From Desulfobacterales bacterium (GTDB taxonomy: Bacteria; Desulfobacterota; Desulfobacteria; Desulfobacterales; JAAELO01): a stretch of DNA of 64,000 bases. The notes below the pieces were generated by a model. That model searched no databases. It was not told the origin of the DNA and saw only the letters and a program-made list of their open reading frames with translations. The stretch covers positions 1 to 64,000 of the forward strand of contig JAAELO010000762.1 of the NCBI GenBank assembly GCA_024226555.1. The letters run 5' to 3'. Numbering within the stretch: the stretch's first letter is position 1; every line of letters begins with the position of its first letter. The position numbers and the translations under genes are program-made. Below, in pieces: positions 1-64,000 of the stretch.

Positions 1-16
1 ATAACAACTCTTTTCT

Positions 17-1024
17 TCATTTTTTTATCCAGTCTGTTAATTTTTTCAGATAGTCTTTCAAGTTTATAAAATCACGGGCACTAATATTGAAGTTACTCAT
101 GTTGAGTTTTCGTTTTCCACTAATAATTGTTCTTTCTTTTGGATCTTCCAAAACCTGACCAAGGCAGTAAAAATCAAGTTTTTCTTTGGTGGATTTTTCT
201 AAAAATTCTTTTTCATCTTCAGATTTTATAAAGAAAAGCAGTTCATATTCACCGCATTCACCTAATAGAAGTAGTTCTTTTGGAAGTGATAATAGTTTTG
301 ATGTAATAATTCCCATTTTTATATAGGGCAATTTATCAACAATATAACCATTATTATTAAGTACAGCCACGCTGTTAAGAGCATTAAAAACACCGTCACT
401 TGTATCGATACAAGCTGTTGCATATTTCTGTATAAATTTTGCTTCTCTTTTTCTTAATTTAAAATTTGAAGCAACCAATTCCACAATAGATTTAAATTTA
501 CTCTCTTTACAGAAAATATTAATAGCTGCATTGTAATTACCAGCCCCGACCTTTCCCGATAAGTAAATCAGATCACCACTTTTTATTCCTTTCCTTGAAA
601 TATCTCTTTCTGATGTTTTTCCAATCACTGTTGATGTACAGCGGTACTGATCTGATGACCCTGTATCACCTCCTGCAAATGAAACCTGATACTCTTTTAA
701 GACATCCCTTACTCCATGGCAAAACTGCTCAAGATATTTCTTACTCCAGTTATGGGATACAGTAAGAGCATGTGAATAATAAAGAGGTATTCCTCCGGTT
801 GCCAGTACATCTGAAATTGTTCCTGCCGCAATATTCCACCCTAGTGAAAAGGGATCGGTTTCGGGGAATTTGTCTTCTGAGGAGAATTCATCTGTAGATA
901 GTAAAATTTTGTTGCCGTTAAATTTTAAACGCTCTGCATCGCTCTCAAAGCATGCTGTTTCCCGGTTTGCATCAGAAGGGATACATCTGTTTATTGTTTC
1001 AATTATATCTTTTTCAGAAAGCAT
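17..1024 (-). CDS. ThiL/PurM-like (AIR synthase-related) ATP-binding protein
   Basis: The 335-residue protein has the layout of the PurM/ThiL/HypE/SelD superfamily: STDEF near residue 43, SD at 71-72, a GGDT motif at 118-121, IDTSDG at 206-211 and GECGEYELLF at 255-264, which matches the GEDYELL region of thiamine-monophosphate kinase. ThiL phosphorylates thiamine monophosphate, but this copy is the last gene of a lipid or natural-product type operon, with no thiamine genes nearby. It may therefore phosphorylate another small molecule. The start follows an AAGGA site and lies 10 bases after the upstream lipid kinase stop. The fold assignment is firm; the substrate is unknown. Confidence 0.7.
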   Translation of the reverse strand: MLSEKDIIETINRCIPSDANRETACFESDAERLKFNGNKILLSTDEFSSEDKFPETDPFSLGWNIAAGTISDVLATGGIPLYYSHALTVSHNWSKKYLEQFCHGVRDVLKEYQVSFAGGDTGSSDQYRCTSTVIGKTSERDISRKGIKSGDLIYLSGKVGAGNYNAAINIFCKESKFKSIVELVASNFKLRKREAKFIQKYATACIDTSDGVFNALNSVAVLNNNGYIVDKLPYIKMGIITSKLLSLPKELLLLGECGEYELLFFIKSEDEKEFLEKSTKEKLDFYCLGQVLEDPKERTIISGKRKLNMSNFNISARDFINLKDYLKKLTDWIKK

Positions 1025-1034
1025 TAGAATTTCC

Positions 1035-1985
1035 TTAGGAATCTGTTATTAGTTTTAGGGAATCATTAGCTGTACTTATTTTGCATGGGAGGTAACCTGC
1101 TGGATCTCCATCAAATTCAACTCTGCAAGGCTTATTACTGCCTGTAATTTCTATATTTTCGAGATAGGTATATTCAAAAATAGAAGAATCTGTAATTTGC
1201 TTACCGCCATATAAAGATTTAAGACAATTAGGTATTTGGAATAGAGTTAAATCCTTTACAGTAAGCATATAAAATCTTCTATCAGTAAATGATAAATCAT
1301 TTTTAATTTTTATCCCGGAAGCAACATGATGTGTTTTTCCAACAGACAAATTATAAAGATTTCTAATTTTTTGTTCAGAATTATTAATTTTCGTTGTAAC
1401 ACTTTTTGATTTAAAAGTTATTAGTGTTTTTAAAAGTGAGATAAATGTACCTGCAAAGTCTCCAATTACACCCCTGATTCCGCTATTTGCAGCTTCTGCC
1501 AGGTCTGCTCCAATTCCAATATTTGCACAACAGGCAAATACTGAATCATGGGAATTTCTTTCAGAGGAATTTGTGGTATGATTTTTTGCAAAACGGATAA
1601 ATCCTGGTGTTATCTCTGTTTCATATCCTCTTTTCAGGGTTAAAAGAGATTGCTCTACATTAACAGGAATATTGAAACTCTTACAAAAATCAGGGCTGGT
1701 GCCAGTGTATATTACGCCAAACCGTGCGGAAGAGTTCCTTTTTCCATTATCATATAACCCGTTCAATACCCTGTTAATTGTTCCATCTCCGCCTACAGCA
1801 ACAATTTTTCTATAACCTTTACGGGAAGCTTTTTTAGAAATATTCTCTGCATCTTCCAGAGTTGTTGTTACTTCATAATCATATTCTAGTTTATTCTCAT
1901 TAAAAAAGTTATGAATTGTTGAAAAAAGAGTTTTACTTCTTCCACTTTTCGATCCTGGATTCATGATTAGAAAATATTGCTTCAT
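1035..1985 (-). CDS. Diacylglycerol/lipid kinase family protein
   Basis: A 316-residue protein with the DAGK catalytic domain. NPGSKSG near residues 9-15 is the N-terminal nucleotide-binding motif and GGDGT at 65-69 is the family signature. The family phosphorylates diacylglycerol, sphingoid bases or ceramide at the membrane face. I chose the internal ATG at 1985, which begins MKQYFLIMNPG and falls one base after the stop of the upstream synthase; the longer frame would run inside that gene. Lying directly behind an acyl carrier protein and an alpha-oxoamine synthase, it plausibly phosphorylates a sphingoid-like product, but that is inference from context only. Confidence 0.8.
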   Translation of the reverse strand: MKQYFLIMNPGSKSGRSKTLFSTIHNFFNENKLEYDYEVTTTLEDAENISKKASRKGYRKIVAVGGDGTINRVLNGLYDNGKRNSSARFGVIYTGTSPDFCKSFNIPVNVEQSLLTLKRGYETEITPGFIRFAKNHTTNSSERNSHDSVFACCANIGIGADLAEAANSGIRGVIGDFAGTFISLLKTLITFKSKSVTTKINNSEQKIRNLYNLSVGKTHHVASGIKIKNDLSFTDRRFYMLTVKDLTLFQIPNCLKSLYGGKQITDSSIFEYTYLENIEITGSNKPCRVEFDGDPAGYLPCKISTANDSLKLITDS

Positions 1986-1986
1986 T

Positions 1987-3159
1987 TTAAGAGATACCCA
2001 ATATGTTCTTCTTAATAATTTCAGCAATATCTTCACATCTCTCAATGCTGATTCCGGCTCCCGGTATAATCCTTAGAACACCTTTATTTACAGGCACAGA
2101 GGGTTCCACAAATGGTGTAGTAATCATTCCATAATTAAAGAAAGTCCTGGCTAATTCTATTGTATCTTTCATAGATCCACACTTAACAGAGATTATAGAT
2201 TTGCTGTTACCAATTACAGTAAAACCATTATGAGCTAGTGAATTATGAAGAATTTCTCTGTTTTTTTCTAACTTATCTCTTAAATCTGAAAATTCAGTTT
2301 CAATTATATCAAGCACACTCTCTAATCCGCCAACAGCAGATGGTATTAATGCCGTTGAATAAATTAAACCAGGGCAACCATAACGCAGGTAATCTATAAA
2401 CTCTTTTGGCCCACCAATCATTCCACCACTATTTGCCAACGCTTTTCCCAGTGATGCAGTATAGATACCTTTATAATTTTCAATATTAAAATGTTCCAGC
2501 ACACCACGACCATTTTCACCAAGAACCCCAATTCCATGGGAATCGTCTATTACGGCAGTGGCATTGTACTGATCACATAAACCGGTAATTTTGTCATATG
2601 GTGCAATAGAGCCTTCAGTGGAAAATACTGACTCTGTTACAACAAAAACATCCCGGTATTTTGATGTTCTTTTAAGAAGTTTTTCAAGATGATCACAATT
2701 GTTATGAAGAAAAGGCATAACCTTGCATCCAACACTTTTTACTCCTTGTATAAGAGATGCATGGGCAAACTGGTCAATTAGTATAACATCTTCCACTCCA
2801 GCGATGGATGTAAAAAGAGAAGTATTTGCCTGGAAGCAGGAAGGAAAAAGAACTGCGGATTCAACTCCTGCAAATCCTGCCAAACGATCAGCCAAAGTTG
2901 AAAATCTCATACTATTACCAGTGGCTATCGGTGTGCCACAAAGAGATGCACCAAAGTCATTCTGAGCATCAAAAGAACCCTTTAGTACTCGTTTATCCGT
3001 TGATAAACCAAGATAATCATTTGAAGCCAAATCAACATATTGTTTTTTATCAATCTCAAAAGATCCTGATTTATGGGATTTTGTTGCAATATAGTATGGA
3101 TTAAATGAAAGCTCATCTGCAACCGACATATCAATTTTTAATCTGTTATATAGACTCAT
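1987..3159 (-). CDS. Alpha-oxoamine synthase (serine palmitoyltransferase/KBL/AONS family)
   Basis: This PLP enzyme of 390 residues has the family landmarks: SNDYLG near 46-51, the AHAS histidine near 133, DDSHGIG at 205-211 and the PLP lysine Lys239 in SLGKAL. Family members condense an amino acid with an acyl-CoA or acyl-ACP and release CO2. The ATG at 3159 overlaps the end of the acyl carrier protein gene by 14 bases and has an upstream GGTGGAAG site; the longer frame from 3201 lies inside the ACP gene. Coupling to an ACP argues for an acyl-ACP substrate, as in bacterial sphingolipid or prodigiosin-type pathways, rather than biotin synthesis. The amino acid used cannot be read from the sequence. 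Confidence 0.75.
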   Translation of the reverse strand: MSLYNRLKIDMSVADELSFNPYYIATKSHKSGSFEIDKKQYVDLASNDYLGLSTDKRVLKGSFDAQNDFGASLCGTPIATGNSMRFSTLADRLAGFAGVESAVLFPSCFQANTSLFTSIAGVEDVILIDQFAHASLIQGVKSVGCKVMPFLHNNCDHLEKLLKRTSKYRDVFVVTESVFSTEGSIAPYDKITGLCDQYNATAVIDDSHGIGVLGENGRGVLEHFNIENYKGIYTASLGKALANSGGMIGGPKEFIDYLRYGCPGLIYSTALIPSAVGGLESVLDIIETEFSDLRDKLEKNREILHNSLAHNGFTVIGNSKSIISVKCGSMKDTIELARTFFNYGMITTPFVEPSVPVNKGVLRIIPGAGISIERCEDIAEIIKKNILGIS

Positions 3160-3397
3160 AGGTTTCTTCCACCGAATAGAATGTTTTAAGTAATGACACA
3201 ATTTCTTTCACAGAAGTTATTCTATTGGTGTGGAGATCGCTTATTTCTATACCAAACTCTGCCTCAAGGCCATTTGCAATCATAAGAGAACCAAAAGAGT
3301 CTATACCAAAATTTCGTAGATCGGAATCCACAGTCATACCATCCAAGCCTTCACTATTCTCAAGAATTACCATTATCACCCTGTCTTCGAGTCGCAT
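3146..3397 (-). CDS. Acyl carrier protein
   Basis: The small 83-residue protein carries the phosphopantetheine attachment motif GIDSFGSL, with Ser34 as the modified residue, in an acidic helical protein of normal ACP length. A GGGGAG site lies just upstream of the ATG. The next gene, an alpha-oxoamine synthase, starts inside its last codons, so the two are translationally coupled and the ACP probably carries that enzyme's acyl substrate. It is a dedicated ACP rather than the primary fatty-acid one, because no fab genes surround it. A short repeat element (family A) separates it from the upstream reductase gene. Confidence 0.8.
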   Translation of the reverse strand: MRLEDRVIMVILENSEGLDGMTVDSDLRNFGIDSFGSLMIANGLEAEFGIEISDLHTNRITSVKEIVSLLKTFYSVEETYESI

Positions 3398-3411
3398 ATT
3401 TCTCCCCTTTT

Positions 3412-3465
3412 AGGGAACTTCTAATAACTGCCTTTTGACCGAACTACAGCTTATTAGAGGTTCGC
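3412..3465. repeat. Family A repeat, short copy (A1)
   Basis: A 54-bp element with ends AGGGAACTTCTAATAA and TTATTAGAGGTTCGC in inverted orientation. The interior matches, in reverse, the right part of the full-length copies (CTGCCTTTTGACCGAACTAC). Its right end overlaps the 3' end of the OYE gene and supplies that gene's stop codon. Confidence 0.75.
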
Positions 3466-4656
3466 ATTTATACATGACGTTATTTTATACGTGCCCGTTT
3501 TAATGGCACAAACATTACAGTTTATACATCTGGATCTATATTCTTCATTTTCTTTAATCTTAATGGCAAAATCGGGTTCTGCCAAAAACGGACGACACAG
3601 ACTAACAAAATCAGCCTGTTTTTTTGATAAAACCAACTCGATCTCTTTTTTAGATCTGAAACCACCTACTGTAATTACCGGAACAGTGGTATACCGTTTT
3701 GCAAGTTCAGCAAAATTTATATTGTACATTGGACTAAATTGTATAATCTCTTTCGAAAGAAAAGCTTTTGCAAAAAATTTCCATACTTTTCTTAAAATTG
3801 TGTTTCTCTTTTTATAAACCGGATCAAAATCGAGAATGGTATTATATGGAATGGAACTTCCTCTGAAAATATTCAGAGCCTGATCCATTGTTCCATAGCT
3901 GATTTCAATCCCATCAACCTTTTTTGAATCCAAAAAACGAATAAGTGATATAAATTGCTCTTTACTAAATTTGTTACGATAATCGTCTGAAGCGCTAACT
4001 TTGACAAGTATTGGAAAATCTCCACACTTATCGATGATTTGATCAATAATAATTCCTAAAAATTTTATCCCGATACCATATTCTTTATCAATCCCAAATT
4101 CATCCTTTCTGTTATTTATTGAAGGAAGAATAAATTGATGAATAAGATAACCATGGGCTGCGTGAATCTGCACAGCATCAAATCCTGACTTTTTTGCACG
4201 GACAGCAGCATCAACAAACTCATTTACAATAGAGTAAATTTTTTCAGTTGTTAAAACCTTTGGTTTTTCTCCAAAATAAAAGGACTTTTTGTTACTTACT
4301 CCTAAAACATCATTACCCGTTGCAGAACTTCTGGTTTGCCTTCCTGTATGAGCTATTTGCATAGCTATTTTTGAGTTGTATCCATGTACTGAATCAGTGA
4401 TTTTTTTGTAATAAGGAATTTTATCATCACTATCAATTCCTGCCTGTCCTGGTTGAATTGCAGCTCCCTCTTTTGAACAATAACTAAAGCCTGTAATTAA
4501 AAGCCCTACATCGTTTTTTGCAAGTTTCGAATAATGATTATGGTATTCTTCTTTGGGAAAACCGTTTTCATCACACATGCCTTCAAATGTAGCAGATCGA
4601 ATTAGCCGGTTTTTAATTTTCATTTTACCTATTGAAGATGATTCGAATATTTTCAT
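3454..4656 (-). CDS. NADH:flavin oxidoreductase (Old Yellow Enzyme family) with C-terminal Cys cluster
   Basis: A 400-residue TIM-barrel flavoprotein of the OYE/2,4-dienoyl-CoA reductase family. MKNRLIRSAT at the N-terminus, the HAAHGYLIHQF substrate-site motif (about residues 165-175) and VGGFRS (about 330) are characteristic. The C-terminus has CINCNVC plus a later Cys, matching the 4Fe-4S ligands of the long OYE subfamily, but the protein ends at once and lacks the NAD(P)-binding domains. The last codons and the stop come from a family A repeat end, so the original C-terminus may have been altered. The gene starts three bases after the UbiA stop and probably reduces an enone or diene intermediate of this operon. 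Confidence 0.8.
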   Translation of the reverse strand: MKIFESSSIGKMKIKNRLIRSATFEGMCDENGFPKEEYHNHYSKLAKNDVGLLITGFSYCSKEGAAIQPGQAGIDSDDKIPYYKKITDSVHGYNSKIAMQIAHTGRQTRSSATGNDVLGVSNKKSFYFGEKPKVLTTEKIYSIVNEFVDAAVRAKKSGFDAVQIHAAHGYLIHQFILPSINNRKDEFGIDKEYGIGIKFLGIIIDQIIDKCGDFPILVKVSASDDYRNKFSKEQFISLIRFLDSKKVDGIEISYGTMDQALNIFRGSSIPYNTILDFDPVYKKRNTILRKVWKFFAKAFLSKEIIQFSPMYNINFAELAKRYTTVPVITVGGFRSKKEIELVLSKKQADFVSLCRPFLAEPDFAIKIKENEEYRSRCINCNVCAIKTGTYKITSCINANL

Positions 4657-4658
4657 AA

Positions 4659-5663
4659 TTATGCCTTTGAATTTCCATGTAGTTCAAAAAGAAACCCTAC
4701 AAAAATATATGAGAAAAGAAAAAGCCACATTGCAAGATCCTGATTGAAAATAGCAATTAGTGTAGCCTGACCGCATGCACATGCTCTGAAGTTTGTTAAT
4801 AAGGAATCATAACTCTTAATTCCTTCCGGATTTTTATAATATAGAAAACCAGTCCATAATTGAAGACAAAAAGTTAATCCACCTAAAATATAAAATGTAG
4901 TATTAAGCCCATAATTATGCAATCCGGATATTCTAAGAGTGATAAAAAATATAGCTGGATAAAAAGCAGATATAATAGCTAATATCCGGCTTATTTCTAT
5001 ACCGTATTTAACAACAATTGTGTTTTTCCCGGCTATTTTATCACCTTTGTAATCCTTAAAATATGTATAAAAGGTCATAAGACCATTCAACAGCCAAATC
5101 ATTAAAAGAACTGAAAATTTGTTTGTAGAGAAAATAGATTCACTGGTTGGCCCCATGGCATAACCACCATAGAGAGGAGCCATTGTTATCATTAATCCAA
5201 AAACAATATTACCCCATATCCCATAAGCCTTTGCATATTCATAGATAATGTTTAAAACGATTCCTGCAAACAGATAAATTAAAGCAATTGGTTCAAGATA
5301 GAAATATGTGATTACTCCAGTTATTAACAAAAGAAACCCTGTTAAAATCAGAGCATAAGTTGAATTTAATTCCCCGGTTACCATAGGACGATCTGGCGCA
5401 TTGATTCGATCTTCTTTTATACCCAGATAATCATTAATAATCTGGTTAATACCCCAACTTAAAAAAAGAAGCATTAGGATTACAAACTTTTTTTCAGAAG
5501 CAACTGGCCCTTCAAGAAATTCATAATAAGAAACACCTAACCACCCAGCAATGCCTGTTATAAAAGAGTAATAAAGCCTCATTGATTTTATATAAGCTCT
5601 TATGAATTTAAACATACCTGTTAATAAATTGTTTTCTGATTTTTGATTTACATCCTGAAGCAT
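4659..5663 (-). CDS. UbiA-family prenyltransferase
   Basis: A 334-residue polytopic membrane protein. Both aspartate-rich metal/pyrophosphate motifs of the UbiA superfamily are present: NDYLGIKED (N-x3-D-x3-D, near residue 97) and DYKGD (D-x3-D, near 206), with roughly eight or nine hydrophobic segments. UbiA enzymes attach a polyprenyl chain to an aromatic or other acceptor in the membrane. An AAGGAG site precedes the ATG and this is the first gene of the operon. No quinone or haem genes are nearby, so an unusual prenylated lipid or meroterpenoid is possible. Family confidence is high and substrate confidence low. Confidence 0.85.
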   Translation of the reverse strand: MLQDVNQKSENNLLTGMFKFIRAYIKSMRLYYSFITGIAGWLGVSYYEFLEGPVASEKKFVILMLLFLSWGINQIINDYLGIKEDRINAPDRPMVTGELNSTYALILTGFLLLITGVITYFYLEPIALIYLFAGIVLNIIYEYAKAYGIWGNIVFGLMITMAPLYGGYAMGPTSESIFSTNKFSVLLMIWLLNGLMTFYTYFKDYKGDKIAGKNTIVVKYGIEISRILAIISAFYPAIFFITLRISGLHNYGLNTTFYILGGLTFCLQLWTGFLYYKNPEGIKSYDSLLTNFRACACGQATLIAIFNQDLAMWLFLFSYIFVGFLFELHGNSKA

Positions 5664-5767
5664 GATTAACTCCTTAAAAGTTTTGTTTTTCTAATTAACT
5701 TTATATACTTACAATATCTGTGCCAATAGCGATTAATTAATAACAATGCTTTATATTGCTTACTAAA

Positions 5768-5890
5768 GGGGAACCTCTATTAATTAGAATTTTGTTTGAA
5801 ATACAAGGGTGAGAAAAATGTAATGAGCTGATTTTACAACAGTTATATTTTGTGAACAACGCTGTAGTTCAATCAAAAGGCAGTTATTAT
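5768..5890. repeat. Family A repeat, near full length (A2)
   Basis: Matches the 130-bp family A consensus from GGGGAACCTCTATTAATTAG through the GCTGTAGTTCAATC interior to CAGTTATTA, but the last terminal bases are replaced by unrelated sequence. It lies in the 635-bp region between the UbiA operon and the ferredoxin gene, which otherwise holds only the decayed regulator fragment at 6031-6177. Confidence 0.75.
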
Positions 5891-6030
5891 CAACTCCTCC
5901 AGAATAGATACTCTGGAACCTAACTGCCTAATAACACATAATATATAAAAAGTGTTACTTAGAAGAAGAGATTACCTAAAGCTAATCTTGTTTTTTTGGG
6001 TATAGAAAGCCTTGCTATTTTATATGTGCA

Positions 6031-6177
6031 TTTAATGAACCCGATGTATTCTTGAAAGGTCTTTTAATTATTTCAATGCTATTTGTTTTTTATTTCTAAA
6101 TCTTTAACCTTGAAAAGAATCCTGAACTTTTGGATGAGAAATTCAAAGAATTCAGGAAAAAACTAATGGAAAGATAG
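6031..6177 (+). pseudogene. Decayed C-terminal fragment, possibly TetR-family regulator
   Basis: One reading frame reads FNEPDVFLKGLLIISMLF, then a TAA, then NPELLDEKFKEFRKKLMER and a stop. There is no start codon or N-terminal DNA-binding domain. The pattern of a hydrophobic helix followed by a charged C-terminal helix resembles the end of TetR-type regulators next to oxidoreductase genes. The paralogous ferredoxin at 36.2 kb has its own PadR regulator in the equivalent place, which fits a lost regulator here. The assignment is weak. Confidence 0.3.
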
Positions 6178-6298
6178 TCTTTCAAGTGACTGATCTATAT
6201 CAATAGAAAAGTATTTTTTTATTACGCCAGATTGACCTATCCTTGTTTTTGCTATAAACATTTATCAATTATAAAAATTCGAACTTCAAGGAGCAGTA

Positions 6299-7381
6299 AT
6301 GAGCGTTTACCAACAATTACAGGAAATACTGGATCTTCACCCTGCAAGTGCCCCTGCATCTCCACATTTCGATGAGATTTTAAGAACCCTGTTTACAAAT
6401 GATGAAGCCCAATTAGCTATACATATGAACTTTGCACCAAAGTCAGTTGAGAAAATTGCTGTAGCTGCAAAAATAGATTCTGACATTGTAGCTCAAACCC
6501 TTGAAGGGATGGCTAAAAAAGTAATTATCTTCTCTAATGAAAAAAACGGTAAAAAATCTTACGGCCTTGTTCCTACAATCCCGGGTTTATTTGAGTTCCC
6601 ATTTATGAAGGGTGGAGGCACACCCATGCATGATAAACTTGGAAAGTTGTGGAGCGCCTATCATGATGATGCCCTGGGTGAAAGTTTTGCAGGTTCCCCA
6701 ACTCCGCAAATGAGAGTTGTGCCTGTTGAAAAATCTTTAACAGCACAATCCATTGCTCATCCATATGAAGAGGTAGCCCACCTTATTCATAATGCTGACT
6801 ACATATCTCTTGCAGAGTGTGCATGTAGAGTGAGTGTGAAAAAATGTAACTCTCCAAATGATGTTTGCCTGATTTTCGGAGCTCCGGGAAAATTTCTTGT
6901 ATCTCAAGGGTATGCAAAAGAGATCAACAAAAATGAAGCTATAAAAGTTTTAGACAGGGCTGAAGCTGCAGGCCTTGTACACACCAGTAACAACTCTGAG
7001 GACAAAGCATCTGTAATATGCAATTGCTGTTCTTGCTGCTGTACAATTTTAAGAGGAAAAACAGAACTTAACCATCCCCATGCTTTTGCAACATCTGCCT
7101 GGATTCCAACATGGGATCAGGAACTTTGTTCCTTTTGCGGAATATGTGCTGATGAAAGATGTCCCATGGAAGCACTATCACTTTCCAGTGACCTCTTTGC
7201 TGTAGAATCCGAAAATTGTATCGGTTGTGGTCTCTGCGTTTCGGGCTGTCCTGAAGAGGCTTTAAGTCTTGTTAGACGGGAAAACCAGCCTGAAGTTTTG
7301 AAAACAGTTCAGGAGATGGGAATGACTGTATTAAAGGAAAAGGGAAAACTGGAGAAGTTTGCTGCACTGATGCAAAAATAA
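6299..7381 (+). CDS. Winged-helix / 4Fe-4S dicluster ferredoxin fusion protein
   Basis: The 360-residue cytosolic protein has three parts. The N-terminal 100 residues look like a winged-helix domain. A middle segment is rich in cysteines (CACRVSVKKC, then CNCCSCCCTIL near 241-251). The C-terminus has two ferredoxin motifs, CSFCGICADERCP and CIGCGLCVSGCP (about 275-330). Related proteins are common in sulfate reducers and other anaerobes and are usually annotated only as 4Fe-4S binding protein; a redox-sensing or electron-transfer role is likely but unproven. A strong AAGGAG site precedes the ATG. A paralog with the same layout lies at 36234-37313 on the other strand. Confidence 0.8.
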   Translation: MSVYQQLQEILDLHPASAPASPHFDEILRTLFTNDEAQLAIHMNFAPKSVEKIAVAAKIDSDIVAQTLEGMAKKVIIFSNEKNGKKSYGLVPTIPGLFEFPFMKGGGTPMHDKLGKLWSAYHDDALGESFAGSPTPQMRVVPVEKSLTAQSIAHPYEEVAHLIHNADYISLAECACRVSVKKCNSPNDVCLIFGAPGKFLVSQGYAKEINKNEAIKVLDRAEAAGLVHTSNNSEDKASVICNCCSCCCTILRGKTELNHPHAFATSAWIPTWDQELCSFCGICADERCPMEALSLSSDLFAVESENCIGCGLCVSGCPEEALSLVRRENQPEVLKTVQEMGMTVLKEKGKLEKFAALMQK

Positions 7382-7383
7382 AA

Positions 7384-7412
7384 AAGAGTGGTGGGCATTA
7401 AGCCCACCTCTT
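7384..7412. terminator. Bidirectional terminator hairpin
   Basis: AGAGTGGTGGGC pairs with GCCCACCTCTT around a short loop, with one bulged T. It sits between two convergent genes (ferredoxin and a small secreted protein) and is A-rich on the left and T-rich on the right. Confidence 0.7.
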
Positions 7413-7413
7413 A

Positions 7414-7884
7414 TTACTTTCTTTTAAAAATATCGATATAATCAGCAAGACTACTCCCCTCTGGCTGACAAGGATTAACAGTGCTTTGTAATCTCCAATA
7501 TTTCCGATAACCTTTGATTTTAAAGGTCATAGACCCACTCCTTTTACATGGAATGCCATCCGAGATATGGTAAACTTTAGTTATGATATCTCCTTTAAAA
7601 GTAAATTCTTTTGCTTTTACAGAGGTTATTATTCCATCAATTGATACAAAATCTTTCTTTGCCTCTCCAGAAATACCCTTCTGCTTGCCCTTAATATAAA
7701 TTGTTCCATCTTTTTCATGAACAATAACAGTTCCAAAATTCTTCCAACCGATCCATTGCAATGCAAACAGATGCTTTCCTAACAGCTTATTTTTCGCTTT
7801 CTTATTATGAATTATAGTTTCTGCATTAGATTCAAAACAAACCAATAAAATACTTATTATGAAAAAGGTGATTATTTTTTTCAA
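7414..7884 (-). CDS. Small secreted protein of unknown function
   Basis: A 156-residue protein with a clear Sec signal peptide (KKIITFFIISILLVCF, cleavage near SNA-E), so it is exported. The mature part is basic and beta-rich, with two cysteines (near residues 112 and 139) that could form a disulfide. It starts with TTG, supported by a well-placed AAGGAG site; no ATG lies in a better position. I do not recognise the family. It is convergent with the ferredoxin gene and has no operon partner. Confidence 0.6.
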   Translation of the reverse strand: MKKIITFFIISILLVCFESNAETIIHNKKAKNKLLGKHLFALQWIGWKNFGTVIVHEKDGTIYIKGKQKGISGEAKKDFVSIDGIITSVKAKEFTFKGDIITKVYHISDGIPCKRSGSMTFKIKGYRKYWRLQSTVNPCQPEGSSLADYIDIFKRK

Positions 7885-8082
7885 TTTTAGCTCCTTAATA
7901 GATTCTAAAAACTTTCAATTTTCTTTTGATGTATACCCCATGCACAAATAATGAATGCATAATAAATTAGAATTGTCCTTATGATATTGATATAACATGG
8001 AATTCACAAGTGGCATAATATCTGCTAATAAAAAATTTAAATATTTGTTAGTTTGAAAAACGGCTTAATAAAGGATTACAAC

Positions 8083-8691
8083 ATGAAAAATTTTTATAAA
8101 CTTTTAGTCATAATACTATTGATTACATTCTGTAATTATGGGTGTTTTCAGAGATGGACTGTTCATAGCAACACAATAGCAGATCTCGATAATGAAATCA
8201 TTTCTGATGAAATATATTTTACTATTGACCACATATTCGAATCCAACGCACAAAATGGAGATTTAGACAAAAAATATGGGTATCGTGATAAAATAATCTC
8301 TCTACTGTCAAAAAAAGGTATAAAAGCTATATATTGTAATAAAAGAATAAAAAACATTCCTGATAGTTATATATCAGTAAAAATCATTCAAAAAAGTTTT
8401 GGTGGTGCTGGTATGAGTTTTTTGACGGGTTTAAGTTTTGGAGTAATTCCCAGTTGGGAAGGTCGACCTGATTATGTATCTATACAAGTTAATTCTATAA
8501 ATAAAGGTGTCGAGACTAATAATAGAATAATATCTGCAGATTTTCATTTGTTTATAGGTATTATATTACTCCCTTTATATTTCTTAAGTGAAGATGAATT
8601 GGATGAAATTCCTCCGGCAATTGTCGACTCAATGATCGAGTTATCAATATCAAAATTTACTAGTGACAACGGAATAAAAAATGAAGAATAA
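8083..8691 (+). CDS. Putative lipoprotein of unknown function
   Basis: A 202-residue protein with a lipoprotein signal: a charged start, a hydrophobic stretch LLVIILLITF, then a lipobox ending at Cys21 (CNYGC). A second hydrophobic segment near residues 150-170 (FIGIILLPLYFLS) may contact the membrane. The ATG at 8083 has an AAGGA site; an upstream in-frame TTG at 8053 has weaker support. The family is not recognised. It stands alone, followed by a short palindromic repeat. Confidence 0.55.
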   Translation: MKNFYKLLVIILLITFCNYGCFQRWTVHSNTIADLDNEIISDEIYFTIDHIFESNAQNGDLDKKYGYRDKIISLLSKKGIKAIYCNKRIKNIPDSYISVKIIQKSFGGAGMSFLTGLSFGVIPSWEGRPDYVSIQVNSINKGVETNNRIISADFHLFIGIILLPLYFLSEDELDEIPPAIVDSMIELSISKFTSDNGIKNEE

Positions 8692-8713
8692 TTATGAAGA
8701 GACGACACCTGAG

Positions 8714-8733
8714 ATTCCTGCCTTCGCAGGAAT
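8714..8733. repeat. Short palindrome of the GTCATTCC type (family D)
   Basis: ATTCCTGC-CTTC-GCAGGAAT is a perfect 8-bp stem followed by GACACG. This is the widespread GATTCC...GGAATGAC intergenic palindrome of many bacteria. Other copies or relatives lie near 26561, 35902-36060 and 62230-62290. It follows the lipoprotein gene and may act as a transcript end. Confidence 0.6.
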
Positions 8734-8905
8734 GACACGAGGTTATGAAGTTTATCGAAAAATATAAATCTATATAATAGTTTTCAAACGTGCACAGAGT
8801 GCACACTGCGAACAGGTTACAGTTTATTAACTGGAAAATCAAACGTTAGCAAAATTTCTCCGTCGGCGTGGTTGAGTTTGCAGCAAATCTTCAGGGTTTT
8901 TCTAT

Positions 8906-9034
8906 AGGGAATCTCTAAAAACAGTTCTTTGAACAAATACTTCGTTTTCAAAAAAGGAATCGCCTTTAAACCCGTAGGCCATTTTTTTTCAGGCCTTGTA
9001 TTTGAATCAAAACTTCAATTATTAGAGGCTCCCT
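8906..9034. repeat. Family A repeat, diverged 129-bp copy (A3)
   Basis: Ends are AGGGAATCTCTAAAAACAG and TTATTAGAGGCTCCCT. The centre is diverged but retains TTGTATTTGAATCAAAACTT, which is the reverse of the usual left interior. Its right end runs into the MBL-fold gene and forms that gene's last codons and stop. Confidence 0.65.
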
Positions 9035-9903
9035 ATATTTAAAGTTAATATACTAAATTCACCAAAATCATATTTTCTAAGTCTTTTTCCCCATTGATCT
9101 GTAATCAACTGGTAATCGGCCTGACCAGATAAAACCTTTTCAGCACCATCAATAGATTTTAACAACAGACTTTTATCAGAATAGGTTTCATTATGGCTTG
9201 GCATTATATAATCAAAAGAATCAATATACTTTAGCAGTTTTTTATAGCTTATCAGTAAATCTTTTAAACTACCTCCCTCAAGATGGGTCCAGATTGGTCC
9301 TTTTAATAAAATATCACCACAAAAAAGCATTCTTTCGTTTCTATCTAAAAGACAGATGTGATCAGGGGCTTCGCCTGGTGATACGATCACTTCTAAATTT
9401 ACATTACCAAGATCTATAAAATCTCCATCTTTTAGCCACCTCGTAACTTCAAAGGGAGGTAAATATAGATTTTCCGGGTTAAAATCCTGTGGCCACGGTT
9501 TTTGAATTAAAGATTCGTCGAGAATTTCACTATACAAAGTTTCATGGGTGACGCCCTCTGAAGATATCTTTCTGGACAGGGGATGGTCCAGCATTGCAAT
9601 ATCTTCAAACTGCCGGTTGTTTCCTATGTGGTCTGAATGGGTATGAGTGTTTATAACAATAACCGACTTGTCCGTAATCATTTTTACTGCATCTTTAAGA
9701 TTTCCAATTCCGCATCCTGTATCGATTAAAGCAGCGTAATTTTCTCCAATAACAAGGTTTGATATTGCTTGTTCACAGTGACGAGGTTCAAAAAAGATAA
9801 ATCTGTTCTTAGTAATTTCATATATATCAAACCACTCTGATCTAATGTGTTTAAACCTTGAATAGGAATGGTCAGGTATGTATTTATAGCTGTTTTTTGT
9901 CAT
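9022..9903 (-). CDS. MBL-fold metallo-hydrolase
   Basis: The 293-residue protein has the metallo-beta-lactamase signature HTHSDH at residues 87-92 and later metal ligands in GEAPDH, FCGDIL and MPSHNETY, all in the expected order, so the two-metal site looks complete. The family covers thioesterase, glyoxalase II, lactonase and flavoprotein-oxidase functions. There is no signal peptide, so it is cytosolic. The last residues (GSL) and the stop codon are encoded by the end of a family A repeat, so the natural C-terminus may have been changed. No obvious ribosome binding site precedes the ATG. Confidence 0.8.
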   Translation of the reverse strand: MTKNSYKYIPDHSYSRFKHIRSEWFDIYEITKNRFIFFEPRHCEQAISNLVIGENYAALIDTGCGIGNLKDAVKMITDKSVIVINTHTHSDHIGNNRQFEDIAMLDHPLSRKISSEGVTHETLYSEILDESLIQKPWPQDFNPENLYLPPFEVTRWLKDGDFIDLGNVNLEVIVSPGEAPDHICLLDRNERMLFCGDILLKGPIWTHLEGGSLKDLLISYKKLLKYIDSFDYIMPSHNETYSDKSLLLKSIDGAEKVLSGQADYQLITDQWGKRLRKYDFGEFSILTLNIGSL

Positions 9904-9933
9904 AAATTATTATTAACAATTTACGTTATTTTA

Positions 9934-9988
9934 AGGGAACCTTAAATAATAAATGTTTTGATGAAATACGAGTTATTAGAGATTCCCT
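9934..9988. repeat. Family A repeat, short copy (A4)
   Basis: A 55-bp copy with ends AGGGAACCTTAAATAA and TTATTAGAGATTCCCT and the partial interior GATGAAATACGAG. It lies between the MBL gene start and the end of the next binding-protein gene. Confidence 0.7.
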
Positions 9989-10007
9989 GTTAAATTTTCT
10001 TATTGGT

Positions 10008-10763
10008 TTATTGCTTATATTTTTTTAAAATTTTTGCAATTGTCCCATCTCTCCACATTTTTTCAATAACCTTATTTAACTTAGGAATAATATATGAATA
10101 TTTAGATTTTTTTCCTATCAAAATATGAAAATCACTTTCCATTCCAATTCCTCGTGTTTCAACTATTTTATCTGTTAACTTCAATCTTTTAATATTTGGA
10201 ACAGCAAGGCTTGGCTGCTCAATTATTATATCCCCTCTTTTTGCCGCCAACATTTTATACATAAGTTCTATTTTGGTGGCATAGTCTACAGAAATTCCAG
10301 CTCCTTTATCGAATACCGCTTTCATCCATCCATTACCGAGATATGATAATAAAATAAAATCCTTTTTTTTAAGAGACCCTAACCCTTTGAGATTATGAAT
10401 CTCCTTAATTCTTGGATGTTTTTTATAAGTGTACATTATTCGTTTCTTGACCCAGGCTGCTTTTTTATGAGTAATTGAGTATTGTAAACGTTCCGTTGTT
10501 GGTATGGTAAAAAGCATATCATATTTCCCTGTTTGAACCATCATTTGGCTCCTCTTCCAGGGAAAAAAGCTGATACTAACCGGTATTTTTAACCTTTTCT
10601 CCAGTGCTTCAATTGCAATTTCGTACAAATAACCTTTCACTTCCTTATTTGTTGTCTTGTAATAGGCAGGTGGATAATCAACTGTCGCCCATTTTATGGG
10701 GCTTTTAGCAAAGCTTAAACCGCTAAAACATATGATAAAACAAACTGAATAAAATACTTTCAT
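10008..10763 (-). CDS. Periplasmic solute-binding protein, family 3 type (orphan)
   Basis: A 251-residue protein with a Sec signal peptide (VFYSVCFIICFSGLSFA), then a family 3 extracellular solute-binding fold: a VDYPPAYY start of lobe 1, GYLYEIAIEAL, an SFFPWKRSQ segment typical of the GltI-like orphan subfamily, and a second-lobe KLNKVIEKMWRDGTIAKI ending. The ATG at 10763 has AAGGAATCAATT upstream and gives the signal peptide; an upstream in-frame ATG does not. There is no permease or ATPase gene nearby, as for the paralogs at 18553 and 54495. Such orphans can feed a distant transporter or a sensor. Confidence 0.75.
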   Translation of the reverse strand: MKVFYSVCFIICFSGLSFAKSPIKWATVDYPPAYYKTTNKEVKGYLYEIAIEALEKRLKIPVSISFFPWKRSQMMVQTGKYDMLFTIPTTERLQYSITHKKAAWVKKRIMYTYKKHPRIKEIHNLKGLGSLKKKDFILLSYLGNGWMKAVFDKGAGISVDYATKIELMYKMLAAKRGDIIIEQPSLAVPNIKRLKLTDKIVETRGIGMESDFHILIGKKSKYSYIIPKLNKVIEKMWRDGTIAKILKKYKQ

Positions 10764-10885
10764 AATTGATTCCTTATTGTCAGACATTTTTTTTATGTTA
10801 ATACTACAGGATATTTCTTTGAAAAGCTAATTCAGTAATAAAAAGCCGGTAGGAAAAATATTTGGGATTCAGGTTTAAAAACTAA

Positions 10886-10919
10886 AAAACCCCGAAGAAA
10901 TTAATCTTCAGGGTTTTTC
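10886..10919 (-). terminator. Rho-independent terminator after tRNA-Asn
   Basis: Read on the minus strand, AAACCCTGAAGA pairs with TTCTTCGGGGTTT and is followed by a T-run. It lies about 35 bases beyond the 3' end of the tRNA gene. The plus strand also has a T-rich tail, so it could work both ways. Confidence 0.75.
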
Positions 10920-10952
10920 TATATTAAAACCACATTTCAGTGGATTTCAGTT

Positions 10953-11028
10953 TGGCTCCCCAGCACGGATTTGAACCGCGGACCCATTGGTTAACAGCCA
11001 ATTGCTCTGCCGACTGAGCTACTGGGGA
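10953..11028 (-). tRNA. tRNA-Asn (anticodon GTT)
   Basis: The minus strand begins TCCCCAGTAGCTCAGTCGGC, has an anticodon arm TTGGCTGTTAACCAA with anticodon GTT, a T arm GCGGTTCAAATCCGT and ends GCTGGGGAGCCA. The acceptor stem pairs fully and CCA is encoded. It is 76 nt including CCA. Confidence 0.97.
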
Positions 11029-11153
11029 TCAAAATTTGTCATTTCACACCGAATTTGTTAAACTCAGTGACTCAATCATGAAAAGACTCAGCCTTTATAC
11101 AGATTCTTCCAGAGTGAGTCAAGCATAAAAAACACTTTATACTGATTTTTTTT

Positions 11154-11795
11154 TTACATTGAATAAATTTTCTTAAAGAGCTTTAGTGAAGAGTTGAGAT
11201 TGGCTCTTGCCTTAAGTTCAAACTTCTCTCTAAAGTAATCGGTATTATATATAAACTTCTGATCTAAAAAACCGTTCAAAACTTCGAATCGTTTTTTTTT
11301 ATACATGAAGAATGGAACCCACTTATACTCTTTTCTGATATTCTTTTCATACTCTGAAAAAAGCTCTTTATCTGCCCCCAATATAGACAGGTCAATATCG
11401 ATCAGATACTTAGTATCTTTGTCTGAGATCTCTACATCATGCTTTGTAGCAATAATCATTTCATATACCTTATCAACATAGTTATCCTTTAAGCCAAGTC
11501 CGGTTAATTCATCATTTGCTAAAATTGCACTATCCTCTTCATTAGTTTTTGAACTGGTTTCATAAATGATATCGTGATACCAGATAGCAATCTCCACCAG
11601 ATCTTCATTTTCCAATAGGTGTTTAACTCTGCCAAAATGTGAAAGGCAATATTCTATATGGTTAAGATTGTGATATTTTCTGTGTTTTTCTGAATACTTT
11701 ATTATAAGATTATTATAGATCTCATCACTCTTTTTATTACATAATCGTTTTAAAAGTGTATTCCATCTTATTATATCAATATTATTAAAATCCAT
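11154..11795 (-). CDS. HD-superfamily metal-dependent phosphohydrolase (COG4339-like)
   Basis: The 213-residue protein has YHNLNHIEYCL, then EIAIWYHDIIYE with the HD pair, and a later KHDVEISDKD segment. This matches the small predicted HD phosphohydrolases of the COG4339 type, which contain NxYHxxxH and WyHDxxY. The substrate is unknown. The ATG at 11795 starts at the family's usual N-terminus; the longer frame adds 18 residues without a ribosome binding site. The gene stands alone and the protein is cytosolic. Confidence 0.7.
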   Translation of the reverse strand: MDFNNIDIIRWNTLLKRLCNKKSDEIYNNLIIKYSEKHRKYHNLNHIEYCLSHFGRVKHLLENEDLVEIAIWYHDIIYETSSKTNEEDSAILANDELTGLGLKDNYVDKVYEMIIATKHDVEISDKDTKYLIDIDLSILGADKELFSEYEKNIRKEYKWVPFFMYKKKRFEVLNGFLDQKFIYNTDYFREKFELKARANLNSSLKLFKKIYSM

Positions 11796-11977
11796 AATTT
11801 TCTCTAAGCCTGAATATTTAAATAGTTCTACAATAAATAACCATCTCACATGTCTGGTTACAACAGAAAAATTGTTTTTTTTGATGTGTGAATAAAATGA
11901 AGGTAATTTGTGGTCCAGTAAATTCCAAATGGATATATATACAAATCTACTAAGGAATCGATTCTTTAGACCTTGGA

Positions 11978-13075
11978 TTATTTAGATAAATACATAGCTC
12001 TTTTCCATAATGATTTGTAGGCCTCGGTAGTATCTCTGTTTTGATTTTCCCACAATGAAATTGATTTCCAGTATTTAACATTACCAACTTTGAAAGTTAT
12101 AATTTCCTCTTTAGTCAATAACCTATTTATATTTGAAACAACCGGAGAGACGCCCCAATTTCTGATAGATCCAATCTGAGGTTCTGGAGACAAGCAGTAA
12201 TTTATCCACTCTTCACACAATCTTTTTTTTAATTTATCCCCTTTTACAGCTTGAGTAATCGACCAATGATCAACCCACATTGTTGTACCTTCATGGGGAT
12301 TAGCCATTTTCCATTTTCCTCCGTTTTTGTTCGCCTTTGCCACTGCATAGCCCCATGTTGCGGCATAGGAAAGATTATGAAATTCTTTATAGTTAGCAGT
12401 TCCTGTCCACTTGGAAAAAGAGTTTCGGGATAACTTATTCAGTTTTTCCTGAAATTTAAAAAGTGTTATTTTCTTCAATATTTTATTGAAACTATAGATC
12501 GATTTGTATTCAATCCCAAGTGACAAAGCTGTTATGTATATATTACAGTCGGAATAGTCCTTTGAAATTGTATATTTGTTTTTGTTCTTATCTTCCCAAA
12601 GAACATTCCAGCTCGAAGGTTCTTTTACCTTTTTTGAATTATAAGCAAGGCCATATGAGCCCATTGTATATGGAACGCCATACACCTGATCTTTGATTGT
12701 AACAAACCTGTTTTTTTGAAGGTTTGATAAAATAAATTTGTAATTTGGAATATTGTTAAGATTGACAGGAAGCACTATCTTTTTTGTTATAAAAATACTG
12801 TTTTTACTTTTAAAAAGATTATGAGCTGGGGTTATAATGTCAGCTATTTTACCTCGTGAAACATCCCAAAACGCTTTTGGGTTTGAAGCTAACGTTATTA
12901 CAACTTTAATATCTTTATTGTATTTTCTTTTTATTATCTTCTTAAATTTATTAAGATATGGTTTTGAATAATCTTTCCAGCAATGAATTCGTATCACAAT
13001 TGGTTTCGTATAAGAGATTTGCGAAGAAAACAAAATACCACAAACAACTAAAACAGAAAGAATATTCCTTTTCAT
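11978..13075 (-). CDS. Periplasmic solute-binding protein, family 1 type (orphan)
   Basis: A 365-residue protein with a signal peptide (KRNILSVLVVCGILFSSQISYTK) and a type-2 periplasmic binding fold resembling polyamine or iron/thiamine binding proteins. IRIHCWKDYSKPYLNKFKK opens lobe 1; VYGVPYTMGSYGLAYNSK and EWINYCLSPEPQ are typical of this family. An AAGGAAATATA site precedes the ATG. No transporter genes are adjacent. The ligand cannot be inferred. Confidence 0.7.
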   Translation of the reverse strand: MKRNILSVLVVCGILFSSQISYTKPIVIRIHCWKDYSKPYLNKFKKIIKRKYNKDIKVVITLASNPKAFWDVSRGKIADIITPAHNLFKSKNSIFITKKIVLPVNLNNIPNYKFILSNLQKNRFVTIKDQVYGVPYTMGSYGLAYNSKKVKEPSSWNVLWEDKNKNKYTISKDYSDCNIYITALSLGIEYKSIYSFNKILKKITLFKFQEKLNKLSRNSFSKWTGTANYKEFHNLSYAATWGYAVAKANKNGGKWKMANPHEGTTMWVDHWSITQAVKGDKLKKRLCEEWINYCLSPEPQIGSIRNWGVSPVVSNINRLLTKEEIITFKVGNVKYWKSISLWENQNRDTTEAYKSLWKRAMYLSK

Positions 13076-13334
13076 TATATTTCCTTTTTGCTTATTATGT
13101 ATATTTTTCAGATATTTACAGTCTATAGCAGACCGAGAACAGGGTCAAGGGCTTTGATTTCAGATCAGAACTTATCTGACACATAACTTTGCACATATAT
13201 TCTATAATATTATCTATATCGATATATATACTTATACTTTTTTCGTTATAGGCTTTTAACAGAAATTCTCTTATCCCTTTAATAACAGATATATGCATAA
13301 TTATTTGGATTTTTGGCATCACGCTTGCTATAAG

Positions 13335-13441
13335 TATATTTAATTATGCCTGTGGGACTCAGTTAGTGATTTCCGAATCTATGTTTCTGTTAAAACAAAA
13401 GAATAACTCACAACAATTTTCCCCAGGCATTATTAAAAATA
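13335..13441 (+). ncRNA. Candidate Y-RNA-like foldback upstream of the Ro60-like gene
   Basis: Bases 13338-13356 (TTTAATTATGCCTGTGGG region) pair with 13421-13439 (CCCCAGGCATTATTAAA region): 10 bp including GCCTG/CAGGC with one bulged T, one T-T mismatch, then 6 more bp. Inside, 13362-13368 (GTTAGTG) pairs with 13409-13414 (CACAAC). A roughly 100-nt RNA whose two ends form a long bulged stem closing internal loops is the Y RNA architecture, and Y RNA genes often lie beside ro60 homologs. The downstream ATG is only 13 bases away, so a regulatory leader hairpin is the main alternative. There is no T-run, so it is not a terminator. Confidence 0.4.
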
Positions 13442-13453
13442 AAGGAAAAGAGG

Positions 13454-14875
13454 ATGGATAAAGAAAGATTAAACCAGATAATTAAAGAAGATTTACTGCT
13501 TTTTATAAATGCCTGCTGTACATGTACAGTTCAAAAAGAGTTTTATACAAACAGGTATGAACAAAAAATGAGTCTGGATTTTTTGCATGAATATATGCTT
13601 ATAAATTACAGAACTTATTATATGCGCATCCTTGCTGTTAATATTAACCAGTTTAATAAAACTATAATTATCTTAAATCTTCTTTCAAATGGAAAATCAA
13701 CTCCTCCTCAATTAAGATTCGAGGAGAATAGACTTATAACAAGTGCTCTTTATAAGTTACCTGCTAACAGGGTTTACAAACTTTTCCAAAAGATACGTCA
13801 ATCAGGTATTAATAATAGAAGAACAAGAGCCATTGTTAAAAATTATCTGAACAATAGAAAAGATCTCTCCTTTGACATTGTTAAGTATAGAAAGAAAATA
13901 AATAGTGCTGTTGCACATAACCATATAAAATTGGATGGGGAAGCAAATGACTTTCTTTTTTCAGGTTATAAATCAGGAAGATTTAAGACAGAACTGTTTG
14001 AATCATTCAGGCAGGCACATTTTTCAAAAGAAGCTGTCTATAAACTTCCATATACTGTAGCTGAGGGGTTTGTTAAAAAACATAAGATAAATCGTTCTAT
14101 ATTTCTTGATAAAATTAAAAGCAAAATGACTCTTAATGAAAAGCTCAGATCTCAGGAACTTGGAAATAAAAAAAATATTAAGATTAAAATAGATCTTTCA
14201 AAAGCCTCATTAACAAAAATAGCTCTATATGCTCTTTCTCTTCCATATTCAAGAAGAAAAGAAAGGCTTGATGAGCTCGATAATGCTCTGAATAAAGCAG
14301 CGAAAAGAATTATATCAAAATGGAACTTGGGTTTGGGTAAGGTTGCAGCTGTTCTTGACTGTAGTTATTCAATGAGCGGGTCATCAGAAAAGAAAAGAAG
14401 ACCTCTTGCTATAACTCTTGCCGGTCATTATTTGCTTAAAAATGCAAGCTCTGAATACAAGGCTTTCTGGACAACTGATGTTAAAAAAAGCTTATTGCTC
14501 CAGGCTAAGGGACAGAGTGATCTGAATACTCCTTTTTTAGATGCACTTGAATGGAAACCTGAGAAAATTATTATACTTTCTGATGGATACGATAACTCTT
14601 TTTGGAGGATATCTGACATTATTCGTATATTTAAAACAAAAATTGAGAAAAGAAAAAGAACCGGAGTTGTTCACTTTAATCCTGTTTTCGATGCCCATGA
14701 GCTTGAACCACGCAGGATATCAGATTTAGTTCCAACTATTGGACTAAGGGATTCTGAAGATATTCCGTCATTACTGCCTTTTGCAGACTTAGGGGAATAT
14801 AAGGAATCATTATCAAAGTTAGAAAATTTTCTAAACTACTGCAAAGAGAGACTTATGAAACAGGTGCTTATATGA
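13454..14875 (+). CDS. vWA-domain protein, TROVE/Ro60-like architecture
   Basis: The 473-residue cytosolic protein has an alpha-helical N-terminal 280 residues and a C-terminal von Willebrand A domain. The MIDAS motif is intact: DCSYS from Asp302, Ser in GQSDLN, and ILSDGYDNS. An N-terminal helical domain followed by vWA is the layout of Ro60/TROVE proteins, ring-shaped RNA-binding proteins that hold misfolded RNA and Y RNA. I cannot align the N-terminal half to TROVE by eye, so this is probable rather than certain. The stop overlaps the next gene's ATG by four bases, showing an operon. A Y-RNA-like foldback lies directly upstream. Confidence 0.6.
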   Translation: MDKERLNQIIKEDLLLFINACCTCTVQKEFYTNRYEQKMSLDFLHEYMLINYRTYYMRILAVNINQFNKTIIILNLLSNGKSTPPQLRFEENRLITSALYKLPANRVYKLFQKIRQSGINNRRTRAIVKNYLNNRKDLSFDIVKYRKKINSAVAHNHIKLDGEANDFLFSGYKSGRFKTELFESFRQAHFSKEAVYKLPYTVAEGFVKKHKINRSIFLDKIKSKMTLNEKLRSQELGNKKNIKIKIDLSKASLTKIALYALSLPYSRRKERLDELDNALNKAAKRIISKWNLGLGKVAAVLDCSYSMSGSSEKKRRPLAITLAGHYLLKNASSEYKAFWTTDVKKSLLLQAKGQSDLNTPFLDALEWKPEKIIILSDGYDNSFWRISDIIRIFKTKIEKRKRTGVVHFNPVFDAHELEPRRISDLVPTIGLRDSEDIPSLLPFADLGEYKESLSKLENFLNYCKERLMKQVLI

Positions 14876-16002
14876 ATATTGATAAAATTAACCTCAAAGG
14901 TTTAACATTAGCTTCTGCTCAAACATATGGAAATGTTCGAATGATACCGCTTATCAGAAATAAAATAAGGGGTGATTTAAGAATTGGTTTAAAATCATAT
15001 GATGAAGACTACTCAGTTGTAGACCTTAATGATAAAACAAAATATACAAGCTATATACCCCATGGATTTATAGTGAACTGGGATAACAATGGCTCTCCCA
15101 TATGCTCTTTTGGAACGGAGCTTTACAGAAAAAATATCCGTAAAGATAATAAGGTTAGGGTTAAAAAGCGCATGGTTAAAAAAATTGATAAAAACAAACT
15201 GCGCCTTTTACCTCTTCATCTTTCCATGGAGTATTATCTTGCCCAGCACTTTTTTGGTTCTGATATTATATGGGATGAATATTCCAAAGATTTTACCAAA
15301 TATGGACTTGGATCAAGGTCTGAATTTACATATTCAGGTTCAGATATTTATGGTTTGGAAAAAGCATTAAAAGTTTTTGAGATCAATGAAAATCAGGTTG
15401 GTGTTTTACTGTATATTGCTGATGCATTTACTTCTGCATTTATAGTATCTCACCCAAACGATTATCGTAAACTACACAATAGTTTGGTTGAGGATTTTTA
15501 TTGTGACCTTATCCAACATTATAATTATCTTTATAAAGAGCTGCCTGATATGTTTCCTAAAATAGATGACTCAAATATAAATTCTATAAACGACCTAAGG
15601 AAAGCTTTGGATAATAGCAGATCTGATTTGAAGGATTTCTATAATTATACAGCATCAAATCTTTTAGATTGTTATGTCGAGTCTAAAAATATCTATAAAA
15701 TGGGTACATTTAATCTGTATAATTTTATAACTTATCTTGATGAGCAAAATGAAAACCATATAGGTGAATGTATTTACAGAGAAGATGGGGAGATTGAATA
15801 TTTAAAAACTTACAGGTTGGATAAAGATCAGACCAACAGGATAAAACTGCTTAAAACTCTTGATAAATATGATTGGAATCTTAGAGATACTGCCCGCTCC
15901 ATGAATCAGTCAAAAAATTCATTAATTCAGTACATAGATAAACTGGGATTTGGATATATTTTGAAACCTGATATTTTAAAAAATGCTTTAAACTCCTTAT
16001 AG
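14872..16002 (+). CDS. ARPP-like protein with C-terminal Fis-type HTH
   Basis: A 376-residue protein. The N-terminus has a beta-rich segment LTLASAQTYGNVRMIPLIR and a central part with LRLLPLHLSMEYYLAQHFFG and ENQVGVLLYIADAFTSAFIV. As I recall them, these resemble the ARPP domains (ADP-ribosylglycohydrolase and rhodanese-phosphatase associated proteins) described beside TROVE, RtcB and other RNA-repair genes. The last 45 residues (about 325-370) form a Fis/HTH_8-like helix-turn-helix: LRDTARSMNQSKNSLIQYI. It overlaps the upstream vWA gene by four bases. It may sense or regulate an RNA-damage response. The domain match is from memory and moderately secure. Confidence 0.5.
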   Translation: MNIDKINLKGLTLASAQTYGNVRMIPLIRNKIRGDLRIGLKSYDEDYSVVDLNDKTKYTSYIPHGFIVNWDNNGSPICSFGTELYRKNIRKDNKVRVKKRMVKKIDKNKLRLLPLHLSMEYYLAQHFFGSDIIWDEYSKDFTKYGLGSRSEFTYSGSDIYGLEKALKVFEINENQVGVLLYIADAFTSAFIVSHPNDYRKLHNSLVEDFYCDLIQHYNYLYKELPDMFPKIDDSNINSINDLRKALDNSRSDLKDFYNYTASNLLDCYVESKNIYKMGTFNLYNFITYLDEQNENHIGECIYREDGEIEYLKTYRLDKDQTNRIKLLKTLDKYDWNLRDTARSMNQSKNSLIQYIDKLGFGYILKPDILKNALNSL

Positions 16003-16015
16003 GGAAATTTAAAAA

Positions 16016-16042
16016 AACCGGAGGCTCTTAAAACCTCCGGTT
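16016..16042. terminator. Bidirectional terminator
   Basis: AACCGGAGG and CCTCCGGTT form a perfect 9-bp stem around a 9-nt loop, with A-runs on the left and TTCCTTATT on the right. It separates the convergent ARPP-like and chemoreceptor genes and can serve both. Confidence 0.85.
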
Positions 16043-16063
16043 CCTTATTAAGTGATATAAAGT

Positions 16064-18232
16064 CTATACTCTAAATTTATTCACCATATCAGAAAGATTT
16101 CCTGACAAACTGGATAGATCACCCGAATTCTTTTTAACACTTCCACTTGATTCAGAAATCCTTGTGGAAGCCTGTGTAACCTCAGCAATATCTTTTGTTA
16201 CTTCCTGGGCTGCTACGGAACTTTGCGTTACATTTTCATTAACCTCATTAATTCCAAGTGAAGCCTGGGCGATGTTTTCTGCAATTTCCCTTGTTGTTAC
16301 AGATTGTTCTTCAACAGCTGTTGCAATTGTGCCAATAATTTCATCAATTTCACCTACAACTTTTGAGATATTTTTTATCTCAACAACGGTCCCATCTGTA
16401 GTTGTTTGTATTCCGGAAACACGCTCTTTAATTTCACTTGTTGCGTTAGCTGTCTGGCTTGCAAGGTCCTTGATTTCATTAGCAACAACTGCAAACCCTT
16501 TTCCAGCCTCTCCTGCTCTAGCTGCCTCAATAGTTGCATTTAGAGCAAGCAGATTAACCTGCTCGGATATATCTGTAATAGTTTCCACAACAGTAAAAAT
16601 CTCTTTAGCTGCAATACCAAGCTCATTAACCTGTGATGAAGCATTTCCAGCCTGATTAACTGCATTGTTTGTAACATTTCTTGCTTTTTCAGAATTCTCA
16701 GCAATTTCACCTATTGTTGATGACATCTCTTCTGCAGCTGTACTAACCATATTTATATTGGTTGATGCCTGCTCCATTGCAGCAGACATTGAGTTCATAT
16801 TATGACTCATCTGCTCAGATGATGCTGAAACTGAATTTGACCTTTCTGATGAGTCCTGAATATCTCCATCCATAGTATCTGATATATTAGCAAGGTTAGT
16901 TGACGATTTCATTAGTGTTTCTGTATCTGCCTTAATCTTCTTAATCATATCCTGCATATTATTAATAAACTGATTAAACCATTCAGAAAGCTCCTGAGTC
17001 TCATCCCCTGAAGTATCTATAATTCTTTTTGTAAGATCTCCCTCACCTTCAGCAATATCTTTTAGCATGTTAATAATTCTTCTAATAGGTTGAACAATAC
17101 TCTTTTCAACTGTGAAATACGATATTAGAAGCGCTGCAACAATTATTGACAGAACAACAAATACTATTTTAATGATAGCTTTTGTAATTTGACTGTTCAT
17201 ATCTCTGCTCTTTTGAGCTACAACTTTATCAACATCATCTGTATAAACACCAGTTGTTATATACCAATCCCAATCTTTAAGCTTTCTTGCATATGAAAGT
17301 TTAGGCAGTGGTTTGCCTCCCCCTGGTTTCGGAAAAAAATATCTGAAGTACCCCCCTTGATTACTACTGTTTGCAGCTTTGATCAGATCACGAACAATAT
17401 AGTTACCTTTTTTATCTACTAATTTATAGTAATTATTACCTTCCATCACTTTTTTAGCATGTAGAACACAGTTCGCTTTTGAATCAAATATTGAAAAATA
17501 ACCTGAGTTATTCAATCCATAACGCATGGAACCAATACTTTGTTTAGCGCTTGCTTTCAAAAATTTATCAGTTGATTCAAGATATACACCACCACCAATA
17601 ACCCATCCCCATTCTTTAAACAGTTTAACATAGGATATTTTATCCTGGGGCTTTTTAAACCCTGGTTTTGGCCACTGATAATCAACAAATCCTGCGCCAT
17701 CACTATTTACTATCTTATTCATCTCTATAAAAAGAAACTTACCATTGGGATCTTTAAATTTTGACAGATCTTTACCATTTAAAGCAGGTTTTATTGGATG
17801 CATAACCATTTTAAGTTTTGTATCCTGTATCCAGAAATATCCTTTCCCGTTCTTACCCCATTTCATCTTTTTGATAATATTTTTTGCATGTTCTTTCCGG
17901 TTTTTTAAACTGCCTTTACTACTTTTATTTGCTGTTTCAAAAACATATACGGCCTGATTAACTGCTGCTTTAACCATATCGCCATACTCTTTTTTTAGCT
18001 TCACACGGTCTTTTGAAGCATCATATCTTTCCTTTGCTACAGTATGAGCTGTATTTACGAGGTCTTTCATCTGTGCTCTTTTCTCGTTCATTACACCATC
18101 TCGATATTTTTCAATGGCTTTATTTCCTTCACTTCTTATGGCTGAAACAGATAAAAAAAGAGCTGATCCACCAACCAAAAATAGTGAAACGATAACAATA
18201 AGATTGATTTTTGTACGGATATTTAGTTTCAA
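16064..18232 (-). CDS. Methyl-accepting chemotaxis protein with double Cache sensor
   Basis: A 722-residue receptor. TM1 is near residues 11-31; the periplasmic part carries two sCache_2/dCache-type units (GYFWIQDTKLKMVMHP...WGWVIGGGVYLE and GYFSIFDSKANCVLHA...WDWYITTGVYTD); TM2 is near 352-375, a HAMP domain follows, then a long coiled-coil signalling domain with the conserved hairpin tip EQVNLLALNATIEAARAGEAG. Cache receptors of this sort bind small organic acids or amino acids. The start is TTG with a strong GGGGGAG site; no ATG is better placed. No che genes are nearby. It lacks the CheR/CheB-binding pentapeptide at its C-terminus. Confidence 0.93.
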   Translation of the reverse strand: MKLNIRTKINLIVIVSLFLVGGSALFLSVSAIRSEGNKAIEKYRDGVMNEKRAQMKDLVNTAHTVAKERYDASKDRVKLKKEYGDMVKAAVNQAVYVFETANKSSKGSLKNRKEHAKNIIKKMKWGKNGKGYFWIQDTKLKMVMHPIKPALNGKDLSKFKDPNGKFLFIEMNKIVNSDGAGFVDYQWPKPGFKKPQDKISYVKLFKEWGWVIGGGVYLESTDKFLKASAKQSIGSMRYGLNNSGYFSIFDSKANCVLHAKKVMEGNNYYKLVDKKGNYIVRDLIKAANSSNQGGYFRYFFPKPGGGKPLPKLSYARKLKDWDWYITTGVYTDDVDKVVAQKSRDMNSQITKAIIKIVFVVLSIIVAALLISYFTVEKSIVQPIRRIINMLKDIAEGEGDLTKRIIDTSGDETQELSEWFNQFINNMQDMIKKIKADTETLMKSSTNLANISDTMDGDIQDSSERSNSVSASSEQMSHNMNSMSAAMEQASTNINMVSTAAEEMSSTIGEIAENSEKARNVTNNAVNQAGNASSQVNELGIAAKEIFTVVETITDISEQVNLLALNATIEAARAGEAGKGFAVVANEIKDLASQTANATSEIKERVSGIQTTTDGTVVEIKNISKVVGEIDEIIGTIATAVEEQSVTTREIAENIAQASLGINEVNENVTQSSVAAQEVTKDIAEVTQASTRISESSGSVKKNSGDLSSLSGNLSDMVNKFRV

Positions 18233-18511
18233 TATAATTCTCCCCCTAAGACTTAATCAAATTCTTTCTAAAACAATTTGTAAAACTTAAAACAGAGTTC
18301 ATTGAATATGTAATCAGTATCGCAACCTGATTTTTCGCAACAATAACATATGAACTCTTTTACAGTCAATATTACCATTGGATTTTGGCAGGGTAGATAA
18401 AAGTATCATGTGTTATTCAGGAATCTTACACTTTTGGAAAAAACTATGAGATTAAGTCATTTTTAGGAGATTGCAATAAAAGTACGGGCGAAATACCTGT
18501 TCGTTTTCCGA

Positions 18512-18548
18512 AGAAGCATTTCACATTTGATGAAATGCTTCTCTTTTT
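18512..18548 (+). terminator. Terminator-like hairpin
   Basis: AGAAGCATTTCA pairs with TGAAATGCTTCT (12 bp, 7-nt loop) followed on the plus strand by CTCTTTTTG. The nearest gene end is that of the minus-strand binding protein at 18553, but the T-run favours plus-strand termination, so a short plus-strand transcript may end here. I see nothing else in the 320-bp gap 18233-18552. Confidence 0.6.
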
Positions 18549-18552
18549 GCGT

Positions 18553-19287
18553 CTACTTTTTTGAACTTGCTTTCTTCATGATTTTAGCAAAGGTTCCGTC
18601 CTTCTTCATTGAAGCAAGTGCTTTCGATATTCTTTCTGAAAGCATTTTTCCTTTTTTATTGCTTTGGAAGGCATAAAAAACATCCTGCCTGGACAGTGGA
18701 ACTCTTTTATCATACTGCATCTGGTTCTTTAAGCCAGCTTGCTCAAAAGCTTTAATACCTGATTTTTCTTCAACAACAAAAGCATCAAACCTTTCGGCAT
18801 TCAGCTTTCTCACATTCAGGACATCCGATGAAGCAACATCAATTTTTATTAAATTATTAGATATGAGTTCAAATACGTATGGATATCCTAATGTTATTCC
18901 GATTCTTTTACCTTCCAAATCTCCCATGGTTCTTAAAACTCTTTTGCCTTTTTTTGTAAAGACATAATCAGCCTTTACGTAGATAAGCTCCGATGATTTT
19001 ATATGTTTTATACCCTTTGGAAAATTAACATCAAGAGCGGGAAAAAGAATATCTGCTTTTTTTGCCATAAACTTATGTATAGCTCCTTTTGGAGATACGA
19101 CTATTATTCTATAATCAACCCCAGCTCTTTTCCCAATTTCATGTGTCAGTTCGATAAAAACTCCTTTTTTATTATCAATAACCATTAAAGGAATTCTAAA
19201 GGTAGTAAAAATTACTTTTTCAGCATAACAATTTGCAGAAATTATTAAAAAAACTGTTAAAAATAAAGCTAAAATTCTATTCTTCAT
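18553..19287 (-). CDS. Periplasmic solute-binding protein, family 3 type (orphan)
   Basis: A 244-residue protein with a signal peptide (MKNRILALFLTVFLIISANCYA) and a family 3 binding fold: GVFIELTHEIGKRAGVDYR, then MGDLEGKRIGITLGYPY as the start of lobe 2, and SERISKALASMKKDGTFAKI at the end. Amino acids or small polar molecules are the usual ligands. AAGGATGAAACT precedes the ATG. It lies beside the chemoreceptor gene, so a role in ligand presentation to a sensor is possible, but no transporter genes are present to show import. Confidence 0.75.
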   Translation of the reverse strand: MKNRILALFLTVFLIISANCYAEKVIFTTFRIPLMVIDNKKGVFIELTHEIGKRAGVDYRIIVVSPKGAIHKFMAKKADILFPALDVNFPKGIKHIKSSELIYVKADYVFTKKGKRVLRTMGDLEGKRIGITLGYPYVFELISNNLIKIDVASSDVLNVRKLNAERFDAFVVEEKSGIKAFEQAGLKNQMQYDKRVPLSRQDVFYAFQSNKKGKMLSERISKALASMKKDGTFAKIMKKASSKK

Positions 19288-19492
19288 AGTTTCATCCTTT
19301 ATTAGTGAGCATTAAATTTGTTAAAATATCGAAATTTTTAATTATCTATTCTCTGGAAAGAGAAAAGTACTTCTCTAAATAAAACTACTGAAATAAAGAT
19401 ATTTTTGTAAAGGTAAAGCCTTATGCTTAATTGCAAATAATAGCATAATTTATAAGCTGATTCAAATTTAACGCTTCTTTTGAATTATAGAT

Positions 19493-19622
19493 GGGAACCT
19501 CTAATAATTAGAATTTTGGATAAAATACAAGGTTTGACAAAAAGTAACGAGCCGATTTTATTACAGTTATTTTTTGGAAATAAAGCCGTATTTCGCTAAA
19601 AGGACAGTTATTAGAGATTCCC
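19493..19622. repeat. Family A repeat, full length (A5)
   Basis: A 130-bp copy from GGGAACCTCTAATAATTAG to CAGTTATTAGAGATTCCC with 15-bp inverted ends and the asymmetric interior (TACAAGG...ACGAGCCGATTTTATTACAG). It lies in the 480-bp gap before the broken glycosidase-like gene, which shows no other feature apart from A/T-rich promoter-like sequence. Confidence 0.85.
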
Positions 19623-19774
19623 ATATACAACTTTTTTACTCCTTTTATTAATCAACTCATAGTTATTTTAAAACAGTTTGATATTTTACTTATACCTTTC
19701 GCTCTAATTATATTGATACATTACAGGCAATCTTCATAATAGATTAAATTCAGCATTATTTAATGGAGTTTATT

Positions 19775-20889
19775 ATGAAAAAAACATTTTTAATATTTGC
19801 TTTAATGTTACTAATTGGATGCTCAGAAGATGATGCAAATCCAAATCCAGCAACACCACCAACTAATGAAGTTAAGTGTACAAAAGATCATCAACCAAAA
19901 GGTGATAGATTACTTGGAATGGATATTTTAGATCCCCCGACAGGTGGAACTTTTGATGAAAATTATAGCAAATCAAAAGAATTTGGACTGCAGTTCACTG
20001 GTCTTCATATTCCATGGGATAAAATTGAGCAAACCCCAGGAAACTTAAAAGATCCTGACGATTCTCTTTCATCAATGAACTCATTTTGCAGCGATAAAAA
20101 TATCAAACTATCTCTAACAATAAGACCAATTGATTTAACAGGTAAAACAGTTCCAACAGATTTAATTAATTCCAGATTTAACGCAGTAATAATGAAAAAC
20201 AGATTTAAAAATCTTATCGATTTTATATTTACAAAAATTGATTATACACTTTTAACCTCTCTTCAAATTGGAAATGAAATAGATCATTATGACACAACTT
20301 CAGAACATCCTGATTTTTGGAGTGACTATGGTGAATTTCTATATGAAATAAGAAGTTATATAGATGTGAAATATCCGGAACTAAAAACGGGATTTACTGT
20401 TACTCTGTTAGGGGTAACAACGGGCAATCATAAAACTTCAGGAATTTTTGAAGCACTCTCAAATGCTGTTCATGTTGTTGGTGTAACATACTACCCCCAA
20501 AATGAAGATTACACAATTATGGAACCGGATGTTGTTAACTCCCATTTCGATGAGATAACAACAAAATTTATGGGAAAAACAATATACATGCAGGAGATTG
20601 GTTACCAGACAAGTTCAGATTGTAATAGCTCTGTTCAAAAACAATCCCGCTTTATATGCAACGTTTTCCATGCATGGGATCAGCATAAGGATATAAAACT
20701 TATGATGTTTGCCCGATTAAATGATGTAACACATGATAAAGCAGAAGAGCTTGGAGGCCCTTATAATGTTACCAACGATAGTTCATCGAATATTTAAGAA
20801 CTCTTGGAATCAGAACCCATGATGGTGTTTTAAAGGAAGGTTTTTCAGAGTTAAGAGACCATACAAACATTCGTGGGTGGGGTATTTAG
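19775..20889 (+). pseudogene. Glycoside-hydrolase-like lipoprotein gene with single-base frameshift
   Basis: The start at 19775 follows a GGAG site and gives a lipoprotein signal (KKTFLIFALMLLIGC). The mature protein resembles a TIM-barrel endo-glycosidase: GLHIPWDKIEQTPG, then QIGNEID with a candidate acid/base Glu, VVGVTYYPQ, and MQEIGYQTS with a candidate nucleophile Glu. The open frame stops at 20797, but a second frame continues as FIEYLRTLGIRTHDG to RGWGI and a stop at 20889, a typical ending for this fold. Adding one T at about 20783 restores a single frame. It is either a recent mutation or an assembly error; the catalytic core is untouched. Confidence 0.65.
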
Positions 20890-20936
20890 AGACATCGTGC
20901 TAAAAACATTTTTTTAACTCACTTTTATTGGAAATA

Positions 20937-21257
20937 TTATTGCTTAGCATATTTTTTTCCCCACAAAGAGATAGAATCAAGAACAGGTTTTAGTTCTCTT
21001 CCTTTCATAGTAAGAGAGTATTCAACTTTTGGTGGTATTTCAGGGAATATCTCTCTTGTTACAATACCATCTTTTTCCATTTTCCTTAATTGCTGGGTTA
21101 ACATTTTAGGACTAATCTCCTCTATCTCTTTTCTAAGTTCCCCAAATCTCATAGTTCCATTAAGAAGTTTATTCAGTATAACTAACACCCATTTATTACC
21201 TATTAACTGAACCGTACTAAATACAGGGCATGAGCATTTAATATTATTTTTCTTCAT
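20937..21257 (-). CDS. HxlR-family transcriptional regulator
   Basis: The 106-residue protein is a winged-helix regulator of the HxlR type: CPVFSTVQLIGNKWVLVIL at the N-terminus, MRFGELRKEIEEISPKMLTQ as the recognition region, and VEYSLTMKGRELKPVLDSI at the end. The conserved Cys near residue 10 is a redox or electrophile sensor in several members. AGGATAAAAA precedes the ATG. It is divergent from the flavin reductase gene at 21450, its likely target, with the operator in the 190-bp gap. Confidence 0.88.
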   Translation of the reverse strand: MKKNNIKCSCPVFSTVQLIGNKWVLVILNKLLNGTMRFGELRKEIEEISPKMLTQQLRKMEKDGIVTREIFPEIPPKVEYSLTMKGRELKPVLDSISLWGKKYAKQ

Positions 21258-21449
21258 TTTTTATCCTATACATTCCATATTTAATACCTTTTAGTAACTA
21301 TATCACTATAAAGTACATACTTTACATTTGATACTTATAAACTTATTGTTACTTAATTGCAATTATTAACCTTCAACTAAAAGAGCTGGCTGGTTTTATA
21401 ATAATTGAGGATATGTCACAAAATGTTACGTATCCTCGAAGAGGAAAAA

Positions 21450-21996
21450 ATGAAAATAACAAACATTATTGGAAGTCCAAGAAAGAATAGCAAAAGTTGT
21501 GAAATAGCAGCTGCATTCTGTAATACAGCTGAAAAAAATGGAGCTGTTATAAACTCATATAAGCTAAATGAAATGAATTTTAGTGGATGTCAGGGATGTT
21601 ATGGATGCAAAAGGGATAAAAATTATTGCGTTATAAAAGATGACTTACAGGAAGTGATAGAAAAAATATCTGAAACAGATGCCCTTGTAATTTCAACCCC
21701 CATTTATATATGGGATGTTCCAGGACAGGTAAAATGCTTTATTGACAGGCTCTATTCTTTCAAGGATTCGGATTGGAAAACAAAACTTTCAGATGGCAAA
21801 AAAGTGATTTTTGTTCAAACCCAGGGTCGTGAAGAAGGGATGTTCAAAAATGTATCTGAAAAATATGAACAAATTATGAAAACACTCGGTTTTTCAGAGG
21901 TTCATATTATCAGAGCCTGTAATTTCGTAAATCCAAACAAAGAGGGTTCCATATGAATTTATAGATGAAGCCAGGGTTCTTGCATCAAAATTTTAA
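21450..21996 (+). pseudogene. NADPH-dependent FMN reductase (flavodoxin fold) with a +1 frameshift near the 3' end
   Basis: ITNIIGSPRKNSKSCEIA is the FMN phosphate-binding loop of the iron-sulfur flavoprotein/NADPH:FMN reductase family; GCQGCYGC is the cysteine motif of this subgroup, and STPIYIWDVPGQVKCFIDR the second flavin contact. The frame stops at 21956. In another frame VPYEFIDEARVLASKF follows and ends at 21996, a normal C-terminus. Removing one G from the GGG at 21944-21946 restores the gene. Only the last helix is affected, so some function may remain. The start at 21450 has an upstream GAGGAAAA site. It is probably regulated by the divergent HxlR gene. Confidence 0.65.
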
Positions 21997-22043
21997 TAGA
22001 TTAATAAAAATGGGTAACTCTAAAACGGTTACCCAATCTATTT

Positions 22044-23219
22044 CTAACTATCAAACCATGAAGAGGTTCTTTTGCAAAATGAAACAAGCATCAGCATTAA
22101 TGGAACTTCAATTAAAACCCCGACAACAGTGGCAAGAGCCGCTCCTGATGAAAGACCAAAGAGCATAACAGATGTTGCTATCGCTACTTCAAAATGGTTT
22201 GAAGCACCTATCATAGCAGCAGGGGCGGCGTCTTCATATTTCAATTTCAATAACTTAGCAGCGCCATAGCCTAAGGCAAAGATCAAAATCGTCTGTATAA
22301 ACAGAGGAATTGCTATCCATAAAATGGTTAATGGATTTGCTGTTATAACATCCCCTTTAAAACTAAATAGTAGAATGAGAGTTAAAAGAAGAGCTCCTAT
22401 GGTAACAGGAGTTAAAACCTGTAGAAATTTATCTTTAAACCAGGTCTCCCCCTTTAATTTAATAACCCATTTTCTTGAAAAATATCCTGCAACAAGTGGA
22501 AGTGCTACATAAATAGCAACAGAAAGAAGAAGTGCCTGCCATGGGATTGGCAGTTTTCCTATTCCAAGTAAAAACCCTCCTAAAACACCATATAAAATAA
22601 GCATTGTAAGAGAGTTGATAGCAACCATAACAAGAGTTAATCCATCATTTCCTCTGGATAGATACCCCCAGACAAGAACCATTGCTGTACAGGGAGCTAT
22701 GCCCAATAAAATACATCCTGCAAAATAGCTTCGCCATAATGGAATTTGTAACATCCTTATTCCATCCTGTAATATAACAACACCAACACCATGGTGCGCG
22801 CCAACTGGCAAATCCAGTCCAAAAGGAATTTTAACAATATCAGTAGCATCAATTCCAATAAACGATTTAAGCAGGTATCCCAGAAAAAATATTGATATTG
22901 CATACATTGTGAATGGTTTTATGCACCAGTTCAAAACAAGTGTTAAAAATACAGGTTTTCCACTTTTTCCAGCTTTAATAACAGAGGTAAAATCTATTTT
23001 TACCATAATGGGATACATCATGAAAAAAAGACAGATCGCAATAGGGATCGAAACTACCGGAGCTCCATTTACATCTATTGACATTCCATCAAGAGTCTTT
23101 GCAAGATCCGGTGCAACCTTGCCTAACAAAATACCACCCACAATACAAAGTCCCACCCAAACAGTTAAATATCGCTCAAAAATGCTTGTCATTTTACGCC
23201 TGGAATTTCCATTTTCCAT
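22044..23219 (-). CDS. acr3: Arsenite efflux permease, ACR3/BASS family
   Basis: A 391-residue membrane protein with about ten transmembrane segments. Family hallmarks include [13 protein letters not shown], the functional cysteine in [19 protein letters not shown], and [21 protein letters not shown] near the end. ACR3 exports arsenite from the cytoplasm using the proton motive force. The ATG at 23219 has a GGAAAGGAATTCAG site; the longer frame is not supported. It is divergent from arsR across a promoter region with matching half-sites, so ArsR probably controls both directions. Confidence 0.92.
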
Positions 23220-23384
23220 CTGAATTCCTTTCCTTAATTTTTTTAAAATAAGGACAGACACTATTTATTTTTTATTAGTTTTTGATTAGCTCTATATTAG
23301 ATATTTGTTAATAATAGCACAAACCAAAGCCAATTCATTATTTTTTTCTTATTTTCAATCAAATATAAATTTTTTATAAACTTC

Positions 23385-23429
23385 TTGACAATTTCATATA
23401 GATCGCCATATTCTAATTTAACGATATGG
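23385..23429 (+). promoter_or_regulatory. arsR promoter with ArsR-type operator
   Basis: TTGACA at 23385-23390 and TATTCT at 23409-23414 make a sigma-70-like promoter. CCATAT (23406-23411) and ATATGG (23424-23429) form an inverted repeat overlapping the -10 region, the expected place for an ArsR repressor site. Similar half-sites recur at 23814-23828. Confidence 0.6.
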
Positions 23430-23445
23430 AAATTGGAGATAAACT

Positions 23446-23787
23446 ATGAAAACATTTATAAGAGCAATGAAGGCGTTATCAGACCCTAACAGGGTCAAGA
23501 TGGTGAAAATGCTACAGATTAAACCTCTTTGCGTATGTGAAATTAAAGAAGCTCTTGGTATTGCTCAATCCACAGCAAGCAAGCACCTTAAAATTCTGGA
23601 AGATGCTGAACTGGTTGAAAGCTATAAAGATGGTTTATGGGTGAACTACTCTCTTTCAAAAGGAGACTCTCCATATGCATCCGATATGATTGAAAACATG
23701 AAGAACTGGCTTAACGACGAAACAGATATAAAGGAACTGATGGAGATTCTTCCTGGAATTGACCGTCATAGTATAGTTGGAAAATAA
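23446..23787 (+). CDS. arsR: ArsR-family arsenic-responsive repressor
   Basis: The 113-residue winged-helix protein has KPLCVCEIKEALGIAQSTAS, where the CVCE cysteines are the arsenite-binding site of classical ArsR, followed by the recognition helix SKHLKILEDAELVES. Binding of As(III) releases it from the operator. GGAG lies seven bases before the ATG. It is first in the plus-strand operon arsR-permease-thioredoxins-ccdA and divergent from acr3. Confidence 0.92.
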   Translation: MKTFIRAMKALSDPNRVKMVKMLQIKPLCVCEIKEALGIAQSTASKHLKILEDAELVESYKDGLWVNYSLSKGDSPYASDMIENMKNWLNDETDIKELMEILPGIDRHSIVGK

Positions 23788-23809
23788 GTAAACCGCTAAA
23801 AAAATTTAC

Positions 23810-23832
23810 ATTACCATATCGCCATATGGGCA
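23810..23832 (+). promoter_or_regulatory. Second ArsR-type half-site cluster before the permease gene
   Basis: CCATATCGCCATATGG contains direct and inverted copies of the CCATAT half-site seen before arsR. It lies between arsR and the permease gene, so the downstream genes may have their own arsenic-regulated promoter. Confidence 0.5.
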
Positions 23833-23860
23833 TATATAAGAATAAAAACAGGAAGGAATT

Positions 23861-24913
23861 ATGAAATCAAAAACAGATGATAAAAAAATTAACAAAGCTC
23901 TTTTGCTTAATATACTAATGATAACAACGGGTATTACCCTTTGGTGGTTTATTTATAAATCTCTTCCGGAGATTTCATCATGGGCAACGTACTCTCTTTT
24001 GCAAATAGAGAAAGGATCTCACATAGGATCATCCATTGAATTTTTTCTTTATGATACTCCAAAAGTTATGATGCTTTTATTTATAGTTGTATTTGGTGTT
24101 GGAATGATAAGAAGTTTTTTCACACCTGAAAAAACACGGGCTTTCCTTTCCGGAAAAAGTGAATTTGCAGGAAATGTATTTGCAGCACTCCTCGGTATTA
24201 TAACTCCATTTTGTTCCTGCTCAGCTGTTCCTCTTTTTATCGGTTTTGTTACAGCAGGCGTCCCACTAGGTGTTACCTTTTCATTTTTGATTTCAGCCCC
24301 AATGGTTAATGAGATTGCTCTTGGTCTTCTATATGGACTTCTGGGATGGAAAGTTGCAGCTATTTATTTAGCAACCGGTCTTTTCATAGCTATTTCTGCC
24401 GGTTGGGTTATCGGTCGCTTAAATCTGGAAGACCATATTGAAGACTGGGTCAAACAAACAAATGCTTCAGGTCTTGCTATGGAAGAGGAATCATTAACCC
24501 TTAACGATCGGATTATATACGGGTGGGATGCTGTTAAAGAGATATTTGCCAGAGTATGGTTATACGTAATTCTTGGAATTGCAGTGGGTGCCGGAATCCA
24601 CGGATTTGTACCGGAAGGTGTTATGGCCGGAATTATGGGTAAGGATTCAATCTGGTCAGTTCCACTTTCTGTTTTAATAGGTGTTCCAATGTATTCAAAT
24701 GCAGCGGGTGTTATTCCTGTTGTTGAAGCTCTACTTGGAAAAGGTGCTGCCCTTGGTTCTGTTCTGGCATTTATGATGAGTGTTATTGCTCTATCCTTAC
24801 CAGAATTGGTGATCTTAAGAAAAGTACTTAAACCCAAATTAATAGCAGTTTTTGTAGTTGTAGTTTCAAGTGGGATATTATTAGTCGGTTATCTATTTAA
24901 TATCATTCTTTAA
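23861..24913 (+). CDS. Permease of the UPF0718/ArsP (YraQ-like) family
   Basis: A 350-residue membrane protein with about eight to ten helices in two halves. GIITPFCSCSAVPLFIGFVT near residue 120 has the CSCS motif of the family, and FLISAPMVNEIALGL and GVPMYSNAAGVIPVVEALL are its other conserved loops. Members include the methylarsenite exporter ArsP and proteins in arsenic operons of anaerobes. AGGAAGGAATT precedes the ATG. Within this operon, export of trivalent arsenicals is the likely role. Confidence 0.87.
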   Translation: MKSKTDDKKINKALLLNILMITTGITLWWFIYKSLPEISSWATYSLLQIEKGSHIGSSIEFFLYDTPKVMMLLFIVVFGVGMIRSFFTPEKTRAFLSGKSEFAGNVFAALLGIITPFCSCSAVPLFIGFVTAGVPLGVTFSFLISAPMVNEIALGLLYGLLGWKVAAIYLATGLFIAISAGWVIGRLNLEDHIEDWVKQTNASGLAMEEESLTLNDRIIYGWDAVKEIFARVWLYVILGIAVGAGIHGFVPEGVMAGIMGKDSIWSVPLSVLIGVPMYSNAAGVIPVVEALLGKGAALGSVLAFMMSVIALSLPELVILRKVLKPKLIAVFVVVVSSGILLVGYLFNIIL

Positions 24914-24927
24914 AAAAGGAGAAAATC

Positions 24928-25161
24928 ATGGAAATAAAAGTCTTAGGACCTGGATGTAAAAAATGTAGTAAAACTGAGAAACTTGTTCAGGAAGTTATAA
25001 AGGAAACAGGAGTAGATGCCACAGTTGAAAAGGTTACTGATATGATGGAGATTGCGTCATATGGAATATTTGGAACACCTTCTGTCATAGTTGATAATGA
25101 AGTAAAATGCACTGGGAAAGTTCCTAAAAAAGATGAGATTAAGGTATGGCTTTTGAAGTAA
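24928..25161 (+). CDS. Small thioredoxin-like protein (MTH895 / redox-active disulfide type)
   Basis: The 77-residue cytosolic protein has GPGCKKCSKTEKLV with an active-site CxxC (Cys11, Cys14) and YGIFGTPSVIVDNEV with the cis-proline loop. This minimal thioredoxin type typically sits directly after the UPF0718 permease in arsenic operons. It follows the permease by 14 bases with an AAAGGAG site. It probably keeps arsenate-reducing or efflux components reduced. Confidence 0.85.
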   Translation: MEIKVLGPGCKKCSKTEKLVQEVIKETGVDATVEKVTDMMEIASYGIFGTPSVIVDNEVKCTGKVPKKDEIKVWLLK

Positions 25162-25265
25162 ACTAATCAATTTTCACTTATATTTTATATGGAATCTTTA
25201 ATACTATGATAGAACACTTTTTTGTAGTAACAAGGTTAAGATTTCTACCGGAGGCAATAAAATAA

Positions 25266-25691
25266 ATGAAATATTTTTTGTATATTGTAACGATATTTTC
25301 TCTTTTTCTAACTATAACTATGGTTGCGAAAAGCAATTTATCAGCTTCAGATTCCCATGGTGATCAGATTGATTTCGACAAACTACCAATCAAAGGAATG
25401 GTTACTTTAGTGGACCTTGGTGCTAAAAAGTGTATTCCTTGTAAAATGATGGCTCCAATTTTGACAAAACTTGGAAAAAGCTACAGTGGCAAAGCTGTAA
25501 TTGCTTTTATTGATGTCTGGGAAAACAAAGGCCAGGCAAATAAATACAAGATAAGATCTATTCCAACCCAGATATTTTTTGATAGTTCTGGAAAAGAAAT
25601 TTACAGGCATGTTGGTTTTATGAGCGAAAAAGCCATTATTGAACAATTTACAAAAATGGGTGTTAATACTCCTGCCAAAATTAAAGGATAA
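25266..25691 (+). CDS. Periplasmic thioredoxin-family protein
   Basis: A 141-residue protein with an N-terminal signal or anchor segment (YFLYIVTIFSLFLTITMVA) and a thioredoxin domain. KKCIPCKMMAPIL is the CIPC active site, and YKIRSIPTQIFFDSSGKEIYR holds the cis-proline. GGAGG lies upstream of the ATG. The CcdA gene follows by ten bases, so electrons from the cytoplasm would reach this protein through CcdA. Confidence 0.87.
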   Translation: MKYFLYIVTIFSLFLTITMVAKSNLSASDSHGDQIDFDKLPIKGMVTLVDLGAKKCIPCKMMAPILTKLGKSYSGKAVIAFIDVWENKGQANKYKIRSIPTQIFFDSSGKEIYRHVGFMSEKAIIEQFTKMGVNTPAKIKG

Positions 25692-25700
25692 TTTCTGTTT

Positions 25701-26405
25701 ATGCTGGATACAATTTTCCTGACTGTGAATCAATGGATGACAAGTGGAACTATTGTTGCTGCAATTGGGTGTTTTATCTGGGGAATGATCAGTGTGCTTT
25801 TCAGTCCTTGTCATATTGCTTCCATTCCTCTTATTGTCGGTTACGTTGGTGGGCAGGACAAAATGGTTCACCCTAAACAAGCAGGTCTCTATTCCATTCT
25901 CTTTACATCAGGTCTTTTTATAACAATCGCTTTGGTAGGGATCATATGCGCTCTGCTTGGCAGAATGCTCGGAGATGTTGGAAATTACTGGCAGATACTT
26001 GTTGGAACTATTCTTATTTGGGTTTCTTTAGGCATGCTTGGGGTGGAAAAGTGCTCTTTATCCGGAAGCCTTCTATATAAATTAAATATAAAAGGTCTGT
26101 TTGGCGCATTCGTGCTGGGTCTGGCATATGGAGTTCTTTCAGGTTCATGTACTTTTGGTTTCATAGCTCCAATTCTTGCAATTATTACAGTTCAGGAAAA
26201 AATCATAACCGGTATTATTATGATAACACTTTTTGCCACAGGTCACTGCCTTCCAATATTTATTGCCGGAAGTTCAACAGCTATAGTAAAAAAACTGATC
26301 GAAAGTAGTTCCTGGAATGGAGCGGGCATTTGGTTTAGAAAATTAGCTGGATTTACAATTATGGCTTTGGGTGTTTACTTCATTGCAAATCCAATTTTCG
26401 TATAA
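25701..26405 (+). CDS. CcdA/DsbD-like transmembrane electron-transfer protein
   Basis: A 234-residue protein with six transmembrane segments. SVLFSPCHIASIPLIVGYVG holds the first redox Cys and LSGSCTFGFIAPILAII the second; these paired cysteines carry thiol electrons across the membrane in CcdA/DsbD proteins. It is the last gene of the arsenic operon and partners the periplasmic thioredoxin just upstream. The ribosome binding site is weak, which suggests translational coupling. Confidence 0.85.
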   Translation: MLDTIFLTVNQWMTSGTIVAAIGCFIWGMISVLFSPCHIASIPLIVGYVGGQDKMVHPKQAGLYSILFTSGLFITIALVGIICALLGRMLGDVGNYWQILVGTILIWVSLGMLGVEKCSLSGSLLYKLNIKGLFGAFVLGLAYGVLSGSCTFGFIAPILAIITVQEKIITGIIMITLFATGHCLPIFIAGSSTAIVKKLIESSSWNGAGIWFRKLAGFTIMALGVYFIANPIFV

Positions 26406-26560
26406 GTTAGGTATAAAATTAATAGAAGCTATCTCAAAATAGAAAAGAACCACATGAAACAACCTCCTGTAAGCGAACAAAATTAAATCATTTTTGTTCT
26501 ATTGGAAGCTAAACTTTTGAAAAGTTTAACAAACAGATTTTTATTTATAATCGAGATTGG

Positions 26561-26596
26561 TCGTCATTCCCGAGAATATTTTTTAGATGGATTCTA
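26561..26596. repeat. Family D repeat fragment
   Basis: TCGTCATTCCCGAG...GATGGATTC is one half of the dispersed GTCATTCC/GGAATC palindrome. Its end overlaps the stop of the minus-strand gene at 26594. Confidence 0.4.
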
Positions 26597-27316
26597 ATTA
26601 AACCTTACTTTGAGATGAGCACCTATAAACATTAAACCTTCATCAGGGCTTCCATCTGAATCAAGGTACTCAAACTTCAGGAAAACTGCAATTCTGTCCT
26701 CAAAAGGACTTTGAATAAAACCTATAGGATTCATGTTTAATATAGTACTATTCCCTTTACGCTTATATTTGTAGATAGCCTTTTGACCAATAGCCCCTTC
26801 AATAACCAATTTTCCACTTGCCAGCATCTCAATAGTTGCTGGCGGTACCGCTTCAGGTGCTTCAAAAGGTTTGTATTTAAATTTTTCTGTATATGAATCA
26901 AATCTTAAATAGTAGCTTCTACCTTTGTATTTAAAGCTATTACCTCCTGTTACATATCGCTTCTGAGAAACTATTCCAAACTTCTTTAAATATTTCTTAA
27001 ATTCAACCTGATTCTTTTCCCAGATCTCTTCAACAGTTTTAATATTATCCTTTGTTTTCTCTGAAAATGCTTCAATGGTTTTTGTAACAAGCTTCTTATC
27101 CGTAACCATAGACTGAATAACAAAATCATACCGGGGACAAAAACCGCATGCTCCACCAATGTTGTACATAAAAAGATATGCAAAACTACCCTTTTTGGAC
27201 CACCCAATAGGATAGATTTTATTCTTGATTGCAATTTTTAAAGGTTCTGGTGGGGTATCGGCAAATACCAATGATGAAGAAAGTAATATCAATGTGATTA
27301 TAAGTATTTTTTTCAT
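26594..27316 (-). CDS. Secreted protein of unknown function
   Basis: A 240-residue protein with a Sec signal peptide (KKILIITLILLSSSLVFA, cleavage before DTPPEP). The mature part has GGACGFCPRYDFVIQ, whose CGFC could be a redox or disulfide pair, and a lysine- and tyrosine-rich centre. AGGAAGAGAT precedes the ATG. I do not recognise the family. It is convergent with the arsenic operon and appears monocistronic. Confidence 0.6.
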   Translation of the reverse strand: MKKILIITLILLSSSLVFADTPPEPLKIAIKNKIYPIGWSKKGSFAYLFMYNIGGACGFCPRYDFVIQSMVTDKKLVTKTIEAFSEKTKDNIKTVEEIWEKNQVEFKKYLKKFGIVSQKRYVTGGNSFKYKGRSYYLRFDSYTEKFKYKPFEAPEAVPPATIEMLASGKLVIEGAIGQKAIYKYKRKGNSTILNMNPIGFIQSPFEDRIAVFLKFEYLDSDGSPDEGLMFIGAHLKVRFN

Positions 27317-27401
27317 ATCTCTTCCTATCTACGGCGCAAAATATACAACTTTTAAATTTAATAGTAAAACGAATATGTGGTTGAATGACCTGATCCATTT
27401 T

Positions 27402-27532
27402 TTAGTGCTAAGTAAAAAGCTTCTTTTACAAGGCTTTGATTTTATTCAGGCGTGAAGACGTACGTTTTTAGTACTTCGAACGTCTGATAAAATCTATAAC
27501 GCAGTAAATGGAGTTTTTTTACGACGCACTAA
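27402..27532. repeat. Family C repeat (C1)
   Basis: Begins TTAGTGCTAAGTAAAAAG and ends TTTTTTTACGACGCACTAA. The core is GTGAAGACGTACGT...ACTTCGAACGTCTG. The TTAGTGC/GCACTAA ends are inverted. The right end supplies the stop codon of the SUI1 gene. Other copies are at about 40413, 53587 and 62378. Confidence 0.75.
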
Positions 27533-27888
27533 CCGCCGGACTTCTTAGCTTTGAACCCCAACTTAATTAACTCTTCTACTAAGAACTCCCTGTGGTCTCC
27601 CTGTATTTCGATAACACCGTCTTTTACAGCTCCCCCGGTTCCACACTTTTGCTTCAGTTTTTTAGCAAGATCCTTTAGTTCACGATCCTCAAGTGGAAGT
27701 CCGGTAATCAGAGAAACTCCTTTTCCTTTTCTTCCCTTTGTTGATCTTTCAACTCTGACCTTGCCATCACCTTTAGGGGCGCTGGCTTTCTTCTTTTGAC
27801 ACTTACATTTCTTATTCTGCTTACCACACTTTGGACAGATATCCCCAAACTCAGTGGAGTATACTAATTCACTGTTACTATCTCTCAT
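27529..27888 (-). CDS. yciH: SUI1/eIF1-like translation factor (YciH family)
   Basis: The 119-residue protein has an N-terminal zinc-ribbon-like segment (CPKCGKQNKKCKC) and a SUI1 domain: ITGLPLEDRELKDLAKKLKQ, CGTGGAVKDGVIEIQGDHRE and FLVEELIKLGFKAK. Bacterial YciH affects start-codon selection. AAGGTCAATATAA precedes the ATG. The stop codon lies in a family C repeat end, but the conserved domain is complete. Confidence 0.9.
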   Translation of the reverse strand: MRDSNSELVYSTEFGDICPKCGKQNKKCKCQKKKASAPKGDGKVRVERSTKGRKGKGVSLITGLPLEDRELKDLAKKLKQKCGTGGAVKDGVIEIQGDHREFLVEELIKLGFKAKKSGG

Positions 27889-27936
27889 TTATATTGACCT
27901 TTTGATATTATATCTCAAAACTATAAGGAACCTTAC

Positions 27937-28362
27937 TTATTCCTGTCCTTTACCCACAACAAACTTATGTGTGAAATATTTTGTTCTGATTTCAGAAGAT
28001 TCCTCAATCCATTTCTCTATTCCATATTTTTGAATTCTACAGAGATTATATACCTTCATATTATGAGGGTACATGGAAGCTCCTTCAGAAAGAGGCGCTA
28101 AAAGCTTACATGGAAAATCGGAACATTCACTACAAAGATCATGTCCTTTCTCTTTAACACAAGAAAGGGTCTCACAACCATTTGGTATATGATAATGCTT
28201 ACCATCCTGTGCTCTGCAACCTTTACAGGAAATATCATCTTTTGGAACACCCATTTTACTGTGAATCATCTCCTGTAATTTGTCAGTAAGATTTTCTTCA
28301 TAAAGTTCACAATTAAAACAATCGAGGCCACAGGGCGCTGTTAAGACTACTTTCTTTTCCAA
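27937..28362 (-). CDS. DUF3795 cysteine-rich protein
   Basis: The 141-residue protein has the DUF3795 cysteine pattern: APCGLDCFNCELY at the start, CKGCRAQDG in the middle, and CETLSCVKEKGHDLCSECSDFPC. It is probably a metal- or iron-sulfur-binding cytosolic protein; its function is unknown. The start is TTG with a strong GAGGAG site eight bases upstream; no ATG is better placed. It follows cvfB by 21 bases and may be in the same transcript. Confidence 0.8.
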   Translation of the reverse strand: MEKKVVLTAPCGLDCFNCELYEENLTDKLQEMIHSKMGVPKDDISCKGCRAQDGKHYHIPNGCETLSCVKEKGHDLCSECSDFPCKLLAPLSEGASMYPHNMKVYNLCRIQKYGIEKWIEESSEIRTKYFTHKFVVGKGQE

Positions 28363-28383
28363 TTCTATTCTCCTCGATCATCT

Positions 28384-29211
28384 CTACTTCAGTTTTATTC
28401 CATCCTTGTTTAGCTCTATTAATCCGCTTTTAAACAGACTTCCTATTGCTTTTTTGAACTCTTTTTTACTCATGGAAAACACCTTCTTTATATCATCCGG
28501 GGAACTTTTGTCATGATATGGAAGAGATCCTCCAGCTTCTTTTAATTTGGCAAAAACAGATTCGCCAGATCCTTCAACAGAGTTATAACCTGGTGTTTTT
28601 AGAGTCAGGTCTATTTTGCCATCCTCACGAAGACGCATGATATAACCAGTAACCCTTTCACCAACACTTAGTTTCTTATAAGTCTCATTTTTATATAGCA
28701 TTCCAAAGTATCTGTTATCAATAACAGCCATAATACCAATGTTGGTTTCAGAGTGGATCAGAAGTTCAACTTTCTGCAATTCAGTGAGCTCTTTCAGGTC
28801 TTTTTCGCTATTTGCAGATATTTTGGTTGTCCCGTAAACCCTGTCTGTAATTTCATCCAGGCATATTTTAACAATATATTTTGATCCTATAATCAGTTTA
28901 TCCTGCTGTTCACTTTTTGGAACCAACAGATCCTTTTCAAGTCCCCAGTCCATAAATGTTCCAAATGGCGCCACATCTTTAGCTTCAATATAAACAAAAT
29001 CCCCTACAACACCACTTGGTTTTATAGTTGTTGCAATGGGTCTATCCTCTGAGTCTGTATAGACAAAAACATTTATAGAGTCCCCAACATTAAGATCCTC
29101 GGGGACATATTTTTGTGGTAATAATATTCTTTCCTCTTCAGAATGGAGGTATACTCCAAATTCAACAACACTATCTACGATAAGCTCATTATAACTTCCA
29201 ATTTTAAGCAT
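28384..29211 (-). CDS. cvfB: CvfB/YitL-like S1 RNA-binding protein
   Basis: A 275-residue protein with tandem S1-type domains and a C-terminal winged helix. VEFGVYLHSEEERILLPQKY opens the first unit, DVAPFGTFMDWGLEKDLLVP the second, and KKEFKKAIGSLFKSGLIEL is the winged helix, matching CvfB. The protein binds RNA and regulates virulence or stress genes in some species. AGGGAAAAG precedes the ATG. It is divergent from the EAL gene. Confidence 0.88.
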   Translation of the reverse strand: MLKIGSYNELIVDSVVEFGVYLHSEEERILLPQKYVPEDLNVGDSINVFVYTDSEDRPIATTIKPSGVVGDFVYIEAKDVAPFGTFMDWGLEKDLLVPKSEQQDKLIIGSKYIVKICLDEITDRVYGTTKISANSEKDLKELTELQKVELLIHSETNIGIMAVIDNRYFGMLYKNETYKKLSVGERVTGYIMRLREDGKIDLTLKTPGYNSVEGSGESVFAKLKEAGGSLPYHDKSSPDDIKKVFSMSKKEFKKAIGSLFKSGLIELNKDGIKLK

Positions 29212-29334
29212 TCTTTTCCCTGTATTAATTAGTATTAAAGCTCATTTTTTGAGCTTTTTATTGTAAAGTAACAACAATATCAGTATTATTTACTTTTTGA
29301 AAGATTAATACCGATACCTTCAAATAATTAAAAT

Positions 29335-29400
29335 TTCATTGAAATAGATGGTCGTTTATAGAGATTTTTCATTTAATAAACGACCATCTATTTCAGTGAA
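29335..29400 (+). promoter_or_regulatory. Long perfect hairpin upstream of the globin-EAL gene
   Basis: GAAATAGATGGTCGTTTAT (29341-29359) is matched exactly by its reverse complement at 29376-29394, and the pairing extends six bases outward with one G-T pair, giving about 25 bp around a 16-nt loop. It lies in the 5' region of the EAL gene, 80 bases before the chosen start. It could be a small mobile palindrome, an operator, or an RNA control element. Confidence 0.6.
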
Positions 29401-29476
29401 AGGACAATTATTAACAATTTTTCTTACCAAAAAATTTAAGATTCAAAAGGTTTTTACTCTTAATCAGGAATATATA

Positions 29477-30688
29477 ATGAATAATTGTAAGTCACAAAGT
29501 GCAGCTTTTGCAAATACAATAAAACGAAACTATCAGTTTACCGAAGAGGATGCTCGTAAACTAAAAGAGATGTTATCTCTGATGGAAAAATACAGAGATG
29601 ATTTTGTTAAAAAATTTTACGATTTTATATTTAATTTTGAACATGCATCAGCCTTCCTGGAAACAAAGGAAATTATTGAACTACACAATGAAAAAATGAA
29701 AGAGTGGTTCAATAATCTGTTTTCAGGTAACTACGACCCCAACTATTTTGAAAGTTTAAAGCAGATAAGTGAAGCCCATTCACGTATCAGCCTTCCAACG
29801 CATTATACTAATGCCAGTTTTAATTTTGTACGTCGATATTTTTTACAAATACTGGTTACAAACAATCATATGGAATATCTGGATGTTGTGGAGAAAATTG
29901 TTGATATTAACCTCGATGTTTTAACAAGTTCCTATCTGCTTGAGGACACCAAACGTATTATTCAAACAATTAAATCAATCAAAAGAGCACTGGATTCAAA
30001 ATCCGTTGTTCCTTTCTATCAACCAATTGTTGATAACAAAATGAATCATATAGTAAAATTTGAATGCCTGGTAAGGATTATAGAAGATGATGGGAGTTTT
30101 TTGTATCCTATGGATTTCCTTCCCATCTCCAAACAGGTTAAACTGTATGATGATATAACAAAAGAGGTTATCCGAAAATCGTTTAAGGATTTTGAAAAAC
30201 TTAGAATGCCATTCTCTATCAACCTTTCAATTAATGATATTGAAAATGAAAAAACCAAGACTTTTATCTATGAGAAATTAAAAAAATACCAAAGTATAGG
30301 AAGCAAACTTACTTTTGAAATCCTTGAATCGGAACAGATAAAAAATTATGCTCAAATTCTGGAGTTTATTCAAAGTGTTAAAAAATATGGGGTTAAGATT
30401 GCAATTGATGACTTTGGAAGTGGGTTTTCAAACTTTGACCATATAACAAAAATGGGAGTTGATTATCTAAAAATAGATGGTTCTCTCATTCGTGACCTAC
30501 CTGAAAATAAAGAGAAACAAGTAACGGTTGAAACTATTGTTGATCTTGCTGCAAAGTTAGGTATCGAAACCATTGCTGAGTTTGTAAATGGTAAAGATGT
30601 TTATGAGATAATAAAGGCAAAAGGAGTAGACTACTCGCAAGGTTTCTTTTTTGGTAAACCGGAACCGATAAACTTTTATTTGGAATAA
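29477..30688 (+). CDS. Globin-coupled c-di-GMP phosphodiesterase (protoglobin-EAL)
   Basis: The 404-residue protein has an N-terminal globin-sensor domain of about 170 residues (FVKKFYDFIFNF, then SEAHSRISLPTHY with the candidate haem-binding His) and a C-terminal EAL domain. The EAL catalytic set is present: FECLVRI replacing EALLR, SINLS, FEILES, DDFGSGFS, LKIDG, AEFV and QGFFFGKP. It therefore probably hydrolyses c-di-GMP in response to O2, NO or CO. The ATG at 29477 begins the globin domain after an AGGA site; the longer frame includes the upstream hairpin and is unlikely. The GH114 gene begins three bases after its stop. Confidence 0.83.
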   Translation: MNNCKSQSAAFANTIKRNYQFTEEDARKLKEMLSLMEKYRDDFVKKFYDFIFNFEHASAFLETKEIIELHNEKMKEWFNNLFSGNYDPNYFESLKQISEAHSRISLPTHYTNASFNFVRRYFLQILVTNNHMEYLDVVEKIVDINLDVLTSSYLLEDTKRIIQTIKSIKRALDSKSVVPFYQPIVDNKMNHIVKFECLVRIIEDDGSFLYPMDFLPISKQVKLYDDITKEVIRKSFKDFEKLRMPFSINLSINDIENEKTKTFIYEKLKKYQSIGSKLTFEILESEQIKNYAQILEFIQSVKKYGVKIAIDDFGSGFSNFDHITKMGVDYLKIDGSLIRDLPENKEKQVTVETIVDLAAKLGIETIAEFVNGKDVYEIIKAKGVDYSQGFFFGKPEPINFYLE

Positions 30689-30691
30689 TCT

Positions 30692-31708
30692 ATGTTCGTT
30701 AATAAGAAAAAGTTAGTTCTTCTTTCAATTACAGTTTGTCTTTTAATATCTAATTCTGCATTAGGGAAGACTTTAAGCAGAAAAACACGTCTTAAAAAAA
30801 CTATGTCATGGATGTATCAAATCCAGGGCCTTGAAACAAAATCCCAGATTAATGCACTTGCTAAAACTCCATACCCTCTTCTTGTTGTGGAACCAAATTT
30901 TAATCACAGAGATATGACCGATTTTGACTGCAAAAGTATGACTAAAAAATTAAGGGTTATGCCAAATGGCAAAAATCGCCTGATCCTTGCTTATATTGAC
31001 GTTGGTCAGGCTGAGGGCTGGAGAACTTACTGGAAAAAGAGTTGGGTCGCCCCAACAGTAAAAAAGAAGGGAACCCCCGAATTTCTGGTTACCGTAGATC
31101 CCGATGGTTGGGAAAACTGCTATCCTGTAGCATATTGGAAAAAGGGGTGGAAAAAAATCTGGGTGGGTAAAAACGGTCTGATAGAACAACTTGCCAAAAT
31201 GTGTTTCGATGGAGTTTACATTGATTGGGTAGAAGCCTATGATGATGACTTAATCAGAGTTGCTGCTAAAAAAGATAGAATCAATCCTGAAATTGAGATG
31301 ATCAAATTTGTTGAAGAGATAGGAAAAGCTGGAAAAAGGGTAATAAAAGATTTTCTTGTGGTTCCTCAAAATGCTCCATTTTTAATCGATACAGCTCCCA
31401 AAAGATACGCCGCTGCTATCGATGCCTTAGCCGTCGAAGACACCTGGTTCCACGGCGAAGCGGATGCTAAATGGGATAGCCCAAAAGCCGGGGATTTAAG
31501 AACAAGGCATGATGGAATATGGGCTACAAAAGGAAGGCTTAATCAATACAAAAAATACTTACGCCTTGGGCTCCCTGTTTTTTCTGTGGATTACTGCGTT
31601 AAAAAGAGTAATGTAAAAATGGTGTATAAGGAAGCCCTAAAAGCTGGTTTAAGGCCCCTTGTTTCCAGAGTGGATCTATCGAGAATTACTGAAACACCTC
31701 CTGAATAA
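30692..31708 (+). CDS. Secreted GH114-like glycosidase (endo-alpha-1,4-polygalactosaminidase/TM1410 type)
   Basis: A 338-residue protein with a signal peptide (KKLVLLSITVCLLISNSALG) and a TIM barrel of the GH114/TM1410 type: MSWMYQIQG, LAYIDVGQAEGWRTYW, and FDGVYIDWVEAYDDD with the likely catalytic Asp/Glu residues. Relatives cleave alpha-1,4-linked galactosamine polymers, and the PelA hydrolase domain is a distant cousin. Only three bases separate it from the c-di-GMP phosphodiesterase gene, so both are co-expressed. Together they would promote biofilm release, by lowering c-di-GMP and cutting matrix sugar. Confidence 0.82.
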   Translation: MFVNKKKLVLLSITVCLLISNSALGKTLSRKTRLKKTMSWMYQIQGLETKSQINALAKTPYPLLVVEPNFNHRDMTDFDCKSMTKKLRVMPNGKNRLILAYIDVGQAEGWRTYWKKSWVAPTVKKKGTPEFLVTVDPDGWENCYPVAYWKKGWKKIWVGKNGLIEQLAKMCFDGVYIDWVEAYDDDLIRVAAKKDRINPEIEMIKFVEEIGKAGKRVIKDFLVVPQNAPFLIDTAPKRYAAAIDALAVEDTWFHGEADAKWDSPKAGDLRTRHDGIWATKGRLNQYKKYLRLGLPVFSVDYCVKKSNVKMVYKEALKAGLRPLVSRVDLSRITETPPE

Positions 31709-31856
31709 GAATTCTTTTTTGTATTTTCTAATAATCTATATCGACGATTATTAGGTTATAAGATTAATATACAACATCTTTTTATGACCAATTTGATCTG
31801 TATTATCGAACGTATTTTTCATTTAATAAAATATATCCCATGTGTTATTAGAAACT

Positions 31857-32576
31857 ATGAATAAAAAAATACTAAATTATATTCCCTGGCAAGAGTTAAC
31901 AAAAGGAAAACTGATTAAGCGGTATAAACGCTTTTTGACAGATGTTGAACTTGAAGACGGATCAATAGTTACAGCACATTGCCCGAATACCGGATCTATG
32001 AAGACATGTGGGGAGCCTGGTAGCCCTGTTTATATATCATACCATGACAATCCAAAGAGAAAACTGAAATACACCTGGGAACTGATTCAAATGCCCACCT
32101 CCCTAATTGGTGTAAATACAAACATTCCCAATAAACTTGTGAAAGTTTCCATAGAAACTGGTCTTGTTGAAGAGCTTAAAGGTTATGACAATACCAAAGC
32201 AGAGGTAAAAACGAGCGAACACTCAAGATTGGACATCATGCTTTCAAAAGAGACCGGTGAAAAATGCTATGTTGAAGTTAAAAACTGTACACAGGTTATT
32301 GATAGAGTCGCCTCTTTTCCAGACGCAGTTACCACAAGAGGTTTAAAACACCTTGTGGAGCTCCAAAGATTAGTAAAAGAGGGAACCAGAGGCGTAATGT
32401 TCTATCTGATTCAGAGAATGGATGCTGATAGCTTTGAGCCTGCGGATTCAATAGATCCTGCTTATGGCAAAGAGCTTAGAAAAGCAGTTAAGAATGGCGT
32501 TGAAATTGTTTGTTATGATGTTGATATAAACATGAAGAGGATTAAGCTAAATAAGGCTATTCCTATCAAATTATAA
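31857..32576 (+). CDS. sfsA: SfsA family protein
   Basis: The 239-residue protein shows SfsA features: KRYKRFLTDVELEDGSIVTA, HCPNTGSMKTCGEPG, and the PD-(D/E)XK-like nuclease core SRLDIMLSK with YVEVKNCT. It ends with the family's EIVCYDVDINM. SfsA was named for sugar fermentation stimulation in E. coli; a nucleic-acid-binding or nuclease role is suggested by the fold. ATG 31857 gives the usual N-terminus, though no clear ribosome binding site is visible. A TAATAATC inverted repeat lies upstream near 31730-31755. Confidence 0.9.
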   Translation: MNKKILNYIPWQELTKGKLIKRYKRFLTDVELEDGSIVTAHCPNTGSMKTCGEPGSPVYISYHDNPKRKLKYTWELIQMPTSLIGVNTNIPNKLVKVSIETGLVEELKGYDNTKAEVKTSEHSRLDIMLSKETGEKCYVEVKNCTQVIDRVASFPDAVTTRGLKHLVELQRLVKEGTRGVMFYLIQRMDADSFEPADSIDPAYGKELRKAVKNGVEIVCYDVDINMKRIKLNKAIPIKL

Positions 32577-32738
32577 TAAACTGGGCAGAAACCTCCCTTT
32601 TTATTAGTGTAAATCCAAACCCTATAGAGATATCCAATCCACTGGAATCTATATATCTATATTAAAAATTGGTGTTCTATCAATTTTTAGACTATTCACC
32701 TTAGCTCAATCACAAACAATTTAAGAAAGAGCTCTGAA

Positions 32739-33578
32739 ATGTCTGATATCAGAAAGATTAAAATACCATACCACCCGTGTATGGATGAAGGTGCGCATTC
32801 CAAAATTGCAAGGCTTCATCTTCCTGTTGCTAAGAAATGCAATATTAAGTGTGGTTATTGTGAAAGAAAAATTGACCATAACATTCAAAGACCCGGAACA
32901 TGCAGTTCTGTTATATCACCCAGTGAAGCGCTTTTTGAGGCAAAAGAGTTTATAAAAGAATGGGGAGATAGTTCAATTATTGGAATTGCAGGCCCCGGAG
33001 ACCCACTTTACAATGTTGAAACCTTTGAAACAATAAAGCTTCTAAATGAACATGTCCCAAATATCAGGATATGTCTTTGTACAAACGGGTTAAAACTTTA
33101 TGAATCCATAGGCTTTCTCGTTGAGGCCAAAGTTAAGCATGTAAGCATTACTATAAACGGTATCGATGCAGGTATCGTTAAAAAGATCCACCCCTTTATA
33201 CATTCAGATGGATTTAAGATTGTTGGAAAAAAAGCTGCAGAAATACTGATTACAAATCAGCTTAAAGCAATTGAATCAGCAGTTTCAAATGGTATCTTTA
33301 TAAAAATTAATTCAGTTGTAATACCAGGCTTAAATGATTTTCATCTTATGGATGTGGCAAAAAAAGTTTCTGAGATTGGAGCGGGAATAATGAATCCTAT
33401 GCCCCTTATTCCAGCAGGAAAATTCAGGGATATTAAGAGACCAACATCAAATTTTATGGATTCTATTTACAATGGATGTGGAAAATATATAGAAGTTTTT
33501 AAAAAATGCAGGCAGTGCAGAGCCGATGCGCGGGGAATTCCCGGAAAGGAGAATTGCAGATGGAAAAAAACAGCATAA
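32739..33578 (+). CDS. NifB-like radical SAM protein (no NifX domain)
   Basis: The 279-residue protein matches the radical SAM half of the nitrogenase cofactor enzyme NifB: YHPCMDEGAHSKIARLHLPV, then the SAM-cluster motif CNIKCGYC, RPGTCSS, AGPGDPLYN, and CRQCRADARG at the end. The ligand Cys that NifB has in KYDCxNESRPG is replaced by His (KIDHNIQRPG), so the auxiliary clusters are probably different. There are no nif genes here. It overlaps the next gene, a Tat-exported binding protein, by 19 bases. A metal-cofactor or thiolation function outside nitrogen fixation is likely but unknown. Confidence 0.8.
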   Translation: MSDIRKIKIPYHPCMDEGAHSKIARLHLPVAKKCNIKCGYCERKIDHNIQRPGTCSSVISPSEALFEAKEFIKEWGDSSIIGIAGPGDPLYNVETFETIKLLNEHVPNIRICLCTNGLKLYESIGFLVEAKVKHVSITINGIDAGIVKKIHPFIHSDGFKIVGKKAAEILITNQLKAIESAVSNGIFIKINSVVIPGLNDFHLMDVAKKVSEIGAGIMNPMPLIPAGKFRDIKRPTSNFMDSIYNGCGKYIEVFKKCRQCRADARGIPGKENCRWKKTA

Positions 33579-34411
33579 GCCGAAGAGGATTTATAAAAAC
33601 AGGCGGGCTTGCATTGGGCGCAACTCTGATTTCAGGTAAAGATGCTCTTGCTAAAAACTATGAAAATGAAGCTATGCAGGTTTGGTCCTGTGGTGGACTT
33701 GCCGAAGCTTTCATACCTGCCAATAAAAGATTTGAGGAGCGTACTGGTTCTTCAATAGCATACACAGGTGCTTTTGCCGGTGCTCTTGGAAAATCCCTTC
33801 TGGGAAGTGCAAAAACAGAGATTTTTGCACCAAGGGTTCTAAAATTAGCTCAGAAGCTAAAAAAAGAGGGAAAAATGCTTAGTTATAAACCTCTTTGCTT
33901 TACAAAGTATGTTGTGGCGACTCCAAAAGGAAATCCAAAGGGAATTAGTGGAATAGCTGATATGGGAAAGAATGGTGTAAAAACGGTTATTGCTCCTGAT
34001 GCCTCTCCACCTGGAGGAAAAGCTGCAATGATTATTCTTAAAAAAGCAGGGGTTGAAGAGGGCGCCATAAAAAATGCCGTAAAAGTAGGTGATTGTGTTC
34101 AAACGGCTGTTACAGATCTTGTAAATGGCAGGGGTGATGCGGCAGTTATTGAAAAGAGAATTACAGAACTTCCCCAGTTCAAAGGTAAACTTGACCAGTT
34201 CGATATACCTGAAAAATTTATTCCACCAGTTCCGGTACCTTTTACAATCGGTATTATGAAGTGGGCTAAAAACAAAGCTTTTGCAGAGACTTATGTAAAT
34301 TTTGTTCTTTCAGGTGAAGGTCAGAGGTGTTTTGAAAAGGCAGGATTTATTCCGGCTATATCAGATGAGGGACAAAGACTTATTAAGAAATATGGGGTTA
34401 CCAATGCATAG
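33560..34411 (+). CDS. Tat-exported ModA-like substrate-binding protein
   Basis: A 283-residue protein with a twin-arginine signal (SISRRGFIKTGGLALGATL), so it is exported folded, possibly with a cofactor. The mature part is a type-2 periplasmic binding protein of the molybdate/tungstate ModA kind: WSCGGLAEAFIPANKRFEER, APDASPPGGKAAMIILKKAG, and FVLSGEGQRCFEKAGF at the end. The ATG at 33560 has a GGAAAGGAG site. No ModB or ModC is present; instead a membrane ferredoxin gene follows, overlapping by eight bases. The Tat signal on an oxyanion-type binding protein is unusual. Confidence 0.8.
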   Translation: MEKNSISRRGFIKTGGLALGATLISGKDALAKNYENEAMQVWSCGGLAEAFIPANKRFEERTGSSIAYTGAFAGALGKSLLGSAKTEIFAPRVLKLAQKLKKEGKMLSYKPLCFTKYVVATPKGNPKGISGIADMGKNGVKTVIAPDASPPGGKAAMIILKKAGVEEGAIKNAVKVGDCVQTAVTDLVNGRGDAAVIEKRITELPQFKGKLDQFDIPEKFIPPVPVPFTIGIMKWAKNKAFAETYVNFVLSGEGQRCFEKAGFIPAISDEGQRLIKKYGVTNA

Positions 34412-35177
34412 TATCAAATCATTTTTTCAGAACTGGAAAAGAAGAGCTGTGCAACTAATATCTCTTTTCTTTATTGGTGAGTGGTCATTTTATGGAATTT
34501 TCAGATGCCCCTATGCTGTTCCCTATATTGGATGTGGGAACTGTCCGGTTGTTCAATGTCCGGGAAGAAGTCTATGGATGTGGTCATGGATCTTAATAGG
34601 AGTTTCAGCAATATTCATGGGAAGAGTATTTTGCGGATGGATTTGCCCCGGCGGATTAGTCTCTGAGATTTTAGGGATGTTCTCTCTTATGAGAAACAGG
34701 ATAAAAGGAACTCTTAGTATCTTCTTAAGCTACGGAAAATACATTGTTCTATTAACTTCATTGTATTTTTTCTTTATTTTAAACAATCCAAGATGGGCTA
34801 TTCCGATAAGAACAGGCGAATTTTTCAATTCAGTCGTGTTAACCTTTGAACATGCAGATCCAATCTGGATTTATAAAACAGCTACTATTTTAGTTCTTTT
34901 AGCAATAGGAATTGCTGTTCCACATCTCTGGTGCAGATTCCTTTGTCCAACCGGTGGTGCCTTAGAGATTTTCAATAAGATCTCAATCTTCAAATATTCC
35001 ATGAATGAAAATTGTAACAACTGTGATAAGTGCATTCAAAGTTGTGCTGCTGAAACCAGGCCTTCCGAAATTAACTGTACAAACTGCGGGGACTGCGTGG
35101 AAACATGCAAAACTTCAGCAATAGAAATAAGAGGTTTAAATGGAAGGGTTGAAAATAATATCCAATATGAAAGCTGA
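34404..35177 (+). CDS. NapH/NosR-type membrane 4Fe-4S protein
   Basis: A 257-residue membrane protein with four to five helices. It has the NapH/NosR/PceC-type motifs CPYAVPYIGCGNCPVVQCP and FCGWICPGG, then CRFLCPTGG, and ends with two cytoplasmic ferredoxin motifs, CNNCDKCIQSC and CTNCGDCVETC. Such proteins pass electrons across the membrane to or from periplasmic partners. The chosen ATG at 34404 overlaps the upstream stop; an in-frame ATG at 34392 is possible. It is the last gene of the NifB-like/Tat binding-protein operon. Confidence 0.83.
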   Translation: MHSIKSFFQNWKRRAVQLISLFFIGEWSFYGIFRCPYAVPYIGCGNCPVVQCPGRSLWMWSWILIGVSAIFMGRVFCGWICPGGLVSEILGMFSLMRNRIKGTLSIFLSYGKYIVLLTSLYFFFILNNPRWAIPIRTGEFFNSVVLTFEHADPIWIYKTATILVLLAIGIAVPHLWCRFLCPTGGALEIFNKISIFKYSMNENCNNCDKCIQSCAAETRPSEINCTNCGDCVETCKTSAIEIRGLNGRVENNIQYES

Positions 35178-35189
35178 TTAAAAGTGTTT

Positions 35190-35594
35190 CTAATTATTGA
35201 GTTGCTGGATACTTAACTTTACCACCGGGTTCTGGTATCCGGTAACTTCAAGTAATTTAAACCTGTAATTTTTCCACTCTTTGGATAATATACTCTCATA
35301 TGGTTTTGTAATTTCTAAAAGTGTTATTTTTTTTGATTCACCACCACTTTTTACCAGTAAATATACATTCACGCCACTTCCTTCCGGATATGAGTCTGAA
35401 TCAGGTTCAGGTTCAACCTCTTCAAAAATAACATCGGTAACTTTTAAGGTCAGTTTTTCAAAAACGGTGATATTTTCATTAATTTTTAATTCTATTGTCT
35501 TGTTCTTCATAAGATCTCCTTTATGAAATGTGCAATTAGCTATAGCTATTAGAATAAAAAATATTACGAATAATGTGAATGGGGTTTTAATCAC
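35190..35594 (-). CDS. Putative lipoprotein of unknown function
   Basis: A 134-residue protein with a lipoprotein signal (FTLFVIFFILIAIANC, lipobox AIANC). The mature part has an acidic low-complexity stretch (EEVEPEPDSDSYPEG) and beta-rich ends. The start is GTG. The only Shine-Dalgarno-like sequence, GAGG, is contributed by the end of the family A repeat directly upstream. The family is not recognised. It is convergent with the NapH-like gene. Confidence 0.55.
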   Translation of the reverse strand: MIKTPFTLFVIFFILIAIANCTFHKGDLMKNKTIELKINENITVFEKLTLKVTDVIFEEVEPEPDSDSYPEGSGVNVYLLVKSGGESKKITLLEITKPYESILSKEWKNYRFKLLEVTGYQNPVVKLSIQQLNN

Positions 35595-35597
35595 TTA

Positions 35598-35685
35598 AAG
35601 GAACCTCTAATAACAACCGTTTTTATAACAGTTATTTTTGAATATAACACAGTATCGCCAAAAGTTTTTTTATTAGAGATTCCTT
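35598..35685. repeat. Family A repeat, 88-bp copy (A6)
   Basis: Ends AGGAACCTCTAATAAC and TTATTAGAGATTCCTT, with interior TTTATAACAGTTATTTTTGA and CAGTATCGCCAAAAG. Its left end provides the GAGG in front of the GTG start of the lipoprotein gene. The following 550 bp to the ferredoxin gene hold only family D pieces (35902-36060) and a further A-like start near 36081 merging into a long imperfect palindrome (about 36120-36178). Confidence 0.75.
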
Positions 35686-35901
35686 AATGCTCCATAAGAA
35701 TCTCTTAATAATTCAGTATCATACCAATGTGGAATGAATTCTTAAAGATAAATTATTATGAGGTTCAAACTGATGTGGATTTAATTTTTGATATTAACAC
35801 AAAAAGCTACCGTTCTGCCTATCGGTTAAAAAAGGAGGTCAGTTGAATGACATGTTACCAAATAGACAGAACAGGTGCTTAAAATGTTTTTATTCTTTTA
35901 T

Positions 35902-36060
35902 ATGAGATTCCCAATCAAGCTGGGAATGACACGCTGTAATTAGAATTCCAGTTTAAAAATTTTTTTAACTTAAATCAAAACCCTGATGGATTCCTGATAC
36001 GCTCCAAAAAACAAGTTTCTTGTAGCGTTCTGGAATGACGACCGATCTTTTAATTATATA
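35902..36060. repeat. Family D repeat cluster
   Basis: GAGATTCCCAATCAAGCTGGGAATGACACG, then GATGGATTCCTGATACGC...GTAGCGTTCTGGAATGACGACCG. These are two GATTCC/GGAATGAC palindromic units of the widespread intergenic type. No coding potential is seen. Confidence 0.55.
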
Positions 36061-36233
36061 ATAATAAAAGATTACATATCCCTCTAATAAATTGATTTTT
36101 AGATGAAATACAAGGCGCAAAGTGAAATATAATTCGAAGGAATATGTAGTTAATATTTCGAGAATTATATTTTACTTTTAACTCTGTTGTTATGTTTTTT
36201 ATAACAACTTAAGTATTTCGCTTTAAAATTAAC

Positions 36234-37313
36234 TTATAAATGGGACATAGGGTTTTTGTTACGCGCCATCGCAATATTCATATAAGTCTCTGCGCCACTC
36301 TTAGGTGGTTCATAAAGATCAGCATCATCTTTCTTAAGAAGCTTAATAGAATCACCCGGACAGGTTGTTACACAAAGTCCGCATCCTATACATCTGTTAT
36401 CGATTAATTCTGCAACATCATCCTTCATCTCAATTGCTTCCATCTGGCATCTCTCAAGACAAAGCTCACAACCTGTACATTCATCTGCTTCAATTATTGC
36501 ATAATAGTTAGATTTCACAGCTTCAGCAGGATCTGGTTGCAACCTTAAAGACCTTAAAACACCACAACAATCGCCACAACAGCTGCACATACCACCAACT
36601 TTTTGAGCGTTAAACGGCATCATCACAAGGCCAGCTTCGTCATTCTTCTTTATGATCTCAAGGGCTTCCTCTTTCTCAATATAGCGACCCATTTTGTTTT
36701 CAACATAGTAATCTCCATGGGAGCCAAACTGAAAACAGGTTTCTATGGGTTTGTCACATGCATCATCGTTAATTAACTTATGTGATGTTCTGCAAATACA
36801 ATCTGCTATAGCTATTCTATCCTGGTCTTCAATAATTTTTACAACATCTTCATATGGAGCTATGGGCCATTCTGCAACTATCTTCTTATTGATTGGAACT
36901 GACCTTAACTGAGGTGTACCTGAACCCTGAATTGTTTTTCCAAACCCTTCGTAGAAATATTTTTGAATATTCTCCATGGTCTCTTTTTTCATACGATTAA
37001 CCTGATATTCAAAGATTCCTATAACAAATGGAGAAGCTGCATATCGAGAACCTTTATCATTTTTTAACCTGAAGATAAGACCTCTTTTGGCCATCTCTTC
37101 TAAAAATTCAGCCATTACACTTTCATCTTCACCGCATCTTTCAGCTATGACTTGAGGGGTTTCAATAAAAGGGGCCATTTTTAAGAAGACACCTGCTTCT
37201 TTTTCAGAAAAAAGCTGCTTAAGAATTTTTAACTCCACTCCGCTTTCTGTTTCTGGAAATCCTGTTGCTAACTCATCAAGCCTGATTTGTAAATTTCTGT
37301 AAAGATCTGACAT
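36234..37313 (-). CDS. Winged-helix / 4Fe-4S dicluster ferredoxin fusion protein (paralog)
   Basis: A 359-residue paralog of the protein at 6299-7381, with the same order: a winged-helix-like N-terminal domain, the phrase GSGTPQLRSVPI (matching SPTPQMRVVPV in the other copy), IADCICRTSHK, the cysteine-rich CSCCGDCCGVLRSL, and two ferredoxin motifs CTGCELCLERC and CIGCGLCVTTC. A GAGGAGATACATC site precedes the ATG. It follows a PadR regulator gene by 16 bases on the same strand, so its expression is probably under PadR control. A redox or ligand-responsive electron-transfer role is likely. Confidence 0.8.
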   Translation of the reverse strand: MSDLYRNLQIRLDELATGFPETESGVELKILKQLFSEKEAGVFLKMAPFIETPQVIAERCGEDESVMAEFLEEMAKRGLIFRLKNDKGSRYAASPFVIGIFEYQVNRMKKETMENIQKYFYEGFGKTIQGSGTPQLRSVPINKKIVAEWPIAPYEDVVKIIEDQDRIAIADCICRTSHKLINDDACDKPIETCFQFGSHGDYYVENKMGRYIEKEEALEIIKKNDEAGLVMMPFNAQKVGGMCSCCGDCCGVLRSLRLQPDPAEAVKSNYYAIIEADECTGCELCLERCQMEAIEMKDDVAELIDNRCIGCGLCVTTCPGDSIKLLKKDDADLYEPPKSGAETYMNIAMARNKNPMSHL

Positions 37314-37329
37314 TTCGATGTATCTCCTC

Positions 37330-37854
37330 TCATTCCTCTATATTTTCAAGTTTTTCTATTGTATCGATTATATTTTTACTCAGATCACTGAAGAATCTAA
37401 GTCCAAACTCATAATTAATCAGTTGGAAAGCATCTCCGGTTCTTCTTGCAGTTTCATTAACAGATTTAAGGTTCTCTTCCTTTTCTTTAACAACATTTTG
37501 ATATTGCCTTGCAAGTTCAACCCTCTCTTCCTTATGGATTTCTGAAAAGAAAAACAGTTTTGACAGAAAGCCACTTCTCATTTTGTCTTCCTTGACAGGT
37601 TTTTTTAGAGACTCTACAAAAACATCTCTACCCTTATCAGTGATAGTATATATCTTTTTATTAGGTGCATTTTCCTGCACCTTTATGCTCATTGTTATTA
37701 ACTCTTCTGACTCCATTTTTTTAAGAGCTGGATAGATAGAACCATAACTCAGACCTGAAAAATATGAGAATGACATGGTGAAAGTCTTCTTTATGTCATA
37801 TCCTGACAGATTTCTGCTCATCAACAAACCAAGTATAAATGTTTTTGTATCCAT
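37330..37854 (-). CDS. PadR-family transcriptional regulator
   Basis: The 174-residue protein has the PadR winged helix (FILGLLMSRNLSGYDIKKTF, YGSIYPALKKMESEELITM, KKIYTITDKGRDVFVESL) and a longer C-terminal coiled coil (Vir_C type) for dimerisation. The start at 37854 (MDTKTF) fits the family; the longer frame does not. PadR proteins repress detoxification or phenolic-acid genes until ligand binds. It is first in a two-gene operon with the ferredoxin fusion. Confidence 0.87.
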   Translation of the reverse strand: MDTKTFILGLLMSRNLSGYDIKKTFTMSFSYFSGLSYGSIYPALKKMESEELITMSIKVQENAPNKKIYTITDKGRDVFVESLKKPVKEDKMRSGFLSKLFFFSEIHKEERVELARQYQNVVKEKEENLKSVNETARRTGDAFQLINYEFGLRFFSDLSKNIIDTIEKLENIEE

Positions 37855-37890
37855 TTTTTTCCCAATGATTTTAGCTATATTTAAATGATA

Positions 37891-37907
37891 TATATCAATT
37901 TGATATA
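37891..37907. promoter_or_regulatory. Candidate PadR operator
   Basis: TATATCA-ATT-TGATATA is a perfect 7-bp inverted repeat 37 bases upstream of the padR start, the usual position and base composition for autoregulation by this family. Confidence 0.5.
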
Positions 37908-38059
37908 GCCGGGTCAAATAAATTTTTAATATAATTTAAAAAATCAAATAGATTTTTACCGGGATTTCTTTAATATAAGTTTGAAGGATCTTTAAACGCA
38001 AAAATTCCCTGATTCGGGAAATTTTTTGTTTGTAAATGATTTTTGTTCTTAGATGTATG

Positions 38060-38137
38060 TGGCGACCCCAAGGGGATTCGAACCCCTGTTGCCTGGATGA
38101 AAACCAGGTGTCCTAGGCCTGACTAGACGATGGGGTC
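38060..38137 (-). tRNA. tRNA-Glu (anticodon TTC)
   Basis: The minus strand begins GACCCCATCGTCTAG, has anticodon arm CCTGGTTTTCATCCAGG with anticodon TTC, T arm AGGGGTTCGAATCCCCT, and ends TTGGGGTCGCCA. The acceptor stem pairs fully and CCA is encoded. Confidence 0.97.
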
Positions 38138-38150
38138 GCAACAAAAAAAC

Positions 38151-38226
38151 TGGTGGGTCATGTTGGGCTCGAACCAACGACTCTCTCCTTAAAAGGGAGA
38201 TACTCTACCGACTGAGTTAATGACCC
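38151..38226 (-). tRNA. tRNA-Lys (anticodon TTT)
   Basis: The minus strand begins GGGTCATTAACTCAGTCGGT, has anticodon arm TCTCCCTTTTAAGGAGA with anticodon TTT, T arm GTTGGTTCGAGCCCAAC, and ends ATGACCCACCA. It lies 13 bases upstream of tRNA-Glu, so the two are probably co-transcribed. Confidence 0.97.
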
Positions 38227-38455
38227 GTATCAAAAGAACAGCGAATGTTTATCCGATTTTTTTTTCTTTGTCAACTGATATATTCAACTTTTTATTTTTT
38301 TTTAATGGGTAATTTTGAATATCTTTACCTATCTCTTTATAATATAGCCTTTTTCAGAAAAATTAAATAAAAAAATTGGTTGTATTAAAATAGCAAACTA
38401 TTATAATCAGATATTATTTTACTATATCAAAACTTTTAATATTCAGGGAAAAACA

Positions 38456-40270
38456 ATGCTAAAAAAAATTGGTCGATTCTTCAAATTTATCTGGAACGGG
38501 GTCACTTTTTTAAAGAACCTTACTACAAACTTCATATTTATAATTCTTGTTTTATTTGTAATTTCTATTTCCCTTTTTAAGAGTCTGGACACGGTTGCAA
38601 TTGAAAAAAATTCTGCATTACTCCTTTCAATAAAAGGAAATGTTGTGGAGCAGAAAAGTTATGAAGACCCTCTATCTTCACTCAGTGATGAAGATGATGA
38701 TCTGGAAACCAAACTCTCAGATATATTAAAAGTTATAAAATCTGCTAAAAACGATAAAAGAATAAGCTGTATTGTTCTCGACCTTAAAGGTATGGGTCAC
38801 TGTGGAATGAGCAAGCTTCAGGATATAGGCAAGGAACTTACATTATTTAAAAGATCTCAAAAAAAGATATATGCTGTTGGAGACTATTACTCTCAAGGAC
38901 AGTATTATCTTGCTGCCCATGCTGATAAAATTATTATGAACCCATATGGACAAGTTATACTTAGTGGATTCGGAAACTACAAAATGTTTTTTGAAAAAGC
39001 TTTAAAAAAACTAATGATAACTTTCCATATCTTCAGGGTTGGTAAATATAAATCTGCTATTGAACCTTTTATTAGAAACGATATGTCAAGAGAAGCCAAA
39101 AAGGCCAATTATGCATACCTTAGTGATCTTTGGGCTGAATATAAAAGAGATGTGGCAAAATTAAGAAAAACAACACCGGAAAAAATAGATAGCTTCATCA
39201 ACAATCTTGATACAAATCTGAAAACCTTTGAAGGAAACACTGCAAAGATGGCCTACAAAATGGGTTTTGTAGACAGCCTTTATCCAAGAGATATAACTAA
39301 AGGTTTTTTATATAAAGTTACTAAAACCCCGAAGTCAAAAAGCAGTTATAATAAAGTTACCTTTAAAAATTATCTTTCAGCAATTAATACCGGGATTAAC
39401 TCTGATTCAAAAAAAGTTGCCGTTTTAATAGCAAAGGGCTCAATATTAGATGGTAAGCAGAAAGAGGGTAAAATAGGTGGGGATTCCTTTTCAGCTCTGA
39501 TTAGAAAAGCCAGAAAAAACACGAATGTTAAAGCTATAGTTATTAGAGTTGATAGTGGTGGTGGAAGTGCCTTTGCATCTGAGTTAATAAGAAGGGAAGT
39601 TGAGATAACCAGAAAAAAAGGGATACCTGTTGTTGTTTCAATGGGATCTGTTGCTGCATCAGGCGGATACTGGATGAGTGCCAGTGCAAATGAGATCTGG
39701 GCATCACCTACAACTATCACTGGTTCAATAGGTATATTTGGAGCCTTTCCAACTTTTGAAAAAACACTTAATTATTTAGGAATAAATAATGATGGTGTTG
39801 GAACAAATAAAATATCAGGGGCTTTCGACCCAACGCGTCCTCTAAACCCTGTTATTGCAAGTTATCTTCAACAAACAATCGATAAAGGTTACCAGGACTT
39901 TTTAAAAATTGTATCTAAAGGAAGAAAACTTCCTCTTGAACAGGTAAAGCTGATCGCTCAAGGTAGAGTATGGTCTGGTAAAAAAGCCCTAACATTAGGT
40001 CTTGTTGATAAACTTGGCTCTCTTTCAGATGCTGTTGCTTCTGCTGCAAAACTTGCAAAACTTGATAAATATGAAGCCATTGAAATTAAGAGGGATCTGA
40101 CGAAACAGGAGCAATTCTTTAAGAATTTAAGCGGGACCGGGATTAAGATTAATATTTCAGGAAAAAGTCCTTTATCAAAATTTATTGGTATCGTTGAAAA
40201 AGAAGCATCTGTTGTTCTTGATATGAATGATCCTAAGAATTTATATGCGAAATGCTTAACATGTGAATAA
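38456..40270 (+). CDS. sppA: Signal peptide peptidase SppA, 67K type
   Basis: A 604-residue membrane-anchored serine protease with one N-terminal transmembrane segment (NFIFIILVLFVISISLF). The two tandem S49 halves are clear. The N-terminal half has FRVGKYKSAIEPFIR with the catalytic Lys; the C-terminal half has VIRVDSGGGSAFASELI and GSVAASGGYWMSA with the nucleophile Ser. It degrades signal peptides left after secretion. CAGGGAAAAAC precedes the ATG. The length matches the long E. coli-type enzyme. It is monocistronic and followed by repeats. Confidence 0.93.
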   Translation: MLKKIGRFFKFIWNGVTFLKNLTTNFIFIILVLFVISISLFKSLDTVAIEKNSALLLSIKGNVVEQKSYEDPLSSLSDEDDDLETKLSDILKVIKSAKNDKRISCIVLDLKGMGHCGMSKLQDIGKELTLFKRSQKKIYAVGDYYSQGQYYLAAHADKIIMNPYGQVILSGFGNYKMFFEKALKKLMITFHIFRVGKYKSAIEPFIRNDMSREAKKANYAYLSDLWAEYKRDVAKLRKTTPEKIDSFINNLDTNLKTFEGNTAKMAYKMGFVDSLYPRDITKGFLYKVTKTPKSKSSYNKVTFKNYLSAINTGINSDSKKVAVLIAKGSILDGKQKEGKIGGDSFSALIRKARKNTNVKAIVIRVDSGGGSAFASELIRREVEITRKKGIPVVVSMGSVAASGGYWMSASANEIWASPTTITGSIGIFGAFPTFEKTLNYLGINNDGVGTNKISGAFDPTRPLNPVIASYLQQTIDKGYQDFLKIVSKGRKLPLEQVKLIAQGRVWSGKKALTLGLVDKLGSLSDAVASAAKLAKLDKYEAIEIKRDLTKQEQFFKNLSGTGIKINISGKSPLSKFIGIVEKEASVVLDMNDPKNLYAKCLTCE

Positions 40271-40275
40271 GTCTT

Positions 40276-40405
40276 GGGAATCTCTAATAATTAGAATTTT
40301 GATTGAAATACAAGGCATGAGAAAAAATAACGAATCGGTTTTACAACAGTTCTTTTTTTGAAATAACGCTGTAGTTCGATCAAAAGGCAGTTATTAGAGA
40401 TTCCC
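40276..40405. repeat. Family A repeat, full length (A7)
   Basis: A 130-bp copy with near-perfect inverted ends GGGAATCTCTAATAATTAG and CAGTTATTAGAGATTCCC, and the complete asymmetric interior TTGAAATACAAGGC...ACGCTGTAGTTCGATC. This copy and A5 best define the family. Confidence 0.88.
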
Positions 40406-40412
40406 TTTTTTT

Positions 40413-40530
40413 TTGTAAAATTCCTTCATTTGCATCGTTGCAGCAACCGTTCAGACGTTCGAAGTACCAAAAACATACGTCTTCACGCCAGATCGAATAC
40501 TAACGCCTTGTATATGAAGTTTTTTACTTC
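40413..40530. repeat. Family C repeat (C2)
   Basis: TTGTAAAATTCCTTCATTTG opens and AACGCCTTGTATATGAAG then TTTTTTACTTC closes the element; the core is GTTCAGACGTTCGAAGTACC...ACGTCTTCACGCC. It is opposite in orientation to C1 and lies directly after A7. Confidence 0.7.
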
Positions 40531-40656
40531 AACACAAAAAATGGTCCAACCTAAATGCCTTACAATTTGAATAATTGGATCATGAAACTTTATGTGTGGT
40601 TATAAAAGTTCTGGAAGAAAATAGTTCTCATCATGCTTGTTATAAAATCAGGGAAA

Positions 40657-40737
40657 ATGAATGAATTGTCAGAAATGTACTCAATTCCAATTGTTTATGG
40701 TAAACCTACACAAGAAATATCAAGGATTAAGAGATGA
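40657..40737 (+). CDS. Short 26-residue ORF coupled to the selenoprotein candidate
   Basis: It encodes MNELSEMYSIPIVYGKPTQE and then ISRIKR. Its TGA overlaps the ATG of the next gene (ATGA). The segment IPIVYGKPTQE looks like the start of longer conserved proteins, so this may be a truncated gene, or a leader that couples translation. The upstream codons give no ribosome binding site better than AGGGAAA. Confidence 0.3.
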   Translation: MNELSEMYSIPIVYGKPTQEISRIKR

Positions 40738-40931
40738 AATTAATATGCTACTGCTTTAATTACACATATGAAGATATAAAAAAGGATCTGCTTGAAAATG
40801 GCAGATCCACGATTATGGAGATGATAATAAAGGAGAAACAGTTTGGGGGCTGTTCCTGCCATACAAAAAATCCCAGCGGTAAATGATGCCTCCATGATGT
40901 CCGCAAGGTTGTGGATTCAATGAGACAATAG
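40734..40931 (+). CDS. BFD-like [2Fe-2S] protein, probable selenoprotein (in-frame UGA at codon 51)
   Basis: Fifty codons encode MKLICYCFNYTYEDIKKDLL... with CYC at 5-7, GRSTI at 23-27, CSC at 40-42 and NPSGK at 46-50. The frame then meets TGA (40884-40886) and continues CLHDVRKVVDSMRQ to TAG at 40931. Related small BFD-like or CopZ-like proteins end in NPxG(C/U)CLxxV, so the UGA stands exactly where homologs have Cys and would be read as selenocysteine next to Cys52. AAGGAT precedes the ATG. A GNRA-capped stem lies straight after the UGA. The likely role is redox or metal handling. No sel genes are in this window. Confidence 0.75.
40892..40914 (+). promoter_or_regulatory. Candidate bacterial SECIS hairpin
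   Basis: CCATGA pairs with TTGTGG (including two G-T pairs), a TGT bulge follows, then CC-GCAA-GG forms the apical stem and GNRA loop. The loop begins 16 bases after the UGA, within the usual distance for a bacterial selenocysteine insertion element. The stem is short, so support is moderate. Confidence 0.45.
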
Positions 40932-40939
40932 AAAATCTA

Positions 40940-42295
40940 CTAATAGTTTGAGATTATAAGCCTTCTAGTAAGTTTATAAAGTAGATTTCGTTTGAATGTT
41001 TTTTCCATTAACTCCTTTTTTTCTGCTTTTCTATACCACTTGAGCTCATTTCCAATAACCTCCTGAAGATGTTTGTTGAGCTTCTCATCACAAATTTTTA
41101 TAAGCCAGTCATTGTTCTTTTTTGATGAGGACCATGTAAAATTATCGGTTCCAGTATATGTGATATTTGAGTTTTGAAATAATATCAGCTTTCTATGTAC
41201 AAATGTTTTTTCATTTAATGACCTTGCTTTTTCAACATCCAGATAGAAAACATTGAAAGTGCCCTTCATATCTTTTGTCTTTAATAGAAAATAGTGCAGG
41301 GTCTCAAGGGTATATAAAAAAGGGGTTCCAAACCAGACAAATTCTTTGTGTGCCTTTTTTCCATTAGTTATAAGGTTTAGCGTATTACCTCTTTGGATAA
41401 AACGAACAAATGCTTTAAATAAAGGCTGCGGAAAACCTATTGAATATGAAGTCAGATCAATGGTCCCTTTAAAATTGTCTATATCAGCAATTAATGTATC
41501 GTGACTGTCATTTGGAAGAATCTCTCTGTTTTTTACCTTCTCTCCGGAAACAACTATATTTGAAATAACATCATTTGAGAGAAGTTGAGCACGATCTGGA
41601 ATAAACTGATACTCTTTAAGTGGTTTGCTCAAATCTACCGGTTTACTTAAATGGTTTGTGATTTCATCTATTTTATCTTTATGATCATTCCCTTTAAAAC
41701 CTTGGGGAACACTGTATTTAATACTTTTTGAATTTTTTAAAGTTTTCGAGATTTTCGAGATCTCACTGAAGATCTTATTAAAATTATGCTTAACATCCGT
41801 TCCAATATAGTACTCTTTTGAGTCTATGGGCCTGAAGATATATGCAGAATCGGCTGTTAATGTACTGAAATCTGTATAGCCACGACCTCCGACGATAAGC
41901 TTTTCATCCTTTGTATCTGCATCAATCAGGAGCAACTTTTCATGGTAAAAATCATCCCATGAGATTTTTCCTGTACGCTTATTATAAAGGCTTATGGATT
42001 GAACTTTTGCCTGGCATTTTTTATCCACCATGATCTTTCCGGATCTGTTAAAAAAATCCTTATCTATCCACGAAGCTGTATGGTCATATACAAAACGAAC
42101 TTTTACTTTTTTTTTGATCTGAACAGATCTTATTGCATCTAAGAAGATAAGGCCTGTTTCATCTGTGGCCTGGGAAAAAGTAATGATATCTATTGTGTAT
42201 TTTGCTCTCTTAATAAGCTCAACGCGGACACAAAGATCAACGATCATCTCATTAATATAGATTATTTCAGTATTTAACCTTTCGGGATATATCAT
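40940..42295 (-). CDS. Phospholipase D-like (HKD) protein
   Basis: The 451-residue protein has a first HKD motif YHEKLLLIDAD followed by VGGRGYTD, and a second, HRKLILFQ...GTDNFTWSS, where the Asp of HxKx4D is replaced by Gln. No transmembrane segment is evident. The PLD superfamily includes cardiolipin synthases and phosphatidyl transferases. With one degenerate half it may be a transferase on an unusual lipid or a non-catalytic binder. Its ATG overlaps the stop of the radical SAM gene (ATGA), making it the last gene of the cluster. Confidence 0.75.
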   Translation of the reverse strand: MIYPERLNTEIIYINEMIVDLCVRVELIKRAKYTIDIITFSQATDETGLIFLDAIRSVQIKKKVKVRFVYDHTASWIDKDFFNRSGKIMVDKKCQAKVQSISLYNKRTGKISWDDFYHEKLLLIDADTKDEKLIVGGRGYTDFSTLTADSAYIFRPIDSKEYYIGTDVKHNFNKIFSEISKISKTLKNSKSIKYSVPQGFKGNDHKDKIDEITNHLSKPVDLSKPLKEYQFIPDRAQLLSNDVISNIVVSGEKVKNREILPNDSHDTLIADIDNFKGTIDLTSYSIGFPQPLFKAFVRFIQRGNTLNLITNGKKAHKEFVWFGTPFLYTLETLHYFLLKTKDMKGTFNVFYLDVEKARSLNEKTFVHRKLILFQNSNITYTGTDNFTWSSSKKNNDWLIKICDEKLNKHLQEVIGNELKWYRKAEKKELMEKTFKRNLLYKLTRRLIISNY

Positions 42296-43947
42296 TTTCT
42301 ATTCTTACCTAATTTGTTTAATTGGGAAAATGGCAGTATTCCCGGGCTGATCATAAATTGTTGGATCTTTGATCTGGTTTTTTCCGGTGAAAATGAAGCT
42401 TTTACAAAAATCATTAAAACCTGAAAAAATGAAGATAACAGTAGAACAGGTTTTCTTCTGGTGATCTTAAGCCAGTTTATAAATGCAAGTTTTGCTGAAT
42501 CTTTAAGATACTTTTCAAAATAGTATGACAGGAAATTGATTGTAACCTCCGAATCCTCATAAATCTTACTGTAAAACAAAGTGTATGGGATTCGATACTC
42601 CTCATATAGTGAGAATATAACAGGCCTGGTTATGTTTGATGAGTTTCGTACATTGTGCTCAAGATCTGTATTTTTATAGGGCCGCCATATTTGAAAAATT
42701 GGTGTTGCATTGTATTTCTTAAAAAGATCGAAAGCAAAATAGTATGTTTTTAAAAGGTCTTCCTTGGTTTCTCCAGGCATACCGAAAATAAAAAAGGTTA
42801 GTGTATCTATCTCGTTCTCATAGCATAATTTACAGGCTTTTATAACATCTTCAATATTCAGATCTTTCTTAATTACATTCTCCAGTACCTTTTTACTTCC
42901 ACTTTCAACACCAAATATCAGATAGGTACAACCAGTTTTTTTGCAGAGTTTAACAAGCTCTTCATCAACAAGGTCAGCGCGAACTCCGTTTGGTGTATCC
43001 CAGGTGATATTCCATTCGTTTTTTATTATACCTCTTAGAATATTCTTGAACCGTTCAGGATTGAATAGAAGATTATCATCCTCAAAATGAATGTTTCTTA
43101 CTCCGTGTTTTTCAATGAGAAACTTCATCTCTTCAAGAACATAATCAACACTCTGGGCACGAACCTTTCGACCCATATGTAAGTGGATACAACAGTGACT
43201 GCATTTAAAATTGCAGCCTCTGCTTGTAACAAGATCAATTGATCTGTGTGAATCTTTATATTTAGCTATTAGCCTTGAGGGGAAACCTTCTCTGTTTATC
43301 TCGAAATATTTCTCTAAATCCACAAGGTCGTAATCACAATAAAGCTCATCAAGATTCTCTATATATGGTCTATCCTCAGTTATTGTAATATTTTCATTTT
43401 CTTTATATGCAATTCCCATTATCTCTTTGTATGGTTTGTTAGATCTAAGTTTATCTATAAGTTCTTTAAATGTAACTTCTCCCTCTTTCATCACAATTAC
43501 ATCTATTGCAGAAGTTCTGTTAAAGTAATCGCGATAATCATTTGTTGCATCAGGGCCGCCAACTATTATGAAAATGTCAGGGAAATTTTTCTTTACCAGA
43601 TTGATAAGCTTTATAGTGTCACTGATATAGTAGTTTGCTGTGGATGTGACCGCCAGAACATGTGGGGAATAATTTTCAACATAATCTATAATTTCAGAAT
43701 CTTCCATTCCGAAATATATAGGTGGATTTTTTCTCTCGGTCCGTACCTTTTTCAGATCTGCATTAACAAGGATATCTAAAAAATCAGTTTGAACCAGATC
43801 ATCATCTTTAAAAAGACCTGACAGATACAAAATACTTTTTGGAAGTCCAATCATTGGAGCATCAGGAGGTTCAATCTCCATAAAATACCCACCAGAGCGC
43901 ATAAACAGAATCTTAAGGGGTTTATCAGCTTTATAATTCTTTAACAT
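42292..43947 (-). CDS. B12-binding radical SAM protein
   Basis: The 551-residue protein has an N-terminal cobalamin-binding-type Rossmann domain (VLAVTSTANYYISDTIKLI, IIVGGPDATND, near residues 90-150) and a central radical SAM domain with CNFKCSHC near residue 235. It continues with HFEDDNLLFNPERF and FGVESGSKKVLENV, as in the class B methyltransferase/BchE type. Such enzymes methylate or rearrange unactivated carbons. A GGGGAAATG site precedes the ATG two bases after the glycosyltransferase stop. In this cluster it may methylate an acyl chain or an aromatic ring. Confidence 0.85.
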   Translation of the reverse strand: MLKNYKADKPLKILFMRSGGYFMEIEPPDAPMIGLPKSILYLSGLFKDDDLVQTDFLDILVNADLKKVRTERKNPPIYFGMEDSEIIDYVENYSPHVLAVTSTANYYISDTIKLINLVKKNFPDIFIIVGGPDATNDYRDYFNRTSAIDVIVMKEGEVTFKELIDKLRSNKPYKEIMGIAYKENENITITEDRPYIENLDELYCDYDLVDLEKYFEINREGFPSRLIAKYKDSHRSIDLVTSRGCNFKCSHCCIHLHMGRKVRAQSVDYVLEEMKFLIEKHGVRNIHFEDDNLLFNPERFKNILRGIIKNEWNITWDTPNGVRADLVDEELVKLCKKTGCTYLIFGVESGSKKVLENVIKKDLNIEDVIKACKLCYENEIDTLTFFIFGMPGETKEDLLKTYYFAFDLFKKYNATPIFQIWRPYKNTDLEHNVRNSSNITRPVIFSLYEEYRIPYTLFYSKIYEDSEVTINFLSYYFEKYLKDSAKLAFINWLKITRRKPVLLLSSFFQVLMIFVKASFSPEKTRSKIQQFMISPGILPFSQLNKLGKNRK

Positions 43948-43949
43948 TA

Positions 43950-45137
43950 TTACATTTCCCCATGCAGGTTGACGTGAACGGTCTCTTCATTTGCTATTTT
44001 TAGTGCTATTTCCTGAGCATTTCTCAGGAACTGGTCCTCTTTTACAAGCCTTTCAAAAGCCCTTTTTATATTTTTACCGGATATCTTTTTAAAACATATT
44101 GGTTTCGGCCCTATTCCAAGCCTTTTCACTTTATCCCCCCAATAGAACTGGTCTAATAAATGGGGGATAATCAGTTGTGGAACTCCAGATTTTGCTGCAT
44201 TAAATGTGGTTCCGGCACCACCATGATGCACAATAAATCTCATTTTTGTAAACAGTTTCCCGTGTGAAATTTCACCCACCTCTAAAAAGCGGTTGCTGTT
44301 TTCTGTTTCAAAACCAGCCCACCCTTTTTGAATAATAGCCCTTAAACCAAGTGTTTCAATTACTTCTTTAAAAATCTCAATTGTAGAATTTTCTCCTGGC
44401 ATACTACCAAAGCCAATATATATTGGAGGCGCGCCATTCTCGATAAATTCTGTAACTAGCTCTGGTAGTGGGTTTATATCTTCAAGATTAAGATAGGAAA
44501 TGCTTTTAATCTCATCCGGCAGTTTTGATAAAACAGGGCTATGGGAGATAATTGTTTTATCTTTCAAAGTTTCAAAAATATCTTTTATCGGTTCTAAACT
44601 ATTTGCCCTGCGATAACGGTTAATCTTTCCTTTTACAGTCAAATTCACAGCTGATTTAAAGAAGAACCACAGAAGTTTATTAATCGCACCATCTTTGAAC
44701 TGAACAGGAACCTGTGGTGGAGAGTGAAGATTAGATGGAACCCAGTTTGGAGCAAAAAGTATGTGACTGTATTTTACACTCAATTTTTCAGCAATTGAAA
44801 AAGCTGAAAGTTGCAGACCACTTCCAATTACATAATCATACCCTTTGATTATTTCGCCAAGCACATCTAATTGAACATCCATCACTTCTCTTAAATTTTG
44901 TTTAAACCTTAAAGTGCTCGAAAAGGTTTTCCCAACCACATCTTTATTATTTATGGCGAGTTCTTTAAAACTTATATTTATAGGATAAAATTTAAATGAG
45001 TGCTTTTCAGATAGCTTTTTAAAGTCGCGGGTTGAACAAACAGATACATCATTTCCCTGATCCCGTAAAAGGCAACCCAAAGCTATTATGGGCCTAACAT
45101 CACCTTCCGTTCCTATGGGTGTTAAAAGTATTTTCAT
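43950..45137 (-). CDS. GT1-family glycosyltransferase (UGT/sterol-glucosyl type)
   Basis: A 395-residue GT-B enzyme. PIGTEGDVRPIIALGCLLRD is the N-terminal acceptor-domain start of UGT-type enzymes, and HHGGAGTTFNAAKSGVPQ with DQFYWGDKV forms the nucleotide-sugar site of this sub-family. It transfers sugar to lipids or natural products. I chose the ATG at 45137, which has a GAGG site; the upstream frame reads through the end of a family B repeat (FVTQP) and is an artefact. It stands between the methyltransferase and the radical SAM gene and probably glycosylates the cluster's product. Confidence 0.86.
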   Translation of the reverse strand: MKILLTPIGTEGDVRPIIALGCLLRDQGNDVSVCSTRDFKKLSEKHSFKFYPINISFKELAINNKDVVGKTFSSTLRFKQNLREVMDVQLDVLGEIIKGYDYVIGSGLQLSAFSIAEKLSVKYSHILFAPNWVPSNLHSPPQVPVQFKDGAINKLLWFFFKSAVNLTVKGKINRYRRANSLEPIKDIFETLKDKTIISHSPVLSKLPDEIKSISYLNLEDINPLPELVTEFIENGAPPIYIGFGSMPGENSTIEIFKEVIETLGLRAIIQKGWAGFETENSNRFLEVGEISHGKLFTKMRFIVHHGGAGTTFNAAKSGVPQLIIPHLLDQFYWGDKVKRLGIGPKPICFKKISGKNIKRAFERLVKEDQFLRNAQEIALKIANEETVHVNLHGEM

Positions 45138-45145
45138 AAAACCTC

Positions 45146-45286
45146 GAGGCTGTGTCACAAATGCACTTTTGCCCAATTTCTACGTCAGATAAAAATTTTA
45201 ATCCTCAAAATATTCTATATGTTCCTGTGGTTAAAATTTTGATCTTCCTTGAACTAAAACAAAATCTCTATTTGTGACACAGCCTC
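45146..45286. repeat. Family B repeat (B1)
   Basis: A 141-bp element with 17-bp perfect inverted ends, GAGGCTGTGTCACAAAT and ATTTGTGACACAGCCTC. The left end overlaps the ribosome binding site region of the glycosyltransferase and the right end forms the last codons (GRLCHK) and stop of the methyltransferase gene. A second, shorter copy lies at 63545-63632. Confidence 0.8.
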
Positions 45287-45939
45287 CCTTTTTTGGAATT
45301 TAAAAATGGAAAAAGCCCTGTTGTATTTTTGTATGAGATATAATCATCTCCAAAATAACCAATAAGGAGCTTCTCCTCATTATGGATACGTATCAGAGTA
45401 AATGGAGAGCATATAAGCATTAAAAGAAAGCCCAAATAAACTCCAAACATTAGAGTTATACCTATCATAGTAAGGAATGTTCCCAAATAAGCAGGATGCC
45501 TTACAATTGAATATATTCCGGTTTTAACAAGTTTATGATCTTCTCTTATCTGAACTGTATAGGTAAAATTTTCATTCAGATCATACCTTGCTTTAACACG
45601 AAAAATTAAACCAGTTATAAAAAATAATATTCCAATCATAAAAAGATAATTCCAGAGATAGTCCGGCATAACAGGCCATATTTCAAGGTATCTGTAAAAT
45701 GAAATAAACAGAGTTAAAGTGCAGAATATCAAACAGCTTAGCACGCCATTATCATCAGATTGAATTTTATCCTCTTTAAGTGAAAGAGACTCATACATGA
45801 AACCAATGAGAACTAAAATATTTGCTATAAGGACTTTAGCCGGGGAAATAAACGTACTGAAATTAAGAATGACATAGCAAAAGGAGATAGTACTGGTTAA
45901 GAGAAAAATAGCTATGATATCTTTTCTATATTTATTCAT
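45268..45939 (-). CDS. Isoprenylcysteine carboxyl methyltransferase-like membrane methyltransferase
   Basis: A 223-residue protein with about five transmembrane segments and the ICMT/PEMT-type motif GIYSIVRHPAYLGTFLTMIG near residue 155, followed by NEEKLLIGYFGDDYISYKN, the usual end. Bacterial members methylate isoprenoid, phospholipid or polyketide substrates using SAM. The last six residues and the stop codon are written by a family B repeat, so the C-terminus is possibly altered. The start overlaps the ketosynthase end by eight bases. Confidence 0.82.
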   Translation of the reverse strand: MNKYRKDIIAIFLLTSTISFCYVILNFSTFISPAKVLIANILVLIGFMYESLSLKEDKIQSDDNGVLSCLIFCTLTLFISFYRYLEIWPVMPDYLWNYLFMIGILFFITGLIFRVKARYDLNENFTYTVQIREDHKLVKTGIYSIVRHPAYLGTFLTMIGITLMFGVYLGFLLMLICSPFTLIRIHNEEKLLIGYFGDDYISYKNTTGLFPFLNSKKGRLCHK

Positions 45940-47167
45940 GTTTTTTTATTACACATGCTCCGTTATATCCGCCCCAACCAGCACTAACAATTAAAATTCT
46001 TTTTATACTCTTTTTTACTGGTGAATTTGTAGGAGATAGCTCACAAACATCGTCAAGTTTATCAGGTATATTTTTAGTTGGCAAAAGAGTATTTTCTTTT
46101 AAACTAAATATTGAGAGTATAATATTTATCATCGCTGTGGCAGCACCAGTATGACCTATTACAGGTTCTGCTGTAAAAGTATGAACCTCTTTAAAATACT
46201 TACTGCAAACAGTATAAAGGCCAACATCAAGTAGATAACAGCCTGTTATGGGAAGATAAACAGAGTCTATTTCAAGGTTTTTATACTTCTCAATCACACT
46301 TGTCAAACCCATAAGTTTTCTATCTTTACCACCATAATTATCTGAATGAAAAAAGAAATTTACAGATTCTACCTCACCATAAACAGGTGCATTACGCTTA
46401 ATTGCAGAATCCAGAGATTCAAGTAAAACAGCACCACCACCCTCTGCAATTACTCCCCTGTTACTTAATAGAGGCGATCCATAAGGAATAACATAATCTT
46501 CAAGCTCCCGATCAAAAGAGTTATTACCAAAAAATGATATTGTTTTACCCGCAACTTTTGCTGCTTTATTGTAAAAAAGGAAGGTTACAGGATAAAGATT
46601 TGCTTCACCAACCACAGAAAAAACCCTCTCACACATTCCGGATTTTATTAGATTAAAGGCAGAAATAACAGTAAGCATACCAGAGCAGCTGGCTCCCTCG
46701 ACACTATGCACATAACCATTTATTTTAAAATGGGATGCTAAAAGATGACAAGCGCCGGCATTTGAAATACTACTAACGAGATGGTGACTTATCTTTGAAA
46801 AAGGTTTTGTACCGATCTCTTTTATAGCTTCTTCAGCTTTATCTGCACCATGGGAAGCGGAACCAAAAATCAGGCCGGTTCCATTATTTGACATTTCATC
46901 CAAACATGATGAATCAATACACTCTTTTAAAGCTGTGATCCCTAAACGACCGTGCCTTGATAGTGGGGTAACTCTTTTCGCAATAGTAAGATCGAAGGGA
47001 ACTCTTCCAACATATTTAACAGGAAAATCTTTGGAAAATGCCTCATATTGTGTAAGACAACTCTCTTTTTGCAGACTTTTATTCCAAAGATCATTTGAAG
47101 TTCCGGCAGCAGAGCATGAGCCAAAACCAGTAATTAATATCTTTTTATCATCAATTAAATTTTCCAT
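45932..47167 (-). CDS. Beta-ketoacyl synthase-like protein lacking the first active-site His
   Basis: The 411-residue protein is of the FabF-like thiolase fold: GFGSCSAAGTSNDLWNK at the start, catalytic Cys161 in VEGASCSGML, EGGGAVLLES, and the second histidine in EPVIGHTGAATA. Where FabF has NAHGTST, this protein has PITGCYLLD, so the first His is absent. It could be a decarboxylation-deficient or priming KS, or use a different acyl condensation. No acyl carrier protein is in this cluster; the one at 3.1 kb is the nearest. It is first in the cluster with no clear ribosome binding site. Confidence 0.78.
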   Translation of the reverse strand: MENLIDDKKILITGFGSCSAAGTSNDLWNKSLQKESCLTQYEAFSKDFPVKYVGRVPFDLTIAKRVTPLSRHGRLGITALKECIDSSCLDEMSNNGTGLIFGSASHGADKAEEAIKEIGTKPFSKISHHLVSSISNAGACHLLASHFKINGYVHSVEGASCSGMLTVISAFNLIKSGMCERVFSVVGEANLYPVTFLFYNKAAKVAGKTISFFGNNSFDRELEDYVIPYGSPLLSNRGVIAEGGGAVLLESLDSAIKRNAPVYGEVESVNFFFHSDNYGGKDRKLMGLTSVIEKYKNLEIDSVYLPITGCYLLDVGLYTVCSKYFKEVHTFTAEPVIGHTGAATAMINIILSIFSLKENTLLPTKNIPDKLDDVCELSPTNSPVKKSIKRILIVSAGWGGYNGACVIKKHE

Positions 47168-47258
47168 TAATTCTGTATATCATAAAAAAACTCTTTATTC
47201 TCTTTCCGTATAACTATATTTATAACAGGAACCTTAAATATAAGAAAAGGTCATCAAA

Positions 47259-48524
47259 ATGAAAAGCCATCAAAAAATCAGAGAACAGAAAACCCTTTCA
47301 TTATCACCAGATATGTTGATAAATGATGTCATAAAAACATGGCCCCAAACTGTAGCAACTTTTTCAAAAATGGGTTTTTCGTCGTTTAAAATACCCATTT
47401 TCAGAAAACTATTTACAAGAAATCTTACAATTGAAAGTGCTGCCAAATTTAAAAATGTAGATCTGAATATTCTTCTGATTAACTTACAAAATGCCATTGC
47501 AAACCCCACTACTCATAATGAGTCATTTATAGACCCTAACAGATTGAGGTTTGATGAAAATACCGTTCCGGATTTAACAGGGGATCTAAGTATGTTTGGT
47601 ATTATTCCCTGCCCTGTAAGAAATGTTATAATCGAAAGATTTGATTCTTTTATACAGGAAAATTATACCAAAAGGGATAAAAAAGTTGCGTGGTGGCTTG
47701 CATCAGGTGGCCCTTCCATAATGGATATCAAGAACTATATAAAATCCACTGTTAAGTCCAATCAATTTGAAACATTTCCGGATCTTTTTCTATCCGTTGG
47801 AACAGAGGTATTTTTACACGATGATTTCTGTAGACCATTATATAAAGAGAATTTTTTTAAACAAACAGATGTTAAAACAAGAGCTGATCTAAAAAAACTT
47901 GAGGACCCAAACGGAATTTTACAACTCCAGTTTGCAGCAATTTTTACTTTTTACTGCATACCTGAATCTCTGGGAGGTCTCCCACTTCCAAATAACTGGT
48001 TCGATCTGACTGACCCAAAGTATAAGGGACACATTGTTTTACCTTCTCTAAACCTTCCGGTGATTCCGGATCTTCTATCTGCTCTTTATTTTCACCTTGG
48101 AGATAGTCATTTCATAAAGTTTTGCCAAAATGTTAAGTTTGCACTACATCCATCCCACAGCTCTGATAGGAAAATTAAGAAAAACTCCCCGGGGATCTTT
48201 GTTACTCCCATGCACTTTTCCAAAATAAAAAAATCTCCCGGGCATGTCAATGTAATCCCGGAAGATGGATTTATAGCTGTTCCGGCATATATTGCTAAAA
48301 CTTCGCAGAATTCAGAAGTTTCTAAAATGGAAGATTTTCTGCTTTCTAAAGAACTTCTGGATATCTATTACAATAGTGGGTTTATGCCAAACAATCCTGA
48401 TATTGAAACGGAGTATCCCATGGATAACCTGATAACAAGACCCTGGAGCTCTCTATTCGACAATATTCCTGATGAGTTCTTACAACAACTCCTGAGAAAC
48501 TTTAAACTGGAAGTATCGGCATGA
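47259..48524 (+). CDS. DUF1858 / cytosolic solute-binding-protein fusion
   Basis: The 421-residue protein begins with a DUF1858-like domain (LINDVIKTWPQTVATFSKMG to LLINLQNAI, about residues 20-75), followed by a type-2 binding-protein fold (KKVAWWLASGGPSIMD, FRDLFLSV-type region near 165, WFDLTDPKYKGHIVLPS, FIAVPAYIAKTSQN) ending in FLLSKELLDIYYNSGF. There is no signal peptide, so the binding domain is in the cytoplasm, which is unusual. It overlaps the GTPase gene by four bases (ATGA). It may bind a metal or cofactor for delivery to enzymes. Confidence 0.72.
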   Translation: MKSHQKIREQKTLSLSPDMLINDVIKTWPQTVATFSKMGFSSFKIPIFRKLFTRNLTIESAAKFKNVDLNILLINLQNAIANPTTHNESFIDPNRLRFDENTVPDLTGDLSMFGIIPCPVRNVIIERFDSFIQENYTKRDKKVAWWLASGGPSIMDIKNYIKSTVKSNQFETFPDLFLSVGTEVFLHDDFCRPLYKENFFKQTDVKTRADLKKLEDPNGILQLQFAAIFTFYCIPESLGGLPLPNNWFDLTDPKYKGHIVLPSLNLPVIPDLLSALYFHLGDSHFIKFCQNVKFALHPSHSSDRKIKKNSPGIFVTPMHFSKIKKSPGHVNVIPEDGFIAVPAYIAKTSQNSEVSKMEDFLLSKELLDIYYNSGFMPNNPDIETEYPMDNLITRPWSSLFDNIPDEFLQQLLRNFKLEVSA

Positions 48525-49222
48525 AGCTAATAATTGTTGGAGGACCACCGTCAGTAGGTAAAACTTCTGTTATTATCCATACCATAAACAACTCAGGTAT
48601 TAACAAGAGTGGTACTACAGTATTCAAGCTGGATTGCCTTGTTGCAAATGACTATGAAATCTATAAAAAAAACAAAATAAAAGTCATAACAGGATTATCA
48701 ACAAATATTTGCCCGGATCATTTCCTTGCAACCAACATTGAGAGAGTCGCAAAATATGGGCTTAAGAACAAACTTAACTATATCATAGTTGAAAGTGCCG
48801 GATTATGTAACAGGTGCTCTCCCCACTTAAGAAGCTTTTTAGGAGTAACTGTGCTTGATGTACTAAGTGGAATCCATACACCTAAAAAAATGGGTCCTCT
48901 TTTAAAAGCAGCTGATATTGTTGTGTTAACCCGCTCAGATCTTATCAGCCAGGCTGAACGTGAAGTTTTCAGAACAAGAATCAGAAATCTAAATCGCAAA
49001 GCAAAAATTCTTGAAATTAATGGTTTAACAGGGCAAAACAGCCAAACCCTTGGAAATCTCTTTAAAGATGCAACCGATTTTGATGAATCTATCCCACTAT
49101 CACTTAAATATGCAATGCCAGGGGCTGTATGCTCGTTTTGTTTAGGAGAAAAGAGAGTTGGTGAAACTTACGCAAGTGGCAATGTTAAACTGATGGAATT
49201 GAAAGGTTTTCCAAATCAATGA
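48521..49222 (+). CDS. CobW/HypB-like P-loop GTPase (metallochaperone type)
   Basis: The 233-residue protein starts with the P-loop IIVGGPPSVGKTSVIIH, has IIVESAGLCNRCSPHL as the switch region with two cysteines, VLTRSDLIS as the G4-like motif, and a C-terminal CSFCLGEKRVG cysteine pair. This matches small GTPases of the HypB/CobW group that insert metals into enzymes. It is translationally coupled to the binding-protein fusion and lies 147 bases before the ABC ATPase gene, making a three-gene set. Confidence 0.75.
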   Translation: MKLIIVGGPPSVGKTSVIIHTINNSGINKSGTTVFKLDCLVANDYEIYKKNKIKVITGLSTNICPDHFLATNIERVAKYGLKNKLNYIIVESAGLCNRCSPHLRSFLGVTVLDVLSGIHTPKKMGPLLKAADIVVLTRSDLISQAEREVFRTRIRNLNRKAKILEINGLTGQNSQTLGNLFKDATDFDESIPLSLKYAMPGAVCSFCLGEKRVGETYASGNVKLMELKGFPNQ

Positions 49223-49243
49223 GGCACAAAAGCTATTTGTGCC
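49223..49243 (+). other. Stem-loop after the GTPase gene
   Basis: GGCACAAA-AGCTA-TTTGTGCC forms an 8-bp stem directly after the stop of the GTPase gene. No T-run follows, so it may stabilise mRNA rather than terminate. Confidence 0.4.
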
Positions 49244-49292
49244 AACTACTTTGGGTGAAAATTCACTATTGTCTGGTAAAAAAACAGATAAA

Positions 49293-49320
49293 GGGAATCT
49301 CTAATAAATTAGAATTTTTG
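49293..49320. repeat. Family A repeat, half copy (A8)
   Basis: Only the left end, GGGAATCTCTAATAAATTAG followed by AATTTTTG, is present. It lies 49 bases before the ABC ATPase start and is followed by TATAATATT, so it could supply promoter sequence. Confidence 0.6.
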
Positions 49321-49368
49321 TATAATATTTACATATTTAATAACATACAACCAGACTAATGGTGAAAA

Positions 49369-50349
49369 ATGATTGACGGCTCTGCAAGAGGTAATCAAAA
49401 CCCAGGGGAAGAAGCTCTTTCTTTAAAAGATCTTTCAAAAAAATATCCTGCTATTAAAGGATTGCTAAATGATCTTGGTGTGCCTGTTACTAAAAAACAA
49501 TCCCTCGCATTTCTCTGCGAAGAAGCAGGCGTAGATCATAGAGATGTGCTTGATATCCTAAACGGAAAGGTAATTTCAGAGGAATTACCTTCTATAGATG
49601 TTGAAGATCTGACAATCATCCCTGGAAAAAATAAATCTGGAAAATCTGAATTTAAGGATTCAATTACAATCTGTCGGGGTGAAATTATAGCAATTGTTGG
49701 GGCAACTGGTTCCGGCAAATCACAGCTCCTTAGTGATATTGAAGGAATGGTTCAAGGTGATTCCCCATCAGGACGTTCGATAGAATTGAATAAAAACAGT
49801 ATTGATGATGATCTAAGATTAAACTCTTTTCTGTTTATCGCTCAAATATCTCAAAATATGAACTACCTTATAGATCTACCTGTCAGCGAATTTCTCGATC
49901 TTCATATAGAGAGTCGAATGGTTAAGAATAGTAAAGGACTTAAGAAAAAAGTAGTCAAAGAGGCTTGCAAACTGTGTGGTGAGGCTTTTGAACTTAATGA
50001 TAAGATGGTCTCATTATCGGGCGGCCAGGCAAGAGCGCTTATGATAGCGGATTCAATCTTTATCAGTGATTCACCAATAATACTGGTGGATGAAATTGAA
50101 AATGCCGGTATTGATCAGGAAAAAGCGATAGATCTTCTTTTAGGAAAACAAAACATAACTATAATTGCCACCCACAGTCCGCTTATCGCTCTTTTAGCCC
50201 ATAAAAGAATTATTTTAAAAAATGGGGGAATTGATAAGATTATTACAAAAACTCCCGAAGAGGAAGAAACTCTGAAATCTCTTTCTGAAATGAATATTTT
50301 TCAAAATAACCTAAAAGAGAAATTAAGAAGAGGAGATAATCTAAGATAG
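49369..50349 (+). CDS. DUF1858 / ABC-type ATPase fusion
   Basis: The 326-residue protein has an N-terminal DUF1858-like helical domain (SLKDLSKKYPAIKGLLNDLG to VLDILNGK, about residues 18-68) and an ABC ATPase: Walker A GATGSGKS near 109-116, signature LSGGQARALMIADS, Walker B SPIILVDEIENAG, and the H-loop THSPL. There are no membrane helices and no permease gene. It shares the DUF1858 module with the binding protein two genes upstream, suggesting they dock on a common partner. The ATPase may drive cytosolic cofactor or metal loading rather than transport. Confidence 0.75.
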   Translation: MIDGSARGNQNPGEEALSLKDLSKKYPAIKGLLNDLGVPVTKKQSLAFLCEEAGVDHRDVLDILNGKVISEELPSIDVEDLTIIPGKNKSGKSEFKDSITICRGEIIAIVGATGSGKSQLLSDIEGMVQGDSPSGRSIELNKNSIDDDLRLNSFLFIAQISQNMNYLIDLPVSEFLDLHIESRMVKNSKGLKKKVVKEACKLCGEAFELNDKMVSLSGGQARALMIADSIFISDSPIILVDEIENAGIDQEKAIDLLLGKQNITIIATHSPLIALLAHKRIILKNGGIDKIITKTPEEEETLKSLSEMNIFQNNLKEKLRRGDNLR

Positions 50350-50362
50350 TTGGGTTAAACCT

Positions 50363-50381
50363 AAGGTGCACAAAGTGCACC
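50363..50381. terminator. Hairpin between convergent ABC genes
   Basis: AGGTGCACAAAGTGCACCT is an 8-bp stem with a 3-nt loop, placed between the plus-strand ABC ATPase end and the minus-strand ABC-F end. The T-run is poor on both sides. A related palindrome (GTGCACAGAGTGCAC) is at about 8790. Confidence 0.45.
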
Positions 50382-50394
50382 TACGAATCTTTAA

Positions 50395-51912
50395 TCAATT
50401 AATTCTACCAGGCTCTAATGTTTTTGAAACGCCTATAGATTTTAGAAATTCCCTGTTATGACTAACAACAATAAGAGTTCCTTTCCATGCTTTTAAAGCT
50501 TTTCTGAGGGATGTTTCTCCTACAAAATCAAGGCTAAAGGTTGGTTCATCCAACACTAAAATCTGTATCCCTGGTTTTTGATGAAATAAACATATTAGAG
50601 CTGCTCTCACTCTTTCACCCGGGCTTAGTGAAGAGATTGGCCTTTCTGCTAAAGCAATCGGAAATTTATGCATCAAAAGAACCCTGGTAACCTCATCAGT
50701 TTTTTGACTACCTGAGTAGATCATTAGCCGTGCGAAAAGGCTTTCATCTGTCATCCAGTTTGCTCCTCCCTGGGAGATCCACCCTAAATTTCCATCAATT
50801 GAAACCTTTCCACTAAAGGGTTTAGTGTTCCCCACAATAATATTGAGAAGGGTTGTTTTTCCTACTCCATTTGAGCCTACAATAGCAAATTTCTCATAAC
50901 CAATTGATAGATCAATATCTTTGAAAAGATAACCTTTATCAAATTTTGCTGATATAGATTCCAAAACAACAGGAGTATTATTTCCTAAAACATCTATCTT
51001 TATATCCGGAAGCTCAAGAGGAAGATTCACAGAAAGAGCTCTTCTGCTAACAAGAGTCCTTTTCCTTTCTGTACTAATTCTATCCTGCTCTATTCTTGCA
51101 GCTTTTCCCTGATTAACCTGAGCTTTACCTCTTTTTGTATTTAGTCTGGATTTAGGTGTACATCTTTCAAGTTCACTTATTCGTCCAAAGTTCTTTTTCC
51201 TTCGCCTTCTTCTTGTCACCTTAACTCTGTGTTCCTCTTTCCTATCAAGCATATTGATCTGTTTTATATATTGTTTTTCAGCGTCCAGTGCCTGATCTTC
51301 AAGTAGTAGCGAAAGTTCATTGAAAGAACCTGAAAAATAACTACAACCTGATTCTGAAATAATAAAAAAATGCTTAAAGTGAGAAAGTAATAGCCGATCA
51401 TGGGAAACAACAATTAAGCCCTTTTCCCATGATAAAATCCAGTCTATCAGCCACTCAACACCTCTTTCATCCAGATCTTCTGTTGGCTCATCGAGAAGCA
51501 GCATATCAGGGGATATTAATTTTGCTAAAAGAAGATGAAGCTTTCTGATTTCACCATAACTAAAGTTATTTGAATGCATTATTTCTGATGGTTCAGGAAA
51601 ACCTAACTCTTTAAGCTCTTTCTCCAAAGATGATATATTTATAGAAGTGATAGCTTTCAAAACTGTTTCAACACTTGAAGGTAGCTGCTGAGAAACCAGA
51701 CAGGGCTGTTCTCTAAAACGAACTTCACCTTGATCCGGCTCCTGAATACCAGCCATAACTTTTAAAAGAGTTGATTTTCCAATTCCATTTCTACCGATAA
51801 CGGCAACCTTCTCACCTTCAAACACCATATTAAGATCATTGAATAAAGGCCTTCCCTCAAGAGTGCTGATGTTAACACCCTTTAATTTAAGTGATGTAGA
51901 GTGTTTAGTCAT
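50395..51912 (-). CDS. ABC-F family ATPase
   Basis: The 505-residue soluble protein has two ABC domains and no membrane segments. Domain 1: Walker A GRNGIGKSTLL (about 37-47), signature FSYGEIRKLHL, Walker B MLLLDEPTEDLDE. Domain 2: GSNGVGKTTLLN, LSPGERVRAAL, ILVLDEPTFSLDF. A basic linker (RKEEHRVKVTRRRRRKKN) joins them. ABC-F proteins act on ribosomes in translation control or antibiotic protection; the short linker and divergent sequence do not identify a sub-family. An AAAGGAGGTGC site precedes the ATG, which overlaps hflX by eight bases. Confidence 0.87.
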   Translation of the reverse strand: MTKHSTSLKLKGVNISTLEGRPLFNDLNMVFEGEKVAVIGRNGIGKSTLLKVMAGIQEPDQGEVRFREQPCLVSQQLPSSVETVLKAITSINISSLEKELKELGFPEPSEIMHSNNFSYGEIRKLHLLLAKLISPDMLLLDEPTEDLDERGVEWLIDWILSWEKGLIVVSHDRLLLSHFKHFFIISESGCSYFSGSFNELSLLLEDQALDAEKQYIKQINMLDRKEEHRVKVTRRRRRKKNFGRISELERCTPKSRLNTKRGKAQVNQGKAARIEQDRISTERKRTLVSRRALSVNLPLELPDIKIDVLGNNTPVVLESISAKFDKGYLFKDIDLSIGYEKFAIVGSNGVGKTTLLNIIVGNTKPFSGKVSIDGNLGWISQGGANWMTDESLFARLMIYSGSQKTDEVTRVLLMHKFPIALAERPISSLSPGERVRAALICLFHQKPGIQILVLDEPTFSLDFVGETSLRKALKAWKGTLIVVSHNREFLKSIGVSKTLEPGRIN

Positions 51913-53266
51913 TTTGCACCTCCTTTATTCTTTCACGAATATTTGTGACTATATGTGGCTCACCCTCTAATGAAAACAGCAACCCATCTTCCTTTGCCTC
52001 TGTTTCGAGAACACGACATTTCGAATATATCAGCTTAAAAACCTCACGGGCTTTGTATGGAACCAATAGCTTACATTTTAAATGTTCTGAGTGAACTTCA
52101 GACAGGAGCTTTTCTCTTAGATTCTTTACGGACACTGAGTCTTCAGAACTCGCTTTTAAAAATTTATGCCCATCACTTAACCTTTCAATATTACTGCCTG
52201 GAATATCACTCGTAAGAAGGTCAATTTTGTTAAAAACATATAAGCAGGGAATCTTATCTGCGCCTATCTTGTTTAATAGTTTTTGAGTTGTCTCTATATG
52301 CAACTCTTTCTCACTATCTGAAGCATCAACAACCATTACAATTAAGGACGCGTCTTTTATTCCATCCAGAGTTGATTCAAAACTTGATAACAAACTTTCT
52401 GGCAACCTTCTTATAAAACCAACTGTATCACTTAATAAAACATCTCCTCCGTAGTCAGATAAACATCTGGTTGTCGTATCCAGAGTTTCAAAGGGTTTAT
52501 CTTTGGCTGAAAGAGCAGCTTTTGTCAGAGCATTCATAAGTGATGTTTTGCCCGCATTGGTGTACCCAACCAAAGTGATCTGCTTACTTTTCTTTCGACC
52601 TGTACGCTGAGTGGAATCCGTTTTTTTGATTCTGGAAAGCGCTTTTTTCAGCTCCAATAACCTTCCATCAAGTTTTCTTGCTAACATCGCTGAAGCTGTT
52701 TCACCTGGACCTCGTCCTGTTACAACACTTGATGCCTGTTGATCCATATCAAGACCCAACCCACGAATACGAGGCCTTAAGTACTCAAGATGAGCAATCT
52801 CAACCTGAATTTTAGATCGTTTAGTTTTTGCATGTTTTGAAAATACATTTAATATTATCGCCTCACGATCACATACCGATATTCCGGTAATATCCTCCAG
52901 ATTTCGCATTTGAGATGGAGAAAGCTCTGCATCAATAACTAAAAGATTTGCGCCAGCTTCTATCGCACGATCTGATATCTCCTGTGCTTTTCCCTTTCCA
53001 ATCAATGTTTTTGGGTTTGGATATAATAGGTTTACAGTCTCATGGCCAACAATGTGATCTCCCTGGGTTTGAACCAGACTTAATATTTCCGCCAATTGAC
53101 CGGAGAGGTCTCCTTCTCCCAGAGAAACAACATAACAGTTATTATTTTCCGATCTGTTTTCAGTAGTTCTTTTATTATCCCAATTACTAACAAGTTCTTC
53201 AAAACGACCCTCATCAGCAACCGGAACTTCAGGGTGTTCTAAAATAGGTTTTGAATAAAATTTCAT
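51905..53266 (-). CDS. hflX: Ribosome-associated GTPase HflX
   Basis: The 453-residue protein contains the HflX N-terminal domain (NPKTLIGKGKAQEI, glycine-rich ATP-binding-like; LRPRIRGLGLDMDQQAS), then an Era-type G domain: G1 GYTNAGKTSLMNAL, G3 DTVGFIRRLPESLLSSFEST, G4 NKIDLL. HflX splits stalled or heat-damaged ribosomes. GAGGTACATAA precedes the ATG. The overlapping ABC-F gene suggests a joint role in ribosome rescue. Confidence 0.93.
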   Translation of the reverse strand: MKFYSKPILEHPEVPVADEGRFEELVSNWDNKRTTENRSENNNCYVVSLGEGDLSGQLAEILSLVQTQGDHIVGHETVNLLYPNPKTLIGKGKAQEISDRAIEAGANLLVIDAELSPSQMRNLEDITGISVCDREAIILNVFSKHAKTKRSKIQVEIAHLEYLRPRIRGLGLDMDQQASSVVTGRGPGETASAMLARKLDGRLLELKKALSRIKKTDSTQRTGRKKSKQITLVGYTNAGKTSLMNALTKAALSAKDKPFETLDTTTRCLSDYGGDVLLSDTVGFIRRLPESLLSSFESTLDGIKDASLIVMVVDASDSEKELHIETTQKLLNKIGADKIPCLYVFNKIDLLTSDIPGSNIERLSDGHKFLKASSEDSVSVKNLREKLLSEVHSEHLKCKLLVPYKAREVFKLIYSKCRVLETEAKEDGLLFSLEGEPHIVTNIRERIKEVQND

Positions 53267-53586
53267 TTATGTACCTCTATATATAACAGGGCTTTTACGC
53301 CCTGGTTTTATTTATGCTTGAAAACAAACAGCTGTAGTGTTTTACTGGATATTAAAACCCAGTAAATTTAAAATAGATGTATCTATACGTAGAAAACTGA
53401 ATTTAAATACAGCTCACTTCATAAACTTAGATACTCAATTTGTAAAAAAAATGTGGTACTGGCTGAATCAGTCAGAAACCAAAGTGTGGATTATGTGAAG
53501 TAATTAATTAACATGTTCTTATCTTATTCCTTTTTAAAGTAGGAATACTTAATAACCTATTTTCACCAACAATACAAGTTTTTTTA

Positions 53587-53744
53587 TGGCGTCGTAAAAT
53601 TCCTTCATATGCTGCTAAAAAGAAAAAGCAAAGCATTTTTCTTTCGATGTAGCTGCCCGATCAGACGTTCGAAGTATTAAAACCATACATCTTCACGCCT
53701 GACCGAACGCTAACGCCTTGCATATAAAGTTTTTTACTTAGCCA
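53587..53744. repeat. Family C repeat (C3)
   Basis: Begins TGGCGTCGTAAAATTCC and ends CATATAAAGTTTTTTACTTAGCCA, with the core CAGACGTTCGAAGTATTAAA and CATCTTCACGCCTGACC. It lies in the 635-bp gap 53267-53901, which contains no gene I can support. Confidence 0.75.
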
Positions 53745-53901
53745 GGATAATAAAGATATGATTAAAGACAATTGTTGATTATCTACAATTTAATGTGTTT
53801 TCTATTGCCTTGTTAGATACTATGAAATAAAACTCAACATTTTTCAAAAAATGCAAAAATAAATTTTATGTTAGATCTAACCAGCAAGCCCGCTGCACTT
53901 A

Positions 53902-54276
53902 CTATTCAGGTGTTTTACTAAAGCAAAGGTATGTATACATTAATCCTGTTATAATACAAACACTGAATATTGCCGGATCAATGCCCCAAAAGTAGATATC
54001 TTCCACAGCTCTTTGGAGATAAAAAAAAGCAATAAAACCTGTTAAAAGTCTACCCAAACCAGATTTAAGCAATTTTATATTATAAAAAAAAGAAAGATAA
54101 ACGAATAAAATAAGAAGTACTGAACAATGTAAATTTAAACAGTACATAATCGAACGATTATCTTCAGAAAGACATTTTAAAGTTTCAGACCAATTTTGGA
54201 TTTTAAAAAACATCAAATGGAGAAAAACAAGTAGTAAATTTATTACCCCACCAATATAGAAAAAAAATTTTTTCAT
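53902..54276 (-). CDS. Small membrane protein of unknown function
   Basis: The 124-residue protein has four hydrophobic segments: FFFYIGGVINLLLVFLHLMFF, LHCSVLLILFVYLSFFY, LLTGFIAFFYL and FSVCIITGLMYTYLCF. It resembles small DoxX-like or DUF4345-like membrane proteins, but I cannot name the family. The ATG at 54276 follows AAAGGTAGGT; a longer frame starts at 54297. Confidence 0.5.
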   Translation of the reverse strand: MKKFFFYIGGVINLLLVFLHLMFFKIQNWSETLKCLSEDNRSIMYCLNLHCSVLLILFVYLSFFYNIKLLKSGLGRLLTGFIAFFYLQRAVEDIYFWGIDPAIFSVCIITGLMYTYLCFSKTPE

Positions 54277-54494
54277 ATTACCTACCTTTATGTGCAACTA
54301 CTATATTTTACAAACTCAATTATAAGTCATAATATATAGTTTTTTTACATAAGGCAACAAAATTACATTTTAAGCTCTTTAGGTAAAAAACCTTGGATTT
54401 AGTTTGCAGGTTAACAATGAAGATTTTGTTGATTCAAAACAAGCTGATTAGACATTCCTTAAGACAACACTTTTTAAATAGCTCACTTTAGCTC

Positions 54495-55253
54495 TTACTT
54501 TGAATAGCGGTCGATAATATCCTGATATTTTCCTTCTTTTTTGAGCTCATCGAAAGCTGCTTGAAATCTTAGAATTAGTTTGTCAGGTGCCTGTTTATGA
54601 AATGCAAAATAGAAATCATCTGTTGGACCTAAATGGTATATTATTTCAAAATTTTGGGGATTTAATCCACTCTTTTTGATGATCCATATGCCAACAGCTT
54701 CACCATAAGCCCACATATCGACTCTGCCAATATTTAATTTTTTTGCATTTTGCTCTGGATAAGCCACTCTGTATAAATTTCTCTCGGGAATTCCTTTTTC
54801 AATCAAATATTGTTCAGAGATATCATCTCTAACCACCCCAATTTGATATCTCTTTAAATCTTTAATTGAATTAATTCTTATATTTTTGCTTTTTAGTGCA
54901 AATAATACAATTGGATTGGGAGAATAAGGGCCCACCCATTTAAATAATTTTTCTCTTTTCCTGGATCTTGTCATTGCAAAAAGACAAGTATTTGGTGTTG
55001 TCTGAACATAATAATATCCACGAGCCCAAGGATATAATTTAATATCACTTCGCAACAACTTTGATTTGAGTTTTTGTAACATTAATACCATTAAATCAAC
55101 GGAAATACCTTTTAATTTTCCATCTTCTTTAAAATTATAAGGGGGATAATCTTCAGTTATATATTTTATATCATCTATATTTTGGGCTAAAGTGATTGAA
55201 TGGAAAATCAAAAAGGAAACTATCAAAGCCAAAATTTGTTTTATTTTCATCAT
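54495..55253 (-). CDS. Periplasmic solute-binding protein, family 3 type (orphan)
   Basis: The 252-residue protein has a signal peptide (KQILALIVSFLIFHSITLAQ) and the family 3 fold in the same sub-family as 10008-10763: TEDYPPYNFKEDGKLKGISV, LYPWARGYYYVQTTPNTCLF, IRINSIKDLKRYQIGVVRDD for lobe 2, and RFQAAFDELKKEGKYQDII at the end. The ligand is probably an amino acid or similar. No transporter genes are next to it. AGGA precedes the tandem ATG codons. Confidence 0.77.
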   Translation of the reverse strand: MMKIKQILALIVSFLIFHSITLAQNIDDIKYITEDYPPYNFKEDGKLKGISVDLMVLMLQKLKSKLLRSDIKLYPWARGYYYVQTTPNTCLFAMTRSRKREKLFKWVGPYSPNPIVLFALKSKNIRINSIKDLKRYQIGVVRDDISEQYLIEKGIPERNLYRVAYPEQNAKKLNIGRVDMWAYGEAVGIWIIKKSGLNPQNFEIIYHLGPTDDFYFAFHKQAPDKLILRFQAAFDELKKEGKYQDIIDRYSK

Positions 55254-55362
55254 AGTTTCCTAAAAGTTGAAGTTAAATCATTAAAAAATAAGTATAGTTA
55301 TATTATACAGAAGTTATAAGAAATTTAGAATAAAATTATTCAAATGTCCCTGTTACAATAAC

Positions 55363-55818
55363 TTAAGGAACCACTTCAAAACCCTTTATGAGTGATATTG
55401 CTCCTGGAATCTGGTCAGCACTTATATTTCCAATGGCTGTAAAAGAAAGCCAGGAACCAAATACTCCTCCCATAAAAACAATTCCTATAAGCGATAAAGA
55501 GATCCCTGTAATAGAAAACCATGGCTTTTTCTCAAACAACAGATAACCAAGGTATGCAATAGCCGGGATTCCAAAAGGTATCGCTAAATAAATAATGAGA
55601 TGGGGTATAATAAAATCCATATTGGAGTTTGAGCTGAATAGCTCCATAAACCGCTCTGGAGATAGTGGTATATATATCCATTTTAGCCTTATTAAATCGA
55701 CCATAGAATACTCACCCATGTGATGTATTACAAATGAAACAATGAGTACCGCCGGAAATATAACTGAAGACAACACCCCTATCCTGTATAACATTTCAAT
55801 TGCTTTTTGATTATTCAT
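55363..55818 (-). CDS. Membrane protein, DUF4386-like, possibly truncated
   Basis: The 151-residue protein has three to four transmembrane segments (VLSSVIFPAVLIVSFVIHHM, IIPHLIIYLAIPFGIPAIAY, ITGISLSLIGIVFMGGVFG). Proteins of this sort are usually over 200 residues, and the frame ends in VVP-stop where a GGTTCCTTAAG resembling a family A end begins, so the 3' part may be lost. A GGAGGG site precedes the ATG. It lies downstream of a Crp/Fnr-type regulator on the same strand. Confidence 0.5.
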   Translation of the reverse strand: MNNQKAIEMLYRIGVLSSVIFPAVLIVSFVIHHMGEYSMVDLIRLKWIYIPLSPERFMELFSSNSNMDFIIPHLIIYLAIPFGIPAIAYLGYLLFEKKPWFSITGISLSLIGIVFMGGVFGSWLSFTAIGNISADQIPGAISLIKGFEVVP

Positions 55819-55843
55819 AAGTCCCTCCTGTTGGTTTTATTGA

Positions 55844-55892
55844 AGGGAACCTATAGTAACTGTTCTTTTGGCGAAATAATTGGAGGTTCCCT
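55844..55892. repeat. Family A repeat, short copy (A9)
   Basis: A 49-bp copy with ends AGGGAACCTATAGTAACTG and AATTGGAGGTTCCCT, and the interior TTCTTTTGGCGAAATA. It lies between the regulator and the membrane protein gene. Confidence 0.65.
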
Positions 55893-55974
55893 AAAACTGT
55901 TTAAAGATCTAAGGTGATTTGGCCTTTTCTTCAAATTAACAGGATGGGGTACTATTTCATTAACATATGTTAAT

Positions 55975-56562
55975 TCACTTTTTTTTTCTTATTCTACTAA
56001 GACTTACAGGCGAAATGCCCAGGTAAGAAGCAATATGAAAATGTTTAACTCTATCAACCATTCCGGGATAATCTTTTAAAAAGTGTCTATATCTCGTTTC
56101 CGCATCATCAAACAGGAATTGATATTCTCTTTTTTCTTTTTTGATATATTGTCGTTCTATTAGTTTTCTGGCAATTTTATTCAAGCTTAAGTTATCTTCA
56201 ATCAGATTATTAAATTTTTTGAAACTTGAGATAAGAGTTTCGGAGTTTTCCAGAGCTTCAATATAAAACTTTGATTCCTCTCCTGTAAGAATAGCTGAAT
56301 AGGAAATCAGTAAATCATTTTCAAGAGCAAAATACTTTGTATATTCCTTTCCATCATTATCGATATAAAAGTAACGAAATATTCCAGAAGAAACTATTCC
56401 AAACTGATCAGGATCTTCTCCAGCATTTATAAAGAATTCATTTTTCTTTACTGTGGACGGGTAAAAAATATTATCAATCACAGATAAATCGGATGAAGAA
56501 ATATTCGAAATACTTTGAAAAAAGGATGTGATTTTTTTAATTTTTCCTTCGGCTGAGATCAT
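55975..56562 (-). CDS. Crp/Fnr-family transcriptional regulator
   Basis: The 195-residue protein has a cyclic-nucleotide-binding beta-roll (VIDNIFYPSTVKKNEFFINA, GIVSSGIFRYFYIDNDGKEY, TKYFALENDLLIS) and a C-terminal winged helix (HFHIASYLGISPVSLSRIRK). There are no FNR-type cysteines. The type resembles small Bacteroidetes-like Crp regulators that control drug or stress response genes. AAGGATTGTT precedes the ATG. It probably regulates the downstream membrane protein gene. Confidence 0.85.
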   Translation of the reverse strand: MISAEGKIKKITSFFQSISNISSSDLSVIDNIFYPSTVKKNEFFINAGEDPDQFGIVSSGIFRYFYIDNDGKEYTKYFALENDLLISYSAILTGEESKFYIEALENSETLISSFKKFNNLIEDNLSLNKIARKLIERQYIKKEKREYQFLFDDAETRYRHFLKDYPGMVDRVKHFHIASYLGISPVSLSRIRKKK

Positions 56563-56641
56563 AACAATCCTTACTGTAGTTGGTAAAAGTAGCTGTTTTT
56601 TTAAACTCAGCCTTTATTAGTAATTTTTATTGCTCATCCAA

Positions 56642-56710
56642 CCCTCTAAAACCTGTCTTTTGACCGAACTACTGCGTTTTCAATAAAAATACTAGTTTAT
56701 AGAGGTTCCC
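56642..56710. repeat. Family A repeat, short copy (A10)
   Basis: ACCCTCTAAAACCTG to TTTATAGAGGTTCCC, 69 bp, with interior CTTTTGACCGAACTACTGCG as in A1. Its right end encodes the last residues (GTSIN) and stop of the minus-strand gene at 56692. Confidence 0.7.
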
Positions 56711-58302
56711 TTTATTAACTTTTTTATATTTTTTCTTATATCTTCTTCTGGTTCTTCATCAATAATACTTTCTAAAAAGGATTCTGTTTCAGAAGGCCAA
56801 TTATCTTTTCCCCATTCATATAAAGCCTGAAGGGACATATTTCTGTTTCGAACAACCGGGCTTTTAAATCCAGTTTTAATAAATTCAAAACCTTTACCGG
56901 GAAATTCTCTTAGTTCCTGAAGAATACAATCCAAACATGAGTGTAGATTAAACTCATCCCCAAAACCCATATCATCGGAAGGCCCTGTTGATAGTTCAGA
57001 AAGTGGTAAAACTTCTTTTGCAAAACTTAGAACTTCATCTATTTTACTATGATCAGCTTCAACCATAATATCATACCAACTACCCTGATCATGTGGCATT
57101 TTATTCAATTTTTTCCAGTAAACCCCCCAAACGTTAATATTCAGCAGTTTGGCAGCCCTTGTAATTTCCCAAAACAGAAGGTTCTCTTTATAATTTAATG
57201 AACCAAGGCTGGTTGAAACTATCAGTTTCCACCTCGGATTTTCAATTATTCTCTTTAAAGACGCTTCCATATCATTTCGTTCATAACGGTCCCACCCATT
57301 AATCTTAGCTCTGTCTTTCCAGCTATCTTCTTCCTGTATAAATTCCAGAATATCATGTGAATTTAAAAAATGTTGAATTGATGTTGCATGAGATTCAAGA
57401 TGCTCTATGTAATGAAAAATCAAATCTGCTGCATGTTCATAATCATCGATATCTTCAGCAGGGCCTCCTGCAATTAACGCCCTGATAATCTCACCTGCTG
57501 ATTCAATCATATTCAGGCTGATAACTGGCTTTGAAAGTACAAGGTGAAGATCTCCCGCAACAGCGCAGGAATACGCAAGATACTCGTACATTATTGAATT
57601 TTTATAGCCTTCAGTAATAAACCAGCTCTTAATTTCAGAACTCTTAGTATCTAAAAGTCGCTCTACTAAGTGTATTCGTCCCCAGCCATCAACTTTTTTT
57701 GCTATATCCCAAAGAATAGTTTCTGGTTCTGCAAGGGTATTGGAAAGAGCTGTGGCTGAAAAAAGCGTAAACTCTTCATGTTTACTTAATATAATAAGAT
57801 CCTCAAGGCTGAATACGTCTGACAGAAGTCCCATTAGTGAAATTCCAAACTTTAAAGGCCCTCTGTCAGGGCTCTTTAGTATGAGCCATCTTGCAAAATC
57901 ATACAGATAAGGTTGTTGTTCAGGATTCTTCTCTATTATCAATTCAAGTGATGAATCAAGAAAATCGAGCAGAGAATCCTCTTTTAACAAATTATACAGA
58001 TCAATTTTTTTTGATTTTTCTCCGGTTTTGGCTATTTCAACAATTAACTTAGCTACTTTTTCAGCTTCTTCTGTATTGCTTCCTGAACTATGGCGACCAA
58101 GTGCTCCATCCAAACCACCAGCAACCCACCTTAAATCTCCAGGCTTGAAAAAACGCTCATCATCAGGAAGCTTCTCTCCTGCAGGTTTTAACTTTCCTTT
58201 TGAATCGAGGTTCTTTTTGATGTGTGAATAGATTGATGGATAATATCTCCAGGGGATTTCCCTTTTCTCATCTTTTCTATTGAAGAGTGATATTACATTC
58301 AT
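56692..58302 (-). CDS. Large cytosolic protein of unknown function, HEAT-like helical C-terminus
   Basis: A 536-residue protein without signal or membrane segments. The N-terminus PWRYYPSIYSHIKKNLD and LRWVAGGLDGALGRHSSG resembles proteins sometimes mis-annotated as limonene hydroxylase; the rest is alpha-helical, ending SLQALYEWGKDNWPSET like HEAT repeats. Function unknown. The ATG is two bases beyond the upstream stop, so it is coupled to the zinc-finger membrane gene. The final residues come from a family A repeat. Confidence 0.6.
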   Translation of the reverse strand: MNVISLFNRKDEKREIPWRYYPSIYSHIKKNLDSKGKLKPAGEKLPDDERFFKPGDLRWVAGGLDGALGRHSSGSNTEEAEKVAKLIVEIAKTGEKSKKIDLYNLLKEDSLLDFLDSSLELIIEKNPEQQPYLYDFARWLILKSPDRGPLKFGISLMGLLSDVFSLEDLIILSKHEEFTLFSATALSNTLAEPETILWDIAKKVDGWGRIHLVERLLDTKSSEIKSWFITEGYKNSIMYEYLAYSCAVAGDLHLVLSKPVISLNMIESAGEIIRALIAGGPAEDIDDYEHAADLIFHYIEHLESHATSIQHFLNSHDILEFIQEEDSWKDRAKINGWDRYERNDMEASLKRIIENPRWKLIVSTSLGSLNYKENLLFWEITRAAKLLNINVWGVYWKKLNKMPHDQGSWYDIMVEADHSKIDEVLSFAKEVLPLSELSTGPSDDMGFGDEFNLHSCLDCILQELREFPGKGFEFIKTGFKSPVVRNRNMSLQALYEWGKDNWPSETESFLESIIDEEPEEDIRKNIKKLIKGTSIN

Positions 58303-58305
58303 ATT

Positions 58306-58671
58306 TTAGTCTTTATAAGTGGTTGTCATCTTTTTAATATTAATAGTGTGATAAACAAATATTACTATCCCAAAAACTGTAAATCCTGATCCAAGAATTA
58401 AGGATAAACTTTGATTTCGCTGATAACCAAAGTAAGCAAATACCAAACCCATAAAAATTGAAAAAAAAGGAACAATCAACCTTGCTTTTGGTTGAGAAGC
58501 ATACACCAACTTATTGTTATCAATTAAACTCTTGATAGCCTCAACTTCATCTCTATGGTTTTTACAAGAAAGTCCATGACCAAGATCTAAACAACACTCT
58601 TTACATAGTGCTCTTGAACAGTGCTTACAAATTCCTACAGCGTCTGTTTCTATGTGATTAAAACATTTCAT
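58306..58671 (-). CDS. B-box-type zinc-finger membrane protein
   Basis: The 121-residue protein opens with a B-box-like zinc finger (MKCFNHIETDAVGICKHC and CKECCLDLGHGLSCKNH), then has two transmembrane segments (LIVPFFSIFMGLVFAYFGY, LILGSGFTVFGIVIFVY). Similar short proteins are common in delta-type bacteria; function unknown. The ATG at 58671 with an AAAGGTGAAC site is preferred to the longer frame from 58776. It is coupled to the downstream large gene. Confidence 0.7.
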   Translation of the reverse strand: MKCFNHIETDAVGICKHCSRALCKECCLDLGHGLSCKNHRDEVEAIKSLIDNNKLVYASQPKARLIVPFFSIFMGLVFAYFGYQRNQSLSLILGSGFTVFGIVIFVYHTINIKKMTTTYKD

Positions 58672-58852
58672 GTGTTCACCTTTGGCGACATTAAAAAAGA
58701 TTAGTGCACATAATTTATAAGAGAAGTTTGGAGAGATCAAGTGTTTCGTTTTATTGAGTTGAGATACGAGCTGCAAAGTGCATTATTGTTGACCTTCTTT
58801 TTGAAATATAATAACTTGCTTATCCTTATAAATATTACATGGATTTAAATTA

Positions 58853-59440
58853 ATGAAACAATTTAAGCTTTTAATAATAATTATACTGTTTATGGCCTCT
58901 CCCCAAAATTCACTGGCTTTATCTGACTATTATCATAATAACAAAATGGTCAGGTTTAATTACTATATTGATAACGAAATTGTTTTACTATATAAGCTCG
59001 TTAACTGGTGGTATAGCTGTGATGTTGATTGCCAGTCCTTTTTATGCGGCAGAGAGATCAAATTAAACTTAATTGGACAAAACAAGTTAAGCGGTAACCT
59101 CTTTCTAACTACCGATTTTCCAGAACTTCAAATACAAATACCTGAATTAAAGAAAACCATAAAAAGCATAGATAAAAAAACTGATATTACATTTTATGAT
59201 ACTAAGATTAAAGTTAAAATTTCAAAACTACCGAAACAAACTATTAAGCATATAAAGAAAAATCTTTCTCAAATAGGCTTTATTATAAAAGGAAATATAT
59301 CAGGCATACTTAACAGCAAAGTCCTGTTAAGGAAAAACCTTAAAGCTGAAAAAAAGTGTAATAAAACCGGAGGTAAAACACTCGTTCATCTTATGGATTT
59401 TAAACGATCTAAAATTATAACATCATTTGAAATTATCTAA
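58853..59440 (+). CDS. Secreted protein of unknown function
   Basis: A 195-residue protein with a signal peptide (KLLIIIILFMASPQNSLA). The mature protein is lysine-rich with four cysteines (two in YSCDVDCQSFLC, near residues 57-64, and one near 176), so disulfides are likely. I do not recognise the family. There is no strong ribosome binding site in front of the ATG. It is divergent from the zinc-finger gene. Confidence 0.5.
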   Translation: MKQFKLLIIIILFMASPQNSLALSDYYHNNKMVRFNYYIDNEIVLLYKLVNWWYSCDVDCQSFLCGREIKLNLIGQNKLSGNLFLTTDFPELQIQIPELKKTIKSIDKKTDITFYDTKIKVKISKLPKQTIKHIKKNLSQIGFIIKGNISGILNSKVLLRKNLKAEKKCNKTGGKTLVHLMDFKRSKIITSFEII

Positions 59441-60488
59441 AATTGCCTTTCAGTGTCCCTGCAATTATTACCTGTTAAATTTGCGATGAAAATAAATTTC
59501 ATTTTTTTGAAGCTAATATCTATTTGTAAATATTACTCATATTGCAATCGAATTTCTTTTGATATTTACGATTATATAGATTTTACAAAATATATATAAA
59601 CATAAATAACCACCCTATTTTTCTATCAAAACAATTCCACCCGCACCTAATCGTCCGTAATTAGCAGCTAACAACTGATTTAAAAAGAAAACATTAAATT
59701 CAATTTAATTTCTCAATGGAATAATTTTTGAAATTTTACAAAAAATGAAAGTGAAATGAAAATTTATTAAAAATAATATTATTTTATCCTTGAATTAACA
59801 AAAGGGAAATTATAGACTTTTTAAAAAGTTAGTAAAAAACAGTTTTATTATAGAAACGAGCCGGAAAGAGGTGTGCGCCCCTAACCAGCTCTCACCAATT
59901 ACTCTTAACCACTATAAGGAAGAAAAGAGCTATGGCTATCCATTCTTTTATCGAGAAACAGAGGTTCCGTCAACGCCTCTTTCACTCACTGGATCAATTT
60001 TCACACCAAAAATTAAGCTTTAAATGGATTAAAACGCGTATAAATTGCTGCATTTGCATCTATTGTGCAGGATTTGCCCCTTTTATACTAAGATTTAATC
60101 CAGGATACGGTGTGAATTGAATCGGTAAAAAACCTAAAGAAACTTCATCGTTTTGCATGGAAAAAATTAGTTGAAGAATTTCTTCATACTAAACACTGGA
60201 TCTACGTTCAGACTCAATTAACCATCTGAGTTGAGAAGTTGTTAATAAAAAAAGACCTCTTCTTATCTATTATGCTCCAGTGAAAGACGAGTAAAAAATG
60301 TTTTTTTATTTTTTATGCAATGCTTTATCAAAGAATTTCTTCAGGGAACTGGTTCTGTATCCAAAACTCAGGTTATCTTCTTGAGGGGAGAAAGAGGCGT
60401 TTTATTAAAAAAGGAGTGGTCTGATTTTTTGCCACTCCTTCACTTCTTAAACTATACCGGTCAAGACCCAACCTGCTAACTGCTTTTG
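59441..60488. other. One-kilobase region with a structured leader and gene remnants
   Basis: No complete gene is supported. A locally GC-richer leader (59858-59900, GAGCCGG...GTGTGCGCCCC...CCAGCTC) precedes a 62-codon frame from ATG 59932 (IHSFIEKQRFRQRLFHSLDQ), with an AAGGAAGAAAAG site. A second frame continues with SVKNLKKLHRFAWKKLVEEF to LHTKHWIYVQTQLTI, ending at 60229. The codon use is unlike the neighbours, so this may be a decayed mobile or foreign gene. A hairpin, AAGGAGTGG / CCACTCCTT, follows at 60411-60440. Confidence 0.35.
60411..60440 (+). terminator. Stem-loop
   Basis: AAGGAGTGG and CCACTCCTT form a perfect 9-bp stem around a 12-nt loop containing TTTTTT. It lies between the remnant region and the convergent MORN gene. 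Confidence 0.45.
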
Positions 60489-61292
60489 CTAATCAACAGT
60501 CTCTTCTATTTTTTCAAACGTTTTGAATTTAAACGCAACAGGAGCATTATTTCTATTATATGACAAAGTATATTTATACTTCCCTTTTTCTGTATCCACA
60601 GTTCCTACTAAAAAGCCCAAAAAAAATGTTACTCTTGTTTTAAATATTCCTTTAAACTCAACTCCTTCTGAGTTTATATATATCCCTTCACCCAAAGGAA
60701 CACTTCCAGAATAATGATAATCTCGACTATTATCACGATCTGCTGGTACCATCCCAAACTTACCAATATATTTACTACCATCAGCCCATGATATTTTACC
60801 TGTTAATAAAATTAAATCTTTATATGAAAAAAAAGGATCATTGCTATTAGTGTATTCGCCATAACAGTCTACTATATCTGAAGTGAATTTGAATTTTCCA
60901 ACTGGTTTTCCCTCTCTCCACAAACCTGATAAAGTTCCATCTATAAATACAACTTTACCTTTCCCATGGAAACGACCTTCTTTCCATTGACCATAAAGAT
61001 CGTAGTATTCTTTTGAAAAGAAATTGTATACTTTTAGTTTTTTTCCTTCACCATGGTATAAATCATTTTTCCAATGACCTATATACATATACCCAAAATT
61101 AGATTTGTAAGAGCCTTTTCCATTTTTTTTTTCGTTTTTTAAATGGCCGATATAAATTCCAGATCTATCTCTTTTTATAGAAAATCCATCATGACAATCT
61201 CCTAAAATGCATTTTGAATTATCCTGTAATTCCATTGTCATGCAACTTGATAACAATAAAGTTATTACTACTAATAAATATTTTTTAAACAT
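60489..61292 (-). CDS. MORN-repeat lipoprotein
   Basis: A 267-residue protein with a lipoprotein signal (FKKYLLVVITLLLSSC). It contains at least four MORN repeats (YIGHLKNEKKNGKGSYKS, YIGHWKNDLYHGEGKKLK, YGQWKEGRFHGKGKVVF, GLWREGKPVGKFKF) and another after residue 170 (WADGSKYIGKFG). MORN repeats bind lipids or act as scaffolds. The ATG at 61292 overlaps the stop of the upstream lipoprotein gene by one base (TAATG), so the two genes form an operon. Confidence 0.8.
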   Translation of the reverse strand: MFKKYLLVVITLLLSSCMTMELQDNSKCILGDCHDGFSIKRDRSGIYIGHLKNEKKNGKGSYKSNFGYMYIGHWKNDLYHGEGKKLKVYNFFSKEYYDLYGQWKEGRFHGKGKVVFIDGTLSGLWREGKPVGKFKFTSDIVDCYGEYTNSNDPFFSYKDLILLTGKISWADGSKYIGKFGMVPADRDNSRDYHYSGSVPLGEGIYINSEGVEFKGIFKTRVTFFLGFLVGTVDTEKGKYKYTLSYNRNNAPVAFKFKTFEKIEETVD

Positions 61293-61993
61293 TATAAAAC
61301 CACCGTCCATTCAAATCCAGAGCCTGGAATATATTTAATTTTTGGTATTTTAATTGTTTCTTTTTTGTATTGAAAATCAGGTAGAATTATTTCAATTTTC
61401 TTATCAGGAAATACCAATTGATCGTAAATCAATTCTATTAACAAGATGTCTAAATCATTCAAATTATCTTTTTTGTAGTATTCACCTTTTTTACAATCAC
61501 ATTCTCTATCCTTACCAAGGAATGAATATTTATATCTCAAGGGGTAAGTACTATTTCCTTTTTCTTTTGATAACCCTACTTTACATAAATTTATAGACAA
61601 TTTATCTGGTTCTCTTGCAAATATCGCAACGGAAACAGTCACCCCTTCTTTTCCATTTAATAATTCACCTCGATAACCTCCCTTAATTAAACCAAATGTA
61701 GGAATTATGGAGAAAACATAAGGACCTATTGCCCACATTGATTTATAATGATTATCAATTCGAGCTTCAATAATAAGATCTTTTTTCTTTATTTGAAAAA
61801 CATTATTAATTGAGTATCCATATTTCCAACCACCTCTACCACTACCTTTCATAATAAAACCTGACTTAGAATTATTATTTTCAGGTATGCTGTAATAATC
61901 TTTAGCAAGCATGCCACAACCTGAAAAAATTGAGGTAATTATCAAAAAAAGTAACAATTGAACCAATTTATATCTTTTATTTAATTGTAACAT
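61292..61993 (-). CDS. Putative lipoprotein of unknown function
   Basis: A 233-residue protein with a lipoprotein signal (VQLLLFLIITSIFSGC, Cys26). The mature part has a glycine-rich patch (MKGSGRGGWKYGY) and a paired DRECDCKKGEY cysteine motif. The family is not recognised. It is first of a two-gene operon with the MORN lipoprotein, so they may form an envelope complex. Confidence 0.55.
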   Translation of the reverse strand: MLQLNKRYKLVQLLLFLIITSIFSGCGMLAKDYYSIPENNNSKSGFIMKGSGRGGWKYGYSINNVFQIKKKDLIIEARIDNHYKSMWAIGPYVFSIIPTFGLIKGGYRGELLNGKEGVTVSVAIFAREPDKLSINLCKVGLSKEKGNSTYPLRYKYSFLGKDRECDCKKGEYYKKDNLNDLDILLIELIYDQLVFPDKKIEIILPDFQYKKETIKIPKIKYIPGSGFEWTVVL

Positions 61994-62214
61994 TTTTTCC
62001 TTTCTAACTCCTTTTTAAACTTCTTATATTGTTTTTGAATAAATTAGCAACGACTATGCCACATTAGAAAGTAGTAGATTTTATCAGGGTTTATAAGATT
62101 ATAGCTTAAGTGCTTTACTTTGAATATACCATATATAGTATACTCAGTTTACATTTAATGTTAGTGGATTTTATGCAGATTTTTCTAACAGCCCATGTCA
62201 TGAATAAAAAAATT

Positions 62215-62290
62215 GAGTAAAAACCTCTGGATTCCTGATACCTGATTAAGAACAAGCTTTAATCAGGTTCTGGAATGACGACCAATTGTT
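62215..62290. repeat. Family D repeat
   Basis: CTGGATTCCTGATACCTGATTAA...TTTAATCAGGTTCTGGAATGACGACC forms a long palindrome with GATTCC/GGAATGAC ends, like the units near 36.0 kb. It lies in the 520-bp gap 61994-62513 with family C copy C4. Confidence 0.55.
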
Positions 62291-62377
62291 TCATATTCTA
62301 TATTTTCAAAATAGAACTTTTTTATGTAAGGGCTGTCTATCATTTAAGCCTAAAACAAGTTTGGGTAAATTTACTAT

Positions 62378-62503
62378 TGGCTAAGTAAAAAACTTCATTT
62401 GCAAGGCATTAACGTTCGGTCAGGCGCGAGGCGTACGTTTTGGGTACGTTGAGTGTCTGATCGGTTGTTATAACGCTGCAAATGGAGGAATTTTACGACG
62501 CCA
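62378..62503. repeat. Family C repeat (C4)
   Basis: A 126-bp copy from TGGCTAAGTAAAAAACTTC to GGAGGAATTTTACGACGCCA, with the core GTTCGGTCAGGC...GTACGTTGAGTGTCTGATCGG. Its outermost bases are inverted (TGGC/GCCA), and it ends ten bases before the hypE stop. Confidence 0.75.
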
Positions 62504-62513
62504 TTAAACAGAA

Positions 62514-63524
62514 CTAACAAATCCTAGGAAGCTGTTCGCCTGTTAGCATGTCTATTATTCTCCTGCCTCCGATCAATGTTTCAAGAAAAACCCTGCCCGG
62601 ATTCTCCTCAACAACCTCACCAATAACACAGGCATCTTTTCCAAACTCACTTTTTCTAATGGACTCTAAAACCTTGTCACAATCCTCTTCCGCAACAAAG
62701 CAAAGAAGTTTCCCTTCATTGGCAACATAAAGTGGATCAAAACCAAGAAGCTCGCAGATCGCTTTAACAGAATCTTTTACAGGAAGCTTGTTTTCATAAA
62801 TCAAAATACCTTTGTCAGATTGTCCGGCAATCTCATTTAGAGTTGTTCCAACGCCGCCTCTGGTTGGATCTCTTAAAACATGAACATTAGAACTTATCTC
62901 AAGCATATCTGAAATCATATGATTTAGTGGTGCTGAATCTGTGACTATATCTGTGTCAAAATCCATGCCTTCACGTTTTGCAAGGACAGCCATTCCATGG
63001 TCTGCTATTGTTCCGCTAACGATAATTTTATCGCCAACCCTTGCGTTCTGACCATTGATATTAAGATTATTATCCACAACACCAATGCCTGAAGTATTAA
63101 TGAATATTTTATCGCAGGCTCCCTTTGAAACAACTTTTGTATCTCCTGTTACGATCTGAATACCAGCTTTTTTAGCTGCTTCACCCATGGATTTTATTAT
63201 TATTTCCAGATCTTCAAAAGGAAAACCCTCTTCCATGATTATACCAACGCTAAGATAAAGCGGCTTTGCTCCGCACATGGAGACATCATTTATTGTCCCA
63301 TTGACTGCAAGTTCGCCAATATTTCCACCTGGGAAAAATATAGGATCGATTACATAGGAATCTGTGGAAAAGGATAGCTTTTTTCCATCTATTTCAAAAA
63401 CAGCGCTGTCATTTAGTGCTGCAAGCATTGGGTTATCAAATGCCGGTAGGATAATATCTGAGATCATCATGTTTGATCTTTTTCCACCACTGCCATGATC
63501 CAAAAGTACGTTCTTGTCTTTCAT
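62514..63524 (-). CDS. hypE: [NiFe]-hydrogenase maturation protein HypE
   Basis: The 336-residue protein has LLDHGSGGKRSNMMISD at the N-terminus, the ATP-binding regions (FSTDSYVIDPIFFPGGNIGE, VTGDTKVV), LRDPTRGGVGTTLNEIA, and the C-terminal tail LPRIC, whose Cys is carbamoylated and dehydrated to thiocyanate for the Fe-CN ligand. All are complete. It belongs to the PurM/SelD superfamily, but the tail and motifs exclude SelD. AAAGGAACTAAAC precedes the ATG. hypD lies immediately upstream. Confidence 0.96.
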   Translation of the reverse strand: MKDKNVLLDHGSGGKRSNMMISDIILPAFDNPMLAALNDSAVFEIDGKKLSFSTDSYVIDPIFFPGGNIGELAVNGTINDVSMCGAKPLYLSVGIIMEEGFPFEDLEIIIKSMGEAAKKAGIQIVTGDTKVVSKGACDKIFINTSGIGVVDNNLNINGQNARVGDKIIVSGTIADHGMAVLAKREGMDFDTDIVTDSAPLNHMISDMLEISSNVHVLRDPTRGGVGTTLNEIAGQSDKGILIYENKLPVKDSVKAICELLGFDPLYVANEGKLLCFVAEEDCDKVLESIRKSEFGKDACVIGEVVEENPGRVFLETLIGGRRIIDMLTGEQLPRIC

Positions 63525-63544
63525 TTGTTTAGTTCCTTTATTAA

Positions 63545-63632
63545 ATCCACTCTTTAGATTGTTTTCACAAATAGAAATTTTGCTTTATCTGATACAGAAA
63601 TTAAGCAAAAGAGCATTTGTGACACAACCTAC
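63545..63632. repeat. Family B repeat (B2)
   Basis: TTTCACAAATAGAAATTTTG to GAGCATTTGTGACACAACCT is a shorter relative of the element at 45146-45286, including the CAGATA...AATTTCT interior. It lies between hypD and hypE and touches the hypD stop. Confidence 0.65.
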
Positions 63633-64000
63633 ACATGATATTTGTAAAATGCTGCACAGGTTCCTTCATTTGAAACCATACATGGTCCAATTGGATTAAT
63701 TGGAGTGCACACTTTTTTGAACAGTTTACAATCAGGTGGTGACATGAGCCCTGTTAATATAGCTCCACAAGCACACCCTTTTGGTTCATCAACCTCTTTT
63801 ACATCTAAACCAAGAGCTATTGAAGCATCGAACTCTTTGTATTTATCGTTTATTGATAGACCACTCTCTGGGATTGGTCCAATTCCTCTCCAGATAGCTG
63901 TGGATGTTTCAAAAACATCATACATCGCATTTTTCGCTATAACGTTCCCCTCTGCGCTAACAGCTCTTTGATATGCATTTTCAAGAGTTCCTTTCCCCTC
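63629..64000 (-). CDS. hypD: Hydrogenase maturation protein HypD, 3' part (runs off the window)
   Basis: The open frame continues to the window edge without a start, so this is the C-terminal 123 residues. VDEPKGCACGAILTGLMSPPDC, CKLFKKVCTPINPIGPCMVS and NEGTCAAFYKYHV match the C-terminal domain and 4Fe-4S cysteines of HypD, which builds the Fe(CN)2CO site with HypC. It is upstream of hypE in the same direction, separated by a family B repeat. Confidence 0.93.
   Translation of the reverse strand, partial: EGKGTLENAYQRAVSAEGNVIAKNAMYDVFETSTAIWRGIGPIPESGLSINDKYKEFDASIALGLDVKEVDEPKGCACGAILTGLMSPPDCKLFKKVCTPINPIGPCMVSNEGTCAAFYKYHV

What the first reader, a model, noticed from the sequence alone, without database searches (positions are those of the whole stretch)
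40734..40931. In-frame UGA in a BFD-like [2Fe-2S] protein: probable selenoprotein
Fifty codons ending NPSGK are followed by UGA and then CLHDVRKVVDSMRQ and a real stop. Both sides of the UGA are conserved-looking, the UGA falls where relatives have Cys (NPxG-C-C-L), and a GNRA-capped hairpin starts at the right distance. Conventional gene callers miss it entirely. This is a direct reading; the homolog pattern is from family knowledge.
Basis: partly seen in the sequence, partly recalled or inferred. Interest (0 to 1): 0.85.

Follow-up and report, generated by a model that had tools for sequence, protein, structure and literature searches.

The report
Tiny iron-sulfur selenoprotein hidden by UGA
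This is a 65-codon bacterial gene whose in-frame stop codon UGA is predicted to be read as selenocysteine, giving a small, likely iron-sulfur protein of a kind that reviews already appear to list but that gene finders cut short.

Summary
In detail: window 40734-40931 is an ORF with one in-frame UGA (40884-40886...NPSGK-U-CLHDV...) and a TAG stop. Selenocysteine decoding is strongly supported. Of 112 aligned homologous rows, 102 have UGA at this codon, with both sides conserved. A 7-bp hairpin with an AGGU loop begins 12 nt after the UGA; its pairs co-vary and its codons are near-frozen. Two relatives with Cys codons keep 2 of its 7 pairs. The assembly holds selA, selB (two pieces at contig ends), tRNA-Sec and selD. 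The protein is a stand-alone BFD/CopZ-type domain. By motif it fits a family listed in two reviews, '(2Fe-2S)-binding protein (copper chaperone CopZ family) form 1', GxUC; its reference sequence could not be compared. Six Cys/Sec positions are near-invariant (C5, C7, C40, C42, U51, C52), two more than a [2Fe-2S] cluster needs. Proposed, not shown: a Cys40/Sec51 redox pair beside the cluster. A metal/arsenic/mercury gene neighbourhood was tested and not significant (22 of 96 vs 4 of 40, p = 0.097).

The parts
40734..40931 (+). coding sequence of the 65-residue predicted selenoprotein, TAG stop included
   Evidence: homologs over the full length
40723..40726 (+). AGGA, possible ribosome-binding site 7 nt before the ATG
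   Evidence: read from the sequence; not tested
40746..40754 (+). Cys5-Tyr6-Cys7 (CxC), invariant in 79 aligned sequences
40851..40859 (+). Cys40-Ser41-Cys42 (second CxC); Cys40 in 101 of 102 and Cys42 in 102 of 102 UGA rows
40884..40886 (+). in-frame UGA, predicted selenocysteine 51
40887..40889 (+). Cys52 next to the Sec (GxUC motif); in all 102 UGA rows, which were picked by U followed by C, though none of the ten rows left out had a U at the site without C
40899..40916 (+). predicted bacterial SECIS hairpin: 7 bp, apical loop AGGU (40906-40909), 19 nt between UGA and loop

Best explanation
This gene is predicted to insert selenocysteine at its in-frame UGA through the hairpin that follows it, making a 65-residue stand-alone BFD/CopZ-type protein that likely holds a [2Fe-2S] cluster next to a redox-active selenocysteine. 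Shown: conserved UGA, conserved and co-varying hairpin with a bacterial-SECIS loop, Sec machinery genes in the assembly, Cys at the same site in relatives, and six near-invariant Cys/Sec positions. Inferred: SelB bound to the AGGU-capped hairpin delivers Sec-tRNA to the UGA. Inferred: four of the six residues (by alignment with CopZ, most likely Cys5, Cys7, Cys42 and Cys52) bind the cluster. Inferred: Sec51 and Cys40, the two left over, form a selenenylsulfide/selenol-thiol pair that passes electrons between the cluster and a thiol, metal or metalloid target. The partner and substrate are unknown.
Confidence: 0.82

Rival explanations
1. UGA is a true stop: the gene makes a 50-residue protein, and the sequence after it is leftover or regulatory.
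For: Databases carry truncated ORFs ending just before the UGA (P0002, P0025, P0047, P0099); TGA ends 6 of 43 long ORFs in the window, so it is a normal stop here.
Against: The amino acids after the UGA are conserved in 102 rows, full-length relatives with Cys at the site exist, and hairpin pairs co-vary.
Confidence: 0.03
2. UGA is read as tryptophan or glycine, as under genetic codes 4 or 25.
For: Database entries P0004 and P0006-P0013 show W at this site and P0005 shows G.
Against: TGA ends 6 of 43 long ORFs in the window, and reading through those six adds only 1-17 codons each. 20 of 33 fetched relatives have Cys at the site (their codons were not seen), and L177 and L178 have Cys codons TGC and TGT. 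That the W and G entries come from gene callers choosing another code on short contigs is inference.
Confidence: 0.01
3. A Sec protein whose Sec is a direct ligand of the [2Fe-2S] cluster rather than a free redox residue.
For: Six near-invariant Cys/Sec residues and no test of which four bind; Sec51 is next to Cys52 and nine residues after Cys42.
Against: Enough Cys residues remain without it; I know of no natural Fe-S protein with a Sec ligand (recalled).
Confidence: 0.12
4. The gene belongs to mercury/arsenic/copper handling, as a metallochaperone like CopZ.
For: ArsR-rhodanese, ArsP, thioredoxin_3, MerR, MerT and SBF families (Pfam), and pyridine-nucleotide reductases and P-type ATPases that I label MerA-like and Cu-ATPase by eye, lie near some relatives; NCBIfam calls the Cys form a putative metallochaperone.
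Against: 22 of 96 focal loci vs 4 of 40 control regions, p = 0.097, with queries picked from the focal loci (each query's own locus left out); L017, the window's locus, is not among the 22.
Confidence: 0.2

Closest known systems
(2Fe-2S)-binding protein (copper chaperone CopZ family) form 1, selenoprotein, GxUC, cd10141, WP_245779778.1 (Table 1 of PMC13188914; listed without motif in Table 1 of PMC9312934)
   Same: GxUC motif (here G-K-U-C) and a CopZ/BFD-like domain
   Different: Could not be compared: neither the reference sequence nor cd10141 is held by these tools; its length and domain make-up are unknown to me
NF047645 CopZ_Nterm_CC, putative iron-sulfur cluster-binding metallochaperone
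   Same: aligns with its C-terminal part, 86-137 of 138, 56.1 bits; the Cys relative P0020 passes its cut-off (110.2 vs 100)
   Different: no N-terminal part (PF18423, zf_CopZ by recall); Sec for the first Cys of the CC pair; 56.1 bits is below the cut-off of 100
NF045877 CopZ_Nterm_CU, Csac_0668 family (form 2)
   Same: same domain, also named a (seleno)protein
   Different: its listed motif is CU, so Sec seems to be the second of the pair; 32.6 bits vs cut-off 190
CopZ N-terminal domain of Archaeoglobus fulgidus, 2HU9
   Different: no counterpart of Cys40; longer, with a further half; Cys not Sec
Bacterioferritin-associated ferredoxin (Bfd), 6E6R
   Different: 20% identity; Bfd has CxC...CxxC (recalled), here CxC...CxC...UC

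Membership tests
Bacterial selenoprotein | in-frame UGA conserved across relatives, with Cys at the site in others | tested here: met
   102 of 112 rows have UGA; Cys in 20 of 33 fetched database relatives; TGC/TGT in L177, L178
[quoted passage not shown]
   7 bp, AGGU, 19 nt; the piece 40887-40920 has -9.6 kcal/mol
Bacterial selenoprotein | selA, selB, tRNA-Sec, selD in the genome | tested here: met
   selB is in two pieces at contig ends; the assembly is a 904-contig one
Bacterial selenoprotein | selenium in the protein | not testable with these tools
   needs 75Se or mass spectrometry
(2Fe-2S)-binding CopZ-family selenoprotein form 1 | GxUC motif | tested here: met
   GKUC; motif from PMC13188914 Table 1
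(2Fe-2S)-binding CopZ-family selenoprotein form 1 | cd10141 domain / similarity to WP_245779778.1 | not testable with these tools
   neither the model nor the record is held
Fer2_BFD (PF04324) | gathering score 26 bits | tested here: inconclusive
CopZ_Nterm_CC (NF047645) | curated cut-off 100 bits over the whole protein, N-terminal part included | tested here: not met
   56.1 bits, positions 86-137 of 138 only
CopZ_Nterm_CU (NF045877) | curated cut-off 190 bits; motif CU | tested here: not met
   32.6 bits; motif here is UC
Bfd | CxC...CxxC ligand pattern (recalled) | tested here: not met
   pattern here is CxC...CxC...UC
any [2Fe-2S] protein | bound cluster | not testable with these tools
   needs spectroscopy

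The most novel reading that the evidence does not exclude
The selenocysteine is itself a natural ligand, or a switchable ligand sharing its place with Cys40, of a [2Fe-2S] cluster: a native selenolate-bound iron-sulfur centre in a 65-residue protein that is widespread in its phylum.
Probability: 0.12. Interest if true: 0.75.

Novelty: new member of a known kind. Interest (0 to 1): 0.35.

Why it matters
In the database entries looked at, the gene is cut to a 50-67 aa ORF or translated with W or G at the site, so its Sec-Cys motif is lost in annotation although at least 93 of 389 genomes of the order carry the UGA form. A 65-residue protein with two Cys/Sec residues more than a [2Fe-2S] cluster needs would be a handy test case for what selenium adds next to an iron-sulfur cluster. 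The family itself appears to be listed already, so the gain is evidence and anatomy rather than discovery.

Tried and rejected
Code 4 or 25 reading: rejected. Cys40 as a mark of Sec forms only: rejected, the 20 Cys relatives fetched have it too; the CopZ-type proteins L018, L124, L127 and L130 lack it (read by eye). selB co-occurrence as evidence: uninformative, 329 of 389 genomes have selB. Gene neighbourhood: recurrent families, but 22 of 96 vs 4 of 40, p = 0.097, queries chosen from the focal loci; not claimed. Clusters 0, 1 and 3 look like chance shadow ORFs and were left out. Foldseek against PDB: no match with E <= 0.001; the second look put Bfd first and CopZ third, the latter tied with ribosomal rows. 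Literature searches: (listings). PLoS Genet 2008 (PMC2398784), which both reviews cite for form 1: passages only; no 'CopZ', '2Fe-2S', 'BFD' or 'copper chaperone' in the main text, and not among the seven new families of its Table 4; supplements not read. Kivenson 2021 (PMC8318568): passages only, one unrelated 'ferredoxin'.

The 102 were picked by U followed by C. One search listed 96 core sequences and kept 81 at under 82% identity; one search was given 78 of those 81 plus the window (L031, L072, L084 left out). The neighbourhood test used 96 loci (L111, L113, L120, L123 and L125 left out). One search read 30 loci; L200 did not fit my search pattern; six of its 27 UGA forms (L180, L188, L191, L198, L204, L206) are copies already among the 102.

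Full report
Observation. Read with TGA as Sec it gives MKLICYCFNYTYEDIKKDLLENGRSTIMEMIIKEKQFGGCSCHTKNPSGKUCLHDVRKVVDSMRQ. An AGGA lies 7 nt before the ATG. The gene stands alone: a signal-peptide-peptidase-like ORF ends 463 nt upstream and a phospholipase-D-like ORF runs convergently 8 nt downstream (the two names are by eye, from no call).

Relatives. A single-sequence search of the protein database found only the window's own 50-aa truncated ORF. A six-frame search of 389 genomes of the order that reads through stops found matches in 134 genomes; in at least 93 of them the match carries an in-frame TGA (my tally of the listed matches; weaker matches were not listed). Loci gave 112 aligned rows. 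102 of the 112 have TGA followed by a Cys codon at the aligned site: 101 from those 93 genomes and one from Geothermobacter (L050). The ten others are told under Tried and rejected. The tail after the Sec is 12-81 residues, median 20.5. In an alignment of 79 sequences the invariant columns are C5, C7, S25, C40, C42, U51 and C52; U51 and C52 are so by the way the rows were picked, and over all 102 rows Cys40 is in 101. A database search with that alignment gave 290 proteins, 120 listed. I fetched 33 of them: 20 have Cys at position 51, ten show W or G there (P0004-P0013), three are truncated (P0025, P0047, P0099). Seven of the 20 carry Pfam PF18423 (zf_CopZ by recall).

SECIS. From the UGA on, the 102 rows align without gaps and give 100 distinct 40-nt stretches. 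The stem 16-22/27-33 pairs in 648 of 700 cells with 25 double changes (C18-G31 to U-A in 17; C22-G27 to A-U in 4, the window among them). In 2000 column shuffles the maxima are 635 and 16; sliding the partner by 1-3 nt gives 226-464 paired cells and 0-12 double changes. The inner five pairs are intact in 79 of 100, and 100 of 100 have G in the first two loop positions. Codon choice is near-frozen inside the hairpin: Arg CGC 86 of 88 against 94 of 338 upstream in the same genes (p 3e-36), Val GTG at nt 28-30 87 of 90 against 26 of 92 (p 4e-24). The sequences are related, so shuffles and p-values are indicative only. Against: energies alone are modest (z -2.25 for 42 nt, -1.46 for 34 nt, -0.50 for 77 nt), and the lowest-energy fold of 48 nt holds the inner stem in 83 of 102 rows, not in 19.

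Cys forms. In the phylum search with a Cys relative (P0020), 59 of 395 genomes matched and 56 of the 59 matches contain a TGA; 30 loci were fetched, so for the rest the place of the TGA was not seen. Two of the other three are relatives with TGC or TGT at the site (L177, L178); they keep 2 of 7 stem pairs, while the 27 UGA forms read in the same call keep 5 (3 of 27) or 6-7 (24 of 27). Their amino acids after the site also differ, so part of the loss follows from protein change, and L178 folds strongly in another way. The third, G020, is a CopZ-type protein (L124).

Machinery. selA; selB over its cut-off at the start of contig C855, with an N-terminal piece at the end of C336; tRNA-Sec with anticodon TCA; selD, itself with an in-frame TGA. 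The assembly is in 904 contigs with 3.7% contamination, and these genes lie on other contigs than the window (C761). Across the order, selB at E <= 1e-62 is in 329 of 389 genomes; 80 of 93 UGA-form genomes have it and 13 do not, against 249 of 296 of the rest, so there is no association. Of the 13, 9 have tRNA-Sec, and five show C-terminal selB pieces (G037, G094, G169, G300, G304). Four (G074, G145, G173, G300) have no tRNA-Sec at E <= 1e-8; they are assemblies of 380-740 contigs, 80-91% complete.

Known or new. PMC13188914 (outline, section 5, section 7 parts 1-2, passages) and PMC9312934 (passages) list '(2Fe-2S)-binding protein (copper chaperone CopZ family) form 1', cd10141; the former gives the motif GxUC. 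Motif and domain fit, so I file this as a new member of a known kind; the reference sequence could not be aligned. The 2008 paper that they cite does not name it in the main-text passages searched.

Mechanism. Sec decoding is well supported by sequence (my estimate 0.96). What the protein does is inferred. Six Cys/Sec residues are near-invariant; a [2Fe-2S] cluster needs four ligands. In the weak alignment to CopZ, Cys5, Cys7, Cys42 and the Sec51/Cys52 pair line up with CopZ cysteines, and Cys40 has no counterpart. I propose Cys5, Cys7, Cys42 and Cys52 as ligands and a Cys40-Sec51 redox pair next to them (about 0.5). The opposite assignment, Sec as ligand, is the novel case. Which thiol, metal or metalloid it serves is open: the neighbourhood signal is not significant (22 of 96 vs 4 of 40, p = 0.097).

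Noticed in passing
window 40276-40290 / 40391-40405, and 3413-3465, 8907-9033, 19493-19622, 35599-35684: Inverted repeat GGGAATCTCTAATAA recurs in the window: 14 matches with up to 2 mismatches, 0.34 expected. Ten of the 14 lie as five facing pairs spanning 53-130 nt: a possible MITE-like small mobile element, one copy in the gap upstream of the selenoprotein gene.
   Followed up: partly
L132 (G000:C507:40250-41173): The genome's selD has an in-frame TGA, so SelD is probably a selenoprotein too.
   Followed up: no
L001 and L004 (G000:C855:1-1821 and C336:69474-69686): selB lies in two pieces at two contig ends: probably an assembly break rather than a broken gene.
   Followed up: no
P0004-P0013: Database relatives show W (nine) or G (one) at the Sec site, perhaps because gene callers chose code 4 or 25 on short contigs; other selenoproteins may be hidden the same way.
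   Followed up: no
L112 (G185:C1:2860600-2860770): A diverged second copy in a genome that also has the UGA form (L091): Arg stands at the Sec site and Cys40 is gone; looks like a decaying paralog.
   Followed up: no
L020 and L051 (G234): One genome carries three UGA copies.
   Followed up: no
L018 (G000:C495): The window's genome also has a 185-aa CopZ-type protein with Cys-Cys and no Cys40, after an RtcB-like and before a methylenetetrahydrofolate-reductase-like ORF (names by eye).
   Followed up: no
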